The position numbers were made by a program, and so were the translations under genes. A stretch of DNA of 64,000 nucleotides. Source: Georgenia satyanarayanai (GTDB taxonomy: Bacteria; Actinomycetota; Actinomycetes; Actinomycetales; Actinomycetaceae). The notes beneath the pieces were generated by a model, which did no database searches, was not told where the DNA came from, and saw only the letters and a program-made list of their open reading frames with translations. Positions 1 through 64,000 of this stretch are shown in pieces. The stretch spans positions 186,001 through 250,000 of the forward strand of contig NZ_VUKC01000003.1 in assembly GCF_009193135.1 (NCBI RefSeq), given 5' to 3'. Positions within the stretch are counted from its first letter, which is position 1. Every line of letters starts with the position of its first letter.

Positions 1-1285
1 GCGTCGTCGAGTACAGGCGCTCGACGACGGCCTCCGCCATCGCGGCGACCGCGCCCCCGGCGTCGCCGTGACGCCCGACCTCCTCGGGGTGGATGGGGAG
101 GTCGGCGGTGAGGTACTTGGCGAGGATCTGCCGCGCGCCGTCGGCGTCCGGGCGCTCGATCTTGATCTTCACGTCGAGGCGGCCGGGGCGCAGGATCGCG
201 GGGTCGATCATGTCCTCACGGTTGGAGGCGCCGATGATGACGACGTTCTCGAGCTTCTCCACGCCGTCGATCTCGCTGAGCAGCTGGGGGACGATCGTCG
301 TCTCGACGTCGCTGGACACGCCCGTGCCGCGGGTGCGGAAGAGGGAGTCCATCTCGTCGAAGAAGACGACGACGGGCAGCCCGAGGGCGGCCTTCTCCCG
401 GGCGCGCGCGAAGATGACGCGGATCTGGCGCTCGGTCTCCCCGACGTACTTGTTGAGGAGCTCGGGGCCCTTGACGTTGATGAAGTAGCTGCCGGCGCGG
501 TGGTGGCCCTCGCCCCGGCCCGCGGCGCTGGCGAGGGAGGTGGCCACGGCCTTGGCGATGAGCGTCTTGCCGCAGCCCGGCGGGCCGTACAGGAGGACGC
601 CCTTGGGCGGCTTGAGGCCGTGCTCGCGGTAGAGCTCGGGGTGGAGGAAGGGCAGCTCGACGGCGTCGCGGATCTGCTCGATCTGGGTGCCCAGGCCGCC
701 GATGTCGCCGTAGTCGACGTCGGGCGTCTCCTCGAGGAGGAGGTCCTCGACCTCCGAGCGCTCGACGTGCTCGAGCGCGAAGCCGCTGCGCAGGTCGGCG
801 AGGACGGTGTCCCCCACGCGCACGCCGGCGGCGGCGAGCGGCGCCGCGAGGCGCAGGACGCGCTCGTCGTCGGCGCGGGCGACGACGAGCACGCGGGTGT
901 CGTCGACGACCTCCTTGACGGCGACCAGCTCACCGGTCTCCTCGAAGCCACCGGCCTGGACGGCGACGAGCGACTCGTTGAGGCGCACGTGCTGGCCGGG
1001 ACGCAGCGCCCCGAGCGGGAGCGACGGTGCGGCGGCCACCCGCAGGCGGCGGCCGGAGGACAGGACCTCGAGCTCGCGCTCGGTGACGTGGACCGACAGG
1101 ACGGTGGCGATGCTGCTGGGCGGGCGGGAGAGGGCGTCGAGCTGCTCCTGCATGGTGGCGAGCTGGTCGCGGGCGCCCTGGAGCGCGGTGGCGAGGCGCT
1201 CGTTCTTCGTCGCCAGGCTGATCGCCTGCTGCTCCAGCTCGCGCACACGGTTCACGCGGAAGTCGTCCATCCCAGCCTCGGCCAT
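1..1285 (-). CDS. arc: Proteasome-associated AAA+ ATPase ARC/Mpa (partial, C-terminus outside window)
   Basis: ATP-driven unfoldase that recognises Pup-tagged proteins and feeds them to the 20S proteasome in the cytoplasm. The reading frame is open from an ATG at 1285 to the left edge (about 428 residues visible), so the C-terminus is missing. An N-terminal coiled coil ([19 protein letters not shown], about residues 9-27) is followed by OB-like segments and then the AAA+ module: Walker A GPPGCGKT, Walker [13 protein letters not shown], and an arginine-finger region with [12 protein letters not shown] purine-rich GGGAAGGGG lies just before the ATG. trmI is directly upstream on the same strand, separated by a hairpin. 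In actinobacteria dop and pup normally follow, so they are expected to the left of this window (inference). Confidence 0.95.
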
Positions 1286-1310
1286 GTCGGCCCCTTCCCT
1301 GCTCGGCACC

Positions 1311-1341
1311 GCCCCCACGGTAGGTCACCGACCGTGGGGGC
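1311..1341 (-). terminator. Hairpin between trmI and arc
   Basis: A perfect 11-bp stem (1311-1321 with 1331-1341, left arm GCCCCCACGGT) with a 9-nt loop sits between the trmI stop and the arc start. There is no clear U-tract, so it may attenuate rather than fully end trmI transcription before arc. Confidence 0.6.
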
Positions 1342-1353
1342 CGCAGGTGCGGG

Positions 1354-2415
1354 TCAGAGGGTGGGCGGCTGGTCCTCGTCCGGCGCGGTGTCCCCGCTCT
1401 GTCCTGCGTCTCCGCCCTGTCCGGTGGCGCGCAGCTGCTCGGCACGGTCCTGGTCGCGGCGCACGCGGCGCAGCTTCTTGTCCGAGACGGTGCGCTCCCC
1501 CAGGTCCTCGGCCCAGTCCTCCTCCACCGGGTAGGCACCCTTGGCGGGGCGGCGCTTGCGCAGCGGCGGCGTGACGCCCGGAGCCATGCGCCGGGTGGTG
1601 ACGAGGAAGCCGGTGTGGCCGACCATCCGGTGGTCCGGGCGCACCGCCAGACCCTCGAGGTGCCAGCCGCGCAGCAGGGTCTCCCACGCGCGCGGCTCGG
1701 TGAACTGCTCGGTGGCCTTGGCGTCCTCGACGAAGCGGGAGAGCTGGGTGGTGGAGGCGACGTAGGCGATGAGGACACCACCGGGGGCGAGCGCGTCGGC
1801 GGCGACGGCGAGGTTCTCCCAGGGGGCGAGCATGTCGAGGACGATGCGGTCGACCGACCCGGGCTCGACGGCGGTGGGCAGCACCTCGGCGAGGTCACCG
1901 ACGACGACCTCCCAGGCGGGGTGGTCCTCCCCGAACCAGGCGCGGGCGTTGGACTCGGCGATCTCGGCGAAGTCGGCGCGGCGTTCGACCGACAGCAGCC
2001 GCCCCTGCGGCCCGACGGCCTGGAGCAGCGACATGCTCAGCGCACCGGAGCCGACCCCCGCCTCGACGACCCGAGCACCGGGGAAGATGTCCGCCATCGC
2101 GACGATCTGGGCGGCGTCCTTGGGGTAGACGACGGCGGCGCCGCGCGGCATCGACAGGACGTGGTCGGCGAGCAGCGGGCGCAGGACGAGGTACTCGACC
2201 CCGCCGGTGGTCGCGACGACGACGCCCTCGCTCCCGCCGATGATCGCGTCGTGGCGCAGGTAGCCGCGGTGGGTCTGGAAGGTCGCCTGCGGGTCGAGGG
2301 TGATCGTGTGCAGGCGCCCCTTCGGGTCGGTCAGCTGCACCCGCTCCCCGATCGCGAGGGGGCCGCGGCGGCGCGCCGGGCCGGGCGGGAGGTCGGTGGC
2401 GGGTTCGGAAGTCAC
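1354..2415 (-). CDS. trmI: tRNA (adenine-58-N1)-methyltransferase TrmI
   Basis: SAM-dependent enzyme that methylates N1 of adenine 58 in the tRNA T-loop. The 353-residue protein has an N-terminal beta domain (GERVQLTDPKGRLHTITL), then a Rossmann methyltransferase fold with the SAM motif VVEAGVGSGALSMSL at about 117-131 and the catalytic-loop region RIVLDMLAPWENL. The acidic C-terminal tail after about residue 320 is low complexity. The start is a GTG at 2415; a TAGACT box at 2424-2429 lies 8 nt before it, pointing to leaderless or nearly leaderless transcription. It is directly upstream of arc, an arrangement common in actinobacteria. Confidence 0.93.
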   Translation of the reverse strand: MTSEPATDLPPGPARRRGPLAIGERVQLTDPKGRLHTITLDPQATFQTHRGYLRHDAIIGGSEGVVVATTGGVEYLVLRPLLADHVLSMPRGAAVVYPKDAAQIVAMADIFPGARVVEAGVGSGALSMSLLQAVGPQGRLLSVERRADFAEIAESNARAWFGEDHPAWEVVVGDLAEVLPTAVEPGSVDRIVLDMLAPWENLAVAADALAPGGVLIAYVASTTQLSRFVEDAKATEQFTEPRAWETLLRGWHLEGLAVRPDHRMVGHTGFLVTTRRMAPGVTPPLRKRRPAKGAYPVEEDWAEDLGERTVSDKKLRRVRRDQDRAEQLRATGQGGDAGQSGDTAPDEDQPPTL

Positions 2416-2477
2416 GGTCGACGAGTCTACGGGCCGTGACCCGCGCGCCCGGCGGGCCAGGCCCGCGGCTCGCGTGA

Positions 2478-2759
2478 TCAGGCAGGCTGCTGCTCGGCGA
2501 AGCGGCGCCGGCTGCGCTCACGGGCCTTGGCGGCCTCGACCTCCCGGTCCTTGGGCGGGGCGTGGGTGACGAGCGCGTCGAGCAGCTCGCGCGTGGCGGC
2601 GGCGACGTGCTCGACCGCGTGCTCGAAGGCCTCGGCGTTGGCCTGGGAGGGCTTGGTCATGCCGGCAACCTTGCGCACGTACTGCAGGGCGGCGGCGTGG
2701 ACCTCGTCCTCCGTGGCGGGCGGCGCGTAGTTGTGCAGGGGGTGGATGTTGCGGCACAT
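2478..2759 (-). CDS. DUF2277 family protein
   Basis: Small cytoplasmic protein of 93 residues with the N-terminus typical of DUF2277 (MCRNIHPLHNYAPPATEDEV) and the conserved ALQYVRKVAGM segment. The biochemical role of this family is not established. The C-terminus is rich in Arg/Glu and probably helical. The sequence CACACT-like box CACCCT at 2766-2771 stands 6 nt before the ATG, so transcription is probably leaderless. It lies between trmI and the MmcQ-like gene on the same strand, with its own promoter. Confidence 0.85.
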   Translation of the reverse strand: MCRNIHPLHNYAPPATEDEVHAAALQYVRKVAGMTKPSQANAEAFEHAVEHVAAATRELLDALVTHAPPKDREVEAAKARERSRRRFAEQQPA

Positions 2760-2798
2760 GGCTCCAGGGTGGCACCGGGCGGGGCCGCCGGGAAGACC

Positions 2799-3242
2799 TC
2801 AGGCGCCCCCTCTCCCGGCCGGTCCGCCGTCCGCGTCCAGGCGCCGCACGAGACGCGGGCCGGCGACCTGCCGGTAGGAGCCGTCGAGGAGCTCGGCGAC
2901 CTCCTGCCAGTCGACGTCCTCCGGCGGGGTGCCGGCGAGGTCGATGCCCACCCAGCCGAAGGGTCCGTAGTAGGCGGGCACGAAGGCGCGCGGGTCCTCG
3001 TGGAGCGCGGCGAGCTCCTCCTCCCCGTCCGGGAGGACGATGAGGCCGTGGTCGTAGCGCCGGCGGGTCTGCGCCGGCCCCTTCGTGCCGCCGCCGTAGA
3101 TCGCGAACATCTTCCGGGCCCGGAAGGTGGGACGCCCGAAGGTCTCGACCTCCGTGGCGGCGGGGAAGCCGAGCGCGAGGGGGCGCAGCCGGGCCAGGTA
3201 GGGATCGTCGTCGTCGTACATCCGCGGGTGCGGCACTGTCAC
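2799..3242 (-). CDS. MmcQ/YjbR family protein
   Basis: Cytoplasmic protein of 147 residues related to MmcQ/YjbR (DUF419), a small alpha/beta fold proposed to bind DNA; its cellular job is unclear. Visible family features are the N-terminal FPAATEVETFGRPTFRARKMFAIYG stretch (positions about 25-50), a loop with KGPAQTRRRYDHGLIV, and YYGPFGWVGIDL near the C-terminus. I chose the GTG at 3242 because AGGAGG lies just upstream and because a leaderless four-codon ORF (3239-3253) ends in a TGA overlapping this GTG. GTG codons at 3245 and 3236 are alternatives. Confidence 0.8.
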   Translation of the reverse strand: MTVPHPRMYDDDDPYLARLRPLALGFPAATEVETFGRPTFRARKMFAIYGGGTKGPAQTRRRYDHGLIVLPDGEEELAALHEDPRAFVPAYYGPFGWVGIDLAGTPPEDVDWQEVAELLDGSYRQVAGPRLVRRLDADGGPAGRGGA

Positions 3243-3253
3243 CACCTCCTCAT
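3239..3253 (-). other. Leaderless mini-ORF (MRRW) overlapping the MmcQ-like start
   Basis: TACCCT (3260-3265) is followed after 6 nt by ATG AGG AGG TGG TGA. The four codons spell out a Shine-Dalgarno sequence, and the TGA overlaps the GTG start of the MmcQ-like gene. If the transcript is leaderless, a ribosome ending here could re-initiate directly. The box and codons are seen; the coupling is inferred. Confidence 0.45.
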
Positions 3254-3293
3254 GACGGGAGGGTAGGACCGGGCACCGACATCGCGGGCCGGT

Positions 3294-4418
3294 TCACCGC
3301 GCGGTGCGGCGCAGCGCCTCCTCGAGACGGGCGACCGACAGGAGACCGACGACGCCGGCCCGCCCGTCGGCGAGGACGACGACGGGGCTCGTGCGGGCGG
3401 CGCGGGCGGCGGCTCCCACGCCGTCGGCGCCCGTGAGCACGGTGACGACGCTCTCGGCCGGGAGCACGGAGGCGACGGCGGACAGCGGCGTGGTGGGGCG
3501 GGCGGACGGGGGGACCTGCGCGAGGACCGAGGGGTCGACGAGGCCGCTGACGCGCCCGCCGTCGTCGAGGAGGACGACGCGCCGCCGGCCCACGGCGTCG
3601 GCGGCGGCGACGGGGGCGGAGGCGGGGAGCGCGACGGCGGGCTCGGCGAGGAGCCGCAGGTCGATGTGCGCGGCGTTGCGGCGGGCGCGGGCCAGGTTGA
3701 CGGCCTGGCTGGAGGCGGTCCACAGGTACCCGGTGAGGAGCGCCACCCACAGGACGGTGAAGATCGTCGGGCGCAGGCCCACCATGAGCGGACGGCCCAG
3801 GCCGACGACGACGATGAGGACGGCGACCACGCGCCCGCCCCAGCCGGCGACGCTCGTCCCCGTGAGCCGGTCCCCCGTCACCTTCCACACGATCGCCTCG
3901 AGGATGCGGCCGCCGTCGAGCGGGTAGCCGGGCAGCAGGTTGAAGACGGCGACGACGGCGTTGCTCAGGGCGCCGATCTGCCACACGACCGAGGCTAGCG
4001 GCGAGTCGACCTGGCCGATCGCGACCCAGGAGACGACCGCGAGGACCGCGTTGGCGAGAGGACCGACGACGGAGACGAACGCGGACGCACCGGGGGTGCG
4101 CATGTCGGAGACGAACTGGGTGTGTCCGCCCCACAGGGTGAGGACGTACTCGCGCGGCGGGGACCCCACGGCCTGGCCCGCCATGCCGTGGGCGAGCTCG
4201 TGCGCGAGCACGCCGAGCAGGAGCATGAGCGGGACGCTCGCGGCGGCCAGGACGGTGGCGGCGGTGCCGGCGCCCGGCACGACGCGCGTGATCGTCGGTG
4301 CCACGAGGGCGCCCAGGACGACCGCCATGACGAACCAGGACGGGGCGAAGACGACGGGAACGCGGCGGACGTGCCCGATCACCCAGCCCGAGGACGTGCG
4401 CTCACCCAGCCGTGCCAT
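3294..4418 (-). CDS. Site-2 protease family (M50) membrane metalloprotease with CBS domains
   Basis: Intramembrane zinc protease of the SpoIVFB/Rip3-like group, 374 residues. About six membrane segments occur in the first 230 residues. The HExxH zinc motif is H73-E74-LA-H77 (LAHELAHGM), and the third ligand is D169 in NLLPGYPLDGGRIL. The C-terminal 130 residues resemble a pair of CBS domains, known in this subgroup as regulatory ligand-sensing modules. Substrate unknown. The start at 4418 follows TAAGGT (4425-4430) with a 6-nt gap, so it is likely leaderless; it is divergent from the RecB-like gene. Confidence 0.9.
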   Translation of the reverse strand: MARLGERTSSGWVIGHVRRVPVVFAPSWFVMAVVLGALVAPTITRVVPGAGTAATVLAAASVPLMLLLGVLAHELAHGMAGQAVGSPPREYVLTLWGGHTQFVSDMRTPGASAFVSVVGPLANAVLAVVSWVAIGQVDSPLASVVWQIGALSNAVVAVFNLLPGYPLDGGRILEAIVWKVTGDRLTGTSVAGWGGRVVAVLIVVVGLGRPLMVGLRPTIFTVLWVALLTGYLWTASSQAVNLARARRNAAHIDLRLLAEPAVALPASAPVAAADAVGRRRVVLLDDGGRVSGLVDPSVLAQVPPSARPTTPLSAVASVLPAESVVTVLTGADGVGAAARAARTSPVVVLADGRAGVVGLLSVARLEEALRRTAR

Positions 4419-4493
4419 TCCTGCACCTTATGTCCCCGCGCGACCTGGCCCACAGCGCGCGCGGGCCTCCCCGGCCGTGTCGGACCCCCGGCA

Positions 4494-4499
4494 TACAGT
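4494..4499 (+). promoter_or_regulatory. -10 box for leaderless RecB-like gene
   Basis: TACAGT ends 6 nt before the ATG at 4506 and there is no Shine-Dalgarno sequence between them. This is the standard spacing for a leaderless actinobacterial transcript. Confidence 0.6.
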
Positions 4500-4505
4500 G
4501 GCGGC

Positions 4506-5429
4506 ATGGCAGTGAGCAGCACCGAGACTCCCGCGCAGGACGCCCCGACGGCGGCGCTGCGCCCGATCGCCCTGTCTCCCTCGCGCGCCAAGGACTTCAT
4601 GCAGTGCCCGCTGCTGTTCCGCTTCCGCCTCGTCGACCGTCTGCCCGAGCCGCCGAGCCCGGCCGCCGTCAAGGGCACCCTCGTCCACAGCGTCCTCGAA
4701 CGGCTCTACGACCTGCCCGCCGCGCGCCGCAACCCCGCTGCCGGCGTGGAGCTGCTCGCCCCGGCGTGGGAGGGGCTGCGCGCCGAGCGGCCCGAGGTCG
4801 AGGAGATGTTCGGGACCCCGGAGGAGCTGCAGGCGTGGCTCGTCTCGGCGCGCGAGCTCGTCGAGCGGTACTTCCAGGTGGAGAACCCGCAGCGCCTGGA
4901 GCCGGCGGAGCGGGAGAAGCTGCTCGAGGTCGAGCTCGGCTCGGGCATCAGGCTCCGCGGCTTCGTCGACCGGATGGACGTCGCGCCGGACGGCGCTGTG
5001 CGCGTGGTCGACTACAAGACCGGCCGCTCCCCCCGGCCGCAGTACTCCGCGGACGCGCTCTTCCAGATGCGCTTCTACGGCCTCATGCTGTGGCGCCTCA
5101 CCGGTACCCCGCCGCGCCGCCTCCAGCTCGTCTACCTGGCCGACGGCCAGGTCCTCACGCTCGACCCCACCGAGAACGAGCTCCTCGCCACCGAGGACCA
5201 GGTCGAGTCGATTTGGGGCGCGATCACCCGCGCGGCGCAGGCCGGGGACTTCCGCCCGCGCGTGTCGCGGCTGTGCGACTGGTGCAGCTTCCGCGACCAC
5301 TGCCCGTCCTTCGGTGGTACTCCGCCGCAGCCGCCGCAGGAGGGCATGGACCGGCTCCTCGCCGCCGTCGGGCAGACGGACCCCGGACGGACCGCCGTCC
5401 CGGCGGGCGCGGGCGCGGCGACGGCCTAG
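4506..5429 (+). CDS. RecB-family exonuclease (PD-(D/E)XK) with predicted 4Fe-4S cluster
   Basis: Single-domain nuclease of 307 residues related to the C-terminal nuclease of RecB/AddB (Cas4-like fold), probably in DNA repair. The nuclease core has LVHSVLERL (His motif, near residue 60) and VVDYKTGRSP (catalytic Asp/Lys). One cysteine near the N-terminus (FMQCPLLF, C34) and three at the C-terminus (LCDWCSFRDHCPSF) match the iron-sulfur arrangement of AddB-type nucleases. ATG at 4506 is preferred over longer frames because of the -10 box 6 nt upstream. A member of this family sits next to trmI/mpa in mycobacteria too (recollection). Confidence 0.9.
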   Translation: MAVSSTETPAQDAPTAALRPIALSPSRAKDFMQCPLLFRFRLVDRLPEPPSPAAVKGTLVHSVLERLYDLPAARRNPAAGVELLAPAWEGLRAERPEVEEMFGTPEELQAWLVSARELVERYFQVENPQRLEPAEREKLLEVELGSGIRLRGFVDRMDVAPDGAVRVVDYKTGRSPRPQYSADALFQMRFYGLMLWRLTGTPPRRLQLVYLADGQVLTLDPTENELLATEDQVESIWGAITRAAQAGDFRPRVSRLCDWCSFRDHCPSFGGTPPQPPQEGMDRLLAAVGQTDPGRTAVPAGAGAATA

Positions 5430-5441
5430 CGTCGCCGCGCC
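5412..5441. terminator. Bidirectional hairpin with stop codon in its loop
   Basis: A perfect 12-bp GC stem (5412-5423 with 5430-5441, left arm GGCGCGGCGACG) encloses the loop GCCTAG, which contains the TAG stop of the RecB-like gene. It lies between convergent genes and could serve both. No U-tract follows. Confidence 0.6.
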
Positions 5442-5449
5442 GCGTGGGC

Positions 5450-6283
5450 TCAGTCCTGCGGCAGGTCCATCGTGGCCGGGTCCCCGCCGGTGCGCTCACC
5501 GGCGTCCAGGGCGTCGACCGCGGCGAGCTGGTCCTCGTGGAGCTCGAAGCCGAGGACGTCGATGTTCTCCCGGATGCGCTCGGGCGTGGCGGACTTGGGG
5601 ATGACGATGCGCCCGCGCTGCAGGTGCCAGCGCAGCACCACCTGGGCCGGCGTGACCCCGAGGTCCTGCGCAGCGCGGGTGACCGCCGGCTTGTCGAGCG
5701 CCGCGCCCCGGCCGAGCGGCGAGTAGGCCTCCACGGCGATCCCGGCGCGCTCGGACGCCTCGGTCACAGCGCGGTTCTGGAACCCGGGGTGCACCTCGAC
5801 CTGGTTGACGACGGGCACGACGTCGGTCTCGGCGAGCAGCCGGTCCAGGTGCTCGGGCAGGAAGTTCGACACCCCGATCGCGCGGACCGCGCCGTCGGCG
5901 TGGAGCTTCTCGAGGGCGCGCCAGGTCTCGACGTACCGGTCCTTGCTCGGCACCGGCCAGTGGATGAGGTAGAGGTCGACGACGTCCAGGGCCAGCGCGC
6001 GGCTGGAGGCGTCGAAGGCGGCGAGGGCCTCCTCCAGGCCGTGGTCCTTATTGCGGACCTTCGTCGTGACGAAGACCTCCTCGCGCGGCAGGCCGACGGC
6101 GCGCAACGCGGCACCGACGCCCTCCTCGTTGCGGTAGGCAGCCGCCGTGTCGATGTGCCGGTAGCCCGCCTCGAGGGCGGTCTCGACCGCCCGCTGGGTC
6201 TCCTCGGCGGGCACCTGGAACACGCCGAAGCCCACCTGGGGGATCTGGACGCCGTTGTTGAGGGTGAGGGCGGGAACGGTCAT
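5450..6283 (-). CDS. Aldo/keto reductase
   Basis: NADPH-dependent carbonyl reductase of the AKR5-like group (2,5-diketogluconate reductase type), 277 residues, cytoplasmic. The catalytic tetrad is visible as D45 and Y50 (HIDTAAAY), K75 (VTTKV) and H108 (YLIHWP). The cofactor-binding end IVIPKSATPERIREN is intact. Start ATG 6283 is chosen because AGGAGA lies 5 nt upstream; a longer frame adds residues without family similarity. Physiological substrate unknown. Convergent with the RecB-like gene. Confidence 0.92.
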   Translation of the reverse strand: MTVPALTLNNGVQIPQVGFGVFQVPAEETQRAVETALEAGYRHIDTAAAYRNEEGVGAALRAVGLPREEVFVTTKVRNKDHGLEEALAAFDASSRALALDVVDLYLIHWPVPSKDRYVETWRALEKLHADGAVRAIGVSNFLPEHLDRLLAETDVVPVVNQVEVHPGFQNRAVTEASERAGIAVEAYSPLGRGAALDKPAVTRAAQDLGVTPAQVVLRWHLQRGRIVIPKSATPERIRENIDVLGFELHEDQLAAVDALDAGERTGGDPATMDLPQD

Positions 6284-6418
6284 AAGTTCTCCTGGACTGT
6301 CGGACGATCGGCTCTCCGGCCACGCGGGTGGCACGCCCCGCCAGTGTCGGCCCCGTGGGCGTCCTCAGCATGCCGAGACCGCACACCGGCACATCCTCGG
6401 CCGGGAACGGCCTCTGCG

Positions 6419-6736
6419 TTGGTCAGGATCCGATCGGTGGTCGCCACCGTCGCGGCGTCGGTCGTCGTCGGAGGCGCCATCGTCACGATCGCGACGCTCA
6501 GCGATGAGTCTCCCCGCGACGTCACTCGCCAGGTCTCGCCCGGCGTGGACGTCACCGACACCGACGGGGTCCTGTCTGGTGACAAGACCGCCAACCTGCG
6601 CACCCTGATCGAGAGCTCCATGGTCCAGGGCGGTGAGCCCTACACCCAGGAGGACGTCGACAGGGAGCTGGCCGAGCTGCTCGAGCTCACCGGCGGCAGC
6701 GACATGATCAGCATCGTCATCGACGACGGCCGGTGA
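6419..6736 (+). CDS. Small exported or membrane-anchored hypothetical protein
   Basis: Predicted 105-residue protein that I do not recognise. It begins with a short basic stretch (VRIR), then a hydrophobic segment VVATVAASVVVGGAIVTIA typical of a signal anchor, then a polar acidic domain ending in DMISIVIDDGR. The start is uncertain: TTG at 6419 supplies the positive charges, while GTG at 6437 has a CAGGAT box 7 nt before it and could be leaderless. No ATG is in frame nearby. It stands divergent from the aldo/keto reductase and convergent with the HAD gene. Confidence 0.45.
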   Translation: MVRIRSVVATVAASVVVGGAIVTIATLSDESPRDVTRQVSPGVDVTDTDGVLSGDKTANLRTLIESSMVQGGEPYTQEDVDRELAELLELTGGSDMISIVIDDGR

Positions 6737-6751
6737 GACGCCCGACCGCTG

Positions 6752-7513
6752 CTACCGGAGGAGCGGCTCGCCGGACGCGACGGTGGCGAGCTCGGCGAGA
6801 GTGAGCCCCTCGAGCGTCCGCAGCATGCTGAGCGCCGGCTGGGGAGCGATCTCGACCATGAGCGGGACGGCGATCGTCGCCGCGCCCGAGGCCAGCGCGG
6901 ACGCCACGCCGGGCACGGAGTCCTCGACGGCCACGCACTCGCGGATGTCGACGCCGAGCATCTCGGCGGCCCGTAGGTAGGGCTCGGGGTGCGGCTTGCT
7001 GTGGGTGACCTCGTCACCGGTGACGACGGCGGAGAAGGTGCCCTCGGGCAGTGTCTCGAGCACGGCCTCGGCCATCGACCGGTAGGACATCGTCACGAGC
7101 GCGCACGGCACGCCGGCCTCGACGAGGGCGGTGAGGATCTCGCGCGCACCGGGCCGCCACGGCGGGCCGTCGGTGCGGATGTGCTCGGTGACGCGGCGGA
7201 CGAGCTCGGCCGCGACCTCCTCGTCCGTGCCGGGCACGCCCAGCCCGCGGAGCTTTGCCGCGGTGTGGGTGATCGGCTTGCCGACCATCGCCAGCCCCTG
7301 CTCGTGGGTCCAGGTCCCGCCGTGCTCCGCGGCCAGCGCGGTCTCGGTGGCGATCCAGTAGGGCTCGGTGTCCACGAGGGTGCCGTCCATGTCCCACAGG
7401 ACGGCGGCGGGCCGGGAGGCGGTGGCCGTCCCCGGGCGTGCGGACAGGGGCTGGTCGGCGAGGGTCAAGCAGTTCTCCATCGTCAGGGCGTGGGACGGAG
7501 CGGCGTGTCCCAC
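6752..7513 (-). CDS. HAD superfamily hydrolase, subfamily IA
   Basis: Probable phosphatase acting on small phosphorylated metabolites in the cytoplasm; 253 residues. HAD motif I is DMDGTLVDTE with nucleophile D41 and acid D43, motif II is the serine/threonine in LVTMSYRS, motif III is the Lys in THSKPHPEPYL, and motif IV is VAVEDSVPGV. A helical cap lies between motifs I and II. Start is uncertain: GTG 7513 (used here) or ATG 7480; neither has a good ribosome binding site. The first 30 residues are poorly conserved-looking. Substrate cannot be told. Confidence 0.85.
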   Translation of the reverse strand: MGHAAPSHALTMENCLTLADQPLSARPGTATASRPAAVLWDMDGTLVDTEPYWIATETALAAEHGGTWTHEQGLAMVGKPITHTAAKLRGLGVPGTDEEVAAELVRRVTEHIRTDGPPWRPGAREILTALVEAGVPCALVTMSYRSMAEAVLETLPEGTFSAVVTGDEVTHSKPHPEPYLRAAEMLGVDIRECVAVEDSVPGVASALASGAATIAVPLMVEIAPQPALSMLRTLEGLTLAELATVASGEPLLR

Positions 7514-7527
7514 GGCGGGTCTGAAGC

Positions 7528-7556
7528 CAGGCTACCCGTGGGTCCGCGGTAGCCTG
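7528..7556. promoter_or_regulatory. Divergent promoter with 9-bp inverted repeat
   Basis: CAGGCTACC (7528-7536) and GGTAGCCTG (7548-7556) form a perfect inverted repeat with an 11-nt spacer. Each arm carries TAGCCT, a -10 box on its own strand: one fires toward the HAD gene, the other toward the lipoprotein gene. Confidence 0.5.
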
Positions 7557-7587
7557 CCGGCATCAGCGTCGATCACGAGAGGGACAC

Positions 7588-8061
7588 ATGGGGCATCGGG
7601 TGGCGGTGGTATCGGGGTTGCTGGCGGCGCTGGCGCTCTCCGGGTGCAGCGGGGACGCGGAGGCGGGGTCGGAGCCCACGCCGCCGGTCGAGTCACCGGT
7701 GGAGTCGCCGGTCGAGTCGCAGCCCGACGCGAGCGGGATCTGCGCCGCGTTCGGCGATGTCCTGTCCATCCTCGAGAACGCCGACATCGCCCTGAGCGAG
7801 GGACGCATGGACGCTCAGGAGCACCGGGGCTGGTACCAGCTCGCGGGACGGGTGCTCGAGCGTCTCCCCTCGGGCGCGGAGGGTGGCGTGTACGACGCCC
7901 TCGCCGCACTGCAGGAGATCGACCCCGCGACGGCGCCCGGGAAGGGACTCGGGTCGGCCGCGGCCCGCGCACCCCAGTGGTACGACGCACAGGAGCCACT
8001 GGGGGCGGCGTGCGACGAGCTGGGGACCCCCGTGGCCATCTCGATGTTCACGGGCGGCTGA
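7588..8061 (+). CDS. Predicted lipoprotein
   Basis: Exported lipoprotein of 157 residues, function unknown. The signal peptide VVSGLLAALALSGCSG has a clear lipobox (LSGC), so the mature protein should be anchored on the outer face of the membrane. A threefold VES repeat (PPVESPVESPVES, about residues 31-43) makes a flexible linker before a mostly helical C-terminal domain with two cysteines. Start ATG 7588 has GAGAGGGA upstream and a TAGCCT -10 box at 7550-7555. Confidence 0.8.
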   Translation: MGHRVAVVSGLLAALALSGCSGDAEAGSEPTPPVESPVESPVESQPDASGICAAFGDVLSILENADIALSEGRMDAQEHRGWYQLAGRVLERLPSGAEGGVYDALAALQEIDPATAPGKGLGSAAARAPQWYDAQEPLGAACDELGTPVAISMFTGG

Positions 8062-8132
8062 GAGCTCCGCCGCCCTGCCCGCCGTCGCGAGCGCGGACGC
8101 CTCCCACCCTCCCGCCCGCATAGGCTGAGGGG

Positions 8133-9026
8133 ATGACCGAGCAGCCCGACTCCAGCACGGCACCCGACGAGGGCGCCGAGCGCACCCCTGCCATCCTCCT
8201 CGCGGCCTTCGAGGGCTGGAACGACGCCGGGTCCTCCGCGAGCCAGACGCTGCAGGTGGTCGCCGAGGCGTGGGGCGCGCACGACGTGCACGACCTGGAC
8301 CCGCAGGACTTCCACGACTTCCAGGTCAACCGCCCGATGAGCGTGCGGGACGAGGACGGCGTGCGTGTCCTCAAGTGGCCGACGACGACGATCTCCGTCG
8401 CCCGCACGCCCGTCGCCGGCCGCACGGTGCTGCTCGTCCAGGGCATCGAGCCGTCCTTCCGCTGGCTCGACTTCTGCGAGGAGATCCTCGACGTCGCCGA
8501 GGAGTGGGAGGTGGGCAGTGTCGTGAGCATCGGCGCCCTCCTCGCCGACGTCCCGCACACCCGGCCGGTCCCGTGCCAGGTGACGAGCGACGACCCCGGC
8601 GTCCAGGCCCTGCTCGGCGTGGAGAGCTCGGAGTACGAGGGCGCCGCCGGCATCGTCAGCGTCCTCGCCCAGCTCGCCCAGGAACGCGGGATGCACGCGA
8701 TGTCGCTGTGGGCCGCCGTGCCGCACTACGTCGCCCAGCCGCCCTCCCCCAAGGCGACCCTCGCGCTGCTCGGCTCCCTCGAGGAGCTCGTCGGCGAGCC
8801 GCTGCCCCTCGGCGACCTCGTCGAGGAGGCCCGCGCGTGGCAGGCGGGCGTCGACGAGCTGGCCGAGCAGGACCCCGAGGTGGCCGAGTACGTGCGCCAG
8901 CTCGAGGAGGCCAAGGACACCGCCGAGCTGCCCGAGGCCACGGGCGAGGCGATCGCGCGGGAGTTCGAGCGCTACCTGCGCCGCCGGGACAAGGGCGGGG
9001 GCACCCCTCCCCCGCCCGTGCGCTGA
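8133..9026 (+). CDS. PAC2 family protein
   Basis: Member of the PAC2 (proteasome assembly chaperone 2-like) family that is widespread in actinobacteria; 297 residues, cytoplasmic. Visible family features are ILLAAFEGWNDAGSSAS near the N-terminus, the strand LLVQGIEPSFRW, and the glycine-rich IGALLADVPHTRPV region. Its role in bacteria is not proven, though it occurs near Pup-proteasome genes here (arc is 7 kb away). ATG 8133 follows TAGGCT (8121-8126) by 6 nt, hence leaderless. The last 55 bases overlap the convergent YihY gene. Confidence 0.88.
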   Translation: MTEQPDSSTAPDEGAERTPAILLAAFEGWNDAGSSASQTLQVVAEAWGAHDVHDLDPQDFHDFQVNRPMSVRDEDGVRVLKWPTTTISVARTPVAGRTVLLVQGIEPSFRWLDFCEEILDVAEEWEVGSVVSIGALLADVPHTRPVPCQVTSDDPGVQALLGVESSEYEGAAGIVSVLAQLAQERGMHAMSLWAAVPHYVAQPPSPKATLALLGSLEELVGEPLPLGDLVEEARAWQAGVDELAEQDPEVAEYVRQLEEAKDTAELPEATGEAIAREFERYLRRRDKGGGTPPPPVR

Positions 9027-10228
9027 GCCTCCGCCAGCTCGGCGTTGACCACGCCGCCGGCCAGCGTCACAATGCTGCTCAGCCACAGCCACACGACCCC
9101 GGCGAGCACGAGGCCGATCGTCTGGGCCGCGGCCGTCACCGCCGCGCCCTCGACGTTCTCGCCTCCCGGCGCGCCCGGACCCGCCAGGCGCAGGTAGGCG
9201 CTGAACCCGAGGGACACGAGCACGAGGCCCACCGTGCCGACGGCCGCGCCGGGCAGGCACCGCCGCCACGTCGTCGTGATGTTGGGGCCGTAGCGGTAGA
9301 CGATGGTGAGGTACGTCGTCGTCACCGCCGCCAGCGCCGGCCACCGCAGCACCGACCAGGACACCTGGAAGAAGGCGCCGAGGCCCAGCTGGTCGGCGAT
9401 CTCCTGGCCGTCCCCCAGCAGCGGTCCGATGACGACGAGCGCGAGGATCACGAGCAGCGTGATGACCGCACCGAGCGCGAGGGCGATCCCGAGCGCGTAC
9501 TGCCCGACGAGGCCGCGCCGCTCGGGCACCCGGTAGGCGTCGTCGAGCGCCCGGATCGCGGCCCGGAACATGCGGCTGGCGAGCCAGAGGGCGACGAGCA
9601 CGCTGCCGACCGCGATGCCGGCGCGCTCCTCGCGCAGCAGCCCCTCGATGAGCGGGGCGAGCACGTCCGAGGCGACCTGCTCGGCGAACACCGTGGAGAC
9701 GGCGTCGACGAGGGAGTCCTCGATCTGCGCCACCGCCTCGGCGCCGACCAGCCGCTCGAGGAACCCGAGGCTGGCGCCCAGGGCCGTGAGGAGCGGCACG
9801 AGGGAGATGAGCCCGTAGTACGTCATCTCGGCGGCGAGTCCCGTCACCCGCACGTCGACCGCCCGCCGCCACGAGCCGACGACGACGGCCAGCAGGTTGG
9901 TCCCGCGCGGGCCGACATGGTGCTCCTCGGCCCAGGCCTCCACCCGCTCGGAGACGGTGGGGCCCTCGGCGGAGCGTTCCCGGAGCGGGGTGAGCGCCCG
10001 CTCGTTGAGGACGGCGCCCAGTGCGACGAGCGCCGCCGTACCGGCTGCGGCTGGCGCGAGGACCAACCAGCCGCCACCGCCTGCGAGCAGCGGGAGCCCA
10101 GCGGCCGCGGCGCCGAGCAGGGCGAGGATCGTCGTCGCCGCCGTGCTCAGGCGTTCCCGGACGGGCTCCGCCCGGCGCGCGAGCACCGCGCCGCCCAGCC
10201 CGACGAGGAGGACCGCGACGGGCAGCAC
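8972..10228 (-). CDS. YihY/virulence factor BrkB family membrane protein
   Basis: Polytopic inner-membrane protein of 418 residues. After two hydrophobic segments and a linker (to about residue 115) comes the YihY/BrkB core: VTGLAAEMTYYGLISLVPLLTALGA, ASRMFRAAIRALDDAYRV and several further membrane spans. Molecular function of the family is unsettled. GTG start at 10228 lies 4 nt after the mshC stop, so it is probably co-transcribed with mshC. Its 3' end overlaps the PAC2 gene tail to tail by 55 bp. Confidence 0.88.
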   Translation of the reverse strand: MLPVAVLLVGLGGAVLARRAEPVRERLSTAATTILALLGAAAAGLPLLAGGGGWLVLAPAAAGTAALVALGAVLNERALTPLRERSAEGPTVSERVEAWAEEHHVGPRGTNLLAVVVGSWRRAVDVRVTGLAAEMTYYGLISLVPLLTALGASLGFLERLVGAEAVAQIEDSLVDAVSTVFAEQVASDVLAPLIEGLLREERAGIAVGSVLVALWLASRMFRAAIRALDDAYRVPERRGLVGQYALGIALALGAVITLLVILALVVIGPLLGDGQEIADQLGLGAFFQVSWSVLRWPALAAVTTTYLTIVYRYGPNITTTWRRCLPGAAVGTVGLVLVSLGFSAYLRLAGPGAPGGENVEGAAVTAAAQTIGLVLAGVVWLWLSSIVTLAGGVVNAELAEAQRTGGGGVPPPLSRRRR

Positions 10229-10232
10229 GGGA

Positions 10233-11507
10233 TCAGGGGTGGATCGCCACGCCGAGGAGGGCGTCGACGGTGCGGGCGGCGAGCGCGGGGCCGCGGTCGG
10301 GCTCGGGCTGGGCGGCGCCGTCGTCGTACTCGTTCGCCGCGACCCATGCGTCCACGGCGTGGAGGGCGGTGGGCGCGTCGAGGTCGTTGGCCAGGGCGGT
10401 GCGGACCTGCTCGAGCATGCCGGTGGCGTCGAAGCCGCGCTCCGCGCTCATCGCGCGGCGCCACAGCGCCAGCCGCTCGGCAGCGGTCTCGAGCTGGGCC
10501 GGGGTGTACTCCCAGTCCTCGCGGTAGTGGTGGGAGAGCATGACGAGGCGCACCGCCATGGGGTCGACGCCCGAGGCGACGAGCTGGGAGACGAGGACGA
10601 GGTTGCCCAGCGACTTGCTGATCTTGGCGCCGTCGTAGGCGACCATCCCGCCGTGCGCGTGGACGCCCACGGCGCTGTCGCGGCCGGTGAGCATGCGCAG
10701 GTGGGACTCGCTGCACGCGTGGTGCGGGAAGACGAGGTCGCTCCCGCCGGCCTGGACCTCGACGGGAACGCCGAGGAACTCGCGGACGATGCTCGCGCAC
10801 TCGACGTGCCAGCCCGGGCGGCCGGCGCCCAGGCTCCGGCCGTCCCACTGCGGCTCGCCCGGGCGGGCGGTGCGCCACAGCAGCGGGTCGAGGGACTGGC
10901 GCTTGCCGGCGCGGTCGGGGTCGCCGCCGCGCTCGGCGAAGAACTCGGCCATGTCGGCCGCACCGAGGCCGCTCTCGGTGGCGAAGTGCGGGTCCGCGGT
11001 GATGTCGGCGTAGACGTCGCCCACACCGTGGCCCTGCGCGTCGGGCTCCTCGACGCGGTAGGCGGCGCCGCTCGCGAGCAGCTCCTCGACGGCGTCGACG
11101 ACGAGCGGGATCGTCTCGACCGCGCCGACGTAGTGCGCCGGCGGCACGACCCGCAGCGCCGCCATGTCACCGCGGAACAGGTCGGTCTGCTCGGCGGCGA
11201 GGTCGCGCCAGTCGACGCCGGTCAGTGCCGCCCGCTCGAGCAGCGGGTCGTCGACGTCGGTGACGTTCTGCACGTACCGGACCTTACGGCCGGCGTCCCG
11301 CCAGGCGCGGACGAGCAGGTCGAAGGCGAGGTAGGTGTTGGCGTGCCCCAGGTGCGTCGAGTCGTAAGGGGTGATCCCGCAGACGTAGAGGCTCGCGGGT
11401 CCCTCCGCCGCCGTCGCGACGAGCTCTCCGGTGCCGGAGTCGGTGAGGCGGACCTGCTGACCGCGTCCGGGGAGCTCGGGAAGGTCAGGGGAGGGCCAGG
11501 AGTGCAC
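10233..11507 (-). CDS. mshC: L-cysteine:1D-myo-inositol 2-amino-2-deoxy-alpha-D-glucopyranoside ligase MshC
   Basis: ATP-dependent ligase that joins cysteine to GlcN-inositol in mycothiol synthesis, the main low-molecular-weight thiol of actinobacteria. The 424-residue protein is a cysteinyl-tRNA synthetase relative: C43 in LYVCGITPYD (zinc ligand), HLGH at 52-55, the WHVECASI zinc-binding segment, HHACSESH, and the KISKS signature ISKSLGN. It lacks the tRNA-binding C-terminal domain of CysS, and its N-terminus SWPSPDLPELPGRG is typical of MshC. GTG 11507 is chosen because TAGGCT (11515-11520) is 7 nt upstream (leaderless). Followed by the YihY gene. Confidence 0.95.
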   Translation of the reverse strand: MHSWPSPDLPELPGRGQQVRLTDSGTGELVATAAEGPASLYVCGITPYDSTHLGHANTYLAFDLLVRAWRDAGRKVRYVQNVTDVDDPLLERAALTGVDWRDLAAEQTDLFRGDMAALRVVPPAHYVGAVETIPLVVDAVEELLASGAAYRVEEPDAQGHGVGDVYADITADPHFATESGLGAADMAEFFAERGGDPDRAGKRQSLDPLLWRTARPGEPQWDGRSLGAGRPGWHVECASIVREFLGVPVEVQAGGSDLVFPHHACSESHLRMLTGRDSAVGVHAHGGMVAYDGAKISKSLGNLVLVSQLVASGVDPMAVRLVMLSHHYREDWEYTPAQLETAAERLALWRRAMSAERGFDATGMLEQVRTALANDLDAPTALHAVDAWVAANEYDDGAAQPEPDRGPALAARTVDALLGVAIHP

Positions 11508-11524
11508 GAGGGGCAGCCTAACCG

Positions 11525-12436
11525 TCAGCGCGCCGCGGCCACGACTCGGACGAGGTTGCGCCACGGGTCCTCGACCTCGAGGGTGCGACCGTCGTCACGG
11601 AAGGCCCACCCGCGGGTGCGCAGCCGGTCGGTGAGGGCGCCGACGTCCTCGGTGTCGGGCACGACGATGTCGACGACGCCCAGCCCCAGAGCGGGCACCC
11701 GCGGGCCGGCGCCCGCGCTGTTCCACGTGTTCATCGCCATGTGGTGGTGGTAGCCGCCGGCGGAGACGAACAGCGCGCTGGGCATCTCGAAGGTCGCCTC
11801 GAAGCCGAGAGTGTCGACGTAGAACTGCTTCGCCGTCGTCGTGTCCCCGACCTGGAGGTGCACGTGCCCGACGACGGCAGGGTCCGCCGTCGCCATCGAG
11901 AGGCGGCCGGTGTCGAGGTGCTCGCCGAGGTAGGCGTTGGGGTCCAGGGCGATCGTGTCCATCGCCACCTGGCCGTCGGTCCAGCGCCAGGTGTCGCGGG
12001 GGCGGTCGAGGTAGAGCTCGATGCCGTTGCCCTCCGGGTCGGTGAAGTAGAAGGCCTCGGACACGAGGTGGTCCGAGCTCCCGACGAAGCTCTGCGGCGC
12101 GAGGTACGCGAGAGAGGCGACGGCCGAGGCGAGGGCCGCCGGGTCCTCGAAGAGGATCGCGGTGTGGAACAGACCGGCGTCGCGACGGCTGCCGCGCGGC
12201 AGGCTCGGGTCGTGGCGCAGCACGACGATGGGGCGCGAGCCGCGGCCGAGCACGGTCTCGTTGCCCTCGGCGCTGATGACGGTGAGAGCGAGGCCATCGA
12301 CGTAGTAGCGGGTGAGCAGGTCGAGGTCACCGACGAGCAGGGTGACCGGACCCATCTCGGTACCGGCGGCCAGCAGGTCACGGTTGGCAGCAGCGCGAGC
12401 ATCGGAGCCCGGAAGCAAGGAGCCGTTGGTCGTCAT
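11525..12436 (-). CDS. VOC family extradiol-type dioxygenase (CatE-like, two domains)
   Basis: Metal-dependent ring-cleavage dioxygenase family protein of 303 residues with two vicinal-oxygen-chelate domains. Domain 1 begins MGPVTLLVGDLDLLTRYYVD; domain 2 begins VGHVHLQVGDTTTAKQFYV. Candidate metal ligands in domain 2 are the His of VGHVHL, a His of YHHHMAMNTW and the Glu of TLEVEDPW, as in CatE-type enzymes for catechols or hydroquinones. The substrate is inferred only from the family. TAAGAT (12443-12448) stands 6 nt before ATG 12436. Two small palindromes cover the promoter. Confidence 0.88.
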   Translation of the reverse strand: MTTNGSLLPGSDARAAANRDLLAAGTEMGPVTLLVGDLDLLTRYYVDGLALTVISAEGNETVLGRGSRPIVVLRHDPSLPRGSRRDAGLFHTAILFEDPAALASAVASLAYLAPQSFVGSSDHLVSEAFYFTDPEGNGIELYLDRPRDTWRWTDGQVAMDTIALDPNAYLGEHLDTGRLSMATADPAVVGHVHLQVGDTTTAKQFYVDTLGFEATFEMPSALFVSAGGYHHHMAMNTWNSAGAGPRVPALGLGVVDIVVPDTEDVGALTDRLRTRGWAFRDDGRTLEVEDPWRNLVRVVAAAR

Positions 12437-12442
12437 GGTGCC

Positions 12443-12472
12443 ATCTTACTTGACGCCTCAACCATAAAATGG
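12443..12472 (-). promoter_or_regulatory. VOC gene promoter with two palindromes
   Basis: The minus-strand -10 box TAAGAT is at 12443-12448. Immediately upstream lie TTGACGCCTCAA (12450-12461; TTGA/TCAA arms) and CCATAAAATGG (12462-12472; CCAT/ATGG arms). Both are AT-rich for this genome and sit over the -10/-35 spacer and the -35, where a MarR-type repressor would be expected to bind. No regulator gene is adjacent. Confidence 0.45.
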
Positions 12473-12484
12473 AGACCGCCGTCA

Positions 12485-12611
12485 CCCCGCCCCCACCCCC
12501 GCCCCCGCCCCCAAACTTCGCAATTGGTCACCTGGACGACGGCGGCAACCGTTTACCGCGTCCCCCAACTGACCAATTGCGACGTCGGAGGGGTGGGGTG
12601 GGGTGGGGTGG
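12485..12611. repeat. Inverted repeat flanked by G-quadruplex motifs on opposite strands
   Basis: A perfect 12-bp inverted repeat, CGCAATTGGTCA (12519-12530) with TGACCAATTGCG (12570-12581), is bracketed by a C-run block (12485-12512; five runs of 4-5 C separated by single bases) and a G-run block (12590-12608; four GGGG runs separated by single T). The two blocks are roughly complementary, so the whole 127-bp region could fold as one long hairpin or as G-quadruplexes. It lies downstream of uppP and upstream of the VOC gene. Confidence 0.75.
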
Positions 12612-12622
12612 CGGGCGTTCGG

Positions 12623-13486
12623 CTACAGGGCGACGGCGGCGGCGCCCAGGGGGTCGAGGAGGCCGGCCGCGACGCCGGCCACCACCAGGGCCGCCAGGAC
12701 GATGCGGTAGACGACGAAGGGCATGTAGGAGTACGTCGAGACGATCTTGAGGAAGGCGATGATGACGAGGAAGCCCACGCCGAAGGAGACGAGGGTGGCG
12801 ATCGCCGTCGCCGCGGCGCCGGGGGCGTCCGGGGCGGGGTCCGCGCCGAGCAGCTGGTAGAAGCCGGAGCCGAAGACGGCGGGGATCGCCAGGAGGAAGG
12901 AGTACCGCGCCGCGGCCTCACGCGTGTAGCCGAGCAGGAGCCCCATGGTGATCGTCCCACCGGAGCGCGAGACACCCGGTATGAGGGCGAGGGACTGTGC
13001 GAGGCCGAAGAGGAGGCCGTCACGCAGCGTGAGCTCGCGCAGGTCCTTGCGCTTGCGGCCGAGGCGGTCCGCGACGCCGAGGAAGATCGCGAAGCCCGCG
13101 AGCATGGCCGCGGTGATGAAGAGGTGCCGCAGCGAGGTCTCGATGGCGTCCTGGAAGAGCAGCCCGAAGACGACGATCGGCACCGAGCCGATGATGATGT
13201 ACCAGCCCATCCGCGCGTCGGGGTCCTCCTGCGGCACCGTGCCGCGCCACGGGCCCACCGGCAGCGCCCCGAACCAGGCGCGGATGATCCGCCAGATGTC
13301 CTTGCGGAAGTAGATGAGCACCGCCGTCTCGGTGCCGAGCTGGGTGATCGCCGTGAAGGCCGCCCCGGGATCACCCCCACCGGGCAGCAGGTCCCCCACG
13401 ATGCGCAGGTGCGCACTGGAGGAAACCGGGAGGAACTCCGTGAGTCCTTGGACCACGCCGAGCACGATTGCTTCCCACCACGTCAC
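12623..13486 (-). CDS. uppP: Undecaprenyl-diphosphatase UppP (BacA)
   Basis: Integral membrane phosphatase that recycles undecaprenyl pyrophosphate to the monophosphate carrier used in cell-wall synthesis; members of the family confer bacitracin tolerance. The 287 residues include both signature regions: [18 protein letters not shown] (catalytic E17 region) and the phosphate-binding [11 protein letters not shown]. Eight hydrophobic segments fit the family. The GTG start at 13486 follows TAAGGT (13495-13500) by 8 nt. It is divergent from the second aldo/keto reductase, and its 3' side leads into the inverted repeat at 12485-12611. Confidence 0.95.
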
Positions 13487-13530
13487 GAGGGATCACCTTA
13501 CGTGCCTCGCCCGCCGGTAGCGTGAGCGCC

Positions 13531-14469
13531 ATGGAACTTCGCAGGGCCGGGCGCAGCGGGCTGCTCGTGTCGTCACTCGGGCTGGGCACGATGACCTGGG
13601 GGCGGGACACCGACGAGCACGAGGCGGCCGAACAGCTCTCGCTCTTCCTCGACGCCGGCGGCAACCTCATCGACACGGCCGCCTCCTACGGTGACGGCGC
13701 CGCCGAGGCCCTGCTCGGCAGCCTCCTCGCGGAGGTGGACCGCCGCGACGTCGTGCTCTGCTCGAAGGCCGGGGTCCGTCGCAGCTCGCGCGGCAACCGG
13801 CTGGACGCCTCGCGCGGCACGCTGCTCGACACCCTTGACGAGTCCCTCGCCGCACTCGGCACCGACCACCTCGACCTGTGGCTCGTCCAGTCCCACGACC
13901 CGGACGTCCCCCTCGAGGAGACGCTCTCCGCGCTGAAGCACGCCGTCGCGACCGGACGCACCCGGTATGCCGGCCTCTCGAACCACCCCGCCTGGTACCT
14001 CGGCTACGCCGCGGCGAGCCTGGACGCGGACGCGACCGGTCTGGCCGCCGTCGAGGTCGAGTACTCGCTGCTCCAGCGCAGCGTGGAGCACGAGGTGCTC
14101 CCGGGCGCGGAGGCGCTGGGGGCGGGCGTGCTCGCATGGTCGCCGCTGGGGCGTGGTGTCCTCACGGGCAAGTACCGCAGCACCATACCGGCGGACTCAC
14201 GGGCGGCGTCCCCGCACCTGCGCGGCTTCGTCGAGCCCTACCTCACCGACCGGGCACGCGGCGTCGTCGAGGCGGTCGCGACGGCGGCCGACGGGCTGGG
14301 CCGCACGCCGCTGGAGGTCGCGCTCGCGTGGGTGCGTGACGCGCCGGCCGTGAGCTCGGCGATCGTCGGAGCCAGGACGGCCACGCAGCTGCGCGCCGTG
14401 CTCGCGGGCAACGACCTCGAGCTGCCGGGCGCGATCCGCCGGGCGCTGGACGACGTCAGCGCCGAGTGA
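13531..14469 (+). CDS. Aldo/keto reductase (potassium-channel beta/YajO-like group)
   Basis: NADP-dependent oxidoreductase of 312 residues, cytoplasmic. Catalytic residues are D48 and Y53 (IDTAASYGDG), K79 (CSKAG) and H122 (VQSHDPD). The cofactor site includes YSLLQR, WSPLGRGVLTGKY and SAIVGARTATQL. It is clearly of a different AKR subgroup from the gene at 5450-6283. ATG 13531 follows TAGCGT (13518-13523) by 7 nt, so transcription is probably leaderless. Substrate unknown. Confidence 0.92.
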   Translation: MELRRAGRSGLLVSSLGLGTMTWGRDTDEHEAAEQLSLFLDAGGNLIDTAASYGDGAAEALLGSLLAEVDRRDVVLCSKAGVRRSSRGNRLDASRGTLLDTLDESLAALGTDHLDLWLVQSHDPDVPLEETLSALKHAVATGRTRYAGLSNHPAWYLGYAAASLDADATGLAAVEVEYSLLQRSVEHEVLPGAEALGAGVLAWSPLGRGVLTGKYRSTIPADSRAASPHLRGFVEPYLTDRARGVVEAVATAADGLGRTPLEVALAWVRDAPAVSSAIVGARTATQLRAVLAGNDLELPGAIRRALDDVSAE

Positions 14470-14472
14470 GGC

Positions 14473-14739
14473 CTACTCCTCCTCGTCGAGGCTGAAGTCC
14501 TCGAGGTCGTCGTCCTCGTCGAGGTCGTCCTCGTCGTCGTCGCCGTAGGCCTCGAGCGGAATCTCGACCTGGTAGGCGGTGTAGAGCGCGTCGTCGTAGG
14601 TGAAGAACGCGTCCTCCACCGTGGCGGCGGCGTCCTCGATGGCGGCGGACTCAGGGTCCTGCGCGCTGCTGGCGAGCTCGAAGTGCGCCTCGAGCGCGGC
14701 GATGAAGCGATCCAGAGCGGCGCGCGGGTCGATTGACAT
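14473..14739 (-). CDS. Small acidic protein conserved in actinobacteria
   Basis: Protein of 88 residues, MSIDPRAALDRFIAALEAH at the N-terminus, helical in the middle, ending in a long Asp/Glu tail (about 20 of the last 25 residues acidic). Similar proteins are sometimes labelled primosomal protein in actinobacterial annotation, but I see no evidence for that role. ATG 14739 follows TACGGT (14746-14751) by 6 nt. It is convergent with the aldo/keto reductase (3-bp gap) and divergent from the DUF5703 gene. Confidence 0.75.
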   Translation of the reverse strand: MSIDPRAALDRFIAALEAHFELASSAQDPESAAIEDAAATVEDAFFTYDDALYTAYQVEIPLEAYGDDDEDDLDEDDDLEDFSLDEEE

Positions 14740-14807
14740 GGGATGACCGTATCGCGCCTGGTAGGAATGGGCACAGCCCGTCCGGGCAGCGGTGACGATG
14801 GGAGACA

Positions 14808-15053
14808 ATGGGTTACGACATGGTCTGGTACACCCCTGAATCCCCGCCCCGTCCCGATGTCCGCAGCTCCTCGCAGTACGAGTTCCGCGTGCTGTCGCTG
14901 CCTCCCTCCGCCAGCCGCTCCCAGGTGCGGCAGCTGCTCACCGAGGAGGCGGAGTACGGCCGCTGGGAGCTGGCCCGCACCCGCCTCTACATCGGTGGGA
15001 GCCGCAAGGTGTGGCTGCGCCGCAAGATCATCAAGGTCCGCAGCACCCTGTAG
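14808..15053 (+). CDS. DUF5703 family protein
   Basis: Protein of 81 residues, function unknown. It carries the typical YEFRVLSLPPSASRSQVRQL and EEAEYGRWELARTRLYIGG segments and ends in a basic RKVWLRRKIIKVR strand. ATG 14808 has GGGAGA 4-5 nt upstream, so this gene uses a Shine-Dalgarno. It lies convergent with the M20 peptidase, 6 bp away. The basic end suggests nucleic acid contact, which is only a guess. Confidence 0.8.
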   Translation: MGYDMVWYTPESPPRPDVRSSSQYEFRVLSLPPSASRSQVRQLLTEEAEYGRWELARTRLYIGGSRKVWLRRKIIKVRSTL

Positions 15054-15059
15054 CGCGCC

Positions 15060-16367
15060 TCAGGCGGTGCGCAGCAGCCGCTCGAGCACGCGCACACCGA
15101 AGCGCAGGGCGTCCACCGGCACGCGCTCGTCCACCCCGTGGAACATGCCCGCGAAGTCGAGCTCGGGCGGCAGCTGGAGCGGTGCAAATCCGTAGCCGGT
15201 GATGCCCAGGCGCGCGAGGGACTTGTTGTCGGTGCCGCCGGAGAGCATGTAGGGCAGCACGACGGCGCCCGGGTCCTCGGCGTCGATGGCGGCGACCATG
15301 TGGTCGACGAGCTCACCCTCGAAGGGCACCTCGAGCGCGCGGTCGCCGTGGATCGGCTCGATCCGCACGCCCGGTCCGGCGAGCCCGGCGAGCGTCGCCC
15401 GGACCGTCTCCTCCTCACCGGGCAGGAAGCGGACGTCGACGGCGGCCTCGGCGCTGCCGGGGATGACGTTGGCCTTGTACCCGGCGTCCAGCTGGGTGGG
15501 GTTCGCGCCGGTGCGCAGCGTGGCGCCGACGAACTTCTGCGCCGGCCCGAGGGCGCGGACGAGGCGGTCGATGCCCTCGGGGTCCTCCGGGTCGAAGGTG
15601 GTGCCGGTGAGGTCGGCGACGCCGCCGAGGAGCTGGCGCACCGTGCCGGTGAGGTGGAGCGGCCAGGAGTGCGCCCCGATCCGTGCGACGGCGCCCGCCA
15701 GGCGGGTGACGGCATTGTCGGTGTTGACCTGGGAGCCGTGGCCGGCGGTGCCCTCGGCGATCAGCTTGAGCCAGGCGATGCCCTTCTCGGCGGTCTGGAG
15801 GAGGTAGACGCGGCGGCCGTCCACCTCGACGGAGTAGCCGCCGACCTCGCTGATCGCCTCGGTCGCGCCCTCGAAGAGCTCGGGGCGGTTGTCGACGAGC
15901 CAGCGGGCCCCCTTGGCACCGCCGGCCTCCTCGTCGGCGAAGAAGGCGACGACGACGTCGCGACGCGGCCGCCACCCGGAGCGCGCCATGTCGCGGACGA
16001 CCGCGAGGATCATCGCGTCCATGTCCTTCATGTCGACGGCGCCGCGGCCCCAGATCATGCCGTCCCGGACCTCGGCGCCGAAGGGGTCGACCTGCCAGTC
16101 CTCGGCCTGCGCCGGGACGACGTCCGTGTGGCCGTGGAGCACGAGTGCCGGCAGGGCGGGGTCGGTGCCCTCGATGCGCAGCACCACCGACGCTCGGCCC
16201 GGCTCGGACTCGATGAGCTCTGGCTCCCAGCCGACCTCGGTGAGGAGCTCGGCGACGTACTCGGCGGCCTTGCGCTCCCCCGGGCCCGAGCCGTCACCGT
16301 AGTTCGACGTGTCGATGCGGATGAGTCGTCGGCAGATGTCGACGACCTCGTCAGTGGGAGCAGTCAT
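15060..16367 (-). CDS. M20/M25/M40 family metallopeptidase
   Basis: Zinc-dependent dipeptidase/deacylase-type enzyme of 435 residues, cytoplasmic. The two-metal site is visible: VLHGHTDVVPA (His and following Asp), GRGAVDMKDMDA (bridging Asp), FADEEAGGAKGA (catalytic Glu-Glu), the dimer-domain HGSQ, and the C-terminal SGGTDNKSL. It belongs to the group annotated as DapE/ArgE-like in actinobacteria, but true substrate is not predictable. ATG 16367 follows TAGGGT (16374-16379) by 6 nt. The TAG of that box is also the stop codon of the upstream gene. Confidence 0.9.
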   Translation of the reverse strand: MTAPTDEVVDICRRLIRIDTSNYGDGSGPGERKAAEYVAELLTEVGWEPELIESEPGRASVVLRIEGTDPALPALVLHGHTDVVPAQAEDWQVDPFGAEVRDGMIWGRGAVDMKDMDAMILAVVRDMARSGWRPRRDVVVAFFADEEAGGAKGARWLVDNRPELFEGATEAISEVGGYSVEVDGRRVYLLQTAEKGIAWLKLIAEGTAGHGSQVNTDNAVTRLAGAVARIGAHSWPLHLTGTVRQLLGGVADLTGTTFDPEDPEGIDRLVRALGPAQKFVGATLRTGANPTQLDAGYKANVIPGSAEAAVDVRFLPGEEETVRATLAGLAGPGVRIEPIHGDRALEVPFEGELVDHMVAAIDAEDPGAVVLPYMLSGGTDNKSLARLGITGYGFAPLQLPPELDFAGMFHGVDERVPVDALRFGVRVLERLLRTA

Positions 16368-16376
16368 GCACCGACC

Positions 16377-17006
16377 CTAACCGTCGAGTGACGGTGCTGC
16401 GGCGAGCGCCGGGCTGTACCCGGGAGGTGGTGCGCCGCCACGCCTCGATCCGCGATCGGGACGGTTGAGCACCCGGACCAGTGCGTGAAGTCCGACGGCG
16501 GGGAGGAAGAGGATCGCCGTGAAGATCACCGTGACGACGATCGTGCTCACCGCGGACGTCCCCTGCATCTCGAAGGAAACCGCAATCGTCACCGCAGTCA
16601 TCGAGAGTGCAGCGAGGACGGAGACGAAGTAGAGGGCGCGGACGACCCGGGCCCAGGGCCGGCGCACTCCGGCGAGGAGGATGGAGGCCGTGTACCCCCG
16701 CACCGACCGTCGCTCCGGTCGCTCCTGAGCCAGCCCCTCGGCCTGCTCCCACACGCTGCGGTACAGCGCGGCCAGATCCTCGCGAGCGGTCGCGAGCAGC
16801 TGCCGTTCCGGCTCGGTCAGGGCGAGCTCTCCGTACGCCGTTGCCCACTCGGAGATGAACTGAACGCGCTTGCGACCATCGTCGAGGATCTCGTTGCGCC
16901 GATGCTCCCACTGTCGCTCGAGGCGCCACTCCTTGACCAGCAGCCCGACACCCGCCAGCACCGCGGTGAGCAACGGGCTGACGACGGCGATGACGATGTC
17001 GTCCAT
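16377..17006 (-). CDS. Hypothetical membrane protein
   Basis: Unrecognised protein of 209 residues. One membrane segment at the N-terminus (VIAVVSPLLTAVLAGVGLLV) is followed by a charged helical region (about 25-110), then two hydrophobic spans (VRALYFVSVLAALSMTAVTI and STIVVTVIFTAILFLPAVGL) and a basic tail. It resembles small stress or sensory membrane proteins in layout only. ATG 17006 has no strong Shine-Dalgarno. Its stop TAG (16377-16379) lies inside the -10 box of the M20 gene. Confidence 0.65.
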   Translation of the reverse strand: MDDIVIAVVSPLLTAVLAGVGLLVKEWRLERQWEHRRNEILDDGRKRVQFISEWATAYGELALTEPERQLLATAREDLAALYRSVWEQAEGLAQERPERRSVRGYTASILLAGVRRPWARVVRALYFVSVLAALSMTAVTIAVSFEMQGTSAVSTIVVTVIFTAILFLPAVGLHALVRVLNRPDRGSRRGGAPPPGYSPALAAAPSLDG

Positions 17007-17120
17007 CTGGGTCCACCTCGTCCCGACCGTTCGCCGCGACCTGGCTGGACGGCGACGACGGCGTGGTCGAGAGGCTACTCCGCGGCCCTCAGCCTGGACA
17101 GGTGGGCGCCGCTGTCCCGG

Positions 17121-19181
17121 TCAGGTGGTGAGGCCGCGGCGCTCGAGGAGGGGCCTGATGTCGGCGTCGCGGCCACGGAGCTCGCGGTAGAAGCTCAGCG
17201 GGTCGGCGCTGTGACCGCGGGAGAGGAGCACCTCGCGGAAACGCTGGCCGGCGGCGCGGCCGAGCCCGCCGTCGTCGTCCCGGGGCGCGTCCGTCTCGAA
17301 CCACCGCACGGTGTCGGCGTCGAGGACCTCGCTCCAGATGTAGGAGTAGTAGCCCGCGTCGTAGCCGCCGCCGAAGGTGTGGTTGAAGTACGTCGAGCGG
17401 TAGCGCGGCGGGACGAGCCGCACCGCCGCTCCGGCCCGCTCGAGCGCCCGGGTGGAGAAGTCCTCGACGTCGTCGGGGTGGGTGGGGACCTCCTCCGGGG
17501 TGACCTGGTGCCAGGCCTGGTCGAGGAGCGCGGCGCCGAGGTACTCGGTGGTGGCGAAACCCTCGCCGTACTGGGCCGAGGCGAGGAGCGCGTCGAGCAG
17601 CTCGGTGGGCAGCGGCTCAGCGGTCTCGTGGTGGCGGGCGTAGCGGGCGAGGACCTCGGGGTCGCGCGCCCACATCTCGTTGACCTGCGAGGGGTACTCG
17701 ACGAAGTCGCGGGGCACGTTCGCGCCGGACACCGAGGGGAAGTGGACGTCGGAGAAGAGGCCGTGCAGGGCGTGCCCGAACTCGTGGAACGCGGTGATGA
17801 CCTCGTCCCAGGTGAGGAGCGTGGGCTCCCCGGGGGCCGGGCGGGTGATGTTGAGGTTGTTGACGACGACGGGACGCTGCCCGAACAGGTGGGACTGGTC
17901 GACGAGGTTGTGCATCCAGGCCCCGCCGCGCTTTCCCTCGCGGGCGTAGTAGTCACCGACGAAGAGGCCCAGCGGGCTGCCGTCCTCCTCACGCACCTCC
18001 CACACGCGCACGCCGTCGGCGTAGCCGGACAGCTCGGGCCGCTCGGTCAGGGTGATCCCGAAGAGGCGGTGGGCCGCGTGGAAGACGCCGTCACGCAGGA
18101 CGCTCTCGAGCTCCAGGTAGGGGCGCAGCACGGAGTCGTCGATGCGGTAGCGCTCCTGGCGCACCTTCTCGGCGAGGAAGGACCAGTCCCACGGCTCGGC
18201 CGGCGCGCCGTGCGCCCGGGCCAGCTCCTCGGCCTCGGCCGCGGCGTTAGCGACGGCGGGCGGGGCGAGTCGCCCCAGCATCTCGTTGACCGCGGTGGTG
18301 GTGCCCGCCGTGCCGTCCTCGGCGACGTAGGCGGCGTGGTGCTCGTAGCCGAGCAGCTGGGCACGCTCGGCGCGCAGGCGGGCGATCTCGAGGAGCGTGG
18401 CGCGCGTGTCGCTCGCCTCGTCCACGCCGGTGCCGCGCTGCACGGAGGCGGTGAACAGCTCCTCGCGAAGCCCGCGGTCCTCCGCCTGGGCGAGCAGCGC
18501 CTGCTGGGTGGGCAGCTGGAGGGTGATGAGGTAGCCGTCGCGGCCGCGGTCGCCGGCGGCCTGGGCGAGGCCGGCGACCGTCCCCTCGTCCAGGCCCGCG
18601 AGCCGGGAGGCGTCGCTCACGTGGACGGCGCCCGCGTCCATCGCCTTGACGACGCGCTGGGAGAACTCGGTCTCCAGGGTGGTGAGGCGGGAGTTGAGGC
18701 CGCGCAGGCGGGCCTGGCTCTCGTCGTCGAGCTGGACACCGGCGCGGATGAAGTCCTTGCGGTAGGTGCGGAGCAGCCAGGCGGTCTCGGCGTCGAGGTC
18801 CTGGCCGGTGATCGCCTCGAGCCGGTCGAAGATCCGGCGGTCGAGGTACAGGGCGTCCCAGTGCGCCGACTGGAGCGGGGCGAGCTCGGCCTCGAGCTCG
18901 CGCAGCTCGTCGTCCGCGCGGGAGGAGACGAGGGTGCTGAGGACCGGGCTCACTCGGCGCAGGAGCGAGCCGGAGCGCTCGAGCGCCTCGAGGGTGTTGG
19001 CGACGTCCGCCTCGGCCGGGTCGGTGGCGATGGCCTCCCACTCGGCCCGCTGCTCGGCGAGGCCGGCGAGCATCGCGGGGCGCAGGTGCTCGTGGCGGAC
19101 GGCGACGAAGTCGGGGAGCTCGTAGGGCAGGTCCGAGGGGCTCGCGAACGGGTTGCCCGCGGCCAGGGTGGTGTCGGTCAT
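17121..19181 (-). CDS. M3 family metallopeptidase (peptidyl-dipeptidase Dcp-like)
   Basis: Cytoplasmic zinc peptidase that removes dipeptides from oligopeptide C-termini in the Dcp group; 686 residues, close to the usual Dcp length. The HEFGH zinc motif is in ITAFHEFGHALHGLF and the downstream glutamate ligand lies in DFVEYPSQVNEMW. Typical Dcp segments YFNHTFGGGYDAGYYSYIWSE and the N-terminal NPFASPSDLPYELPDF are present. ATG 19181 overlaps the stop of the GNAT-MazG gene as ATGA, so the two are translationally coupled. GGAGGAG lies upstream inside that gene. Confidence 0.92.
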   Translation of the reverse strand: MTDTTLAAGNPFASPSDLPYELPDFVAVRHEHLRPAMLAGLAEQRAEWEAIATDPAEADVANTLEALERSGSLLRRVSPVLSTLVSSRADDELRELEAELAPLQSAHWDALYLDRRIFDRLEAITGQDLDAETAWLLRTYRKDFIRAGVQLDDESQARLRGLNSRLTTLETEFSQRVVKAMDAGAVHVSDASRLAGLDEGTVAGLAQAAGDRGRDGYLITLQLPTQQALLAQAEDRGLREELFTASVQRGTGVDEASDTRATLLEIARLRAERAQLLGYEHHAAYVAEDGTAGTTTAVNEMLGRLAPPAVANAAAEAEELARAHGAPAEPWDWSFLAEKVRQERYRIDDSVLRPYLELESVLRDGVFHAAHRLFGITLTERPELSGYADGVRVWEVREEDGSPLGLFVGDYYAREGKRGGAWMHNLVDQSHLFGQRPVVVNNLNITRPAPGEPTLLTWDEVITAFHEFGHALHGLFSDVHFPSVSGANVPRDFVEYPSQVNEMWARDPEVLARYARHHETAEPLPTELLDALLASAQYGEGFATTEYLGAALLDQAWHQVTPEEVPTHPDDVEDFSTRALERAGAAVRLVPPRYRSTYFNHTFGGGYDAGYYSYIWSEVLDADTVRWFETDAPRDDDGGLGRAAGQRFREVLLSRGHSADPLSFYRELRGRDADIRPLLERRGLTT

Positions 19182-20233
19182 GGGGCCATTGTCTCCTCCA
19201 CCGCGGGACGAGCCGCCCGCCGCGCGAGGACACCGGCCACGTCCGGCGCCCGGTAGCCGGGCGCCTTGAGCACCTTGCCGTCCTCGCGCAGCAGGGGTCG
19301 GCCGTCCTCCCCGAGCTTGGACAGGTTGGCGCGGTGCACCTCGGCGAGCACGTCCGGGAGCGGGACCGCGCACTCCTGCGCCATGCCGTACAGGACGTAG
19401 ACGAGGTCGGCCAGGGCGTCGGCGGTCGCCACGGTGTCACGGGCGCCGTCGTCGGCGGCGACGGCGCGGGTGAAGGCGGTCTCGACCTCCCTCCCCGCCG
19501 CGGCGCCGTAGACGGCGGTGACGAGCTCGGCCATCTCCTCGGCCACGAGCGCCATGCGCAGGTGGACACGGTCGCGGTCCACCGAGGGCGCGTCCGCGGC
19601 CACGGGCACACCGAAGTGCTCGTGGAACTGGTGCACGAGGGCCTCCGGGTCGCGCGGGTCGGCGGGCACGACGCCGGCAACCGGCCCGTCCCACGGGTGG
19701 GCGGGCTCGCGCGGGTCCTCGCGCAGGAGCGTGCCGACCCACTGGTCCACGCGCCGCTCCCCGTGCACGCCCATCCCCCGCACCTGCCCCTCGCGGCGGA
19801 AGCCGTGGCGCCACACCACCCGCCACGACGGCCAGTTGCCGACGTCGGCGCGCCACTCCACGCGCTCCATCCCGAGCCGGCCGAAGGCGGCGTCGAGCAC
19901 GAGCCCGACGGCGCGGTCCATGAGGCCCAGGCCGCGCGCCTCGGGTGCGAGCCAGTAGCCGATCTCCCCGGAGCCGTCGGCGCGCGAGGTGCCGACCATG
20001 CCGACGAGCCGCCCGCCGTGGCGCAGCGCCCACGTGAGGTTGTCCCCTCGCTCCCACCCGTCCGCGACGAACCCGCCGATGAACCCGACGGCGTGCTCCC
20101 GGCGGTAGGGCGAGGGCACCGTGGTCCAGCGCTGGACCTCCGGGTCCTGGCAGACCTCGGTGACGCGGTCGACGTCGGCGAGGGTGGGGACCTCGAGGGT
20201 GAGGTCACCGTCGTGCAGGGTGAAGGGCTCCAT
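19178..20233 (-). CDS. GNAT acetyltransferase-MazG-like pyrophosphohydrolase fusion
   Basis: Two-domain protein of 351 residues. Residues 1 to about 165 are a GNAT N-acetyltransferase of the RimJ/RimL type (WALRHGGRLVGMVG, EIGYWLAPEARGLGLMDRAV). Residues about 205-310 match the MazG-like all-alpha NTP pyrophosphohydrolase fold: LVAEEMAELVTAVYGAA (metal-binding glutamates) and TADALADLVYVLYGMAQE. A C-terminal KLGEDGRPLLREDGKVLKAPGY is typical of stand-alone MazG-like proteins. The combination suggests metabolite housecleaning, but substrates are unknown. ATG 20233 follows TAACCT (20242-20247) by 8 nt. Coupled to the downstream peptidase. Confidence 0.85.
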   Translation of the reverse strand: MEPFTLHDGDLTLEVPTLADVDRVTEVCQDPEVQRWTTVPSPYRREHAVGFIGGFVADGWERGDNLTWALRHGGRLVGMVGTSRADGSGEIGYWLAPEARGLGLMDRAVGLVLDAAFGRLGMERVEWRADVGNWPSWRVVWRHGFRREGQVRGMGVHGERRVDQWVGTLLREDPREPAHPWDGPVAGVVPADPRDPEALVHQFHEHFGVPVAADAPSVDRDRVHLRMALVAEEMAELVTAVYGAAAGREVETAFTRAVAADDGARDTVATADALADLVYVLYGMAQECAVPLPDVLAEVHRANLSKLGEDGRPLLREDGKVLKAPGYRAPDVAGVLARRAARPAVEETMAP

Positions 20234-20291
20234 GACCGCGCAGGTTACGGCACCGGATGCGCCACGCCCGTGCCGGCCGAAGGATGGGGGC

Positions 20292-21158
20292 ATGGACATC
20301 GACACGAACGCCATGAAGGACTTCCCCGTGCAGAGCCAGCCGTGGCCCGGGTGGACCGACCGGCTCGACCCGGTCCCGGACCACGGCGAGACGAGCTACG
20401 TCGGCCGGGGGCGCCTGGAGGGCAAGCGCGCCCTCATCACCGGCGGGGACTCCGGCATCGGCCGCGCCACCGCCATCGCCTTCGCCAAGGAGGGCGCCGA
20501 TGTCGCCATCGCCTACCTCGAGCAGGAGCAGCAGGACGCCGAGGAGACGCGGAAGCAGGTCGAGGCCGCGGGCCGGCGCTGCGTCCTCCTGCCCACCGAC
20601 CAGCGCACCGAGGAGGCCAACATCGCGCTGGCGCGGGCCGCCGTCGAGGGCCTGGGCGGGGTCGACGTGCTCGTCAACAACGCCGGCTACCAGATGGCGC
20701 AGGACTCCCTCGCCGACATCAGCGACGCGCAGCTGCGGCAGACCTACGAGACGAACATCTTCGCGATCTTCTGGCTGACCAAGGCGCTGCTCGACGACCT
20801 CCAGCCGGGCGCGAGCATCATCAACTGCACCTCGATCCAGGCCTTCCAGCCCTCCGAGACGCTCCTCGACTACGCCTCGACCAAGGCCGCGATCAACAAC
20901 TTCACCGTCAACCTCGCCGCCGAGCTCGGGCCGAAGGGCATCCGGGTCAACGCGGTGGCCCCGGGTCCGATCTGGACCCCGCTCCAGCCGGCCACCAAGC
21001 CGGCGGAGTCGATGCCGGAGTTCGGCAAGGCGACGCCGCTGGGCCGCGCCGGCCACCCGATCGAGGTCGCCACGGCGTTCGTCTTCCTCGCCACCGACGA
21101 CGCGAGCTACGTCTCGGGCACCGTCCTCGGCGTCACCGGCGGCAAGCCCGTCTTCTGA
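20292..21158 (+). CDS. SDR family oxidoreductase (general stress protein 39-like)
   Basis: NAD(P)-dependent short-chain dehydrogenase of 288 residues with the N-terminal extension (QSQPWPGWTDRLDPVPDHGE) typical of the YhxD/YdaD/GSP39 group. The Rossmann motif is ITGGDSGIGRA, followed by NNAG and the catalytic Ser (NCTSIQ) and YASTK. Its substrate is unknown; homologues are stress-induced. ATG 20292 follows AAGGAT (20280-20285) by 6 nt. The sugar dehydrogenase gene starts 1 nt after its stop, so they form an operon. Confidence 0.9.
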   Translation: MDIDTNAMKDFPVQSQPWPGWTDRLDPVPDHGETSYVGRGRLEGKRALITGGDSGIGRATAIAFAKEGADVAIAYLEQEQQDAEETRKQVEAAGRRCVLLPTDQRTEEANIALARAAVEGLGGVDVLVNNAGYQMAQDSLADISDAQLRQTYETNIFAIFWLTKALLDDLQPGASIINCTSIQAFQPSETLLDYASTKAAINNFTVNLAAELGPKGIRVNAVAPGPIWTPLQPATKPAESMPEFGKATPLGRAGHPIEVATAFVFLATDDASYVSGTVLGVTGGKPVF

Positions 21159-21159
21159 C

Positions 21160-22299
21160 ATGACCCGCACCGCGAGGACGACGACGGCGGCCCTGCTCGC
21201 CGTCGTCGTCCTCGCGGCGTGCGGGGGCGGTGAGAGGACCGAGGAGCAGGCCACCGTCCCGGCACCGAGTCCGGTGACGACGGCGCCCGCGCCCGAGCCG
21301 ACGACGAGCGAGCCGGCCCCGCGCAAGCCGGAGGTGCTCGCCACCGGGCTCGACGTGCCGTGGGGACTGGCCTTCCTGCCCGACGGCACCGCGCTGGTCA
21401 CCGAGCGGGACAGCGCCCGGGTCCTTGGGCTCGTCCCCGGCGAGGAGCCACGCGAGCTCGCCACCGTGCCCGGGGTCGCCGCGGAGAACGAGGCCGGGCT
21501 GCTCGGGATCGCCGTCTCCCCCGACTTCGCCGACAACGGGCACGTCTTCGTCTACCTCACGAGCGGGACCGACAACCGCGTGCTGCGGATGGTGCACGAC
21601 GGCGCGGAGCTGCGTCCCGACGTCGTCGTCCTGGAGGGGATCCCGCGCGAGACGTACCACTCGGGCGGGCGGATCGCCTTCGGCCCGGACGGCTACCTCT
21701 ACGTCGCCACCGGTGACGCCGCCGTCCCCTCGACGTCCCAGGATCCCGGCTCGCTCGGCGGGAAGATCCTGCGGGTCGACGAGGATGGTGAGCCGGCCCC
21801 CGGCAACCCCGACCCCGGCTCGCCGGTGTGGTCCCTGGGGCACCGCAACGTCCAGGGCCTGGGCTGGGACGGCGAGGGGCGGATGTACGCCTCGGAGTTC
21901 GGGCAGGACACGTGGGACGAGCTCAACCTCATCGAGGCGGGCACCAACTACGGCTGGCCGGAGGTCGAGGGCACCGCGGGGACCAGCGACTTCGCCGACC
22001 CGCTCGTCACGTGGCGGCCGGCGGACGCCTCCCCCAGCGGCCTCGCCGTCACCGAGGACGCCGTGTACGTTGCGGCACTGCGCGGGCAGTCCCTGTGGCG
22101 CGTCCCGCTGGAGGCCGACGGCGGCACCGGTGAGCCGCAGCGCCTCCTCGAGGGCGAGTACGGCCGGCTGCGCACGGTGACGGTCGCACCGGACGGTCGG
22201 TTGTGTATCGTCACGTCGAACACCTTCCGCGGGGACCCGGGCGCCGACGACGACCGGGTCGTCGCCGTCGACGAGGAGTGGCTCGCGTCCCACGGGTGA
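21160..22299 (+). CDS. PQQ-dependent sugar dehydrogenase family lipoprotein
   Basis: Predicted extracytoplasmic lipoprotein of 379 residues with signal peptide and lipobox (VVVLAACGGG), then a Thr/Pro/Ala linker, then a six-bladed beta-propeller of the soluble aldose sugar dehydrogenase (GSDH) family. Family landmarks are LATGLDVPWGLAFLPDG, AENEAGLLGIAVSPDF, SLGGKILRVDEDG, SLGHRNVQGLGW and EFGQDTWDELNLI. It would oxidise sugars with PQQ on the cell surface; whether PQQ is made here cannot be seen. ATG 21160 lies 1 nt after the SDR stop. Confidence 0.9.
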   Translation: MTRTARTTTAALLAVVVLAACGGGERTEEQATVPAPSPVTTAPAPEPTTSEPAPRKPEVLATGLDVPWGLAFLPDGTALVTERDSARVLGLVPGEEPRELATVPGVAAENEAGLLGIAVSPDFADNGHVFVYLTSGTDNRVLRMVHDGAELRPDVVVLEGIPRETYHSGGRIAFGPDGYLYVATGDAAVPSTSQDPGSLGGKILRVDEDGEPAPGNPDPGSPVWSLGHRNVQGLGWDGEGRMYASEFGQDTWDELNLIEAGTNYGWPEVEGTAGTSDFADPLVTWRPADASPSGLAVTEDAVYVAALRGQSLWRVPLEADGGTGEPQRLLEGEYGRLRTVTVAPDGRLCIVTSNTFRGDPGADDDRVVAVDEEWLASHG

Positions 22300-22312
22300 C
22301 TATGGTGGCGCG

Positions 22313-23023
22313 GTGGACCGGCACCTGGCGCAGGCGCGCAGCGACCTCGAGCGGCTCGTCGCGAGAGGCGCGGCCGGCGAGCTGGGGCCGCCCCCGGTGG
22401 TCCACCGCGTCGACGCCCAGGCCCGCGCGGAGTACCGGCCGGCGGCCGTGCTCCTCCTGTTCACCCCGACCGCCGCGCGGCCCGACGTCTTCCCGGGGCT
22501 CGACCTCTACCTCGTCCAGCGCTCCCCGCTGCTGCGTCACCACCCCGGCCAGATCGCGCTGCCCGGCGGCCGCGCCGACGACGGCGACGCCGGGCCCGCC
22601 GCCACGGCGCTGCGCGAGACCCACGAGGAGATCGGCCTCGCGCCCGACCGCGTCGAGGTCATCGGCGCACTGCCCGAGGTAGCCGTGCCGATCAGCCGCT
22701 TCCTCGTCACCCCTGTCATCGGGTGGGCGGACGGCCCGGGCGGGCTCGAGCGCGTCGAGGTCGGGGAGGTGCTGCACACGCTCCGCCTGCCGGTCAGCGA
22801 CCTGCTCGACCCCGCGGGGCGTTCCACGGTGACGATCCACGGCCACGGCAGCGCGGGCTTCGCCGTGCAGGGCGGGTGGGTGTGGGGATTCACCGGCAAC
22901 CTCCTCGACGGCGTCTTCGACGAGCTGGGCTGGACCCGGCCCTGGGACCGCGGGCGCGAGTACGCGATGTCGATGGCCGAGGCCCGCGGGGACACCCTCC
23001 CGCCGGCGACGCCGGAGGGCTGA
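22313..23023 (+). CDS. Nudix hydrolase (CoA pyrophosphatase-like)
   Basis: Nudix enzyme of 236 residues resembling NudL-type coenzyme A diphosphatases: LYLVQRSPLLRHHPGQIALPGGRADDGD followed by TALRETHEEIGL. The usual glutamate five residues after the GG is an aspartate (GGRADD), a conservative change. It has an extra domain after the box (FLVTPVIGW and GFTGNLLDGVF). GTG 22313 follows TATGGT (22301-22306) by 6 nt, a clear leaderless start. Convergent with the next Nudix gene. Confidence 0.88.
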   Translation: MDRHLAQARSDLERLVARGAAGELGPPPVVHRVDAQARAEYRPAAVLLLFTPTAARPDVFPGLDLYLVQRSPLLRHHPGQIALPGGRADDGDAGPAATALRETHEEIGLAPDRVEVIGALPEVAVPISRFLVTPVIGWADGPGGLERVEVGEVLHTLRLPVSDLLDPAGRSTVTIHGHGSAGFAVQGGWVWGFTGNLLDGVFDELGWTRPWDRGREYAMSMAEARGDTLPPATPEG

Positions 23024-23025
23024 GC

Positions 23026-23508
23026 TCAGCGCACGAAGCGCGGTCCGGCTCCCGGGTCGGCCCGGGCGGCGAGTGCGTCGGCGATGCGTGTGGCCGACGA
23101 CGCCGCGAGCGGCTGCGGCAGCGCGTCCAGGGCGAACCACCCGACCTCCAGGGACTCGTCGTCGGCGATGTGCGCCTGCCCGGAGACGTACTCGCACAGG
23201 AAGGCCAGGGACAGGTACTGCGCCTGGTCCCCGTTGGGGTAGGTGACGACGTCGCCGCTGTCGACGGACGCGAGCGCGAGGACGCGGGCGACGACGCCCG
23301 TCTCCTCCAGGACCTCCCGGACGGCGGCGTGGGCGGGCTGCTCGCCGGGGTCGAGGATGCCGCTGATGGCCGCCCACATGCGGTTGTCGGCGCGGCGTCC
23401 GAGGAGCACCCGGTCTCCGTCGAGGACGACGGCGGTCACGCCCGAGAGCCACAGCGGAGCCGTCCCCACATGGGCGCGCAGCGCGGCGACGAACTCCGGG
23501 ACTGGCAC
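23026..23508 (-). CDS. Nudix hydrolase (MutT-like)
   Basis: Compact Nudix enzyme of 160 residues hydrolysing a nucleoside diphosphate derivative. The Nudix box is perfect, GX5EX7REUXEEXGU: GILDPGEQPAHAAVREVLEE followed by TGV. The start is GTG 23508, chosen because CACACT (23515-23520) lies 6 nt upstream; longer frames run back into the radical SAM gene and have no family similarity. That promoter lies in the gap after the splB-like stop. Substrate not predictable. Confidence 0.88.
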   Translation of the reverse strand: MPVPEFVAALRAHVGTAPLWLSGVTAVVLDGDRVLLGRRADNRMWAAISGILDPGEQPAHAAVREVLEETGVVARVLALASVDSGDVVTYPNGDQAQYLSLAFLCEYVSGQAHIADDESLEVGWFALDALPQPLAASSATRIADALAARADPGAGPRFVR

Positions 23509-23527
23509 GGGCCCAGTGTGCCAGGGC

Positions 23528-24559
23528 TCAGAAGAGGGCGGCCTGCATGACGGCGTCGGGCGCCTGCACCGGTGCCTCCGGCTCCTGAGCCGGGGACCGC
23601 AGCCGGGAGCCGCGGGCCAGGCCGTGGCGGCGCAGCAGCGGGGCGATGCGCTCGGCGAGCCAGGTGCGGTAGGCGTCCGGCGCGTAGGCGCCGCTCCCGT
23701 ACAGGCGCCGGTACTCCGGCACGAGCGCCGGGCGGTGCTGCTCCAGCCACTGCAGGTACCAGTCCTTGACGCCGGGCCGCAGGTGGGCGGCCATGACCGA
23801 CGCCGACGTGGCGCCGGCCTCGGCGATGGCGCCGAGGAGGGCATCGAGGTGCTCGCGGGAGTCGGTCACCCACGGCAGGACGGGAGCGACCATGACGTGG
23901 CAGTCCAGCCCCGTCTCACGGATCGCGCGCACGAGGTCGAGCCGGGCGCGCGGGCTCGGTGTGCCCGGCTCGAGGAGGTGCTGAAGATCGGCGTCGAGGA
24001 CGGCCAGCGAGATCCCGAGGGAGACCGGCACGTGCTCCGCGGCCGCCCCGAGCAGCGGCAGGTCCCGGCGCAGGAGGGTGCCCTTGGTGAGGACCGACAG
24101 CGGTGTGCCCGACTCGACGAGTGCGCCGACGATGCCGGGCATGAGCCGGTAGCGGCCCTCCGCCCGCTGGTAGGGGTCGGTGTTCGTCCCCAGGGCCACC
24201 TGCTCGCGCGCCCAGGAGGGCCTGGCCAGCTCGCGGCGCAGGACGTCGGGGGCGTTGACCTTGACGACGATCTGACTGTCGAAGTCCACGCCGGCGTCCA
24301 TGTCGAGGTACGTGTGTGTGGAGCGGGCGTAGCAGTAGACGCAGGCGTGGCTGCATCCCCGGAAGGGGTTGAGCGTCCAGCGGAAGGGCATCCGGGAGGC
24401 GGCCGGCACCCGGTTGAGGACCGAGCGGGCCGTCACCTCGTGGAAGACGATCCCCGCGAACTTGGGGGTGCGGACCGTGCGCACCAGGCCCGCCATCCTC
24501 CGCAGGCCGGGCAGCGCGGCGTCGTCCTCGGCCGTGATCTCCTGCCCGTCCCACCGCAT
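23528..24559 (-). CDS. Radical SAM protein, SplB-like (Rv2578c family)
   Basis: Radical SAM enzyme of 343 residues of the Rv2578c family, related to spore photoproduct lyase. The cluster motif is CxxxCxxC in GCSHACVYCYARSTH, preceded by LNPFRG; downstream are GTNTDPYQ and VMVAPVLPWVTDS. ATG 24559 (MRWDGQE) is favoured over ATG 24565 because it lies at leaderless distance from a -10-like TCGACT, and the family usually begins MRW. A LexA-type box covers the promoter, fitting a DNA-repair role. I recall Rv2578c being reported as LexA-controlled in M. tuberculosis. Exact lesion or substrate unknown. Confidence 0.87.
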   Translation of the reverse strand: MRWDGQEITAEDDAALPGLRRMAGLVRTVRTPKFAGIVFHEVTARSVLNRVPAASRMPFRWTLNPFRGCSHACVYCYARSTHTYLDMDAGVDFDSQIVVKVNAPDVLRRELARPSWAREQVALGTNTDPYQRAEGRYRLMPGIVGALVESGTPLSVLTKGTLLRRDLPLLGAAAEHVPVSLGISLAVLDADLQHLLEPGTPSPRARLDLVRAIRETGLDCHVMVAPVLPWVTDSREHLDALLGAIAEAGATSASVMAAHLRPGVKDWYLQWLEQHRPALVPEYRRLYGSGAYAPDAYRTWLAERIAPLLRRHGLARGSRLRSPAQEPEAPVQAPDAVMQAALF

Positions 24560-24567
24560 GCCCATAG

Positions 24568-24583
24568 TCGAACACGTGTGCGA
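24568..24583 (-). promoter_or_regulatory. LexA (SOS) box upstream of splB-like gene
   Basis: TCGAACACGTGTGCGA matches the actinobacterial consensus TCGAACNNNNGTTCGA at all but one arm position. On the minus strand it overlaps the -10 region; a good -35, TTGACG, is at 24589-24594 with a 17-nt spacer to TCGACT (24566-24571). Confidence 0.75.
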
Positions 24584-24632
24584 GTCATCGTCAAGGATCG
24601 CACTGGTGGCTCCGCAGGTGTGGCCATGAGCC

Positions 24633-24659
24633 GACCCTGCCACGGACGGTGGCAGGGTC
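24633..24659 (-). terminator. Hairpin downstream of hemQ
   Basis: GACCCTGCCAC (24633-24643) and GTGGCAGGGTC (24649-24659) form a perfect 11-bp stem with a 5-nt loop, directly after the hemQ stop. There is no long U-tract. It separates the haem operon from the splB-like gene. Confidence 0.7.
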
Positions 24660-24663
24660 AGGA

Positions 24664-25347
24664 CTACCCGCGGGGCAGCTTCTCCACGATCTCGCCGAGC
24701 TCGCGGCGCGGACCGGTGAAGAAGGGGACCTCCTCGCGCACGTGGCGGCGGGCCTCGGTGGCGCGCAGGTCGCGCATGAGGTCGACGATGCGGCCGAGGT
24801 CGTCGGCCTCGAAGGCGAGCAGCCACTCGTAGTCGCCGAGCGCGAAGGAGGAGATCGTGTTGGCGCGCACGTCCCCGTAGCCGCGGGCCGCGAGCCCGTG
24901 GTCGCGGAGCATGGTGGCGCGCTCCTCCGGCGGCAGCAGGTACCACTCGTAGCTGCGGACGAACGGGTAGACGCAGAGGAAGCCCCGCGGCTCCTCCCCC
25001 ATGATGAAGGACGGCAGGTGTGCCTGGTTGAACTCGGCGGGGCGGTGGGTGCCGACCTGGGACCACACCGGCTCGAGCGCACCACCGAGGTTGCTCGCCA
25101 GGAGCCGGTGGTAGGCCTCCTGCACCGCCGCGACGTCCTCGGCCCACCACCACACCATGAGGTCGGCGTCGGCCCGGAAGCCCGCGACGTCGTACCAGCC
25201 GCGGACGATGAGTCCCGGGACGTCCGCCAGCGCGGCGAGGGCGTCTCGGACGAGGCCCGTCCGGATGTCGTCCTCCTCGGGCAGCGGCTGGACCGCCCGG
25301 AAGACGGAGTACATGACGTAGGCGGACTGGGGCTGGGCGGAGCTCAC
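24664..25347 (-). CDS. hemQ: Coproheme decarboxylase HemQ (chlorite dismutase family)
   Basis: Last enzyme of the coproporphyrin-dependent haem pathway: it oxidatively decarboxylates iron-coproporphyrin III to haem b. The 227 residues show the family segments [40 protein letters not shown] (with the conserved catalytic-type tyrosine region) and [16 protein letters not shown] (haem-ligand His). GTG 25347 has AGGAGG 9 nt upstream. It follows the ferrochelatase gene by 31 nt on the same strand, forming the hemH-hemQ operon. Confidence 0.93.
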
Positions 25348-25378
25348 GGAACTTTTCCTCCTGGGGCTGGGGACGGCG

Positions 25379-26476
25379 TCAGTCGGCGGTGCCGGCGAGG
25401 ACGGGGATGCCGGTGACCTCACCGTGGCGCATCCGGCAGCTGCCCGGAGGGGCGACGTCGGGGAAGGCGGGGAGCTCGCCGCGCACCGTCACCGCCGGCT
25501 CCTCGCCACGCTCACGGGCCGCGCGCTCGAGGACGAGGTCGACGAGGCCGGCGACGAAGACCGGTGCGGTCCCCGCCGTCGCGGCCCGGGCGGCGTCCAT
25601 GCCGAGCTCGCGAGCCGTCTCCATCGCCTCGGTGTCCAGGTCCCAGGCGACCTCCATGTGGTCGGAGATGAAGCCGATGGGGGCGATGACGACGCGCGTG
25701 ACCCCCTGGGCGGCGAGGTCGCTGAGGTGGTCGTTGACGTCCGGCTCCAGCCACGGCGTGCGCGGATCGCCCGAGCGCGAGCAGTAGGACAGGGAGGAGG
25801 TGACCTCCAGCCCCCGCCCGCGCAGGGTGGCGTCGATGACGCTGCGGACCTCCTCGTGCTGCTCGCGGTAGCCCGGGCCGGTGACGGCGGAGGCGTCCTG
25901 CATGGTGTCGGGGATCGAGTGCGTGACGTAGGCGATGTGCACGCCCTCACCGGCGGGGAGCTCCTCGACGGCCGCGAGCACGGCGTCGGTGTTGGCGTCG
26001 ACGAAGCCGGGGTCGTTGAAGAACGGGCGGAGGACGTCGAGCTCGAGGCCCTCGGCATCGGCACCGAGCTCGCTCACGGCTGCGGCGAGGTGCTCGCGGT
26101 ACTGGCGGCTGCCGGAGTAGGAGGCGTAGGCGCTCGTGACAAGGACGAGGATGCGGCGGGCACCGAAGGCGACGGCGTCGCGCAGGGTGTCGACGGTGTA
26201 GGGGTGCCAGTTGCGGTTGCCCCACAGGACCGGGAGGTCGAGCCCGCGCTCGCGCAGCTCGCCCTCGAGCGCGGCCCGGAGGGCGAGGTTCTGCTCGTTG
26301 ATGGGGCTCTTGCCGTTGAAGTGGAAGTAGTGCTCGCCCACCTCCTCGAGCCGCTCGTCCGGGACCCCCTTGCCCCGGACGACGTTGCGCAGGAACGGCA
26401 CGACGTCCTCGGTCGCGTTGGGCCCTCCGAAGGAGCACAGCAGCAGGGCGTCGTAAGGCGCGGCGGAGTGGGACAT
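25379..26476 (-). CDS. hemH: Coproporphyrin III ferrochelatase (HemH/CpfC)
   Basis: Inserts iron into coproporphyrin III in the actinobacterial haem route; 365 residues. Family landmarks are [21 protein letters not shown] at the N-terminus, [24 protein letters not shown] (metal-site His region nearby), and [15 protein letters not shown] with the catalytic His/Glu pair. Four Cys occur, some near the C-terminus as expected for [2Fe-2S] actinobacterial forms. ATG 26476 is chosen with GAGGAG upstream; TACGGT at 26515-26520 may be the -10. First gene of the hemH-hemQ operon. Confidence 0.94.
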
Positions 26477-26730
26477 GGTGGCGGGCTCCTCGTGACGGCG
26501 TCGCAAACGGGCTCACCGTAACATCAGATGAAGTGGGCTCCCGGCCCGCCGACGAGCCGCCGCTGAGGCGTTCGCCACCACTCGCGCGCACCTGCCGTGC
26601 CGGGCACGAGGTGCTCCACCTCGAGGGGTGCGAGGTCCAGGCGCTGGGCCTCACGAGCTGGGCCCCACGAGCACGGTAGAGGGGCGCGACCGGGTCGCAG
26701 TGGACCGCCGGCTGAGCGGACAGGCCTTCC

Positions 26731-26736
26731 TATACT
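26731..26736 (+). promoter_or_regulatory. -10 box of GntR gene
   Basis: TATACT ends exactly 6 nt before ATG 26743, the best leaderless -10 in the window. The rest of the 266-bp region 26477-26742 holds the hemH promoter; I see no other gene in it. Confidence 0.7.
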
Positions 26737-26742
26737 CGCAGG

Positions 26743-27516
26743 ATGGTCACCAGCAGCGGCACCGAGCGCGCCCGCACCACGCTGGCCTACCTGCGCCGGC
26801 AGATCACCACCGGCGCGTGGGAGGTCGGAACGCGTATCCCGATCGAGCCCGAGCTTGCCGAGACGCTCGGGGTGGGTCGGTCGACGATCCGCGAGGCCGT
26901 CCGCTCCCTCGCGAGCATCGGGATGCTCGAGACGCTGCCGGGCCGCGGCACCTTCGTGCGTTCCAGCGCCCCGACGAGCGCCGTGCTCTCGGAGTTCCTC
27001 ACCGCCTACACCCTCGAGGAGCTCCTCAGCTACCGCCGGGCGCTGGAGGTGGAGGCCGCGCAGCAGGCCGCGCGGCACCGCACGGCGGAGGACGTGGCAG
27101 CGCTCGAGGCGGCGGTGGCGCAGTCGCTGCAGCGCGGGCACTGCCCCGCGGTGGGGCCGCAGGACACGAGCGTGGAGCTGGCCTCGCGCTTCCACTACCT
27201 CCTCTTCGACGCCGCGAAGAACCGCCTGCTCGCGTCGCTGTACGCCGGGATCACCGAGAAGCTCGCGGCGCCCGGGCACGTCGAGCGCCTCACCCACGCG
27301 GGAGACGCCCCCTCGATGCAGGTGGAGCACGAGCGCATCGTCGACGCCGTCCGGCGCGGAGACTTCATCGACGCCGTGCACGCCATGGCCGACCACATGG
27401 ACAACGACCTCGTCATCATCACGCCCGACGACGAGATCATCCCGCCGCTCCAGCGCTCGGCGCTGGACGTCGAGCGGATCGCGGCAGCCCGCGCCCAGGA
27501 GCGCGAGCGCGCCTAG
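26743..27516 (+). CDS. FadR-subfamily GntR transcriptional regulator
   Basis: DNA-binding regulator of 257 residues. The N-terminal winged helix-turn-helix is IPIEPELAETLGVGRSTIREAVRSLASIGMLETLPGRGTFV (about 28-68, described in parts: ELAETLGVGRSTIREAV is the recognition helix pair). A helical FCD effector domain follows (YRRALEVEAAQQAA, HYLLFDAAKN, EHERIVDAV, AMADHM) with candidate metal-binding His/Asp. Effector probably an organic acid, as in the family; target genes unknown. Its nearest neighbours (hemH upstream, HNH protein downstream) are on the other strand. Confidence 0.9.
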   Translation: MVTSSGTERARTTLAYLRRQITTGAWEVGTRIPIEPELAETLGVGRSTIREAVRSLASIGMLETLPGRGTFVRSSAPTSAVLSEFLTAYTLEELLSYRRALEVEAAQQAARHRTAEDVAALEAAVAQSLQRGHCPAVGPQDTSVELASRFHYLLFDAAKNRLLASLYAGITEKLAAPGHVERLTHAGDAPSMQVEHERIVDAVRRGDFIDAVHAMADHMDNDLVIITPDDEIIPPLQRSALDVERIAAARAQERERA

Positions 27517-27532
27517 CGGTCCTCGGGCTGGT

Positions 27533-28951
27533 TCAGGCGACGCGGTGGAGGTCGAGCAGGTAGCGCTCTGCCGGACTGCTGTCCCGCTCGCCCTCGTCCG
27601 GTGAGTGGTGCCCGGGAAGAGCGGGCGCCCGCGAGCGGTACCGGTGGCCGGTGGGGCTCGTCGTCTCGACGACGTGGCCGTCCTCGCCTCCAGAAGGCCC
27701 GGCGCGCGTGCGCCAGCCCGGCGCCTGCTTGGCGTAGTTGCACGCCTCGCAGTAGCCCTCCAGTCCGTCCGCCTCGGTCCTCCCACCCTCGCTCCAGGGG
27801 ACGATGTGGTCCGCGTGCCTGACCGGCGCGTCGCACCACGGGGTGCGGCACGTCTGGTCCCGCGTGGCGATGAACCGCGCCAGACCGGGTGGCACGGTCC
27901 GCCGGCGTGAGTCCATCCGGGCCAGCTGGCCGGTGCTCGGTGAGGTGAAGAGCCGGCGCAGCCACACCTGGGTTGCCCGGCCCACGCCCTCCAGGCCCGG
28001 TGCGCCGAGCCTGCGGGCCACCAGGCGGCTCGCCCAGCCCGCGGGAACAGTCCCGTAGCCGGGGATGGTAGCGGGCTCGTCGTCCCCGGCGAGGAGCGTG
28101 CGGTCGGTCATGACGAGCTGGACCTCGACGGGGACGGCGTCCGCCGACTCCTGCCCGGTGACCCGCTCGACGAGGGTGTCGGCCATGACCTGTCCCCGGC
28201 TCCGCTGATCCCCCTGCGCCCGGGCGGAGTCCGCAGCCTTGGTGAGCGCGGCGAGCACCGCCACGCCCTGTGCGACGGGCAGAAGCCCGGTCAGGTAGCT
28301 CATCGTGTCCGGAGCGGGCCGCAGGCTCACGCAGCGCTCGCTCTCGGCCTTGCGCGCCCGGCGCACCACAGAGGCGGCGTCGAGCCGGTAGGCGACCTTC
28401 TTGGCCCGCGCGAGCAGCTGCCCGTCCCCGAGACCGTCCAGCTGTCCCGGGTCCGCGGCCAGCTCGGCGTCGAAGGCCGTGCGGTCCTCGACCGACAGGC
28501 AGGCCGACTCGCGCACGATCAGGGTGGCCCGCCACTCGCTGAGCAGCCCCGCCTGCAGCGCCCGGTAGGTGTGCGGCATCTCGACGACGAGCGCCTTGGC
28601 CAGGCCGAGGAGCCGTCCACCGCGGTGCGGGGACTCGCGCCGGGCCAGCGCGACCTGCGCCCCCACGCCCGCCCCCCGACGGGCCAGCGGGACGCCGGCT
28701 CGCGCCTGCTCCGCGCGCTGGGAGGCGTCGAGGTCCACCGAGATGCGTGCCTGCGCCGCGCACGCGGCGGACTTCAGCTCCTCCAGGGCCCTCAGCAGGT
28801 CGACCCGCTCAGCGTCTGTCACCGCCCGGTCGACCTCGCCGAGCACCGCCCGCCACGACGCGAGCGCGGCCACGGTGAGGGGACCCGCCGGCCCGCTGCC
28901 GACGGCGGAGGGAACCCGCTCCCCGTTCGGTGCTGCGCCGTCGTCGTCCAT
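27533..28951 (-). CDS. DUF222 domain HNH endonuclease-like protein
   Basis: Protein of 472 residues with an N-terminal helical DUF222 (13E12-repeat type) domain and a C-terminal HNH nuclease motif: CRTPWCDAPVRHADHIVPW, then GLEGYCEACNYAK. The four cysteines and central His match a zinc-braced HNH fold. These proteins are multicopy in many actinobacteria; role unknown, possibly DNA mobility or defence. ATG 28951 follows TAACGT (28959-28964) by 7 nt. The promoter also carries CAGAC/GTCTG arms around 28965-28977. No terminal repeats or transposase flank it, so a current mobile unit is not supported. Confidence 0.88.
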   Translation of the reverse strand: MDDDGAAPNGERVPSAVGSGPAGPLTVAALASWRAVLGEVDRAVTDAERVDLLRALEELKSAACAAQARISVDLDASQRAEQARAGVPLARRGAGVGAQVALARRESPHRGGRLLGLAKALVVEMPHTYRALQAGLLSEWRATLIVRESACLSVEDRTAFDAELAADPGQLDGLGDGQLLARAKKVAYRLDAASVVRRARKAESERCVSLRPAPDTMSYLTGLLPVAQGVAVLAALTKAADSARAQGDQRSRGQVMADTLVERVTGQESADAVPVEVQLVMTDRTLLAGDDEPATIPGYGTVPAGWASRLVARRLGAPGLEGVGRATQVWLRRLFTSPSTGQLARMDSRRRTVPPGLARFIATRDQTCRTPWCDAPVRHADHIVPWSEGGRTEADGLEGYCEACNYAKQAPGWRTRAGPSGGEDGHVVETTSPTGHRYRSRAPALPGHHSPDEGERDSSPAERYLLDLHRVA

Positions 28952-29008
28952 GTGACCGACGTTACAGACAGGGTCTGACATCCCGCCGCGCCGGGGCACA
29001 GCCGCTGG

Positions 29009-29752
29009 TCACCTCGCGTCCGGCGACACCCGCACCGCGTGCGTCGGGGGCGGCGGCGCGACGATGTACCCGCTGTCCCCGTCACCGAAGACGTGCAGCG
29101 ACTGCGGCTCGTGGTGCCACAGCCAGGCCAGGTGCGCGCACATGACGGCATCGACCTCGTCCTCCACCCGGTCGAGGTGCATCGGCCGGGTGGCCTCCTC
29201 GACGGCCCGCCGGACCTCGCGCCACCGCGCGTTCGCCGGCAGGCCGAGGACCGCGACCCCCTCCATGAGCCGCAGCAGCTCGAGCAGCGCCTCCTGCCGC
29301 GTGAGCACCCGCCCGCTCTTGTACTTGAGGATCCGGCCGAGCCCGAACAGCCCCACCATCGCCGCGTGCGGGTACACCTCCACCGCCGCGGGCAGCGCCG
29401 TGCTCCCGCGGCGTGCCGGGTCCGTCACCCACCCGTGCCGCTCCGCGAGCGTCCACGCGCGCGGCGGGTCGAAGTAGGAGATCGAGCGGTTGCTCGCGTG
29501 GCAGCTCGCGTCGTACCGGCCGTACGCCTTCCCCACCAGGCGCTCGCACTCGCGCATGCCCGTGGGGTTCCGGACGACGAGCGGCGCGTCGATCGCGACG
29601 GTCACGACGGGCGCGGACAGCCCGTCGAGCCACCCGTCGATCTCCGCGTCCGAGACCGCACTCGCCGACGCGACGAGCGCGCCGGCGTCGTCCACCGCCG
29701 CGAGCCCGGTCCGGCGACGGGTGTTCCAGGCGAGGTCGATGCCGATGTGCAC
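29009..29752 (-). CDS. DUF429 family protein (predicted RNase H-like nuclease)
   Basis: Protein of 247 residues with the DUF429 layout: [17 protein letters not shown] at the N-terminus, [20 protein letters not shown] (an acidic RNase H-like site) and [17 protein letters not shown] near the C-terminus. Bioinformatic work places this family in the RNase H fold; activity is unproven. I start at GTG 29752 because TACGGT (29760-29765) lies 7 nt upstream. It is divergent from selO, whose -10 box lies only 26 bp away. Confidence 0.82.
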
Positions 29753-29790
29753 GTGACGCACCGTACCGAGCAACCCGGCCACCACGGACG

Positions 29791-29796
29791 TATCGT
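29791..29796 (+). promoter_or_regulatory. -10 box for leaderless selO
   Basis: TATCGT stands 6 nt before the selO ATG at 29803, with no Shine-Dalgarno in between. Confidence 0.6.
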
Positions 29797-29802
29797 CGAG
29801 CG

Positions 29803-31257
29803 ATGAGCACCACCGCTCCCCCCGGCCACCTCCTCGGCGACCGCTACGCCCGTGAGCTGCCCGAGCTTGCCGTCCCGTGGCAGGCGGTAGGCGTGCCGAC
29901 GCCCGCGCTGCTCCTCCTCAACGAGCCGCTCGCCGCAGAGCTCGGCCTCGACCCCGACCACCTGCGCACCCCCGACGGCACGGGCCTGCTCGTCGGCACC
30001 ACCGTGCCGGACGGCGCCACGCCCGTGGCCATGGCCTACGCGGGCCACCAGTTCGGCTCCTACTCCCCGCAGCTCGGCGACGGGCGCGCACTCCTCCTCG
30101 GCGAGCTCACCGACACGAGCGGCACCCCCCGCGACCTCCACCTCAAGGGCTCCGGCCGCACGCCCTTCGCCCGTGGCGGGGACGGACTGGCCGCCGTCGG
30201 ACCGATGCTGCGGGAGTACGTCGTCAGCGAGGCGATGCACGCGCTGGGCGTGCCGACCACCCGCTCCCTCGCCGTCGTCGCCACCGGTGCCACGGTGCGG
30301 CGCGAGACGCTGCTGCCCGGTGCGGTGCTGGCCCGCGTCGCGGCGAGCCACCTGCGCGTGGGGACCTTCCAGTACGCCCGCTCCACCGATGACCTCGAGC
30401 TGCTGCGCCGCCTCGCCGACCACGCGATCGACCGCCACCACCCGCACGCCGCCGCGGCCGACAACCCCTACCTCGCGCTCCTCGAGGCCGTCCTCGACGC
30501 CCAGGCCACCCTCGTCGCCCGGTGGATGCACCTCGGCTTCGTCCACGGCGTCATGAACACCGACAACATGACGATCTCAGGCGAGACCATCGACTACGGG
30601 CCGTGCGCCTTCATGGAGGCCGTCGACCCGGAGACCGTGTTCAGCTCCATCGACGCCCGCGGCCGCTACGCCTACGGCAACCAGCCGGTCATCGCGCAGT
30701 GGAACCTCGCCCGCCTCGCCGAGGCGCTCCTGCCCCTCGTCCACAGCGACGCGGACGAGGCGGTGCGCCTCCTCACCGACCTCGTCAACACCTTCCCCGC
30801 CCGGTACGGCGCCGCGTGGACGGCGGGCATGCGGGCGAAGCTCGGGCTCGCGGAGGACGACGACGGCGTCGACCGGCTCGTCACCGACCTCACCGCGCTC
30901 CTCGTCGCGGCACGACCGGACCACACGACGTTCTTCCGTGCCCTCACCTCCGCGGCGCGCGGGGACACCGCCCCCGTGCGCGCGCTGCCCGGGTTCGACG
31001 GGCGGCTCGGCCGGTGGCTCGAGCAGTGGCGCGCCCTGGACCCCGACCCCGCGCTCATGGAGCGCCACAACCCGGTCTACATCCCCCGCAACCACCTGCT
31101 CGAGGAAGCGCTGGACGCCGCCACCGCCGGGGATCTCGGGCCGGTCCGCGCGCTGCTCGACGTCGTCACCCGCCCCTACGAGGAGCGCCCCGGCCTCGAG
31201 CGCTACACCCGGCCGGCCGCGCCCGAGACGCCGTTCGTCACCTACTGCGGCACCTGA
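29803..31257 (+). CDS. selO: Protein adenylyltransferase SelO (YdiU/UPF0061)
   Basis: Pseudokinase-fold enzyme that transfers AMP from ATP to Ser/Thr/Tyr of target proteins (AMPylation), linked to redox stress in the family. The 484 residues show [23 protein letters not shown] (ATP-binding glycine-rich region), [18 protein letters not shown], the catalytic [13 protein letters not shown] and [12 protein letters not shown]. The C-terminal cysteine (TPFVTYCGT) corresponds to the conserved redox Cys/Sec end of SelO. Leaderless start at ATG 29803. The TSUP gene follows after 16 nt. Confidence 0.94.
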
Positions 31258-31273
31258 CACCCGGGCACGAGAC

Positions 31274-32023
31274 GTGGAGGCCGGGGTCCTTGCTGCCGTG
31301 CTGGGCGCCGTCGTGCTCGGCGCGGTGCTCCAGCGCACGAGCGGGATGGGCACCGGGCTGGTCGTCTCCCCCACCTTCGTGCTGCTCATCGGCCCGGTGG
31401 CCGGGGTCGTGCTCACCAACATCACCACCGTCGTCTCGGCGGTCGCGCTGACGGTGGTCATGCGCCACGACATCGACTGGGCACGGTTCCTGCGCATCGC
31501 CCCGACGATCGTCATCGGCTCGGTCCCGGCGGCGCTGCTCGTGGGCGCCGTGGACGCCGGCTGGCTGGAGGTGGTCATCGGCGCCGCGCTGCTGCTCGCC
31601 CTCGCGCCCGTGGCGCTGGCCTGGGAGCTGCCCGACCTGGGGCGCGCCGCGGCACCCGTCGCCGGGTTCACCGGAGGCTTCCTCAACACCGCGGTGGGTG
31701 TCGGCGGGCCGGCCGTGCTGCTCTACGCCCAGGCGACGAGCTGGGCGCAGCGCGCCTTCGCCGCCACGCTCCAGCCCATCTTCCTCACCATGGGCCTGGT
31801 GTCGCTGCTGACGAAGACGGTCACCGGCGCCGCCGCGGGCGGTCTGCCCGGGTGGCCGCTGGTCGTCGCCGCCGTCGCCGCGGTGCCCGCGGGCGTGCTC
31901 GTCGGTGGCCAGGTCGCCCGTCGTGTGCGGGCGGCGACGGCGCGTCGGGTCGTGATCGCCGTCGTCGTGCTCGGCGCGACGGCCACGCTCGTCCGCGGCG
32001 TCCTCTCCGTCGTCGGCGCCTGA
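31274..32023 (+). CDS. TSUP (TauE/SafE) family membrane permease
   Basis: Integral membrane protein of 249 residues with about eight hydrophobic segments and the two TSUP half-repeats: GMGTGLVVSPTFVLLIGPVAG near the N-terminus and FTGGFLNTAVGVGGPAVLLYA in the middle. The family moves sulfur-containing anions such as sulfite or sulfonates, or other anions; the substrate here is unknown. GTG 31274 is the best start, 16 nt after selO, with a poor Shine-Dalgarno, so it is probably co-transcribed with selO. Confidence 0.85.
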   Translation: MEAGVLAAVLGAVVLGAVLQRTSGMGTGLVVSPTFVLLIGPVAGVVLTNITTVVSAVALTVVMRHDIDWARFLRIAPTIVIGSVPAALLVGAVDAGWLEVVIGAALLLALAPVALAWELPDLGRAAAPVAGFTGGFLNTAVGVGGPAVLLYAQATSWAQRAFAATLQPIFLTMGLVSLLTKTVTGAAAGGLPGWPLVVAAVAAVPAGVLVGGQVARRVRAATARRVVIAVVVLGATATLVRGVLSVVGA

Positions 32024-32113
32024 CGCAACTCGCCCGGCCGCAATCACCACAGCCGCCTGTGACCCGTGGCACAGTGGCGGCCACTGCGCCGCATCGACGT
32101 CCGGGGAGCCCGC

Positions 32114-33559
32114 ATGGACCAGCTGATCGAGGACACCACCACCTTCTTCGAGGCCGTGTCGGGGGTCGTGTGGGGCCCCTTCGTCCTCATCCCGCTGCTC
32201 TTCGGTGTCGGCCTCCTCCTCACGATCCGGCTGCGCGGCCTGCAGTTCCGCAAGCTCGGCGCCGCCCTCAGGCTCGGGATCGTCAAGCGGAGGGACGAGG
32301 GCGCCGACGACGGCGACGTCTCGCAGTTCCAGGCGCTCACCACCGCCCTGTCGGCGACAGTGGGCACCGGGAACATCGTCGGTGTCGCCACCGCGATCAG
32401 CATCGGCGGGCCCGGTGCGCTGTTCTGGATGTGGGTGACCGGCCTCGTCGGGATGGCCTCGAAGTACACCGAGGCCTTCCTCGGTGTGTACTACCGCCGC
32501 ACCGACTCCGCCGGTGAGAAGTCCGGAGGTCCCCAGTACTACCTGGAACGCGGCATCAAGGGGCCGCTCGGCAAGGTGCTCGGACTGATGTTCACGGTCA
32601 TGGCGATCATCGCCTCCTTCGGCATCGGCAACCTCGTCCAGGGCAACGCCGTCGCGGGGAACCTCGAGGAGTCCTTCGGGGTCGTCCCGTGGGTGACCGG
32701 CGGAGTGCTGAGCATCGCCGCGCTCATCGTCCTCGTCGGCGGCATCAAGTCGATCGGCCGGGTCACCGCGGGCCTCGTCCCCGTGATGATCGTGTCCTAC
32801 GTCGTCGGCGCGCTGTTCATCCTCATCGTCAACGTCACCGACATCCCCGCCGCCATCGCTCTCGTCTTCACCGACGCGTTCACCGGCACCGCCGCCACCG
32901 GCGGGTTCATCGGGTCGACGATCATCATCGCCGTGCAGATGGGGGCCGCCCGCGGCATGTTCTCCAACGAGTCCGGGATGGGCTCGGCCGCCATCGCCGC
33001 CGCCGCGGCCAAGACCTCCCACCCGGTGCGTCAGGGCCTGGTGTCGATGACCCAGACCTTCATCGACACGCTCGTGGTCGTCACCTTCACCGGCCTCGTC
33101 ATCGTCACGACCGGTGTCTGGCGCACCGAGACCGAGGCCGGCACGATGACCGGTGCCGCGTTCAGCACGGGCCTGCCCGGTCAGTGGGGCCACTACATCG
33201 TGACGATCGCGCTCGCGATGTTCGCCTTCTCCACGGTGCTCGGCTGGTCCTACTACGGCGAGCGGTGCATCGAGCGCCTCGTCGGGCGCCGCGGGGTCAT
33301 GCCCTACCGGGTCGTGTTCTCCCTCGCGGTCTACGTCGGGGCCACCGTGTCCCTCGACGTCGTGTGGAGCTTCGCCGACGTCATGAACGGGCTCATGGCC
33401 GTCCCCAACCTCATCGGTCTCGTCATCCTCTCCGGGCTCGTCGCCCGCGAGACCAAGAAGTACCTCGACAACGACCCCGGGCTCTCGGCCACCATCGACG
33501 AGGTGCGGGCCTTCTCCCCGCGCAGCTTCGCGGATGACGTCGAGCCGGTCGGCCGCTGA
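32114..33559 (+). CDS. Alanine/glycine:cation symporter (AGCS family)
   Basis: Sodium-coupled amino acid carrier of 481 residues in the cytoplasmic membrane. Typical AGCS elements are [52 protein letters not shown] and [17 protein letters not shown], with some ten to eleven hydrophobic spans. It should import D/L-alanine or glycine. ATG 32114 has GGGGAG about 7 nt upstream. A hairpin with the stop codon in its loop (33550-33566) follows the gene. Confidence 0.93.
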
Positions 33560-33566
33560 GCGGCCG
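33550..33566 (+). terminator. Short hairpin at the AGCS stop codon
   Basis: CGGCCGC (33550-33556) and GCGGCCG (33560-33566) form a 7-bp stem whose loop is exactly the TGA stop. No U-tract follows, so termination here is only a suggestion. Confidence 0.4.
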
Positions 33567-33600
33567 TGGGACGAGATGGACACCGCCGCGGCGGCCTGTC

Positions 33601-33606
33601 TAGGCT
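33601..33606 (+). promoter_or_regulatory. -10 box of the ykoFEDC operon
   Basis: TAGGCT lies about 7 nt before the first paired base of the TPP riboswitch, so transcription should begin near 33613. Confidence 0.6.
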
Positions 33607-33612
33607 CGGGCC

Positions 33613-33704
33613 ACACCCCCGGGGAGCGCCAGCAGGCGCTGAGAGTGCGGAAGGTCCGCAGACCCGTCAACCTGATCCGGTTCGTACCGGCGTAGGGAGC
33701 AGGG
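33613..33704 (+). ncRNA. TPP riboswitch (THI element)
   Basis: The conserved thi-box elements are all present and in order: GGGGAGC (33621), CTGAGA (33639-33644), GACCC followed by AACCTGATCCGG (33661-33680) and CGTAGGGAGC (33691-33700). It binds thiamine pyrophosphate and normally represses downstream genes when TPP is plentiful. The genes that follow, ykoFEDC, are a classical target of this riboswitch. Confidence 0.95.
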
Positions 33705-33706
33705 CA

Positions 33707-33762
33707 CCCACCGACATGTCGTCGGTGGGGCTTCGAGGTACCCCTGGGGCCTGAGAGGGCCC
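33707..33762 (+). promoter_or_regulatory. Expression platform of the TPP riboswitch
   Basis: Two hairpins follow the aptamer. The first is CCCACCGAC (33707-33715) with GTCGGTGGG (33721-33729), a 9-bp stem without a U-tract. The second is GGGCC (33747-33751) with GGCCC (33758-33762), holding GAGAG of the ykoF Shine-Dalgarno in its loop. This suggests control of translation rather than termination (inference). Confidence 0.6.
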
Positions 33763-33764
33763 AG

Positions 33765-34427
33765 ATGAGCACCACCCAGAGCACGATCCAGCCGACCGCC
33801 GCGCCCGAGAAGCTCGGCATCGGCGCCCGCTTCAGCATCCACCCCCACTGCGACGACTTCGTCGCCGTCATCCTCGGCGCGCTCCAGGACGTCGACCAGG
33901 CCGGCCTCACCGAGGGCCTGGTCCTGGAGACCGACGACGTCAGCACGTACGTCGGCGCCACCGGGGCGCCGGCCGAGGAGCGCCTGGCGCGCTACCTCAC
34001 CGCCGTCATTGCGGCGGCCGCACGCCGCAGCGACGGCGGGCACGTCGTCGCCCACGTCCTCCTCTCGCGCGGCTGCCCGGGCGAGCGGACCTGCGACCTC
34101 ACCGTCACGAGCCTGCCCACCCCGGAGCCCGTGACCGTCGAGGCCACCGATGTGGCCGCCACCGCACACTGGTCGCTGTACCCGCTGCTCGACGGCGGCT
34201 CCGACGCCGGCGACCACATGGCTCACATCGAGGCCGCCATCGCCGCCGCTCAGCGGCGCGGGACAGCATCCGCCGCCGCGCACTACGCCACACGGCTCAG
34301 CGGGGACGTCGCCGACGTGCTCGCCACCGCCGTCGACGCCTGGGCACAGGTCGGTGCGCACGTCCCCCACGTCGTCTCGCACCTCACCGTGTCGATCGCC
34401 TCCCCGAGCTCCGGGCCGGCCCAGTGA
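33765..34427 (+). CDS. ykoF: YkoF family thiamine/HMP-binding protein
   Basis: Soluble protein of 220 residues of the YkoF family, which binds thiamine or hydroxymethylpyrimidine and accompanies the YkoEDC transporter. Two similar alpha/beta halves are visible: GIGARFSIHPHCDDFVAVIL (about 18-37) and ATAHWSLYPLLDGGSDAGDHM (about 132-152). First gene of the operon after the TPP riboswitch; the start ATG has GAGAGGG upstream. Its end overlaps the GTG of ykoE (GTGA). Confidence 0.92.
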   Translation: MSTTQSTIQPTAAPEKLGIGARFSIHPHCDDFVAVILGALQDVDQAGLTEGLVLETDDVSTYVGATGAPAEERLARYLTAVIAAAARRSDGGHVVAHVLLSRGCPGERTCDLTVTSLPTPEPVTVEATDVAATAHWSLYPLLDGGSDAGDHMAHIEAAIAAAQRRGTASAAAHYATRLSGDVADVLATAVDAWAQVGAHVPHVVSHLTVSIASPSSGPAQ

Positions 34428-35035
34428 GCGGCACGCTGCCGAGCCGCCGGGCACGTGCTCCCTTCTGGGAGCTCAAGGACCTCATGCTCATGGTCGTGCT
34501 CGGCGTCGTCTTCGGCTTCGTGTACTGGGTGCTCGTCCAGGCATGGAACGGGCTGGCCATCCTCATGGGACCCGCCGGCGACCTCGCCCAGCACGTGCTC
34601 TTCGGCGGCTGGTTGATCGTCGCGCCGATCGTCATCGCCATCGTGCGGCGGCCCTTCGCCGGGATCGCGGCAGAGGTCATCGCCTCGGTGGTCGAGGTCG
34701 TCTTCCTCGGCTCTCCGGTAGGCCCGACCCTCGTCATCGCCGCAGCCATCCAGGGACTGGGGAGCGAGCTCGCCTTCGCGGCGACCCGGTACCGCCGGTT
34801 CGGGTGGACCGTCTTCGCGGTCTCCGGCCTGCTCGGCGCCGGGCTCGTGTTCTTCTACTCGGCGTTCCGCTCCGGCTGGTATGGGCAGGACATCTTCGCC
34901 CTGCGTCTCGTGCTCCAGCTGGTCTCCGGTCTCGTGCTCGGTGGGCTGCTCGCCAAGGTCGTCGTCGACGCCCTCGCGCGGACCGGCGTCGTCGACAACT
35001 TCGCCATCGGGCGGGAGGCCACCGCCCGTGCCTGA
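34424..35035 (+). CDS. ykoE: ECF transporter substrate-binding (S) component YkoE
   Basis: Membrane S-component of 203 residues for hydroxymethylpyrimidine or thiamine uptake. It begins with basic residues then FWELKDLMLMVVLGVVFGFVYW, followed by about five more spans; AAIQGLGSELAFAATRYRRFG is the typical YkoE segment. GTG 34424 overlaps the ykoF stop by 4 nt (GTGA), and its own end overlaps ykoD by 8 nt, so translation of the operon is coupled. Confidence 0.92.
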   Translation: MSGTLPSRRARAPFWELKDLMLMVVLGVVFGFVYWVLVQAWNGLAILMGPAGDLAQHVLFGGWLIVAPIVIAIVRRPFAGIAAEVIASVVEVVFLGSPVGPTLVIAAAIQGLGSELAFAATRYRRFGWTVFAVSGLLGAGLVFFYSAFRSGWYGQDIFALRLVLQLVSGLVLGGLLAKVVVDALARTGVVDNFAIGREATARA

Positions 35036-36743
35036 GCACCGGACCGACCCGGTGGTGCTCGACGCCGTGTCCGTCACGGTCCCGCGCCGTGCGGAGCCGG
35101 TGCTCAGCGGGGTCGACCTGCGGGTCCGCCCCGGGGAGCACCTCCTGCTGCTCGGCCCGTCCGGCTCGGGCAAGTCGACCGTCCTGCACTGCATCACGGG
35201 CGTCGTCCCCCACACCGTGACGGCCCGGCTCGACGGCGAGGTGACGGTCGCCGGCACCCGGACCACCGACGCTGCCGTGGTCGACCTGTCCCGCCACGTG
35301 GCGGTCGTCGCGCAGGACCCCGCGGCGGCGGTCTGCCTGCCCACCGTCGACCAGGAGGTGGCCCTGCCGCTGGAGAACCACGCGACCGACCCGGTGGACA
35401 TCGGGCCGCGGGTCGACTCCGCACTCGCGACCGTGGGCGCCGGGCACCTGCGCGACCGGGCGACCGGCGAGCTGTCCGGCGGGGAGGCGCAGCGGGTGGC
35501 ACTTGCGGCCGCCCTCGTCACCGACCCCGCCGTGCTGCTCCTCGACGAGCCGACCTCGATGCTCGACCCCGCGGGCGTGGCCGACGTCCGCGCCGCGCTC
35601 GCCGCGGCGTCGTCCCGTCCGGGCACGACCGTCGTCCTCGTCGAGCACCGCCTCGACGACCTCGCCGGGGACGACGGTCCGGCCACGTTGCCCGGGCGCG
35701 CGGTCGTCCTCGACGAGGGCGGTCGCGTCGTCGCCGACGGTGCCACCGATGCGGTCCTGCGCGACCACGCGGGCGCCCTGCTGAGAGCCGGGTGCTGGCT
35801 GCCGCTGGACGCCGAACTGCGCACGCTCAGCGGCGGCGACGGCGGGCTCGCCTCGCCAGCGAGCCAGGACCTGCTGCGGCACCTCGCGCAGGCTCCCGAC
35901 GCCGGGGCGCCGATCTGCCCACCGGTCCGGGACGTCGTGCTCCGCGCCCGCGGGGTGGCCGTCTCGCGCCACGCCCCGGCACGCCGACGGCGGCGCTCGG
36001 CCGGTCCGTCCCTCCCGCCCCCGCTCCTCACCCGGATCGACCTCGAGCTGCGCGCCGGAGCGGTGGTGGCCCTGCTCGGCCGCAACGGGGTGGGCAAGAC
36101 CTCCCTGCTCCTCACCCTCGCCGGTCTCCTGCCGCCGGCCGCCGGGACCGTCGAGGGTGAGCGGGTGGGGATGGTGTTCCAGAACGCCGAGCACCAGTTC
36201 GTCGCGCACACCGCCGCCGAGGAGGTCGCCCACGGCCTCACCGGGCCGGTGGACGAGGTGGTCGGGAGGCAGCTGCGCGCCCACCGCCTCGAGCACCTCG
36301 CCGGGCAGAGCCCCTTCCGGCTCTCCGGTGGCGAGAAGCGCCGGCTCAGCCTCGCGGCGATGCTCGCCCACGAGCGACCCTGCCTCATCGCCGACGAGCC
36401 GACCCTCGGCCTGGACCGTCGGGACACGATCGCGACGACGACGGCGCTGCGGGCGGCCGCGGACGCCGGACGCGCCGTCGTCGTCTCGAGCCACGACCTG
36501 CGGACCGTGGTGACGGTGGCCGACCGCGTCGTCGTCCTCGGCGAGGGCGGGGTGGTCGCCGACGGCCCGGCGGTCCCGGTGCTCCGCGACGCCGAGGTCC
36601 GGCGCCGCGGGGGTCTCACGCTGCCGCCGCTCGTGGCCTGGCTGCTCGAGGAGATCGAAGAGCCCGCCGCGGTCCGCCGCGCGCTGCTCGCCCTCGACGC
36701 CGCGGTGAGCGCCCCGTCCGCACCGGCGGGGGCGCTGCGATGA
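35028..36743 (+). CDS. ykoD: ECF transporter ATPase YkoD (two fused ABC domains)
   Basis: Energising subunit of the HMP/thiamine ECF transporter, 571 residues with two ATP-binding domains in one chain. Domain 1: Walker A LGPSGSGKST (about 45-54), signature ELSGGEAQRVAL, Walker B VLLLDEPTSMLD. Domain 2: Walker A LGRNGVGKTS, signature RLSGGEKRRLSL, Walker B CLIADEPTLGLD. Both catalytic sites look intact. GTG 35028 has GGGAGG upstream. Its stop overlaps the ykoC start as ATGA. Confidence 0.93.
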   Translation: MPEHRTDPVVLDAVSVTVPRRAEPVLSGVDLRVRPGEHLLLLGPSGSGKSTVLHCITGVVPHTVTARLDGEVTVAGTRTTDAAVVDLSRHVAVVAQDPAAAVCLPTVDQEVALPLENHATDPVDIGPRVDSALATVGAGHLRDRATGELSGGEAQRVALAAALVTDPAVLLLDEPTSMLDPAGVADVRAALAAASSRPGTTVVLVEHRLDDLAGDDGPATLPGRAVVLDEGGRVVADGATDAVLRDHAGALLRAGCWLPLDAELRTLSGGDGGLASPASQDLLRHLAQAPDAGAPICPPVRDVVLRARGVAVSRHAPARRRRRSAGPSLPPPLLTRIDLELRAGAVVALLGRNGVGKTSLLLTLAGLLPPAAGTVEGERVGMVFQNAEHQFVAHTAAEEVAHGLTGPVDEVVGRQLRAHRLEHLAGQSPFRLSGGEKRRLSLAAMLAHERPCLIADEPTLGLDRRDTIATTTALRAAADAGRAVVVSSHDLRTVVTVADRVVVLGEGGVVADGPAVPVLRDAEVRRRGGLTLPPLVAWLLEEIEEPAAVRRALLALDAAVSAPSAPAGALR

Positions 36744-37525
36744 GCACGGTCGCTGCCCCGCTCGACCGGCGCAACCCGACGGTCAAGCTCGCCCTCGTGT
36801 TCGTCGTCTCCCTCGCGGTGGTCTTCGTCCTGGACCCGGTGACGCCGGCCGTGCTCTACCTCCTCGCCGTCGTCGCCGTCGCGACGGCGACGAGCGCGAC
36901 GCCGCGGACCCTGCTGCTGGCCCACGTGCCCTTCGCGGCCTTTGCGCTCGGCGTGCTCGTCGTCAACGTGCTCAGCCGTCCCGGTGAGGTGCTGTGGCAG
37001 AGCGGCGTGCTGCGGGTGACGACCGAGGGTCTGTCGGTGGGCGGGGCCCTGGCGATCCGCACCCTGCTCATCGGGGTGCTGGCGACCGGCTTCCTCCTGT
37101 CGACCGACGCCGTGGCGCTCATGCACAGCCTGCGGCAGAACGCCCGCCTCAGTCCCCGCGTCGCCTACGCCGTGCTCGCCGGGTACCGGCTCCTCCAGGA
37201 CATGCCCCGGGAGTGGTCGACCATCCAGCACGCCCACGCCGTACGGGCCCCGCTCGGACGCGGCGGCCGGCCCCCGCGCGGCCCGCGCCACCTGGGCCGC
37301 GTGATCTTCACGCTGCTCGTCGTCACCGTGCGTCGTGGTGAGCGGATGGCGCAGTCGCTGGAGTCGCGCGGGCTCGGGCTGAGCCCGCGCACGACGTGGC
37401 GGCCGGTCGCCGTCACCCGTGCCGACTGGGCACTGGTGGCGGGTGTGCTCGGCGTCGTCGGCGCCGTCGTGGCCCTCAGCGCGTGGCTGGGGGTGCTGCG
37501 CGGCCCGGCCGCCCTGCTCGGGTGA
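36740..37525 (+). CDS. ykoC: ECF transporter transmembrane (T) component YkoC
   Basis: Transmembrane coupling subunit of the ECF transporter, 261 residues, five to six hydrophobic spans. The coupling helices carry the family motifs: YRLLQDMPREWSTIQHAHAVRAP with the Ala-Arg-Gly-like A-V-R-A, and ERMAQSLESRGLG (second ARG-like motif SRG). ATG 36740 overlaps the ykoD stop. Last gene of the TPP-riboswitch operon; it abuts the amidase gene end to end (stop codons at 37523-37528). Confidence 0.92.
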   Translation: MSTVAAPLDRRNPTVKLALVFVVSLAVVFVLDPVTPAVLYLLAVVAVATATSATPRTLLLAHVPFAAFALGVLVVNVLSRPGEVLWQSGVLRVTTEGLSVGGALAIRTLLIGVLATGFLLSTDAVALMHSLRQNARLSPRVAYAVLAGYRLLQDMPREWSTIQHAHAVRAPLGRGGRPPRGPRHLGRVIFTLLVVTVRRGERMAQSLESRGLGLSPRTTWRPVAVTRADWALVAGVLGVVGAVVALSAWLGVLRGPAALLG

Positions 37526-39595
37526 TCAGGGCCGGTGGACCCCGAGCGTGTCGGTGCCGTCACCGTCCCAGTCCCCCACGAGGACGACGTCGTTGCGCCG
37601 CCCGTAGTTGAGGACGAGGTCCGCGGGCCCGCCGGAGATCGTGTTCTTCACGTGGTAGGCGATCCCGCGTCGCACGGCGAAGGTGTCGACGCCGTCGCCG
37701 TCCCAGTCCCCGACGAGGACGTGGTCGCCGGCGCGGCCGTAGGTGATGACCGTGTCGGCCGGCCCGCCGGCGATCCGGTTCTTCACGTGGAAGACGTTCT
37801 GGCGGCGCACCGCGAAGGTGTCCTCACCGTCGGTGTCCCAGTCCCCGACGAGCACCTCGTCGCCGGTGCGGCCGTAGACGAACACGTGGTCGGCGTCGCC
37901 GGAGGAGATCGTGTTCTTCACGTGGAAGGTCTTGCCGCGCCGCACCGCGAAGGTGTCGGTGCCGTCGCCGTCCCAGTCGCCCACGAGCACCTCGTCGTTC
38001 GCGCGGCCGTACTGGACCACCGTCTGGAGGGAGCCGGCCGCGTTGCGGCCGTGGACGTAGAAGGTGTTGCCCTTGCGGATGGCGAGGGTGTCGGTGCCGT
38101 CGCCGTCCCAGTCGCCGACGAAGATCTGGGAGCCCTTGTCACCCAGGGGGAAGTCGACGCTCGACCACGGCGTCCAGTCGTTGTTGAGGTAGACCCTGCC
38201 GGTGTGCGTGATCGGGTCGGCGATGGGCGCGGGGGCCGCGGGCTTGGCCGGCGTCGTCGGCGTCGGGGTCGGCGTCGGCGCCGGCGCGGAGGTCACGGCG
38301 TCGACCCGCTGGTCGGTGGCCCGGGCCAGCCAGCCCATGCGGGAGTAGATGTCGTCACCGGGGCAGGCGGTGGCGGAGACGTCGCGGTGCGCGAAGACAC
38401 GGCCCAGGCTCTGTCCCTTGGGGCGCGCGTACGTGCCCGGGGAGACCATGCCGGAGCTCGCCGCCGCCGTGAGGCCCGCGCGCCCGAACTGCCAGGCGAG
38501 GATGTCGGCCATGGCGTTCATCGCGGCGCTCGGGACGCCGACCTTCGTGTAGTCGCCCATGATGCTGAGCCCCACGGTGCCGGTGTTGAACGGCGCCGCG
38601 TGAGCGCCGACGGGCATCTGGCCGGTGGCCGAGGCCAGGGTGCCGCTGCGCCCTTCGTAGATTCGTCCCCACTTGTCGATGAGGAAGTTGTAGCCGATGT
38701 CGCCCCAGCCGCGGGTGATCGCGTGGTAGCTGTAGATGCCGCGCACGATGCTCGGGCTCTGCGCCTGGGTGTAGCTGTTCGTCCCGGCCGTGTGGTGGAT
38801 GACGGTGGCGCGCAGGGGCGCGTAGGACGGGCGCCACGCCATCTGTGACTCGTTCGCGCCCCACCCGGCGCGAGTGGTGATCGCGGGGCGCGGGACGGGC
38901 ACGGCGGCCCGGGTGGCGGTCGCGGCCTGCGTGGTGGCCTGGGCGGCCGGGGCCGCGGACACGCGTGGGGCCTGCTGCTGGAACGGGAGCGCGGCCGCCG
39001 GCACGGGTGCGAGCGGGTCGGTGGACGGCGCGAGCGCGGCGGCGGGGGCGTCCTCCTCGAGGACGACCTCGTCCTCACCCGGCCACTCCGGGGTGAGGCT
39101 GAGCCGGACGTTGGCGGGCAGCCGCTCCGCGTCCCCGGTGATCTGGACCTGGACGGCCTCGGCCCCGGCGGCGATGTAGGGCTCGGTCCCGCCCGTGGTG
39201 CCGACGTCGTCCGCCCCGGCCTCGACCTCGAGCTGTGCCCAGTCCTGCCACGCACCGCCCTCCATCACCCGGATGAAGACGGCGGCGTCGTGCGGGAGCG
39301 CCTCCACACCGTCCCAGGTCACGCCCGCCACGTAGAACTCCTCCGTGGCGATGGGGGCGGTGAGGACGGCGACGTCGTCGGCGTCGGGCACCGACTGGGT
39401 GCGCACGGAGCGCGCACTGCGCTGCAGCCGCTCCAGCCCCGCGTCGGCGAGCCCGGTGAGGCTGCCGTCCGTGGCGGTGAGGGGGACGACGGTGATCGGC
39501 TCCTCCGGGGCGGTCGCGGCCGCGGCGGGGACCGTGCCCGCGAGGACCAGCGAGGTGACGACGAGCGTGGGGCGGACAGCCCTGAACAGTGGCAT
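37526..39595 (-). CDS. Secreted N-acetylmuramoyl-L-alanine amidase with C-terminal DWDGDG repeats
   Basis: Exported peptidoglycan hydrolase or recognition protein of 689 residues. A signal peptide (LVVTSLVLAGTVPAAAATA) is followed by a beta-rich region (about 30-210), then a PGRP/amidase_2 domain (about 260-425): ATVIHHTAG and AHRDVSATACPGDD supply the His, His and Cys zinc ligands, so it should be active. After a Pro/Thr linker come about 4.5 repeats of 45 residues (489-689). The same module ends the hydrolase at 48104-50473. ATG 39595 has GGAAG about 11 nt upstream. Confidence 0.92.
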   Translation of the reverse strand: MPLFRAVRPTLVVTSLVLAGTVPAAAATAPEEPITVVPLTATDGSLTGLADAGLERLQRSARSVRTQSVPDADDVAVLTAPIATEEFYVAGVTWDGVEALPHDAAVFIRVMEGGAWQDWAQLEVEAGADDVGTTGGTEPYIAAGAEAVQVQITGDAERLPANVRLSLTPEWPGEDEVVLEEDAPAAALAPSTDPLAPVPAAALPFQQQAPRVSAAPAAQATTQAATATRAAVPVPRPAITTRAGWGANESQMAWRPSYAPLRATVIHHTAGTNSYTQAQSPSIVRGIYSYHAITRGWGDIGYNFLIDKWGRIYEGRSGTLASATGQMPVGAHAAPFNTGTVGLSIMGDYTKVGVPSAAMNAMADILAWQFGRAGLTAAASSGMVSPGTYARPKGQSLGRVFAHRDVSATACPGDDIYSRMGWLARATDQRVDAVTSAPAPTPTPTPTTPAKPAAPAPIADPITHTGRVYLNNDWTPWSSVDFPLGDKGSQIFVGDWDGDGTDTLAIRKGNTFYVHGRNAAGSLQTVVQYGRANDEVLVGDWDGDGTDTFAVRRGKTFHVKNTISSGDADHVFVYGRTGDEVLVGDWDTDGEDTFAVRRQNVFHVKNRIAGGPADTVITYGRAGDHVLVGDWDGDGVDTFAVRRGIAYHVKNTISGGPADLVLNYGRRNDVVLVGDWDGDGTDTLGVHRP
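37529..38131 (-). repeat. Coding tandem repeat, 135-bp (45-residue) DWDGDG units
   Basis: Four full units and one partial, each starting VLVGDWDGDGTDTFAVRRG and ending in YGR-x-D. The DxDxDG core resembles FG-GAP/integrin-like calcium-binding loops; a beta-propeller or surface-binding module is inferred. Confidence 0.85.
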
Positions 39596-39759
39596 GGAAA
39601 GACGAACTTCCGGGTTGCGGGCGGTGGTGGCGCACGGAGGCGTCATCCGCAGTATCGGCAGGTGCCGACCGGGATTGAACGGTTCGGCGCTGTCCCATCC
39701 GTCACAACAGTCACATCCGCCCCACCGCTGCGTCCGAGGGCGGTCACTACCCTGTGCCG

Positions 39760-41325
39760 ATGGACCTCCTCGTGCTGGTCATCGTCCTCATGCTCGGCGC
39801 CATCGTCCTGGTGGGCGTCGGTGAGAGGCTCGGGCTCCCGTGGCCGGCGCTCATGGTCGTCATGGCGACTCTCGTGGGGTTCGTCCCCGCCTGGCGCGGG
39901 GTGTCCATCGATCCCCACCTCATCCTGCCGCTCTTCCTGCCACCACTCCTGTACGCCACGGCGCAGCGCACCTCCTGGTCGCTCCTGCGGGGCCGGTGGC
40001 GCGCCGTCGTCGGGCTGGCCCTCGTGCTGACCACGATCACGATCGCCGCGGTCGCGGGGACCGTCGTCGCCGTCGTGCCGGGGGTCACCGTCGCCGCCGC
40101 GATCGCGATCGGTGCCGCCGTCGCGCCGCCCGACCCGGTGGCGGTGGAGGCGATCGCCGGGCCGGTGGGCATCCCCCGGCGCCTGACCACGACCCTCCAG
40201 AGCGAGGGGCTGTTCAACGACGCCGTCGCCATCGTCGTCTTCACCGCGGCCATCGCCGCGACGCAGACGGGCCGGCCCTTCGGCCTCGACGTCGTCGGGG
40301 AGTTCGCGCTGGGGCTCGTGCTCGCCGTCGTGATCGGGCTCGTCGCGGCGACCGCCGGCGGGTGGCTGTCGGACCGCGTCGCCGACGTCGCCGGACGCAA
40401 CGCGATCACGCTCGTCCTGCCCTTCGCCGTCTACATCCTCGCTGAGGAGCTGCACGCGTCCGGCGTGGTCGCCGTCGTCGTCGCCGCGGTCCAGACGGCG
40501 AGCACGCGCGGCGGCGACGACGTCGAGGACCGGCTCACCGGGCGCGCGTTCTGGGACGTCATCGAGCTCCTCGTCACGGGTGTGGCCTTTGGCCTCGTCG
40601 GGGTCGAGCTCTACCAGGTCGTCGCCGACGCCGGCCCCGACCTCGGGCGCATGGTCGGGCACGCGGCGCTCGTGTGCGCCGTCGTCGTCGGTGTCCGCGC
40701 GGGCTGGCTCCTCGTGCTGCTCCTCCTCCACCGCCGGGCGCGCGACCCGTGGGTGGCGCCGCGGACCTGGCAGGAGTCGCTCATCCTCACCTGGGGCGGG
40801 ATGCGCGGACTGGCCACCCTCGCCCTGGCGCTCGCCATCCCCACGGTCGGCGCCGACGGACCGCTGGAGTCCCGTCCGGAGATCCTCGTCATCGCCGCCG
40901 CCGTCGTCCTCGTCACGCTCGTCCTGCCTGCCCTCTCCCTGCCCACGCTGGTGCGCATGCTCGGCGTGCGCGGTGCGCACGAGACCGAGCAGCGCGCAGA
41001 GCGTCAGCTCATCGAGCGGGCCACCCGGGCGGCGGTGGCGCACATCCGCGAGCAGAGCCGGTCCGGTGAGCTGCCGGAGGAGGTCGCGGCACGGGTCGAG
41101 CACGCGCTCGGCCTCCTCGACGACGCCGTCGCGGGAGAGCTCCCGGACGAGTACAGCGAGCGGATCAGGGCGTTCCGCAAGCGCCGCAAGGTCGCCACGG
41201 TCCTCCAGGCCGAGGCGTTCCGGGTGGCCCGCGAGGAGGTCGTGCGCGCCCGCAACGAGCCCGGCACCGACCCGGAGGTCGCCGACCGGGTGCTGCGCGA
41301 GCTCGACCTCCGCAGCCGCCGCTGA
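39760..41325 (+). CDS. Cation:proton antiporter (CPA1/NhaP type)
   Basis: Na+/H+ antiporter of 521 residues in the membrane. About twelve hydrophobic segments precede a soluble C-terminal helical region from about residue 410. The ion site is visible as AAVAPPDPVAVEAIAG (ASP-Pro-like DP) and LQSEGLFNDAVAIVVF (ND motif), with WGGMRGLATLALALAIP later. ATG 39760 follows TACCCT (39748-39753) by 6 nt, so the GTG two codons upstream is unlikely to be the start. Divergent from the amidase gene. Confidence 0.92.
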   Translation: MDLLVLVIVLMLGAIVLVGVGERLGLPWPALMVVMATLVGFVPAWRGVSIDPHLILPLFLPPLLYATAQRTSWSLLRGRWRAVVGLALVLTTITIAAVAGTVVAVVPGVTVAAAIAIGAAVAPPDPVAVEAIAGPVGIPRRLTTTLQSEGLFNDAVAIVVFTAAIAATQTGRPFGLDVVGEFALGLVLAVVIGLVAATAGGWLSDRVADVAGRNAITLVLPFAVYILAEELHASGVVAVVVAAVQTASTRGGDDVEDRLTGRAFWDVIELLVTGVAFGLVGVELYQVVADAGPDLGRMVGHAALVCAVVVGVRAGWLLVLLLLHRRARDPWVAPRTWQESLILTWGGMRGLATLALALAIPTVGADGPLESRPEILVIAAAVVLVTLVLPALSLPTLVRMLGVRGAHETEQRAERQLIERATRAAVAHIREQSRSGELPEEVAARVEHALGLLDDAVAGELPDEYSERIRAFRKRRKVATVLQAEAFRVAREEVVRARNEPGTDPEVADRVLRELDLRSRR

Positions 41326-41410
41326 ACCTCCCGGACGTGCCGCATGTCCGTCCCCGCGCCGGTGAGCTGGCGCTACCCTCGGGGCTCCGCGACGAGACGA
41401 GGAGACCGGC

Positions 41411-42262
41411 ATGGGTGTCTGGACCGCCGTGCTGCGCGACGCCGCGGACCACGTCGTCTGCGCGACCTGCGCCGTCGAGTACGGTCACGCGCCGCTCCCC
41501 GACGTGTGCGTCATCTGCGACGACGAGCGGCAGTGGGTGCCGCGCAGCGGCCAGGCCTGGACCACCGTCGGCGAGCTGGCCGCGGCCGGGCACCGCACCG
41601 TCGTCGAGGAGCTCGAGCCGGGGCTGATCGGGATCGGCACCGCCCCCACCGTCGGCATCGGGCAGACCGGCAAGCTCGTCGTCACCGAGCACGGCAACGT
41701 CCTGTTCGACGTCCCCGGCCTCATCGACGACTCCGCCGTCGCGGCGATCGCGTCCCACGGCGGGCTCGCGGCCGTCGTCGCGAGCCACCCGCACATGTAC
41801 GGCGTGCAGTCGCTGTACAGCCGGGCCTTCGACGACGCGCCCGTCCTCGTCGCCCGTGCCGACGTCTCCTTCCTCCCGCTCCGCACGCCGGCGGTACGGC
41901 TGTGGGACGAGACCCACGAGATCGTGCCCGGCGTCCGCCTCGAGCAGATCGGCGGCCACTTCCCCGGCAGCACTGTCGCGCTCCTCAGCGGAGCGGACGG
42001 GCAGGGAGTCCTCCTCGCGGGTGACGGCATCTTCCCCGGTCCCGAGGGGCGAACCGTCAGCTTCCTGCGCAGCTACCCGAACCGCATCCCGCTCTCCGCG
42101 GCCGTGGTCCGGCGCATCGCCGCTCAGGTGGCCCGCCTCGGCTTCGAGCGGCTCTACAACAACTTCCGCGGGCTCGTCCCCGCCGGTGCCGGTGACGTCG
42201 TCGAGCGCTCGGCGCAGCGGTACATCGAGTGGGTCAGCGGCCGCAACGACCACCTGACCTGA
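41411..42262 (+). CDS. MBL-fold hydrolase with N-terminal zinc-ribbon-like segment
   Basis: Metallo-beta-lactamase-fold protein of 283 residues. Four cysteines at the N-terminus (C17, C20, C33, C36; VCATC and DVCVIC) form a rubredoxin/zinc-ribbon-like knuckle. The metal motif is divergent: ASHPHMYG replaces HxHxDH, followed by IGGHFPGSTV and LAGDGIFPGPEGRTVSFL, so it belongs to the atypical SHPHxY group. Activity unknown. ATG 41411 has GAGGAG 8 nt upstream; TACCCT upstream may be the -10. Confidence 0.85.
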   Translation: MGVWTAVLRDAADHVVCATCAVEYGHAPLPDVCVICDDERQWVPRSGQAWTTVGELAAAGHRTVVEELEPGLIGIGTAPTVGIGQTGKLVVTEHGNVLFDVPGLIDDSAVAAIASHGGLAAVVASHPHMYGVQSLYSRAFDDAPVLVARADVSFLPLRTPAVRLWDETHEIVPGVRLEQIGGHFPGSTVALLSGADGQGVLLAGDGIFPGPEGRTVSFLRSYPNRIPLSAAVVRRIAAQVARLGFERLYNNFRGLVPAGAGDVVERSAQRYIEWVSGRNDHLT

Positions 42263-42305
42263 GGGGGCCGGCGCCCGGGTGTGGCGCTTCCTGCCCCGGC
42301 AACGG

Positions 42306-42349
42306 AAAAGACCCGCCGGACCCCAGCTCTCGCCTGGATCCTGCGGGTC
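42306..42349 (-). terminator. Rho-independent terminator of tRNA-Leu
   Basis: GACCCGC (42310-42316) pairs with GCGGGTC (42343-42349), with further pairing inside (GGACCCCAG with CTGGATCC). Read on the minus strand the stem is followed by TTTTCC, a classic U-tract, so it ends the tRNA transcript. It may also slow transcription of the convergent MBL gene. Confidence 0.8.
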
Positions 42350-42358
42350 CTGCCTCTG

Positions 42359-42444
42359 TGTCCGAGGGGGGACTTGAACCCCCACGCCCTAATACGGGCA
42401 CTAGCACCTCAAGCTAGCGCGTCTACCTATTCCGCCACCCGGAC
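42359..42444 (-). tRNA. tRNA-Leu (anticodon GAG)
   Basis: An 86-nt class II tRNA. The acceptor stem is GTCCGGG with CTCGGAC, the discriminator base is A, the anticodon loop is CTTGAGG (anticodon GAG), and there is a long variable arm (GCCCGTATTAGGGC region) and a TTCAAGT T-loop. CCA is not encoded. Confidence 0.95.
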
Positions 42445-42660
42445 GAGTGGTGTCTCAGCGACCCGAGCCGCTGGCGACGTCCCAAAAGATAGCACGGTCA
42501 TGAGGGCCGTTTCGAACTCCGGCGGCCGTTCCGGGTCGAGTGTGGCGAGTGCCACGACCGGCCGTCCCGGCGTCCGGGCGCGAGGTCGGTCGTGTCGCCG
42601 GGCTGGGAGCCCCGCGGTGCGCGAGACTGGGCACGTCCCGCACACGAGGAGGCCGCCCGG

Positions 42661-44037
42661 ATGAGGCTTTTCGGCAAGGTCCGCACCAGCCGACCGCAGC
42701 CCGGTGGCCTGCCCGAGGGCGGTGCCGCGCCGTCGTCCGCACCGTCCGACCGGAGCCTGGCGCGAGCGGCACGGATGCCCCGCGCGTCGTCGTCGGCGGC
42801 ACGGGTGTCGGTGCGCCGCATGCCGGAACGGGCGAAGCACGCCGATCGCGATCCGTTCGACGTGCCGCGCTGGCTGCGCCGCTACGGCCTCATGGCGTGG
42901 TTGCTCATCGGGATCGTCATCGTCGTCGCGATGGTCGTCTTCGCGACCACCCGCATCCAGGCGGTCTTCATCGCCGTCTTCCTCGCCCTCGTCATCAGCT
43001 CCGTCCTGTACCCGGTGGTGAGCGCGCTCGCCCGGGTCATGCCACGTGCGCTGGCCACCGCCGTCGCCATGCTCGGCTCCCTCGCCGTGGTCGCCGGCAT
43101 CTTCACCTACGTCATCACCTCGGTGGCCGGGCAGTGGGAGGACCTCGCCGACCAGTTCGGGCAGGGCATCGACGACATCTTCGAGTTCCTCGAGACGGGA
43201 CCGCTGCCCGTCCACTTCACGCAGGCCGAGATCTACGACTGGATCAACGGGCTCGTCGCCGAGGCCCAGGACTACGTGTCGCAGAACGCGGGCACACTGG
43301 CCGGGCAGGTGCTGAGCAACGCCGGCGCCGTCGCCCTCATCTTCACCGTCCTCGCGCTGAGCATCTTCGTCACGGTGTTCTTCCTCCTGCGCGGCGGGGA
43401 CATGTGGCGCTGGTTCATCAACCAGCTGCCGGCCCGCTCCCGCGAGAGCGTCCACCGCGCCGCCAGCTCGGGCTGGTACACCTTCGCCGGCTACGCCCGC
43501 GGCACGGTCATCATCGCCACCGCCGACGGCGTCCTCGCCTTCATCCTCCTCGCGATCGTCGGGGTCCCGCTCGCGGCCCCGCTCGCGGTGCTCGTGTTCA
43601 TCGGCGCCTTCATCCCGCTCATCGGCGCGCCCCTGGCGATGATCATCGCGGCCGTCGTCGCGCTGGCCGCCGGCGGCATCGTGGACGCACTCATCGTGAC
43701 GATCGGCATCGCGCTCATCGGGCAGATCGAGGGGCACCTGCTGCAGCCGCTCGTCATGGGGCGGCAGGTCTCGCTGCACCCCGTCGTCGTCGCCCTCGGC
43801 GTCACGGCGGGCACCTTCCTCGCCGGCCTGCTCGGTGCGATCATCGCCATCCCGATCCTCGCCGTCATCTGGGCGGTCTACTCCGCCCTCCACGTGCCCG
43901 ACCCCCCGGTCGAGGGCGACCTCCCCGACCCCCGCGGCATCGCCGAGGGCATCCAGCGGCGGCGGCAGCGGCACAACGAGCGCGCCGAGGCTGCCGAGGC
44001 CAGCGACGACGTCCCCACCGGCGACGTGCGGGCCTGA
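42661..44037 (+). CDS. AI-2E family transporter (PerM/TqsA family)
   Basis: Polytopic membrane protein of 458 residues of the AI-2E exporter family, whose members export autoinducer-2 or act as Na+/H+ antiporters. A basic, probably cytoplasmic N-terminus of about 75 residues precedes the spans. Family features are FATTRIQAVFIAVFLALVISSVLYPVV, the GYARGTVIIATADGVLAFI segment and IEGHLLQPLVMGRQVSLHPVVV. ATG 42661 has GAGGAGG upstream. It ends 1 nt before the dnaE2 stop (convergent). Confidence 0.9.
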   Translation: MRLFGKVRTSRPQPGGLPEGGAAPSSAPSDRSLARAARMPRASSSAARVSVRRMPERAKHADRDPFDVPRWLRRYGLMAWLLIGIVIVVAMVVFATTRIQAVFIAVFLALVISSVLYPVVSALARVMPRALATAVAMLGSLAVVAGIFTYVITSVAGQWEDLADQFGQGIDDIFEFLETGPLPVHFTQAEIYDWINGLVAEAQDYVSQNAGTLAGQVLSNAGAVALIFTVLALSIFVTVFFLLRGGDMWRWFINQLPARSRESVHRAASSGWYTFAGYARGTVIIATADGVLAFILLAIVGVPLAAPLAVLVFIGAFIPLIGAPLAMIIAAVVALAAGGIVDALIVTIGIALIGQIEGHLLQPLVMGRQVSLHPVVVALGVTAGTFLAGLLGAIIAIPILAVIWAVYSALHVPDPPVEGDLPDPRGIAEGIQRRRQRHNERAEAAEASDDVPTGDVRA

Positions 44038-44038
44038 C

Positions 44039-47274
<3,236 letters not shown>

Positions 47275-47278
<4 letters not shown>

Positions 47279-47298
47279 CGCAACCACCTGTCGTACAT
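47275..47298 (-). other. Leaderless 7-codon upstream ORF (MYDRWLR) of dnaE2
   Basis: On the minus strand TACACT (47306-47311) is followed after 7 nt by ATG, six more codons and a TGA that overlaps the dnaE2 GTG as GTGA. The ribosome binding site for dnaE2 (AGGTGG) lies inside this small ORF. Translation of the leader could therefore govern dnaE2 translation (inference). Confidence 0.5.
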
Positions 47299-47306
47299 GT
47301 GTTCGA
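47291..47306 (-). promoter_or_regulatory. LexA (SOS) box of dnaE2
   Basis: TCGTACATGTGTTCGA matches TCGAACNNNNGTTCGA with one mismatch and covers the predicted transcription start next to the -10 box TACACT (47306-47311). Confidence 0.8.
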
Positions 47307-47366
47307 GTGTACGCCTCGGGCGGTCGTCCCAGCGCCCGGGTTCCCGCCCCGGAGTACCGTCGGTCC

Positions 47367-47453
47367 ATGAGCACCGCCGACGCCGTCGACCGCGCCCGGG
47401 CGCGCCTCGCCGCGGGCAGCGGCGTTGTGCCCCCCTCCGACGGCACCGACTGA
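47367..47453 (+). CDS. Leaderless 28-residue small ORF
   Basis: TACCGT (47355-47360) lies 6 nt before an ATG that opens 28 codons: a short helical stretch MSTADAVDRARARLAAGSG and a polar tail ending PSDGTD. It stops 19 nt before the PCMT gene. I do not recognise it; it may be a true small protein or a leader whose translation influences the PCMT gene. Codon third positions are G/C-rich as in neighbouring genes. Confidence 0.45.
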   Translation: MSTADAVDRARARLAAGSGVVPPSDGTD

Positions 47454-47472
47454 CGGCCCGCGGAGAACGCAC

Positions 47473-48051
47473 GTGGGCGACGACGTCGAGCAGCGGGTCC
47501 GGGAGGCGATGAGGGCCGTCGACCGGCGCACGTTCCTCCCGCCGGACCAGCACCGCTTCGCCGGCGCCGACCAGCCGCTGCCCATCGGTCATCACGCGAC
47601 CTGCTCCCAGCCGAGCACCGTGGCGCGGATGCTCACCCTCCTCGACGCCCGGCCGGGCCACCGCGTGCTCGACGTCGGCTCCGGGTCCGGGTGGACGACG
47701 GCGATCCTCGCCCGGCTCGTCGCACCGGGCGGTGAGGTGCGCGGGGTCGAGCTCGAGCCGGCGCTCGTGGAGACCGGGCGCGCGAACCTCGCGGCCGCCG
47801 GCGTCCCCGCCGGGATCGCGCCCGCGGTGCCCGGCGAGCTCGGCCTTCCGCGCCACGCGCCCTTCGACCGCATCCTCGTGTCCGCCGAGGCCCGCCGGCT
47901 CCCGCGCGCCCTGGTCGACCAGCTCACCGACGGCGGCCGCATGGTCATCCCCGTCCGGGGGGACCTCGTCGTCGCCGACCTCACCGGCGGCGAGCTCACC
48001 ACGCGCGCGTTCGGCACCTACCGCTTCGTCCCGCTGCGCGACTCGACGTAG
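47473..48051 (+). CDS. Protein-L-isoaspartate O-methyltransferase family protein
   Basis: SAM-dependent methyltransferase of 192 residues of the PCMT family, which repairs isoaspartyl residues in damaged proteins. Visible are the substrate-loop ADQPLPIGHHATCSQPSTVA, the SAM motif VLDVGSGSGWTTAILA and GGRMVIPVR near the end. GTG 47473 has GGAG about 8 nt upstream. Probably co-transcribed with the 28-codon ORF, and divergent from dnaE2, so the two share a narrow promoter region with the LexA-type box. Confidence 0.9.
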   Translation: MGDDVEQRVREAMRAVDRRTFLPPDQHRFAGADQPLPIGHHATCSQPSTVARMLTLLDARPGHRVLDVGSGSGWTTAILARLVAPGGEVRGVELEPALVETGRANLAAAGVPAGIAPAVPGELGLPRHAPFDRILVSAEARRLPRALVDQLTDGGRMVIPVRGDLVVADLTGGELTTRAFGTYRFVPLRDST

Positions 48052-48052
48052 C

Positions 48053-48087
48053 GAGGCCCGCACCCCGGTGAACGGGATGCGGGCCTC
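48053..48087. terminator. Bidirectional terminator hairpin
   Basis: GAGGCCCGCA and TGCGGGCCTC form a 10-bp stem extended by three G-C pairs around one mismatch, between the convergent PCMT and alpha/beta hydrolase genes. Confidence 0.75.
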
Positions 48088-48103
48088 GGTGCGTCCCACC
48101 CGG

Positions 48104-50473
48104 TCAGGGGGTGCGGCGCACGCCCAGGGTGTCGGTGCCGTTCCCGTCCCAGTCACCGACGAGGACCGCGTCATCGGCGCGGCCGTAGGTGAGGACGCGG
48201 TCGGCGTCCCCGCCCGTCAGGGTGTTCTTCACGTGGTAGGTCGCCCCGCGACGGACGGCGAAGGTGTCGCGCCCGTCCCCGTCCCAGTCACCGGCGAGGG
48301 TGATGTCGCCCGGGCGGCCGTAGGTGAGGACGACGTCGGCGTCCCCGCCGGCGATGGCGTTCCTCACGTGGTAGCGCGCCCCGCGGCGCACGGCCAGCGT
48401 GTCGACGCCGTCGCCGTCCCAGTCGGCGACGACGACCGTGTCGCTCGCGCGGCCGTACCGGACGACGACGTCCGCGGCGCCCGAGGCCATCGTGTTGCGC
48501 ACGTGGTACTCCGCCCCGCGGCGCACCGCGAAGGTGTCCCGACCGTCACCGTCCCAGTCACCGACGAGCACGGTGTCCCCGGGCCGGCCGTAGAGGACGA
48601 CGCGCTCGGCGTCCCCGCCACGGGCGGCGTTGTTGACGTAGAAGCGGTTCCCGCGGCGCACCGTGAGGGTGTCCGTGCCGTCGCCGTCCCAGTCGCCGAC
48701 CAGCACCTCGTCGGTGTGCCGGCCGTACTGGAAGACGACGTCGGCCCGCCCGTCCCAGTTGTTGTTGAGGAAGAACCCGTAGCGCTGCGGGCCCGGCTCG
48801 GGCTCCGGCTCCGGCTCGCGCTCGGGCAGCACGGCCAGGGCGGCCTGGGCCTGGCGCAGCACGGCCGCCTTCGCGGCCGCGTCGGTGTCGGAGCCGCCGA
48901 CGAGGGCGACGACGCGCTCGAGCTGCTCGACGGCGAGGTCGAGCTCGCCGTCGTCGGCGTACCGCAGCGCCTGCTCGGCCGCGGTGGTGAGGTCGCCGGC
49001 GAGCGCCTCGGAGAGACGGTCCTCCGCCGCGAGGTCACCGACCAGGTAGGAGAGGTCGGAGTACCACGCCTGGTCGACGGCGACGTTCGCCGGCACGTGC
49101 CCCTGCTCCACCGCGTGGGCGGTGGAGGCGGCGACCTGCTCGGCGTAGGCCTCGGGCGTGGGGTAGAGCTCGGCGAGCACGTCCTCGGGCAGCGGGGCCG
49201 AGCTGCCGTCGAGGAAGCAGAACCCGGGACCGGAGTTGACGCCACTGTTGACGCGGATCGGCACGTCCTGCGCGGCCAGGCGGATGCCGCCCTGGGCGAG
49301 GCCGAGCTCGTCCCGGACGATCTCCCCCTCCGCGTCCAGCTCGATCGGCTCCGCGGTCGGGGGCTTGACGCCGTGGGCGACCCACGCGACGGTGTGGTCG
49401 TACACGGCCGCCTGCACCTGGTGCTGCGGTACCCGTGACAGGGAGGGCAGGTCGCAGGTCTGCGGCACGTCGGGGTGGCCGCCGGGCAGGGTGCCGATGT
49501 CTCGCAGGCGGAGCGGGCCGTAGTCGGTGATGAGCTTCCAGTCGCCGTGCGAGGCTCCGGCCACCTCCCAGGTGCGCAGCACGTCCGAGTCCGGCTGACG
49601 CTGGGCCGCCCCGAGGAGGTCGATGGCGACGTCACCCTCGGAGTTCAGCTTGAACAGCGGGGTGTCGAGGTCCGTGCGGACCGTGCCGCCACCGCCGTGG
49701 AGGACGACGGCGTCGAGGATGTCGGCGAGCGGCTGGACGCTGTTGTAGTAGGTGTGCAGGCGCCCGGCGGACTGCGAGTGTCCCGTGGCGATGACGTACT
49801 CCGGGTCGAGGGGCCCGAGCGGGTCGGTGCCCGCCGGGTCCCGCAGCGCCTTCACGGCCTGGCTGAACACGTCGTAGGACAGGGTGTCGTCGGTGACGGT
49901 GCCACCGTCGGTGAGGTCGAGGGAGCCGTAGCGGTCCGGGCTCCAGGCCTTGAGGCCGGTGGCCGAGTGGACGCCGGCACGCTGGGCGGAGACGCCGACC
50001 CACGTGTAGCCCTCGCGCATGAGGTGCTCGTGGGTCTGGAACCAGTCGACCTCCTGGTCCCACTGGTTGGAGACGTTGAGCCACTCGGTGATGACGACGC
50101 CGTTGAAGTCGGCCTCCTGCGCCGGGCGGCGGACGACGAGGCGCGTCGTGTACGGGTGGCCGGAACTCGTGACGACGGCGTCGGACAGCCCGTCCGCGGC
50201 GTAGCGGGTGGCCTCGCCCGAGACGAGGAACTCCTCCTCGACGTAGCCTGCGGCGTCCAGGTCCACGTCGGTGGCGAGGAACGGGTAGCCGTGGGCGGGG
50301 TCCCCGACCGGGCTGGTGAGCGGCACGGGCCCCGTCACGGTGGGCGCGGCCACCGTCTCGCCCGCCGCCTGCGACTCGTGGCGCTCGGGCCCGGGCGGCG
50401 CGGCGGGTGGTGCGAGCAGGGCGGGGAAGGTGAGGGCGGATGCGGCGACGAGCGCCGTGAGGGTGCGTGCCAT
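48104..50473 (-). CDS. Secreted alpha/beta hydrolase-domain protein with C-terminal DWDGDG repeats
   Basis: Exported protein of 789 residues. A signal peptide (LTALVAASALTFPALLAPPAA) is followed by an alpha/beta-hydrolase_10-type domain (about 50-480): the nucleophile elbow is GHSQSAGR, and GASHGDW may hold the catalytic His. A helical region (about 490-570) and a Glu/Pro linker lead to about 4.5 repeats of 45 residues (590-789) like those of the amidase at 37526. Substrate unknown. ATG 50473 has GGGAGC 5 nt upstream and an excellent promoter. Confidence 0.88.
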   Translation of the reverse strand: MARTLTALVAASALTFPALLAPPAAPPGPERHESQAAGETVAAPTVTGPVPLTSPVGDPAHGYPFLATDVDLDAAGYVEEEFLVSGEATRYAADGLSDAVVTSSGHPYTTRLVVRRPAQEADFNGVVITEWLNVSNQWDQEVDWFQTHEHLMREGYTWVGVSAQRAGVHSATGLKAWSPDRYGSLDLTDGGTVTDDTLSYDVFSQAVKALRDPAGTDPLGPLDPEYVIATGHSQSAGRLHTYYNSVQPLADILDAVVLHGGGGTVRTDLDTPLFKLNSEGDVAIDLLGAAQRQPDSDVLRTWEVAGASHGDWKLITDYGPLRLRDIGTLPGGHPDVPQTCDLPSLSRVPQHQVQAAVYDHTVAWVAHGVKPPTAEPIELDAEGEIVRDELGLAQGGIRLAAQDVPIRVNSGVNSGPGFCFLDGSSAPLPEDVLAELYPTPEAYAEQVAASTAHAVEQGHVPANVAVDQAWYSDLSYLVGDLAAEDRLSEALAGDLTTAAEQALRYADDGELDLAVEQLERVVALVGGSDTDAAAKAAVLRQAQAALAVLPEREPEPEPEPGPQRYGFFLNNNWDGRADVVFQYGRHTDEVLVGDWDGDGTDTLTVRRGNRFYVNNAARGGDAERVVLYGRPGDTVLVGDWDGDGRDTFAVRRGAEYHVRNTMASGAADVVVRYGRASDTVVVADWDGDGVDTLAVRRGARYHVRNAIAGGDADVVLTYGRPGDITLAGDWDGDGRDTFAVRRGATYHVKNTLTGGDADRVLTYGRADDAVLVGDWDGNGTDTLGVRRTP
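48107..48706 (-). repeat. Coding tandem repeat, 135-bp (45-residue) DWDGDG units
   Basis: Four full units and one partial, VLVGDWDGDGTDTLTVRRG and relatives, ending at the protein C-terminus. One unit has VADWDGDG instead of VGDWDGDG, and the last has DWDGNG. Confidence 0.85.
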
Positions 50474-50533
50474 GGGTGCTCCCGGGATCGACGGTGGCCG
50501 GGTGGCCGAGGGGCCTGGATACGGACGTGACTG

Positions 50534-50562
50534 AACGTAGGAGTGACTTAAGCGACTGTCAA
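50534..50562 (-). promoter_or_regulatory. Promoter of the alpha/beta hydrolase gene
   Basis: On the minus strand TTGACA (50557-50562) and TACGTT (50534-50539) are separated by exactly 17 nt, the closest match to a full sigma-70 promoter in the window. CTGAAC (50531-50536) and GTTCAG (50565-50570) form inverted arms around it, a possible operator for the divergent ROK regulator. Confidence 0.65.
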
Positions 50563-50588
50563 TGGTTCAGTTCCGGCCGAAATGCCTC

Positions 50589-50594
50589 TACTGT
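50589..50594 (+). promoter_or_regulatory. -10 box of ROK gene
   Basis: TACTGT lies 6 nt before ATG 50601; a -35-like TTCAGT (50566-50571) is 17 nt upstream and overlaps the GTTCAG arm of the inverted repeat. Confidence 0.55.
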
Positions 50595-50600
50595 TCCCCC

Positions 50601-51758
50601 ATGGCCGATCTCCGCGACGCCACCGCGCGCGCCGTCGCAGCCCTGCGTGAGCACGGGCCGCTGACACGCGCCGAGCTCGCCCGCCGCACGGGCCTGCCGA
50701 AGTCGACCGTCTCGGGTGTCGTCGCTGCCCTCGTCGGCAGCGGCACCGTCCGGGAGACCGGTGCGGCCGCCCGCCCTGAGGGCGGGCGCGCCGAGCGCGG
50801 GCGCGGGCGGCCGGGGACGCTGCTGGCCCTCGACGCCGGGCGCGGTGAGGTGGTGGGCGTCGAGTACGGCCTCTCCCACGTCCGGGCCCGGGTGGTCGAC
50901 ACCGGCCACGGCCGCGGTCCCGGTGCCGTGCGGCGGCTGCCGCTGGCGTACGCCGCGGAGGAGGCCCTGGACGCGACGCTCGACCTCGTGCGCGAGCTGA
51001 CCGGCCGGGCGGGCGCCGCCCCGCTGCTCGGCGTCGGGCTCGCCCTGGCCCTGGGGCTCGGTCCGGCGGTGACGCCCGGCCCGACCGGGCCGCGAGGGAT
51101 GCGCCAGGGGTGGGAGGGCCTCGACCTCCCGGCCGCCCTCGGCGACAGCCTCCAGGTCCCGGTGGTCGCGGACAACGACGCGAACTGCGCGGCGCGCGCG
51201 GAGCTGCTCTGGGGCGCGGCGCGCCCCTACGACGACCTCGTCCTGCTCAAGCTGCACGCCGGTGTCGGCGGCGCCGTCGTGATCGACCGCCGGGTGCACC
51301 CGGGCCGCCGCGGGGGCGCCGGGGAGTTCGGGCACGTGCCGGTCGACCCGCACGGTCCGCTGTGCCGGTGCGGCGGGCGAGGGTGCCTGGAGGTGTACGC
51401 CGGGGTCCCGGCCGTGCTCCGGACGCTCGCCGTCCACCACGGGGGGCTGCCCACGCCCCGGCAGGTGCTCGAGGGGGCGGCGGCCGGCGACCCGGCGTGC
51501 CGCCGTGCCCTGCGGGACGCCGGGGAGGCGGCGGGGCAGGTCGCGGCATGGCTGTGCAACGCGCTCAACCCGCAGGCGATCGTGCTGACCGGGGCGCTCG
51601 CCGGTGCCGGTGAGCTGCTCGCGGGCCCGGTGCGTGAGTCGGTGGCGCGCACGGTGCTGCCGCTCAACGCCGACGTTGACGTCGTCGTCGGGGCGCTGGG
51701 GCGCGACGCGGGCCCGCTGGGAGCCGGTGCCCTGGCCCTCGCCTCGCTCCCGGACTGA
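50601..51758 (+). CDS. ROK family transcriptional regulator
   Basis: Sugar-responsive regulator of 385 residues. The N-terminal winged helix is HGPLTRAELARRTGLPKSTVSGVV (about 16-39; recognition part TGLPKSTVSGVV). The ROK domain follows: LLALDAGRGEVVGVEYG, VVADNDANCAARAELLWG (catalytic-type Asp), GHVPVDPHG and the zinc motif LCRCGGRGCLEVYAG. The alternative ATG at 50562 lies upstream of the promoter and is rejected. Divergent from the hydrolase gene with a shared inverted repeat, so it may control that gene. Confidence 0.9.
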   Translation: MADLRDATARAVAALREHGPLTRAELARRTGLPKSTVSGVVAALVGSGTVRETGAAARPEGGRAERGRGRPGTLLALDAGRGEVVGVEYGLSHVRARVVDTGHGRGPGAVRRLPLAYAAEEALDATLDLVRELTGRAGAAPLLGVGLALALGLGPAVTPGPTGPRGMRQGWEGLDLPAALGDSLQVPVVADNDANCAARAELLWGAARPYDDLVLLKLHAGVGGAVVIDRRVHPGRRGGAGEFGHVPVDPHGPLCRCGGRGCLEVYAGVPAVLRTLAVHHGGLPTPRQVLEGAAAGDPACRRALRDAGEAAGQVAAWLCNALNPQAIVLTGALAGAGELLAGPVRESVARTVLPLNADVDVVVGALGRDAGPLGAGALALASLPD

Positions 51759-51767
51759 GCCCGCCGG

Positions 51768-53366
51768 TCAGTCGTACAGGCCCTCCACCCACCACTGGCC
51801 CGACTCGAGGGCGAGGAGCTGGGCGACGCCGTCCGACAGCGCCACCTGCAGCCAGGCCCGCCGGCGCCCCTTGGCCCACCAGCGCTCCCACATCGGCCAC
51901 GGGCCGGCCCAGCCGACGACCTCCCGGCTGCCGGCGTCGTCGACCACCCGGGCGGGCTCGCCGCTGAGCCGCACGCGTCCGTCCACCGTGAGGGGGGTGC
52001 CGGCGGCGTCGAGGACGACGACGGCGCGGCGCTCGTCCAGGAGGGTGGCCGGGGCGGGGTCGGGCAGCCGGCCGGGCCAGGGGGCGTCGGGACGCAGCAC
52101 CGGGACGGGGTCGTCACCCCAGGCGACCAGCCGCACCCGGGTGCGCGGGTCGCGACCGCCCTGGAGGACGGGCACGAGCACGCCCTCGGCACCGAGCAGA
52201 CCCTGCACGCGCAGCGCGGCCCTTTCGGCCTGCACCTCCCCACGGCCGCGGCGGCCCCACAGGCCGTCGCTCACCACGCCGGCGGGGCTGATCTCCTGGG
52301 CGAGCAGCTCGAGGTGGACAAGGGGCGCGCTGGGCGGGCGGGCGCTGCGGCCCGAGAGCCAGCCGTCCAGCTGCCAGCGCACACGGTCGGTGAGGTCGGC
52401 GGGGCTGGGCGCGACGTCCAGACGCCACGTCCGGGCCAGCTCGATGCCGTCCTCGGTGCGGGCGAGCACCTGGACGCGCCCGCACACGACGCCGCGGCGC
52501 TGCAGCCGCTCGGCGAGCTCCTCGGCGAGGGAGCGGGCGGCGAAGGCGGCGACGTCGGAGCGGGCGGCGGGCGGGTCGAGGTCGGTGCGCACGGTGACGT
52601 CCTGCTCGGGGCGGCGGGGCGCCGGGACGGAGACGTCCCCGCCGCGGGCGAGGCGGTGCGCGAGCAGCCCGAGGGTGCCGAAGCGGGCGGCGACGTCACC
52701 CGCGGCCAGGGCGGCGAGCGCCCCGAGGGTGTGCAGCCCGAGCCGGCGCAGCAGGTCGGTGAGCGCGGCCAGCTCGGCGCGCCGCTCGCGGGTGGTGGCA
52801 GCGAGCTCGAGGCGACGCACGTCCTGCGGGGCGAGGAAGTCCGGCCCCTGCCCGGGGGGCACGACGATCCCGGCCCGGGCCGCGAGCAGGGCCGCGAGCA
52901 GGCCGTCGGCCACCCCCACCTGGCACTCGGCACCGGTGTCCTCCGCGACCGCCCCGACGAGCAGCTCGGCCAGCGCGTCCTCGCCCCCCGCGTGACGGGC
53001 CGGCCCGCGGGCAGCCATGAGCAGCACCCCGGGACGGGCGACCTCGACACCGGCGACGACGTCCTCGACCGCCTGGACGAGCGGCTCGAAGGCCCGGGCG
53101 TCACGGTTCTCGTCCGCGGCCAGCAGGACGAGTCCGGGACACAGCCCCTGGGCGGTGCGTCGCCGCATCCCCGCCCGCACGCCCTCCGCGCGGGCCGCCG
53201 CCGAGCAGACGAGGACGCCGCGGGAGTCGTGGACGGCGACCGGCTCGTGGCTGCCCACGACGCCCTCGGTGACGGCGGCGGCCACCGGCCAGTCCGGCAC
53301 CCACAGCACCGCCCGGCGCAGCGCCGGGCCCCCGGTCCCCGCCCGCGCCGCGGTGGGCGCCGTCAT
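51768..53366 (-). CDS. imuB: Y-family DNA polymerase-like protein ImuB
   Basis: Inactive Y-family polymerase relative that acts as the hub of the ImuA'-ImuB-DnaE2 mutasome and links it to the sliding clamp; 532 residues. It starts AVLWVPDWPVAAAV where active polymerases have a catalytic Asp in VDMDAFFA, so that residue is missing as in known ImuB. Later segments LLRRLGLHTLGALAALAAGDVAARFG match the helix-hairpin-helix region. The C-terminal 150 residues are a separate beta-rich domain. Its ATG overlaps the imuA' stop by one base (TGATG-type coupling). Confidence 0.9.
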   Translation of the reverse strand: MTAPTAARAGTGGPALRRAVLWVPDWPVAAAVTEGVVGSHEPVAVHDSRGVLVCSAAARAEGVRAGMRRRTAQGLCPGLVLLAADENRDARAFEPLVQAVEDVVAGVEVARPGVLLMAARGPARHAGGEDALAELLVGAVAEDTGAECQVGVADGLLAALLAARAGIVVPPGQGPDFLAPQDVRRLELAATTRERRAELAALTDLLRRLGLHTLGALAALAAGDVAARFGTLGLLAHRLARGGDVSVPAPRRPEQDVTVRTDLDPPAARSDVAAFAARSLAEELAERLQRRGVVCGRVQVLARTEDGIELARTWRLDVAPSPADLTDRVRWQLDGWLSGRSARPPSAPLVHLELLAQEISPAGVVSDGLWGRRGRGEVQAERAALRVQGLLGAEGVLVPVLQGGRDPRTRVRLVAWGDDPVPVLRPDAPWPGRLPDPAPATLLDERRAVVVLDAAGTPLTVDGRVRLSGEPARVVDDAGSREVVGWAGPWPMWERWWAKGRRRAWLQVALSDGVAQLLALESGQWWVEGLYD

Positions 53367-54199
53367 CAGGACACCGCCCGCAGCCGTGAGTCGGTACCGG
53401 CCACCACGGCGGGGGCCGGAGCGGGGGCCTCGCGGCCGCCGTCGGCCACGACGTCGAGCCCCGTGGAGGTCAGACGCACCCGCACCCGGCCGGCGACACC
53501 GCTGCGACCGCGGCCGTGGACGGTCACCTCCCCCGCCTCCACCCGGCCGAAGCCGCGCCCGAGACCACCGGTGCGGGCCTCCCCCGCCCGGAGCACGACA
53601 TCGGCGCCCGGCCAGTGCGCCGTGCTCAGCAGGACCGCCCCGCGGGTGCGCAGCCGCGCCGACAGCAGCCGCCGGTCGCGGGCGCTCAGGGCCCGGCAGT
53701 CCCCGACGGCCAGCACGTCGACGCCGTCGACGAGGGCACCGACCACGGAGGCGGCCTCCGGCCCGGGCCGGGGCACGAGAAGGCTGCGGCCCAGGTGGAG
53801 CCCGGCGTCGGCCGCGGCCTGCAGGCCGATGTCCGGCAGCGCCGCGAGCGCCACCCAGCCCTCGCCCTGCGCGGCGGCCAGGAGGGTGAGGAGCAGCGAG
53901 GAGGAGCCGCCGACCTGGACGACGCTGCCCCGGCGCAGCCCGGCGGGCGGGAAGAAGCCGGCCAGGGCGGAGGGGACCGGCAGGTGGTCGACGTCCGCTG
54001 CCGTGCGCGCCCGCGCCGGGACGGTGGGCTCCGCGACGGTGTCGGGAGCCGGCGCGGCGGGAAGGAGGGGCGCGGGACGGGGGGACGCGGCGTCGTCAGC
54101 GGTGAGGACTGCCAGCCGCGTCCGCAGGCCGGCCGCCGCCTCGGCCCGTTCCAGGGCCCGGCGCGCGGTCGCCATGCGCTCGGCCGGGGTCATCGCCAC
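53366..54199 (-). CDS. imuA': ImuA'-like RecA-fold protein of the translesion cassette
   Basis: RecA-like accessory protein of 277 residues that works with ImuB and DnaE2 in induced mutagenesis. Visible are a helical N-terminus (TPAERMATARRALERAE), then GLRRGSVVQVGGSSSLLLTLLAAA where the RecA Walker A would be; the GKT lysine is absent, as expected for ImuA'. LVDGVDVLAVGDC may be the Walker B strand. GTG 54199 lies 6 nt after TAGACT (54206-54211), so leaderless; GTG 54205 and ATG 54193 are alternatives. A perfect LexA box overlaps the promoter. Confidence 0.87.
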   Translation of the reverse strand: MAMTPAERMATARRALERAEAAAGLRTRLAVLTADDAASPRPAPLLPAAPAPDTVAEPTVPARARTAADVDHLPVPSALAGFFPPAGLRRGSVVQVGGSSSLLLTLLAAAQGEGWVALAALPDIGLQAAADAGLHLGRSLLVPRPGPEAASVVGALVDGVDVLAVGDCRALSARDRRLLSARLRTRGAVLLSTAHWPGADVVLRAGEARTGGLGRGFGRVEAGEVTVHGRGRSGVAGRVRVRLTSTGLDVVADGGREAPAPAPAVVAGTDSRLRAVS

Positions 54200-54211
54200 C
54201 TCCACAGTCTA

Positions 54212-54227
54212 TCGAACAGTTGTTCGA
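54212..54227 (-). promoter_or_regulatory. Perfect LexA (SOS) box of imuA'-imuB
   Basis: TCGAACAGTTGTTCGA matches the actinobacterial consensus TCGAACNNNNGTTCGA exactly and adjoins the -10 box TAGACT (54206-54211). Confidence 0.92.
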
Positions 54228-54325
54228 TCATGACAGGTGGGTCCGACATCCTCGGCGTGCCCGTCGCGCCGTCCCGCGCCTCGGCACCGTAGGTTGAGAG
54301 TGAACCCACACCCGAGGAGGCCTTG

Positions 54326-54853
54326 ATGGACCTGCAGCGCCCCGTTGCACCCGCACCCTACGACCTGCTGCCGCCCGTGCCGTCCTTCACCGTGACGAGC
54401 ACCGACATCACCGACGGGCAGCCCTTCGACCGGATGTTCACCGCCGACGGGGACAACGTCTCCCCCCAGCTCGCGTGGTCCGGCTTCCCCGACGAGACGC
54501 AGAGCTTCCTCGTCAGCTGCTTCGACCCCGACGCCCCCACGCCGGCCGGCTACTGGCACTGGACCGTCGTCGACCTGCCCGCCGACCTCACCGAGCTCGA
54601 GCAGGGCTGGGGCGAGAGCGACCTCATGCTCCCCGGCGCGGCCTACCACGTGCGCAACGACGCCGGCACCCACGACTTCACCGGGGCCGCCCCGCCCGCC
54701 GGGGACCGCCCGCACCGGTACGTCTTCGCGGTGCACGCGCTCGACACCGACTCCCTCGAGCTCGACCCGGACGACAGCCCCACGAAGGTCGCCTTCACCG
54801 CCCTCTTCCACACCATCGCGCGGGCGGTCATCACCCCCACCTACCAGCGGTGA
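54326..54853 (+). CDS. YbhB/YbcL family Raf kinase inhibitor-like (PEBP) protein
   Basis: Phosphatidylethanolamine-binding-protein fold of 175 residues, cytoplasmic. The ligand-pocket motifs are [16 protein letters not shown] and [18 protein letters not shown]. The bacterial function is unclear. ATG 54326 has GAGGAGG about 5 nt upstream, and TAGGTT (54290-54295) is a likely -10. It opens a three-gene cluster, its stop overlapping the next start as GTGA. Confidence 0.92.
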
Positions 54854-55434
54854 GCGAGCCGACGACGACGGCGGACGGCTCCGTGCGGTACGGCACCCTC
54901 ACCTGGGTGCCCGCCCTCCTGCGCCCGGACCTGCTCGCCGAGCCCGTGCGCGCCGCCCTCGCGGGGCTGCCGGGGGCCGACCGGGTCCACGTCGCCGAGA
55001 TCGACCCCGAGTTGGCCGACACCGCCGCGATGACGGAGGCCTACGAGCTGCCGCTGGAGGCCTCGGTCAACTGCGTGCTCGTCGCCGGCAAGCGCGCCGG
55101 GGAGGAGCGCGTGGCCGCCTGCGCGGTCCGTGCGACCACCCGGGCCGACGTCAACTCCACCGTCCGGCGGCTGCTCGACGTGCGCAAGGCCTCCTTCTGG
55201 CCCACCGACCGCGCCGTCGCGGCCTCGGGCATGGAGTACGGCGGGATCACGCCGGTCGGGGTGCCCGCGGACTGGCGGCTGCTCGTGGACGCCGCGGTGG
55301 CGGGCGGGCCGGCGATCGTCGGCAGCGGGGTGCGGCGCTCGAAGCTGCTGCTGCCTGGTGAGGTGCTCCTCTCGCTGCCCGGGGCCGAGGCGGTCGAGGG
55401 GCTGGGGCTGTCCGTGGAGGCCACCGGGGCGTGA
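54850..55434 (+). CDS. YbaK/EbsC-type aminoacyl-tRNA deacylase-like protein
   Basis: Protein of 194 residues with the YbaK/ProX editing fold: [42 protein letters not shown] and [12 protein letters not shown] followed by [19 protein letters not shown]. Members hydrolyse mischarged tRNAs such as Cys- or Ala-tRNA(Pro); substrate not predictable here. The usual catalytic lysine may be the one in VAGKRAG or VRKASF. GTG 54850 overlaps the PEBP stop (GTGA), and its own stop overlaps the MFS start. Confidence 0.82.
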
Positions 55435-56639
55435 GCACCACCCCGTCCCGGCAGGCGCCCTCGCGCCTCCTGCGCAACGCCCGGGTGGCGACGGGCGCCC
55501 TGTTCTTCACGAACGGGGCGCTGTTCGCCAACCTCCTGCCGCGGTACCCCGCGATCAAGTCCGGCCTGGACCTGACCAACACCGAGTTCGGGCTCGTGGT
55601 CATCGCCTTCCCGGTGGGGGCGATCATCTCCGGCCTGGCGGCCGCGGCGGCGATCCGCCGCTTCGGACCGGCGAACGTCGCCGTTCTCGGGACGGTGCTG
55701 ACGGCGGCCGGGCTCGTCGCGGTCGGGTGGTCGCCGGCGCTGTGGATGCTGGTCGCCGCGCTCTTCGTCGCCGGCTCGGCCGACTCGATCACCGACGTGG
55801 GGCAGAACAGCCACGGGATCGCGGTCCAGCGGGGCTACGGCCGCTCGATCATCAACTCCTTCCACGCGGTGTGGAGCGCGGGCGCGGTGACCGGCGGCCT
55901 CATGGGCACGGCGGCGGCCGCGAACGACGTGCCGCTCGGCGTCCACCTCACCGTCTCGGGCGTCGTCTGGGTGCTCGTCGCGCTCGTCGCCCGCCGCTTC
56001 ACGCTGCCGGCCGGGATGTCGGTGGGCCCGCCGCTCGTCGAGGGGCACCACGCCCCGGCGGGCCGGCCGGTGGCCGCGTGGCTGCGCCGCCCGCCGGTCT
56101 TCCTCGCCGCGCTCGTCCTCATCGCGATGAGCGGGACGATGGTCGAGGACGCCGGGAGCACGTGGTCGGCGGTCTTCCTCACCCAGGAGCTCGACGCCGG
56201 TCCCGCCCTCGCAGGGCTGGCCTTCGTCGCGATGGTCGGGGCCCAGTTCGTCGGCCGGGTGCTCGGGGACCCGATGACCGACCGCCTCGGCCAGCGCGCC
56301 GTCGCGCGGCTCGGGGCCGCCCTCATCGTCGTCGGGATGGGGCTCGTGGTCCTCGGGCCGTCCGCCGTCGCCGTCATCGCCGGCTTCGCGCTGGCCGGGT
56401 TCGGCTCGGCCACCCTCGTGCCCGCCGCGATGAACGCGGCGGACGACATGCCCGGCATGCGGGCCGGGACGGCACTCACCATCGTCTCGTGGCTCATGCG
56501 GGTGGCCTTTGTCGTGTCCCCGCCGCTCGTGGGCGCCCTCGGTGACGCGTTCGGCCTGCGCGCGGGTCTCGCCGTCGTGCCGGTCCTCGCGGTCGGGACG
56601 CTGCTGCTGGCGGGGGTGCTGCGCGGGCGGGTGCGCTGA
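55431..56639 (+). CDS. MFS transporter
   Basis: Major facilitator permease of 402 residues with twelve predicted membrane spans. It resembles fucose/sugar or drug-efflux-like MFS proteins: LFFTNGALFANLLPRYPAIK near the start, NSFHAVWSAGAVTGGLMG in the middle, and DRLGQRAVARLGA at the repeat of the A-loop. Substrate unknown. GTG 55431 overlaps the YbaK-like stop as GTGA, so PEBP, YbaK-like and MFS genes form a translationally coupled operon. Confidence 0.9.
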   Translation: MSTTPSRQAPSRLLRNARVATGALFFTNGALFANLLPRYPAIKSGLDLTNTEFGLVVIAFPVGAIISGLAAAAAIRRFGPANVAVLGTVLTAAGLVAVGWSPALWMLVAALFVAGSADSITDVGQNSHGIAVQRGYGRSIINSFHAVWSAGAVTGGLMGTAAAANDVPLGVHLTVSGVVWVLVALVARRFTLPAGMSVGPPLVEGHHAPAGRPVAAWLRRPPVFLAALVLIAMSGTMVEDAGSTWSAVFLTQELDAGPALAGLAFVAMVGAQFVGRVLGDPMTDRLGQRAVARLGAALIVVGMGLVVLGPSAVAVIAGFALAGFGSATLVPAAMNAADDMPGMRAGTALTIVSWLMRVAFVVSPPLVGALGDAFGLRAGLAVVPVLAVGTLLLAGVLRGRVR

Positions 56640-56651
56640 CCCCCGCCGTCC

Positions 56652-57092
56652 TCAGGCGGGCGGGAGGCGCGGGGAGTCGCCGTCCTGCTCGACCAGGGCG
56701 GTGAAGATCTGGGCGAAGAGCTCCTCGACACGGGCCTCGATGGCGGCGGCGTCGGTGGTCTGGCCCTTGCGGTCGTGCAGGGCCATGAGCTCGATCGCGC
56801 CGTCGAGCTTGTCGGCCTGGGCGAGCCAGCCCTCGGCCCGGGTGACCTCGCCGGGAGTGGACGCGGTGGCGAGGGCGCGCTGGGCCTGCCCGCGCAGGAC
56901 GTCGACCGAGCGGCGCAGCCCCTCGGGCCGGGAGCGGGCGGCGCGGGCCTTGGTGAGGCCGTCGAGGATCCGCTGCGCCTGCTTGGCGAGCTCGGGGTTC
57001 TCGCGCAGCATGGTGGCCCCCTTCTTCACCACGGGGTAGACCACCGGCCCGAACTTCGCCGCGGCCTTGAGGATCGTCGTCACCTTGCCCAT
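56652..57092 (-). CDS. Helical hypothetical protein
   Basis: Protein of 146 residues that I do not confidently assign. It begins MGKVTTILKAAAKFGPVVYP, continues with KKGATMLRENPELAKQAQRI and is helical and Arg/Glu-rich throughout, ending VEELFAQIFTALVEQDGDSPRL. No signal peptide or membrane segment. Homologues probably occur in other actinobacteria (DUF-type). ATG 57092 has AGGAGCAGGA about 5 nt upstream. It is divergent from trmL. Confidence 0.7.
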   Translation of the reverse strand: MGKVTTILKAAAKFGPVVYPVVKKGATMLRENPELAKQAQRILDGLTKARAARSRPEGLRRSVDVLRGQAQRALATASTPGEVTRAEGWLAQADKLDGAIELMALHDRKGQTTDAAAIEARVEELFAQIFTALVEQDGDSPRLPPA

Positions 57093-57168
57093 ATGTCCTG
57101 CTCCTTCCGTCTGTGCCGAGGTTATGTCCTCCGCACGGCCCCTCGCGCGGCGGTGGGAGGATGTCCCG

Positions 57169-57630
57169 GTGTTCCATGTCATCTTCCACGAGCCGAAGAT
57201 CCCGCCGAACACCGGTAACGCCATCCGGATGGTCGCGTGCACCGGGGCGACCCTCCACCTCGTCGAGCCGCTCGGCTACGAGCTGAGCGACGCGCACCTG
57301 CGCCGGGCCGGCCTGGACTACCACGACCTCGCGCGGGTGCTCGTCCACCCGGACGTCGACGCCGCGCTGGCGGCCGTCGCCCCGGGCCGGGTGTACGCCT
57401 TCACGGGCCACGCCACGCTGGGCTTCTCCGAGGTCCGCTACGCGCCCGGTGACGCCCTCCTCTTCGGCACCGAGACGACCGGCCTGCCCGCCGAGGTGCT
57501 CGCCGACCCGCGGGTGACCGAGCGGGTACGGATCCCCATGGTGCCGGGCGTGCGCTCGATGAACCTGTCGAACTCCGCGGCGATCGGCGTCTACGAGGCG
57601 TGGCGCCAGCACGGGTATACCGGCTCCTGA
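57169..57630 (+). CDS. trmL: tRNA (cytidine(34)-2'-O)-methyltransferase TrmL
   Basis: SPOUT methyltransferase that 2'-O-methylates the wobble base C34/U34 of certain tRNA-Leu; 153 residues, the usual size. The trefoil-knot motifs are IPPNTGNAIRMVACTG, LLFGTETTGLP and VRSMNLSNSAAIGVYEA. GTG 57169 follows GAGGAT (57157-57162) by 6 nt, so the start is probably leaderless; the earlier ATG at 57161 is out of frame. Confidence 0.92.
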   Translation: MFHVIFHEPKIPPNTGNAIRMVACTGATLHLVEPLGYELSDAHLRRAGLDYHDLARVLVHPDVDAALAAVAPGRVYAFTGHATLGFSEVRYAPGDALLFGTETTGLPAEVLADPRVTERVRIPMVPGVRSMNLSNSAAIGVYEAWRQHGYTGS

Positions 57631-57726
57631 GCGCTCGTTGACCCGCCCGGACGCGTGTGTTCTGATTCACGCGCCGGAGCGCCACTGACGGGTGCTCGAC
57701 CCCACGCCGACGGAGGACGCCCGACC

Positions 57727-58254
57727 ATGACCGCGACCGACGAGACCCTCACCCCCTCTGCCGCCCTCCGCGCCCGCCAGCGCCCGCTCAAGACCGCCTA
57801 CAAGGAGGACCCGGCCAGCGCGCTCGTCACGAGCACCGCGACGGCCCGGGTGGACCAGGGCACGCTGACCGCGACCGTGCCGACGTGGGCAGGCGATGTC
57901 GTCGCCGGGCTCCACCCGGCCACCGGCGGTGACGGCGCCCAGGCGTGCTCGGCGGACATCGTCCTCCAGGCGCTCGTCGCCTGCGCCGGCGTCACCCTCT
58001 CCTCCGTGGCGACGGCGATGGGTATCGAGCTGCGCTCGGCGAGCGTCACCGCCAACGGCACCTGGGACGCCCGCGGCACCCTCGGGGTGGACCGCGAGGC
58101 GCCGGTGGGCCTCTCCTCCGTGGAGGTGCTCGTCGACCTCGACACAGACGCCGACGACGACGCCGTTGCCAAGCTCCTCGAGCTCACCGAGCGCTACTGC
58201 GTCGTCGCCCGCACCCTCACCGCTCCCCCGCCGGTCACCGTCCGCCGCGCCTGA
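57727..58254 (+). CDS. OsmC family protein
   Basis: Peroxide-reducing or thiol-dependent stress protein of the OsmC/Ohr superfamily, 175 residues, cytoplasmic. Two cysteines stand in the family positions, LQALVACAGVTLSSVA and LTERYCVVARTL, and a conserved PVGLSSVEVLVDLD strand lies between. ATG 57727 has GGAGGAC upstream. Its stop is followed after 16 nt by the first six-unit 18-bp array. Confidence 0.87.
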   Translation: MTATDETLTPSAALRARQRPLKTAYKEDPASALVTSTATARVDQGTLTATVPTWAGDVVAGLHPATGGDGAQACSADIVLQALVACAGVTLSSVATAMGIELRSASVTANGTWDARGTLGVDREAPVGLSSVEVLVDLDTDADDDAVAKLLELTERYCVVARTLTAPPPVTVRRA

Positions 58255-58270
58255 CCCCCTCCCGCCCCCA

Positions 58271-58378
58271 ACCGCCCACAGCCGACTTACCGCCCACAGC
58301 CGACTTACCGCCGACAGCCGACTTACCGCCCACAGCCGACTTACCGCCCACAGCCGACTTACCGCCCACAGCCGAGTT
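58271..58378 (+). repeat. Array A: six tandem 18-bp units
   Basis: Six direct copies of an 18-bp unit, consensus ACCGCCCACAGCCGACTT, at 58271, 58289, 58307, 58325, 58343 and 58361. Unit 3 has one change (GCCGACA) and unit 6 one (CGAGTT). The array is intergenic, 16 nt after the OsmC stop and 14 nt before the convergent lipoprotein stop. Array B at 59762 carries the same unit inverted. Confidence 0.95.
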
Positions 58379-58392
58379 ACCGGCAACGGCGG

Positions 58393-58857
58393 TCAGCCCA
58401 CGATCTCCACCGGGGCGAAGGGATCCTTCGGGCAAGACATGGTGGGGTCGGTCTCGCACGGTGTCCGGGCGCCCTCGAGGTTCACGGACACCTCGGCCCG
58501 ACCGGCCGGAAAGTCCGCCGGCACCTGGAAGCTGCTGCCCGCGCTCTCGTCGTCACCCGGGTTGAGGTCGCCGAGGAATGCCGAGTAGGGCCCCCCGTCG
58601 GTGTCACCGGTGTGGACCTCCGAGGTGATCTCGACCGAGTAGCGCGCGCCGTCGGGCAAGAAAGGCTCGCAGCCCTCTCCGGCGACGCCGGAGACCTCGA
58701 CACGCAGCTCCTCCCCGGGCGCCACGGTGCGCGGTGTCACCACCGGGTCGACCGGTCCGCAGTGTGCAGTCTCGCGACCCGCGTCGACGCAGCCGGCCGT
58801 GATCATGACGGCGAGCAGCGTCGCGGCCAGCGTTGGCACCCTCCGTGGTGCGAGCAC
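58393..58857 (-). CDS. Predicted lipoprotein
   Basis: Exported lipoprotein of 154 residues, function unknown. A signal peptide with lipobox MITAGCVD is followed by a beta-rich, Ig-like stretch (PRTVAPGEELRVEVSGVAGEGC, ARYSVEITSEVHTGD) with three further cysteines. GTG 58857 follows TACGGT (58864-58869) by 6 nt; GTG 58860 is the alternative. It lies between the two 18-bp arrays, as does the trmH-family gene. Confidence 0.78.
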   Translation of the reverse strand: MLAPRRVPTLAATLLAVMITAGCVDAGRETAHCGPVDPVVTPRTVAPGEELRVEVSGVAGEGCEPFLPDGARYSVEITSEVHTGDTDGGPYSAFLGDLNPGDDESAGSSFQVPADFPAGRAEVSVNLEGARTPCETDPTMSCPKDPFAPVEIVG

Positions 58858-58899
58858 CACTGAACCGTAACAGCGGCTATGTCGCCCCGAAGCCGTCGG

Positions 58900-59721
58900 C
58901 TACCGGGTCGCGTAGAAGACGACGGCGGCCGAGGCGGCAACGTTGAGGGAGTCCACCCCGGCGGCCATCGGGATGCGGACGACCCGGTCGGCCATCCGTA
59001 GGACGCGTGGGGAGAGCCCATGGCCCTCGGGGCCGAAGACGAAGGCCGAGCGCTCGTGGTTCTCGGCGACGTACTCGTCCAGGCTGATCGAGTCGTCGCT
59101 CAGCGCGAGTGCCGCCACCGTGTAGCCGAGGCGCTGGGCCTGCTCGATGGCACCGGGCCACGACTCCAGGCGCGTCCACGGCACCTGGAACACCGTGCCC
59201 ATCGACACCCGGACCGAGCGGCGGTACAGCGGGTCGGCGGAGGTGGGCGTCATGAGGACGGCATCTACCCCGAGGGCCGCAGCGCTGCGGAAGGCGGCTC
59301 CGAGATTTGTGTGGTCGACCATGCCGTCGAAGACCGCCACGCGTCGGGCGCCGCCGACGACCTCTTCGACCGACCGCAGCGGCGGACGGTGCATGGCTGC
59401 CAGCGCTCCGCGGTGCAGGTGGAAGCCGGTGATCGCCTCGAGCACCGGCTCCTCGGCGACGAACACCGGGACGTCCGACCCGCCGTCGTCGGCGCCGCAG
59501 GCTCCGGTGATGACCGGTGCCATGGTCTCCAGCCACTTCTCGGCCATGAGGAAGGAGCGGGGGCGGTGGCCAGCGCGGATCGCCCGCGTGATGACGTTCG
59601 TGCTCTCGGCCATGTAGAGGCCGCGCTCGGTCTCCAGGCGACGTCGCAGAGCGAGGTCGGTGAGGCCGGTGTAGTCGAGGAGGCGGTCGTCGGCGGGATC
59701 GGTGATGCGGATGAGCGGCAC
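58900..59721 (-). CDS. TrmH family RNA 2'-O-methyltransferase
   Basis: SPOUT-class RNA ribose methyltransferase of 273 residues; substrate (rRNA or tRNA) not determinable. Residues 1-100 are a substrate-binding domain (YMAESTNVITRAIRAGHRP). The knot motifs are VFDGMVDHTNLGAAFRSAAALG, VFGPEGHGLSP and SLNVAASAAVVFYATR. GTG 59721 follows CAGAAT (59728-59733) by 6 nt. A longer frame would run through array B and add SPTAEL-type repeats; the promoter argues against it. Confidence 0.9.
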   Translation of the reverse strand: MPLIRITDPADDRLLDYTGLTDLALRRRLETERGLYMAESTNVITRAIRAGHRPRSFLMAEKWLETMAPVITGACGADDGGSDVPVFVAEEPVLEAITGFHLHRGALAAMHRPPLRSVEEVVGGARRVAVFDGMVDHTNLGAAFRSAAALGVDAVLMTPTSADPLYRRSVRVSMGTVFQVPWTRLESWPGAIEQAQRLGYTVAALALSDDSISLDEYVAENHERSAFVFGPEGHGLSPRVLRMADRVVRIPMAAGVDSLNVAASAAVVFYATR

Positions 59722-59761
59722 CGGACCATTCTGCCGTGGGGCAGACCGGACTCCCGTCGAC

Positions 59762-59869
59762 AACTCGGCTCTCGGCGACAACTCGGCTCTCGGCGACAAC
59801 TCGGCTGTCGGCGGTAAGTCGGCTGTCGGCGACAACTCGGCTGTCGGCGACAAGTCGGCTGTCGGCGGG
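59762..59869 (-). repeat. Array B: six tandem 18-bp units, inverted relative to array A
   Basis: Six direct copies at 59762, 59780, 59798, 59816, 59834 and 59852. On the plus strand the unit is AACTCGGCTGTCGGCGAC; on the minus strand it reads GTCGCCGACAGCCGAGTT, matching the array A unit at 14 of 18 positions. It begins 30 nt downstream of the ABC operon stop (minus strand) and lies just upstream of the trmH-family promoter. Confidence 0.95.
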
Positions 59870-59899
59870 AAGGGAAGACCGGGTGGTGGTGGCCGGGTG

Positions 59900-61828
59900 C
59901 TACTCCTCGGCGAGGGCGGGGGCGGCGAACTGGCTGCGGTAGAGGCGGGCGTAGGCGCCGTCCGCCTCGAGCAGCTCCTCGTGGGTGCCCTGCTCGACGA
60001 TGTCGCCGTGCTCCATGACGAGGATGACGTCCGCGTCGCGGATGGTGCTCAGCCGGTGGGCGATGACAAAGGACGTGCGGCCGCTGCGCAGCCGGGTCAT
60101 CGCCTGCTGGACGAGCATCTCCGTGCGGGTGTCGACCGAGCTCGTCGCCTCGTCGAGGATGAGGAGCTGCGGGTCGGAGAGGAAGGCGCGCGCGATCGTG
60201 ATGAGCTGCTTCTCCCCGGCGGAGACGCCACCGCCCTCCTCGTCGATGACGGTGTCGTAGCCCTCGGGCAGGCTCTGGACGAAACGGTCGACGCTCGCCG
60301 CCTCGGCCGCGCGGTGCACGTCCTGCTCGGTGGCGCCGTCGCGGCCGAAGGCGATGTTCTCCCTGATCGTGCCCTCGAAGAGCCACGTGTCCTGGAGGAC
60401 CATCCCGATCGGCTCACGCAGGTCCTGGCGGGTCATCTCGCGGGTGTCGACGCCGTCGATGAGGATGCGCCCGGAGTCGATCTCGTAGAAGCGCATGAGG
60501 AGGTTGACCAGGGTGGTCTTGCCCGCGCCGGTGGGCCCGACGACGGCGACCGTCTGCCCGGGCCGGACGTCGAGGTCGAGGCGGGTGATGAGCGGGCGCT
60601 CGGGGTCGTAGCTGAAGGCGACGTCCTCGAGGCGGACCGCGCCGCGCACCTGCGGCGGCCGCTTGCCCGGCTCGGGGTCGGCCGACTGCTCGGGGGCGTC
60701 CATGATGTCGAAGATGCGCTCCGCGGAGGCCACGCCGGACTGGACGAGGTTGGCCATCGAGGCGAGCTGGGCGAGCGGCTGGGTGAACTGCCGGGAGTAC
60801 TGGATGAAGGCCTGGACCGAGCCGAGGCTGAGGTCACCGGAGGCCACCCGCAGGCCGCCGACGACGGCGACGAGCACGTAGTTGAGGTTCCCGACGAACC
60901 CCATCATCGGCATGATCGTCCCGGAGATGAACTGGGAGCGGAAGCTCGCCGCGAAGAGCCGCTCGTTGTCCGCGTCGAAGCCCTCGCGCACGGAGTCCTG
61001 GGCGTTGAAGGCGGTGACGAGCTCGTGGCCGGTGAAGGCCTCCTCGACCTTGCCGCCGAGGTCCCCGGTGGACTTCCACTGAGCCACGAAGTGCGGCTGG
61101 GCGCGCTTGGCGATGGTCGCCGTCGCCCACGCGGACACGGGCACGGTGACGAGCGCGATGAGCGCGAGCTGCCAGGACAGCACGAACATCATGACGAGCA
61201 CGCCGACGACCGTGACGAGCGAGGTGACGACCTGCGAGAGCGTCTGCTGGAGCGTCTGGGAGACGTTGTCGATGTCGTTGGTGACCCGCGACAGGACGTC
61301 GCCACGAGCGCGGGAGTCGAGCTCGCGGAGCGGCAGGCGGTCGATCTTCGCCTGGACGTCGCGGCGCAGCTGGAAGGCGGTGCGCTGGACGATGCCCGCG
61401 AGCATCCGCCCCTGGACCCAGAGGAACAGCGCCGAGCCGACGTAGACGGCGAGCACGAGGAGCGCCATCCGGCCCAGCGCGTCGAAGTCGATGCCCTGGC
61501 CGGGCACGACGTTCTCCATGCCGCCGACCATCTGGGCGACCTGGTCCTGGCCCGCCGCACGCAGGCCCGCCACGGCCTGCTCGAGGGTGGCCCCCTCCGG
61601 GAGCATCCGGCCGACGACCCCGTTGAAGACGATGTCGGTGGCGCGCCCGAGCAGCGTGGGGCCGAGCACCTGCAGCCCGACCGCGACGACGGCGAGGACC
61701 AGGACGACGACGAGCCGCACCCGCTCCGGCGCCATCGCGCGCAGCAGCCGCCTCAGCGAGGCTCCGAAGTTGGCCGACTTCTCGCCGGGCGGGATCCCGG
61801 CGACAGGCCCTGGACGGTGGTGGCTCAT
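59900..61828 (-). CDS. ABC transporter ATP-binding/permease protein (second half of heterodimer)
   Basis: Half-transporter of 642 residues of the type IV exporter (MdlB/Rv1272c-like) group. Six spans occupy about 35-340, with a long extracytoplasmic loop at 68-110. The ATPase domain has Walker A VGPTGAGKTT, Walker B LLILDEATSSVD with an intact catalytic Glu, and a non-canonical signature VSAGEKQL instead of LSGGQ. ATG 61828 overlaps the partner stop (ATGA). Substrate may be drugs or lipids. The gene ends upstream of array B. Confidence 0.92.
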   Translation of the reverse strand: MSHHRPGPVAGIPPGEKSANFGASLRRLLRAMAPERVRLVVVLVLAVVAVGLQVLGPTLLGRATDIVFNGVVGRMLPEGATLEQAVAGLRAAGQDQVAQMVGGMENVVPGQGIDFDALGRMALLVLAVYVGSALFLWVQGRMLAGIVQRTAFQLRRDVQAKIDRLPLRELDSRARGDVLSRVTNDIDNVSQTLQQTLSQVVTSLVTVVGVLVMMFVLSWQLALIALVTVPVSAWATATIAKRAQPHFVAQWKSTGDLGGKVEEAFTGHELVTAFNAQDSVREGFDADNERLFAASFRSQFISGTIMPMMGFVGNLNYVLVAVVGGLRVASGDLSLGSVQAFIQYSRQFTQPLAQLASMANLVQSGVASAERIFDIMDAPEQSADPEPGKRPPQVRGAVRLEDVAFSYDPERPLITRLDLDVRPGQTVAVVGPTGAGKTTLVNLLMRFYEIDSGRILIDGVDTREMTRQDLREPIGMVLQDTWLFEGTIRENIAFGRDGATEQDVHRAAEAASVDRFVQSLPEGYDTVIDEEGGGVSAGEKQLITIARAFLSDPQLLILDEATSSVDTRTEMLVQQAMTRLRSGRTSFVIAHRLSTIRDADVILVMEHGDIVEQGTHEELLEADGAYARLYRSQFAAPALAEE

Positions 61829-63552
61829 GCCGCCTCCTGCGCGCTCAGCTGGGACAGCACGATCTCCCGGTAGGTGGGGTTGTCCTCCATGAGCCCGGTG
61901 TGGGTGCCGCGGCCCACCACCCGGCCGTCGTCGAGGACGACGATCTCGTCGGCGTCACGGATGGTGGCCACCCGCTGGGCGACGATGAGGACGGCGGCCC
62001 CGGCCGTGGCGCCCGGGAGCCCGGCACGCAGCCGGGCGTCGGTCGCGTAGTCGAGGGCGGAGAAGGAGTCGTCGAAGACGTACAGGTCCGCGGGCTTGAG
62101 GAGCGCGCGGGCGATGGCCAGGCGCTGCCGCTGCCCGCCGGAGAAGTTCGACCCGCCCTGCTCCACCCGCGCGTCCAACCCCAGGCCGGTGACGAACTCG
62201 CTCGCCTGCGCGGCCTCGAGCGCGGCCCACAGCTCCGCGTCGGTGGCCCCGGGCCGTGCGAAGCGCAGCGTCGAGGCGATGGTGCCGGAGAAGAGGTAGG
62301 CCCGCTGCGGGACGACGGAGACCCGCGCGCGCAGCTCGGCGGGGTCGAGCTCGCGCACGTCCACTCCCCCGGCGCGCACGACGCCGCCGGTGGCGTCGAC
62401 GAGCCGCGGCAGGAGGTTGACGAGCGTGGACTTGCCCGAGCCGGTGGAGCCGATGATGGCGGTCGTGCGCCCGGGCTCCAGGCGCAGGCAGACGTCGTGG
62501 AGCACGGGCGCGGCGGCGCCGGCGTAGCCGAAGCTCACGGCGTCGAGCTCGATGACGGCGCGCCCGGCCGGCAGCCGGCGCGGCCGGGCGGGGGCGACGA
62601 TCGCCGGCTCGGTGCCGAGGACGGCCTCGATACGGTCGGCGGAGACCGCGGCGCGCGGCACCATCATGAACATCATCGAGGCCATGAGGACGGACATGAG
62701 GATCTGCATGAGGTAGTTGAGGAAGGCGACGAGCGAGCCGACCTCCATCGCACCGGAGTCGATGCGACCGGCGCCGAACCACACGACCGCCACCGACGAG
62801 GCGTTGATGACGACCTGGACCGCGGGGAACATGAGCGCCATGAGGTAGCCGACGCTCAGGCTCGTCCCCATGAGCTCCGTGTTGGCGCGGGCGAAGCGCT
62901 GCCGCTCGGAGGGCTGGCGGTTGAACGCCCGGATGACGCGCACGCCGGAGATCTGCTCGCGCATGACGAGGTTGATCCGGTCGATGCGGCCCTGGATGAG
63001 CTTGAACAGCGGCCCCATGCGCAGCGCGACGACGACGATGAGCCCGAGCAGCACGGGGACGACGACGAGGAGCAGCGCCGAGAGCCCGACGTCCTGGCGC
63101 AACGCCATCACCACCCCGCCGACCATCATGATCGGCGCCATGACGATGACGGTGAAGGTCATGAGCGTGACCATCTGGACCTGCTGGACGTCGTTGGTCG
63201 AGCGGGTGATGAGCGAGGGCGCACCGAAGCGGCCCGCCTCGGCCACCGAGAAGCGCTGGACGCGGGTGAAGACCGCGTGGCGCAGGTCGCGGCCCAGGCT
63301 CGTGGCGGCGCGCGCCCCGAGGTAGACCGCTCCGATCGCGGAGGCCACCTGGACGGCGCTGATGAGGAGCATGAGCCCGCCCACCCGCAGGATGTAGCCG
63401 GTGTCCCCGACGACGACGCCGTTGTCGATGATGTCGGCGTTGAGGCTGGGCAGCGAGAGCGCCGCGAGGGTCTGGACGAACTGGAGCAGCACCACCACCG
63501 TGACGTCGCGGCGGTACGGGCGCAGGTGGCGCCGCAGCAGGGTGAGGAGCAT
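61825..63552 (-). CDS. ABC transporter ATP-binding/permease protein (first half of heterodimer)
   Basis: Half-transporter of 575 residues (MdlA/Rv1273c-like). Six spans cover about 15-300, followed by the ATPase domain with Walker A IGSTGSGKST, canonical signature NFSGGQRQRLA, and a degenerate Walker B LYVFDDSFSALD in which the catalytic Glu is Asp. Paired with the next gene this gives one active and one degenerate ATP site, as in TM287/288-type heterodimers. ATG 63552 follows GGCGGAC; TACCCT (63593-63598) may be the -10. Confidence 0.93.
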   Translation of the reverse strand: MLLTLLRRHLRPYRRDVTVVVLLQFVQTLAALSLPSLNADIIDNGVVVGDTGYILRVGGLMLLISAVQVASAIGAVYLGARAATSLGRDLRHAVFTRVQRFSVAEAGRFGAPSLITRSTNDVQQVQMVTLMTFTVIVMAPIMMVGGVVMALRQDVGLSALLLVVVPVLLGLIVVVALRMGPLFKLIQGRIDRINLVMREQISGVRVIRAFNRQPSERQRFARANTELMGTSLSVGYLMALMFPAVQVVINASSVAVVWFGAGRIDSGAMEVGSLVAFLNYLMQILMSVLMASMMFMMVPRAAVSADRIEAVLGTEPAIVAPARPRRLPAGRAVIELDAVSFGYAGAAAPVLHDVCLRLEPGRTTAIIGSTGSGKSTLVNLLPRLVDATGGVVRAGGVDVRELDPAELRARVSVVPQRAYLFSGTIASTLRFARPGATDAELWAALEAAQASEFVTGLGLDARVEQGGSNFSGGQRQRLAIARALLKPADLYVFDDSFSALDYATDARLRAGLPGATAGAAVLIVAQRVATIRDADEIVVLDDGRVVGRGTHTGLMEDNPTYREIVLSQLSAQEAA

Positions 63553-63663
63553 GTCCGCCTTTCGCTTCGCCGCCGGTGGGTCGGCTCAGAGGAAGGGTAA
63601 GGCGGCCCACCGACATCCCCCGACCGATTTCGCTGAGGGCAGGCGTGGCCGTCGTCGTCGTGG

Positions 63664-64000
63664 CTACTGCTGGGGCCAGTCCGGGTCCTGCCCGGGCTCC
63701 GCGGTGCTCGGCGGGCCGGCCGTGGGGCCGGGCTGGTTCGCGCTCGGCGGCGGCGGCTGGCGGTGCGAGCCCGGCGCCGGCGGCGGGGGCGTCGGCGCAC
63801 CGGCCGGCGGCGCGAATCGGGACTCGTCCGCGGCACGGCGCCCAGCGGCCCGCGGCTCGTCCTCGGCCGGACGCTGGCCGCGCTCGGCGGAGTCGGAGAA
63901 GGGCCGGCCCGACCGCTCACCGGCAGCGTTCGCCTCGGACGTGGCCTGCTGCGCCTCCCGCCGGGCCCGGGCCAGGGCCTCGTCCGGGTCCTCGAGGTTC
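63664..64000 (-). CDS. Proline-rich hypothetical protein (partial, N-terminus outside window)
   Basis: The last 111 residues of a protein that starts beyond the right edge. It opens with a helical, charged piece (NLEDPDEALARARREAQQAT) and then becomes a disordered Pro/Gly/Ala tail rich in PPPPP and GAPTP, ending GQDPDWPQQ. No domain can be named from this part. The stop is TAG at 63664-63666. It lies upstream of the ABC pair on the same strand; the gap 63553-63663 holds their probable promoter. Confidence 0.7.
   Translation of the reverse strand, partial: NLEDPDEALARARREAQQATSEANAAGERSGRPFSDSAERGQRPAEDEPRAAGRRAADESRFAPPAGAPTPPPPAPGSHRQPPPPSANQPGPTAGPPSTAEPGQDPDWPQQ

Follow-up and report, generated by a model that had tools for sequence, protein, structure and literature searches.

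A Georgenia-specific family of dispersed, polar repeat elements with a short-range inward-pair rule

Why should two tandem arrays of the same 18-bp unit stand on opposite strands around two genes in Georgenia satyanarayanai? The locus lies in a 64,000-nucleotide stretch of its genome that was analysed as a whole (hereafter, the window). Array A (58272-58379, plus strand; CCGCCSACAGCCGASTTA) and array B (59761-59868, minus strand; YCGCCGASAGCCGASTTR) each consist of six 18-bp units according to both Tandem Repeats Finder (array A, 58271-58382: period 18, 6.2 copies, 96% matches, score 210; array B, 59758-59867: 6.1 copies, 91% matches, score 178) and a position weight matrix scan. Two six-unit arrays on opposite strands were what an earlier note on this DNA had described; the arrays it placed here are real, though its register was one base off. 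Its estimate that the units agree at about 14 of 18 positions after reversal also holds (14.7 of 18). Besides A and B, the matrix scan at its threshold found a single weak unit match in the 64 kb, at 38150 (score 9.3 versus 25 to 30). Array A lies between the stop codon (58254) of an OsmC-like gene (57727-58254, plus strand; open reading frame with Pfam OsmC match, 3.7e-17) and the stop codon (58393) of a convergent small lipoprotein-like gene (58393-58860, minus strand; the earlier note's label, with no Pfam match). Array B lies between the start of a SpoU/TrmH-family RNA methyltransferase gene (58900-59721, minus strand; Pfam and comparison with relatives) and the 3′ end of an ABC transporter gene (59900-61828, minus strand; open reading frame and Pfam), 31 bp away. 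The bracket thus holds the lipoprotein-like and trmH genes, with the OsmC-like and ABC transporter genes as outer flanks. A C-rich leader follows the OsmC stop codon immediately and precedes the units of A (58255-58271, plus strand; recognized from the sequence and from tract enrichment over arrays), and a pyrimidine-rich leader, read from the sequence, lies 5′ of the minus-strand units of B (59869-59888, minus strand).

Far from standing alone as a pair, A and B belong to a family of polar elements that is dispersed and specific to Georgenia. A two-unit pattern with up to two mismatches matched the window's genome (G000) 155 + 143 times (298), versus 0 + 0 for a reversed control, and a BLAST search of this genome with the region returned 135 matches, many places being counted on both strands; all fell on array parts, save the region itself and two ABC-gene matches. 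We merged matches into 69 places and fetched 48 surrounding stretches (352 kb), in which a weight matrix found 453 unit matches versus 18 in shuffled sequence. These stretches hold at least 80 arrays (four of a single unit, at least 76 of two or more) with one consensus, YCGCCGACAGCCGASTTV. A second species, G141 (one contig, 3.45 Mb), has at least 62, including one single unit and one both-strand overlap, and about 61 have two or more units; the array lists of both genomes are incomplete and their counts are lower bounds, about a dozen further G141 matches having been seen later. BLAST with array A, among the matches listed, found it in all five other Georgenia genomes (at least 56 matches in G141, 41 in G137, 15 in G139, 8 in G138, and 3 in G140). 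The search of the genome and its relatives that the earlier note had proposed therefore bears out its idea of a genome-wide dispersed repeat family. The two-unit pattern is present in 4 of 213 genomes of the family (36 genera) and 2 of 396 sampled from the order (109 genera), all of them Georgenia and none from another sampled genus; a related motif, GCGCCGACAGCTGGATCNCGCAC, is present in 5 of the 213, again only in Georgenia. A pattern search of genome contigs, a set from which near genomes may be absent, gave no match. We rejected a plasmid or phage origin, since array A matched no plasmids or phages and no viral contigs, and membership of a known RNA family, for which the sole match, to snoRNA sR28 at E = 0.94, fell short of the cut-off and is attributable to chance. 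Literature searches on Georgenia repeats, 18-bp intergenic repeats, convergent or dispersed repeats with terminators, and REP with Rho turned up no description of the family among the papers listed, nor did a search with the unit sequence, which listed an Escherichia coli recombineering paper; the part of PMC12306157 available to us does not name Georgenia.

Each element is composed of a C-rich, G-poor tract followed by tandem 18-bp units with the core CGASAGCCGASTT, numbering 1 to 12 per array in G000 and 1 to 23 in G141. The G141 unit, CCGCGCGACAGCCGACTT, has the same core but a linker that differs genome-wide (GTCGC or ACCGC in G000, CCGCG or CCGCA in G141), and in the sister genome G140 the copies stand further apart, often at 34-40 bp, and each, judged by eye, follows C-rich sequence. 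The 20 nt 5′ of the units are 59% C and 18% G in G000 (75 arrays) and 65% C and 14% G in G141 (61 arrays), whereas array-free genes (78 in G000 and 42 in G141) are followed by 40-42% C and 33-36% G; the 3′ side is of ordinary composition in both genomes. Over 100 nt of tract plus units, C minus G is 0.20 and 0.21 versus 0.03 in the control, and 63% and 71% of arrays lie above the controls' 95th percentile. Because the 5′ C bias is alike in convergent, tandem-sense, tandem-antisense, divergent, and in-ORF settings, and so independent of gene setting, the tract belongs to the element and gives it a direction. Units are more alike within than between arrays (0.878 versus 0.821 in G000; 0.842 versus 0.795 in G141) and some arrays, those at locus L050 among them, show higher-order doublets, indicating that local slippage does occur. 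These same observations are what could suggest plain slippage products at unrelated simple repeats, but we give that idea almost no credence: one consensus spans 80 arrays, the core is common to species, and tract, position, and pairing all follow rules. As a full explanation, slippage is refuted by the 298 pattern matches versus none, the single consensus, and the shared core. In RNA folding, array A is unstructured (z = -0.06) and array B strongly structured (z = -4.08), so array RNA does not behave uniformly, and CGACA/TGTCG arms occur in only part of the units. Several G000 contigs stop at an array or no more than about 0.8 kb from one (the ends of C1 and C12 and the starts of C2, C10, C17, and C20), and arrays therefore seem to break this assembly; the starts of C17 and C20 are neighbors in G141.

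The elements, which in the 352 kb of G000 are dispersed, mostly extragenic, and present in many copies, are placed at the 3′ ends of genes. Gene calls came from a codon-score predictor made for this analysis, not from a standard gene finder, and it can overlook genes; it called none inside loci L014 and L017, for instance. Arrays lie a median of 22-23 bp from the closest stop codon that faces them (at most 40 bp in 79 of 105), and 56 of the 66 in tandem gaps are nearer the stop than the start. Convergent gaps make up 13 of 58 array gaps in G000 and 26 of 57 in G141, versus 9 of 133 and 4 of 69 array-free gaps in the same stretches (Fisher p = 0.005 and 1.4e-7), and divergent gaps are depleted of arrays (p = 0.008 and 0.003). 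In tandem gaps, array orientation follows the upstream gene 36 times and opposes it 30 times. Predicted ORFs contain 11 G000 arrays with at least two units (8 sense, 3 antisense), and several of these translate as PADSR- or PTADL-like repeats.

The strongest result is that elements lying close together face each other, a striking short-range rule. Neighbors less than 3.5 kb apart in four genomes comprise 52 convergent, 5 same-direction, and 3 divergent pairs: 26 of 30 are convergent in G000 (3 same, 1 divergent), 20 of 23 in G141 (1 same, 2 divergent), and 6 in G137 and G139 together (1 same), while G138 and G140 have no close pairs among the matches listed. Of the three divergent pairs, two have a single unit as a member and the third is the G141 both-strand overlap. 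With the extra G141 matches added and single units and the overlap removed, the counts are 23 convergent, 2 same, and 0 divergent below 3.5 kb versus 3, 2, and 2 at 3.5-10 kb, where the rule is lost; it is therefore short-range. When single cores were counted as well, with a looser regular expression, 20 loci of G137, G138, and G140 gave 11 convergent, 3 same, and 2 divergent pairs (G137: 7, 3, and 1; G140: 4, 0, and 1), these loci having been chosen for known matches or orthologues and four of the G137 pairs being already in the stricter count. Close neighbors are also more numerous in G000 than uniform placing would give (30 versus 6.3 expected), and at spacings of 400-3500 bp G000 and G141 together have 28 convergent, 4 same, and no divergent pairs; several pairs are separated by just 4-135 bp. 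Where the earlier note held that equal copy number and opposite orientation were hard to explain by chance, the orientation proves to be a rule below 3.5 kb in several species, but equal unit number is a coincidence, found in 3 of 46 convergent pairs from two species, and we rejected it as evidence of design. In 34 of 56 cases the outer genes are directed into the bracket (p = 0.14), and insulation by inward flanking genes was accordingly rejected; so was a replichore bias in G141, which looked strand-biased at first (counts 17/16 versus 17/12). The rule calls either for a short-range reader of two facing elements or for a copying mechanism that leaves them pointing at each other.

We compared the window locus with its counterparts in four relatives (G137, G138, G140, and G141, locus L057 being the same sequence as G138). 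L057, from Georgenia satyanarayanai, encodes the closest named relative of the window's TrmH protein (94%). The OsmC, TrmH, and ABC genes are kept in order in all four, without six-unit arrays, and trmH (about 95% identical in G137, G138, and G140; 88% in G141) keeps its orientation. At site A, element and leading tract are absent from all four; in G137 and G140 the stretch between the OsmC and lipoprotein-like genes, where G000 has array A, is longer by about 0.85 kb. Read by eye, site B holds a single unit, related or degenerate, in the relatives, or four spaced units in G140; by weight matrix only the G138 unit scores (7.8). The lipoprotein-like gene is 52-56% identical in G137, G140, and G141, its neighbors 87-97%, and it was not found at the G138 locus. 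The constant place and orientation of trmH speak against the segment being invertible or exchangeable between its inverted repeats, as the earlier note had suggested. Inverted arrays of about 110 bp can recombine, the bracket of L046 encloses a different gene from that of L166, and one gene beside an array, which we take from its sequence to be rsmI-like, is inverted in place between two Georgenia species (L009:2624-3489, L149:436-1301), and in both species a plus array adjoins the 3′ end of this gene and points toward the same minus partner. Against these, trmH is fixed in place and orientation in four of four relatives, three further interiors (L014/L154, L017/L158, and L035/L170) keep their orientation with one assembly compared per species, several pairs have just 4-135 bp between them, and divergent pairs would be equally usable, yet are nearly absent. 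We regard inversion or exchange as very improbable. A mobile gene cassette was likewise rejected, with trmH present in four of four relatives and array surroundings in place at L026 and L035; the differing L046/L166 interior and the lipoprotein-like gene missing from G138 are exceptions. Facing arrays enclose a related AbiEi-type gene in two species (L029:4423-5355, L177:2849-3772) amid different neighbors, nucS and an amidohydrolase gene in one and adenylosuccinate synthetase, STAS, and SpoIIE genes in the other.

At conserved sites, the units differ between species. The sequence around the arrays of L026 and L035 is conserved in four of four relatives, and 14 of 28 comparisons (seven array sites by four sister genomes) carry an element by eye, often of different unit flavor and length. 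The element at position 10033 of L026 is reversed in G141 relative to G000 (by eye), and this opposite orientation is probably an independent gain; elements at 6740 and 7394 of L035, again by eye, are oriented alike in each of the five genomes compared, which suggests retention. G000 and G141 have elements in the same gap at 9 of 10 loci compared, a figure that is not a sharing rate because both sides were fetched for holding arrays. Gains of this kind would be expected of jobless REP- or MITE-like selfish repeats, spread by an enzyme, settling after stop codons where they do least harm, growing by slippage, and pairing as a by-product of insertion. Their restriction to one genus among the genomes sampled, their species-wide flavors (GTCGC/ACCGC, CCGCG/CCGCA), the reversed L026 element, the empty site A in four relatives, and the depletion of divergent gaps all fit such repeats, but random insertion does not give 52 convergent versus 3 divergent pairs, the L035 elements seem to have been retained, and we found no REP-type Y1 transposase (PF01797) in the six Georgenia genomes with a search that finds it in 5 of 14 control genomes. 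Spread by a Y1 transposase was therefore rejected, and selfish repeats without a role are a possible reading, though less likely than not.

The best explanation we can offer, tentatively and short of an even chance, is that the arrays are one-way transcription stops of the Rho-loading kind that have spread like REP/BIME repeats. Sense RNA of the element, C-rich and untranslated after a stop codon, would load Rho or an equivalent, and RNA polymerase arriving from the element's 5′ side would be stopped. Since each stop would work one way, a facing pair would form a two-sided shield, blocking sense and antisense read-through into the bracketed gene or gap. In the window, A would stop read-through from the OsmC-like gene, and B would keep read-through from the ABC transporter gene out of the trmH unit. 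We assume that new copies come from REP-like copying and local slippage. Rho needs C-rich, unstructured, untranslated RNA, and the G000 and G141 arrays supply C-rich, G-poor, mostly post-stop RNA; a Rho RNA-binding domain is encoded in all six Georgenia genomes. Rho does not, however, require a strongly conserved core, and the strong conservation of this one counts against it. Between 57 and 61 kb of the window, the intrinsic-terminator pattern (GC stem-loop plus T run) occurs 0 times versus 0.3 expected. In favor of termination, some sister species have strong stem-loops at the same gene ends instead of elements. We folded 11 of the 14 element-less sites, on one strand: four hairpins recognized by eye gave z = -5.8 to -8.1 when trimmed to the hairpin, one further site gave -2.5, and six had no clear structure. 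In G137 (L183), the gap orthologous to L026 position 9126 holds a near-perfect stem-loop (z = -7.93) in which the unit is joined to its own reverse complement, with TTTCTT after it; here the unit is employed in the manner of an ordinary terminator, in outward order. The six sites without clear structure count against termination, as do the 11 G000 arrays in predicted ORFs and the strong folding of array B. The 36 to 30 split in tandem gaps further indicates that many arrays are not simply terminators of the preceding gene, and the outer-gene count that pairing is not explained by read-through pressure. Rho-type termination thus accounts for the tract, the placement, and the stem-loop swaps but leaves the pair rule unexplained.

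A putative sequence-specific DNA-binding protein might bridge two facing arrays and form a looped domain around a gene, a bacterial counterpart of convergent insulators. The rule is largely independent of neighboring gene direction and vanishes beyond 3.5 kb, core information is high, cooperative binding would suit tandem copies, and at L009/L149 the rsmI-like gene is inverted while its array still points plus toward a minus partner. A unit number varying from 1 to 23 and the single diverged copies in some species fit bridging poorly, and we consider it unlikely; iterons, that is, putative protein-binding sites, are also possible. Less likely still is telomerase-like patching of chromosome gaps. 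Inward-facing arrays whose C tract is always outermost would result if each side of a break or gap were extended at its 3′ end, first with the tract as a primer and then with repeats copied processively on a species-specific template. In a milder version of that improbable scheme, a dedicated Georgenia protein would read the unit, drift with it in each species, and need two facing arrays, which would make a small insulated domain.

The family shares features with several known systems. REP/BIME repeats of Escherichia coli and Pseudomonas are described as dispersed, mostly intergenic repeats of 20-50 nt, often with an inverted partner (PMC2817692, PMC8266576, in the parts available to us), and REPs are there said to facilitate Rho-dependent termination (PMC2817692). 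Georgenia arrays are likewise dispersed, mostly extragenic, multicopy, and accompanied by inverted partners; unlike REPs, the unit does not seem to be a conserved palindrome, its arms being confined to part of the units, and the arrays have one pair polarity, head-to-tail order, a leading C tract, and brackets around whole genes. The available text of PMC8266576 gives REPs a conserved GTAG tetranucleotide beside the palindrome. GTAG is absent from the unit consensus of G000, the flanks having been read by eye. Rho utilization (rut) sites are C-rich, G-poor, and loose in sequence; element RNA resembles them in its composition and untranslated position after stop codons, but the core of the elements is tight and repeated and their copies are dispersed. 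DNA uptake sequences of Neisseria and Haemophilus act as terminators in inverted pairs, and Georgenia also has a short dispersed motif in inverted pairs at gene ends, although in tandem arrays, at far fewer loci, and bracketing genes. Cyanobacterial STRR-type repeats and mycobacterial MIRU are, like the Georgenia arrays, dispersed, intergenic, tandem, and prone to slippage; we know of no leading tract or convergent-pair rule among them. If the pair rule reflects function, it would represent a sequence-defined, orientation-dependent boundary system on the scale of one gene in a bacterium; if it reflects a copying mechanism, these repeats would spread without a REP transposase, and to our knowledge no such spreading has been described. 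Under the functional reading, the several species would serve as natural replicates, and the stem-loop swaps at some gene ends as natural exchanges, with which termination, looping, and end patching could be tested directly.

The window also contains 135-bp tandem repeats of similar consensus at 37548-38011 and 48113-48745, which are probably 45-residue repeats of related proteins.
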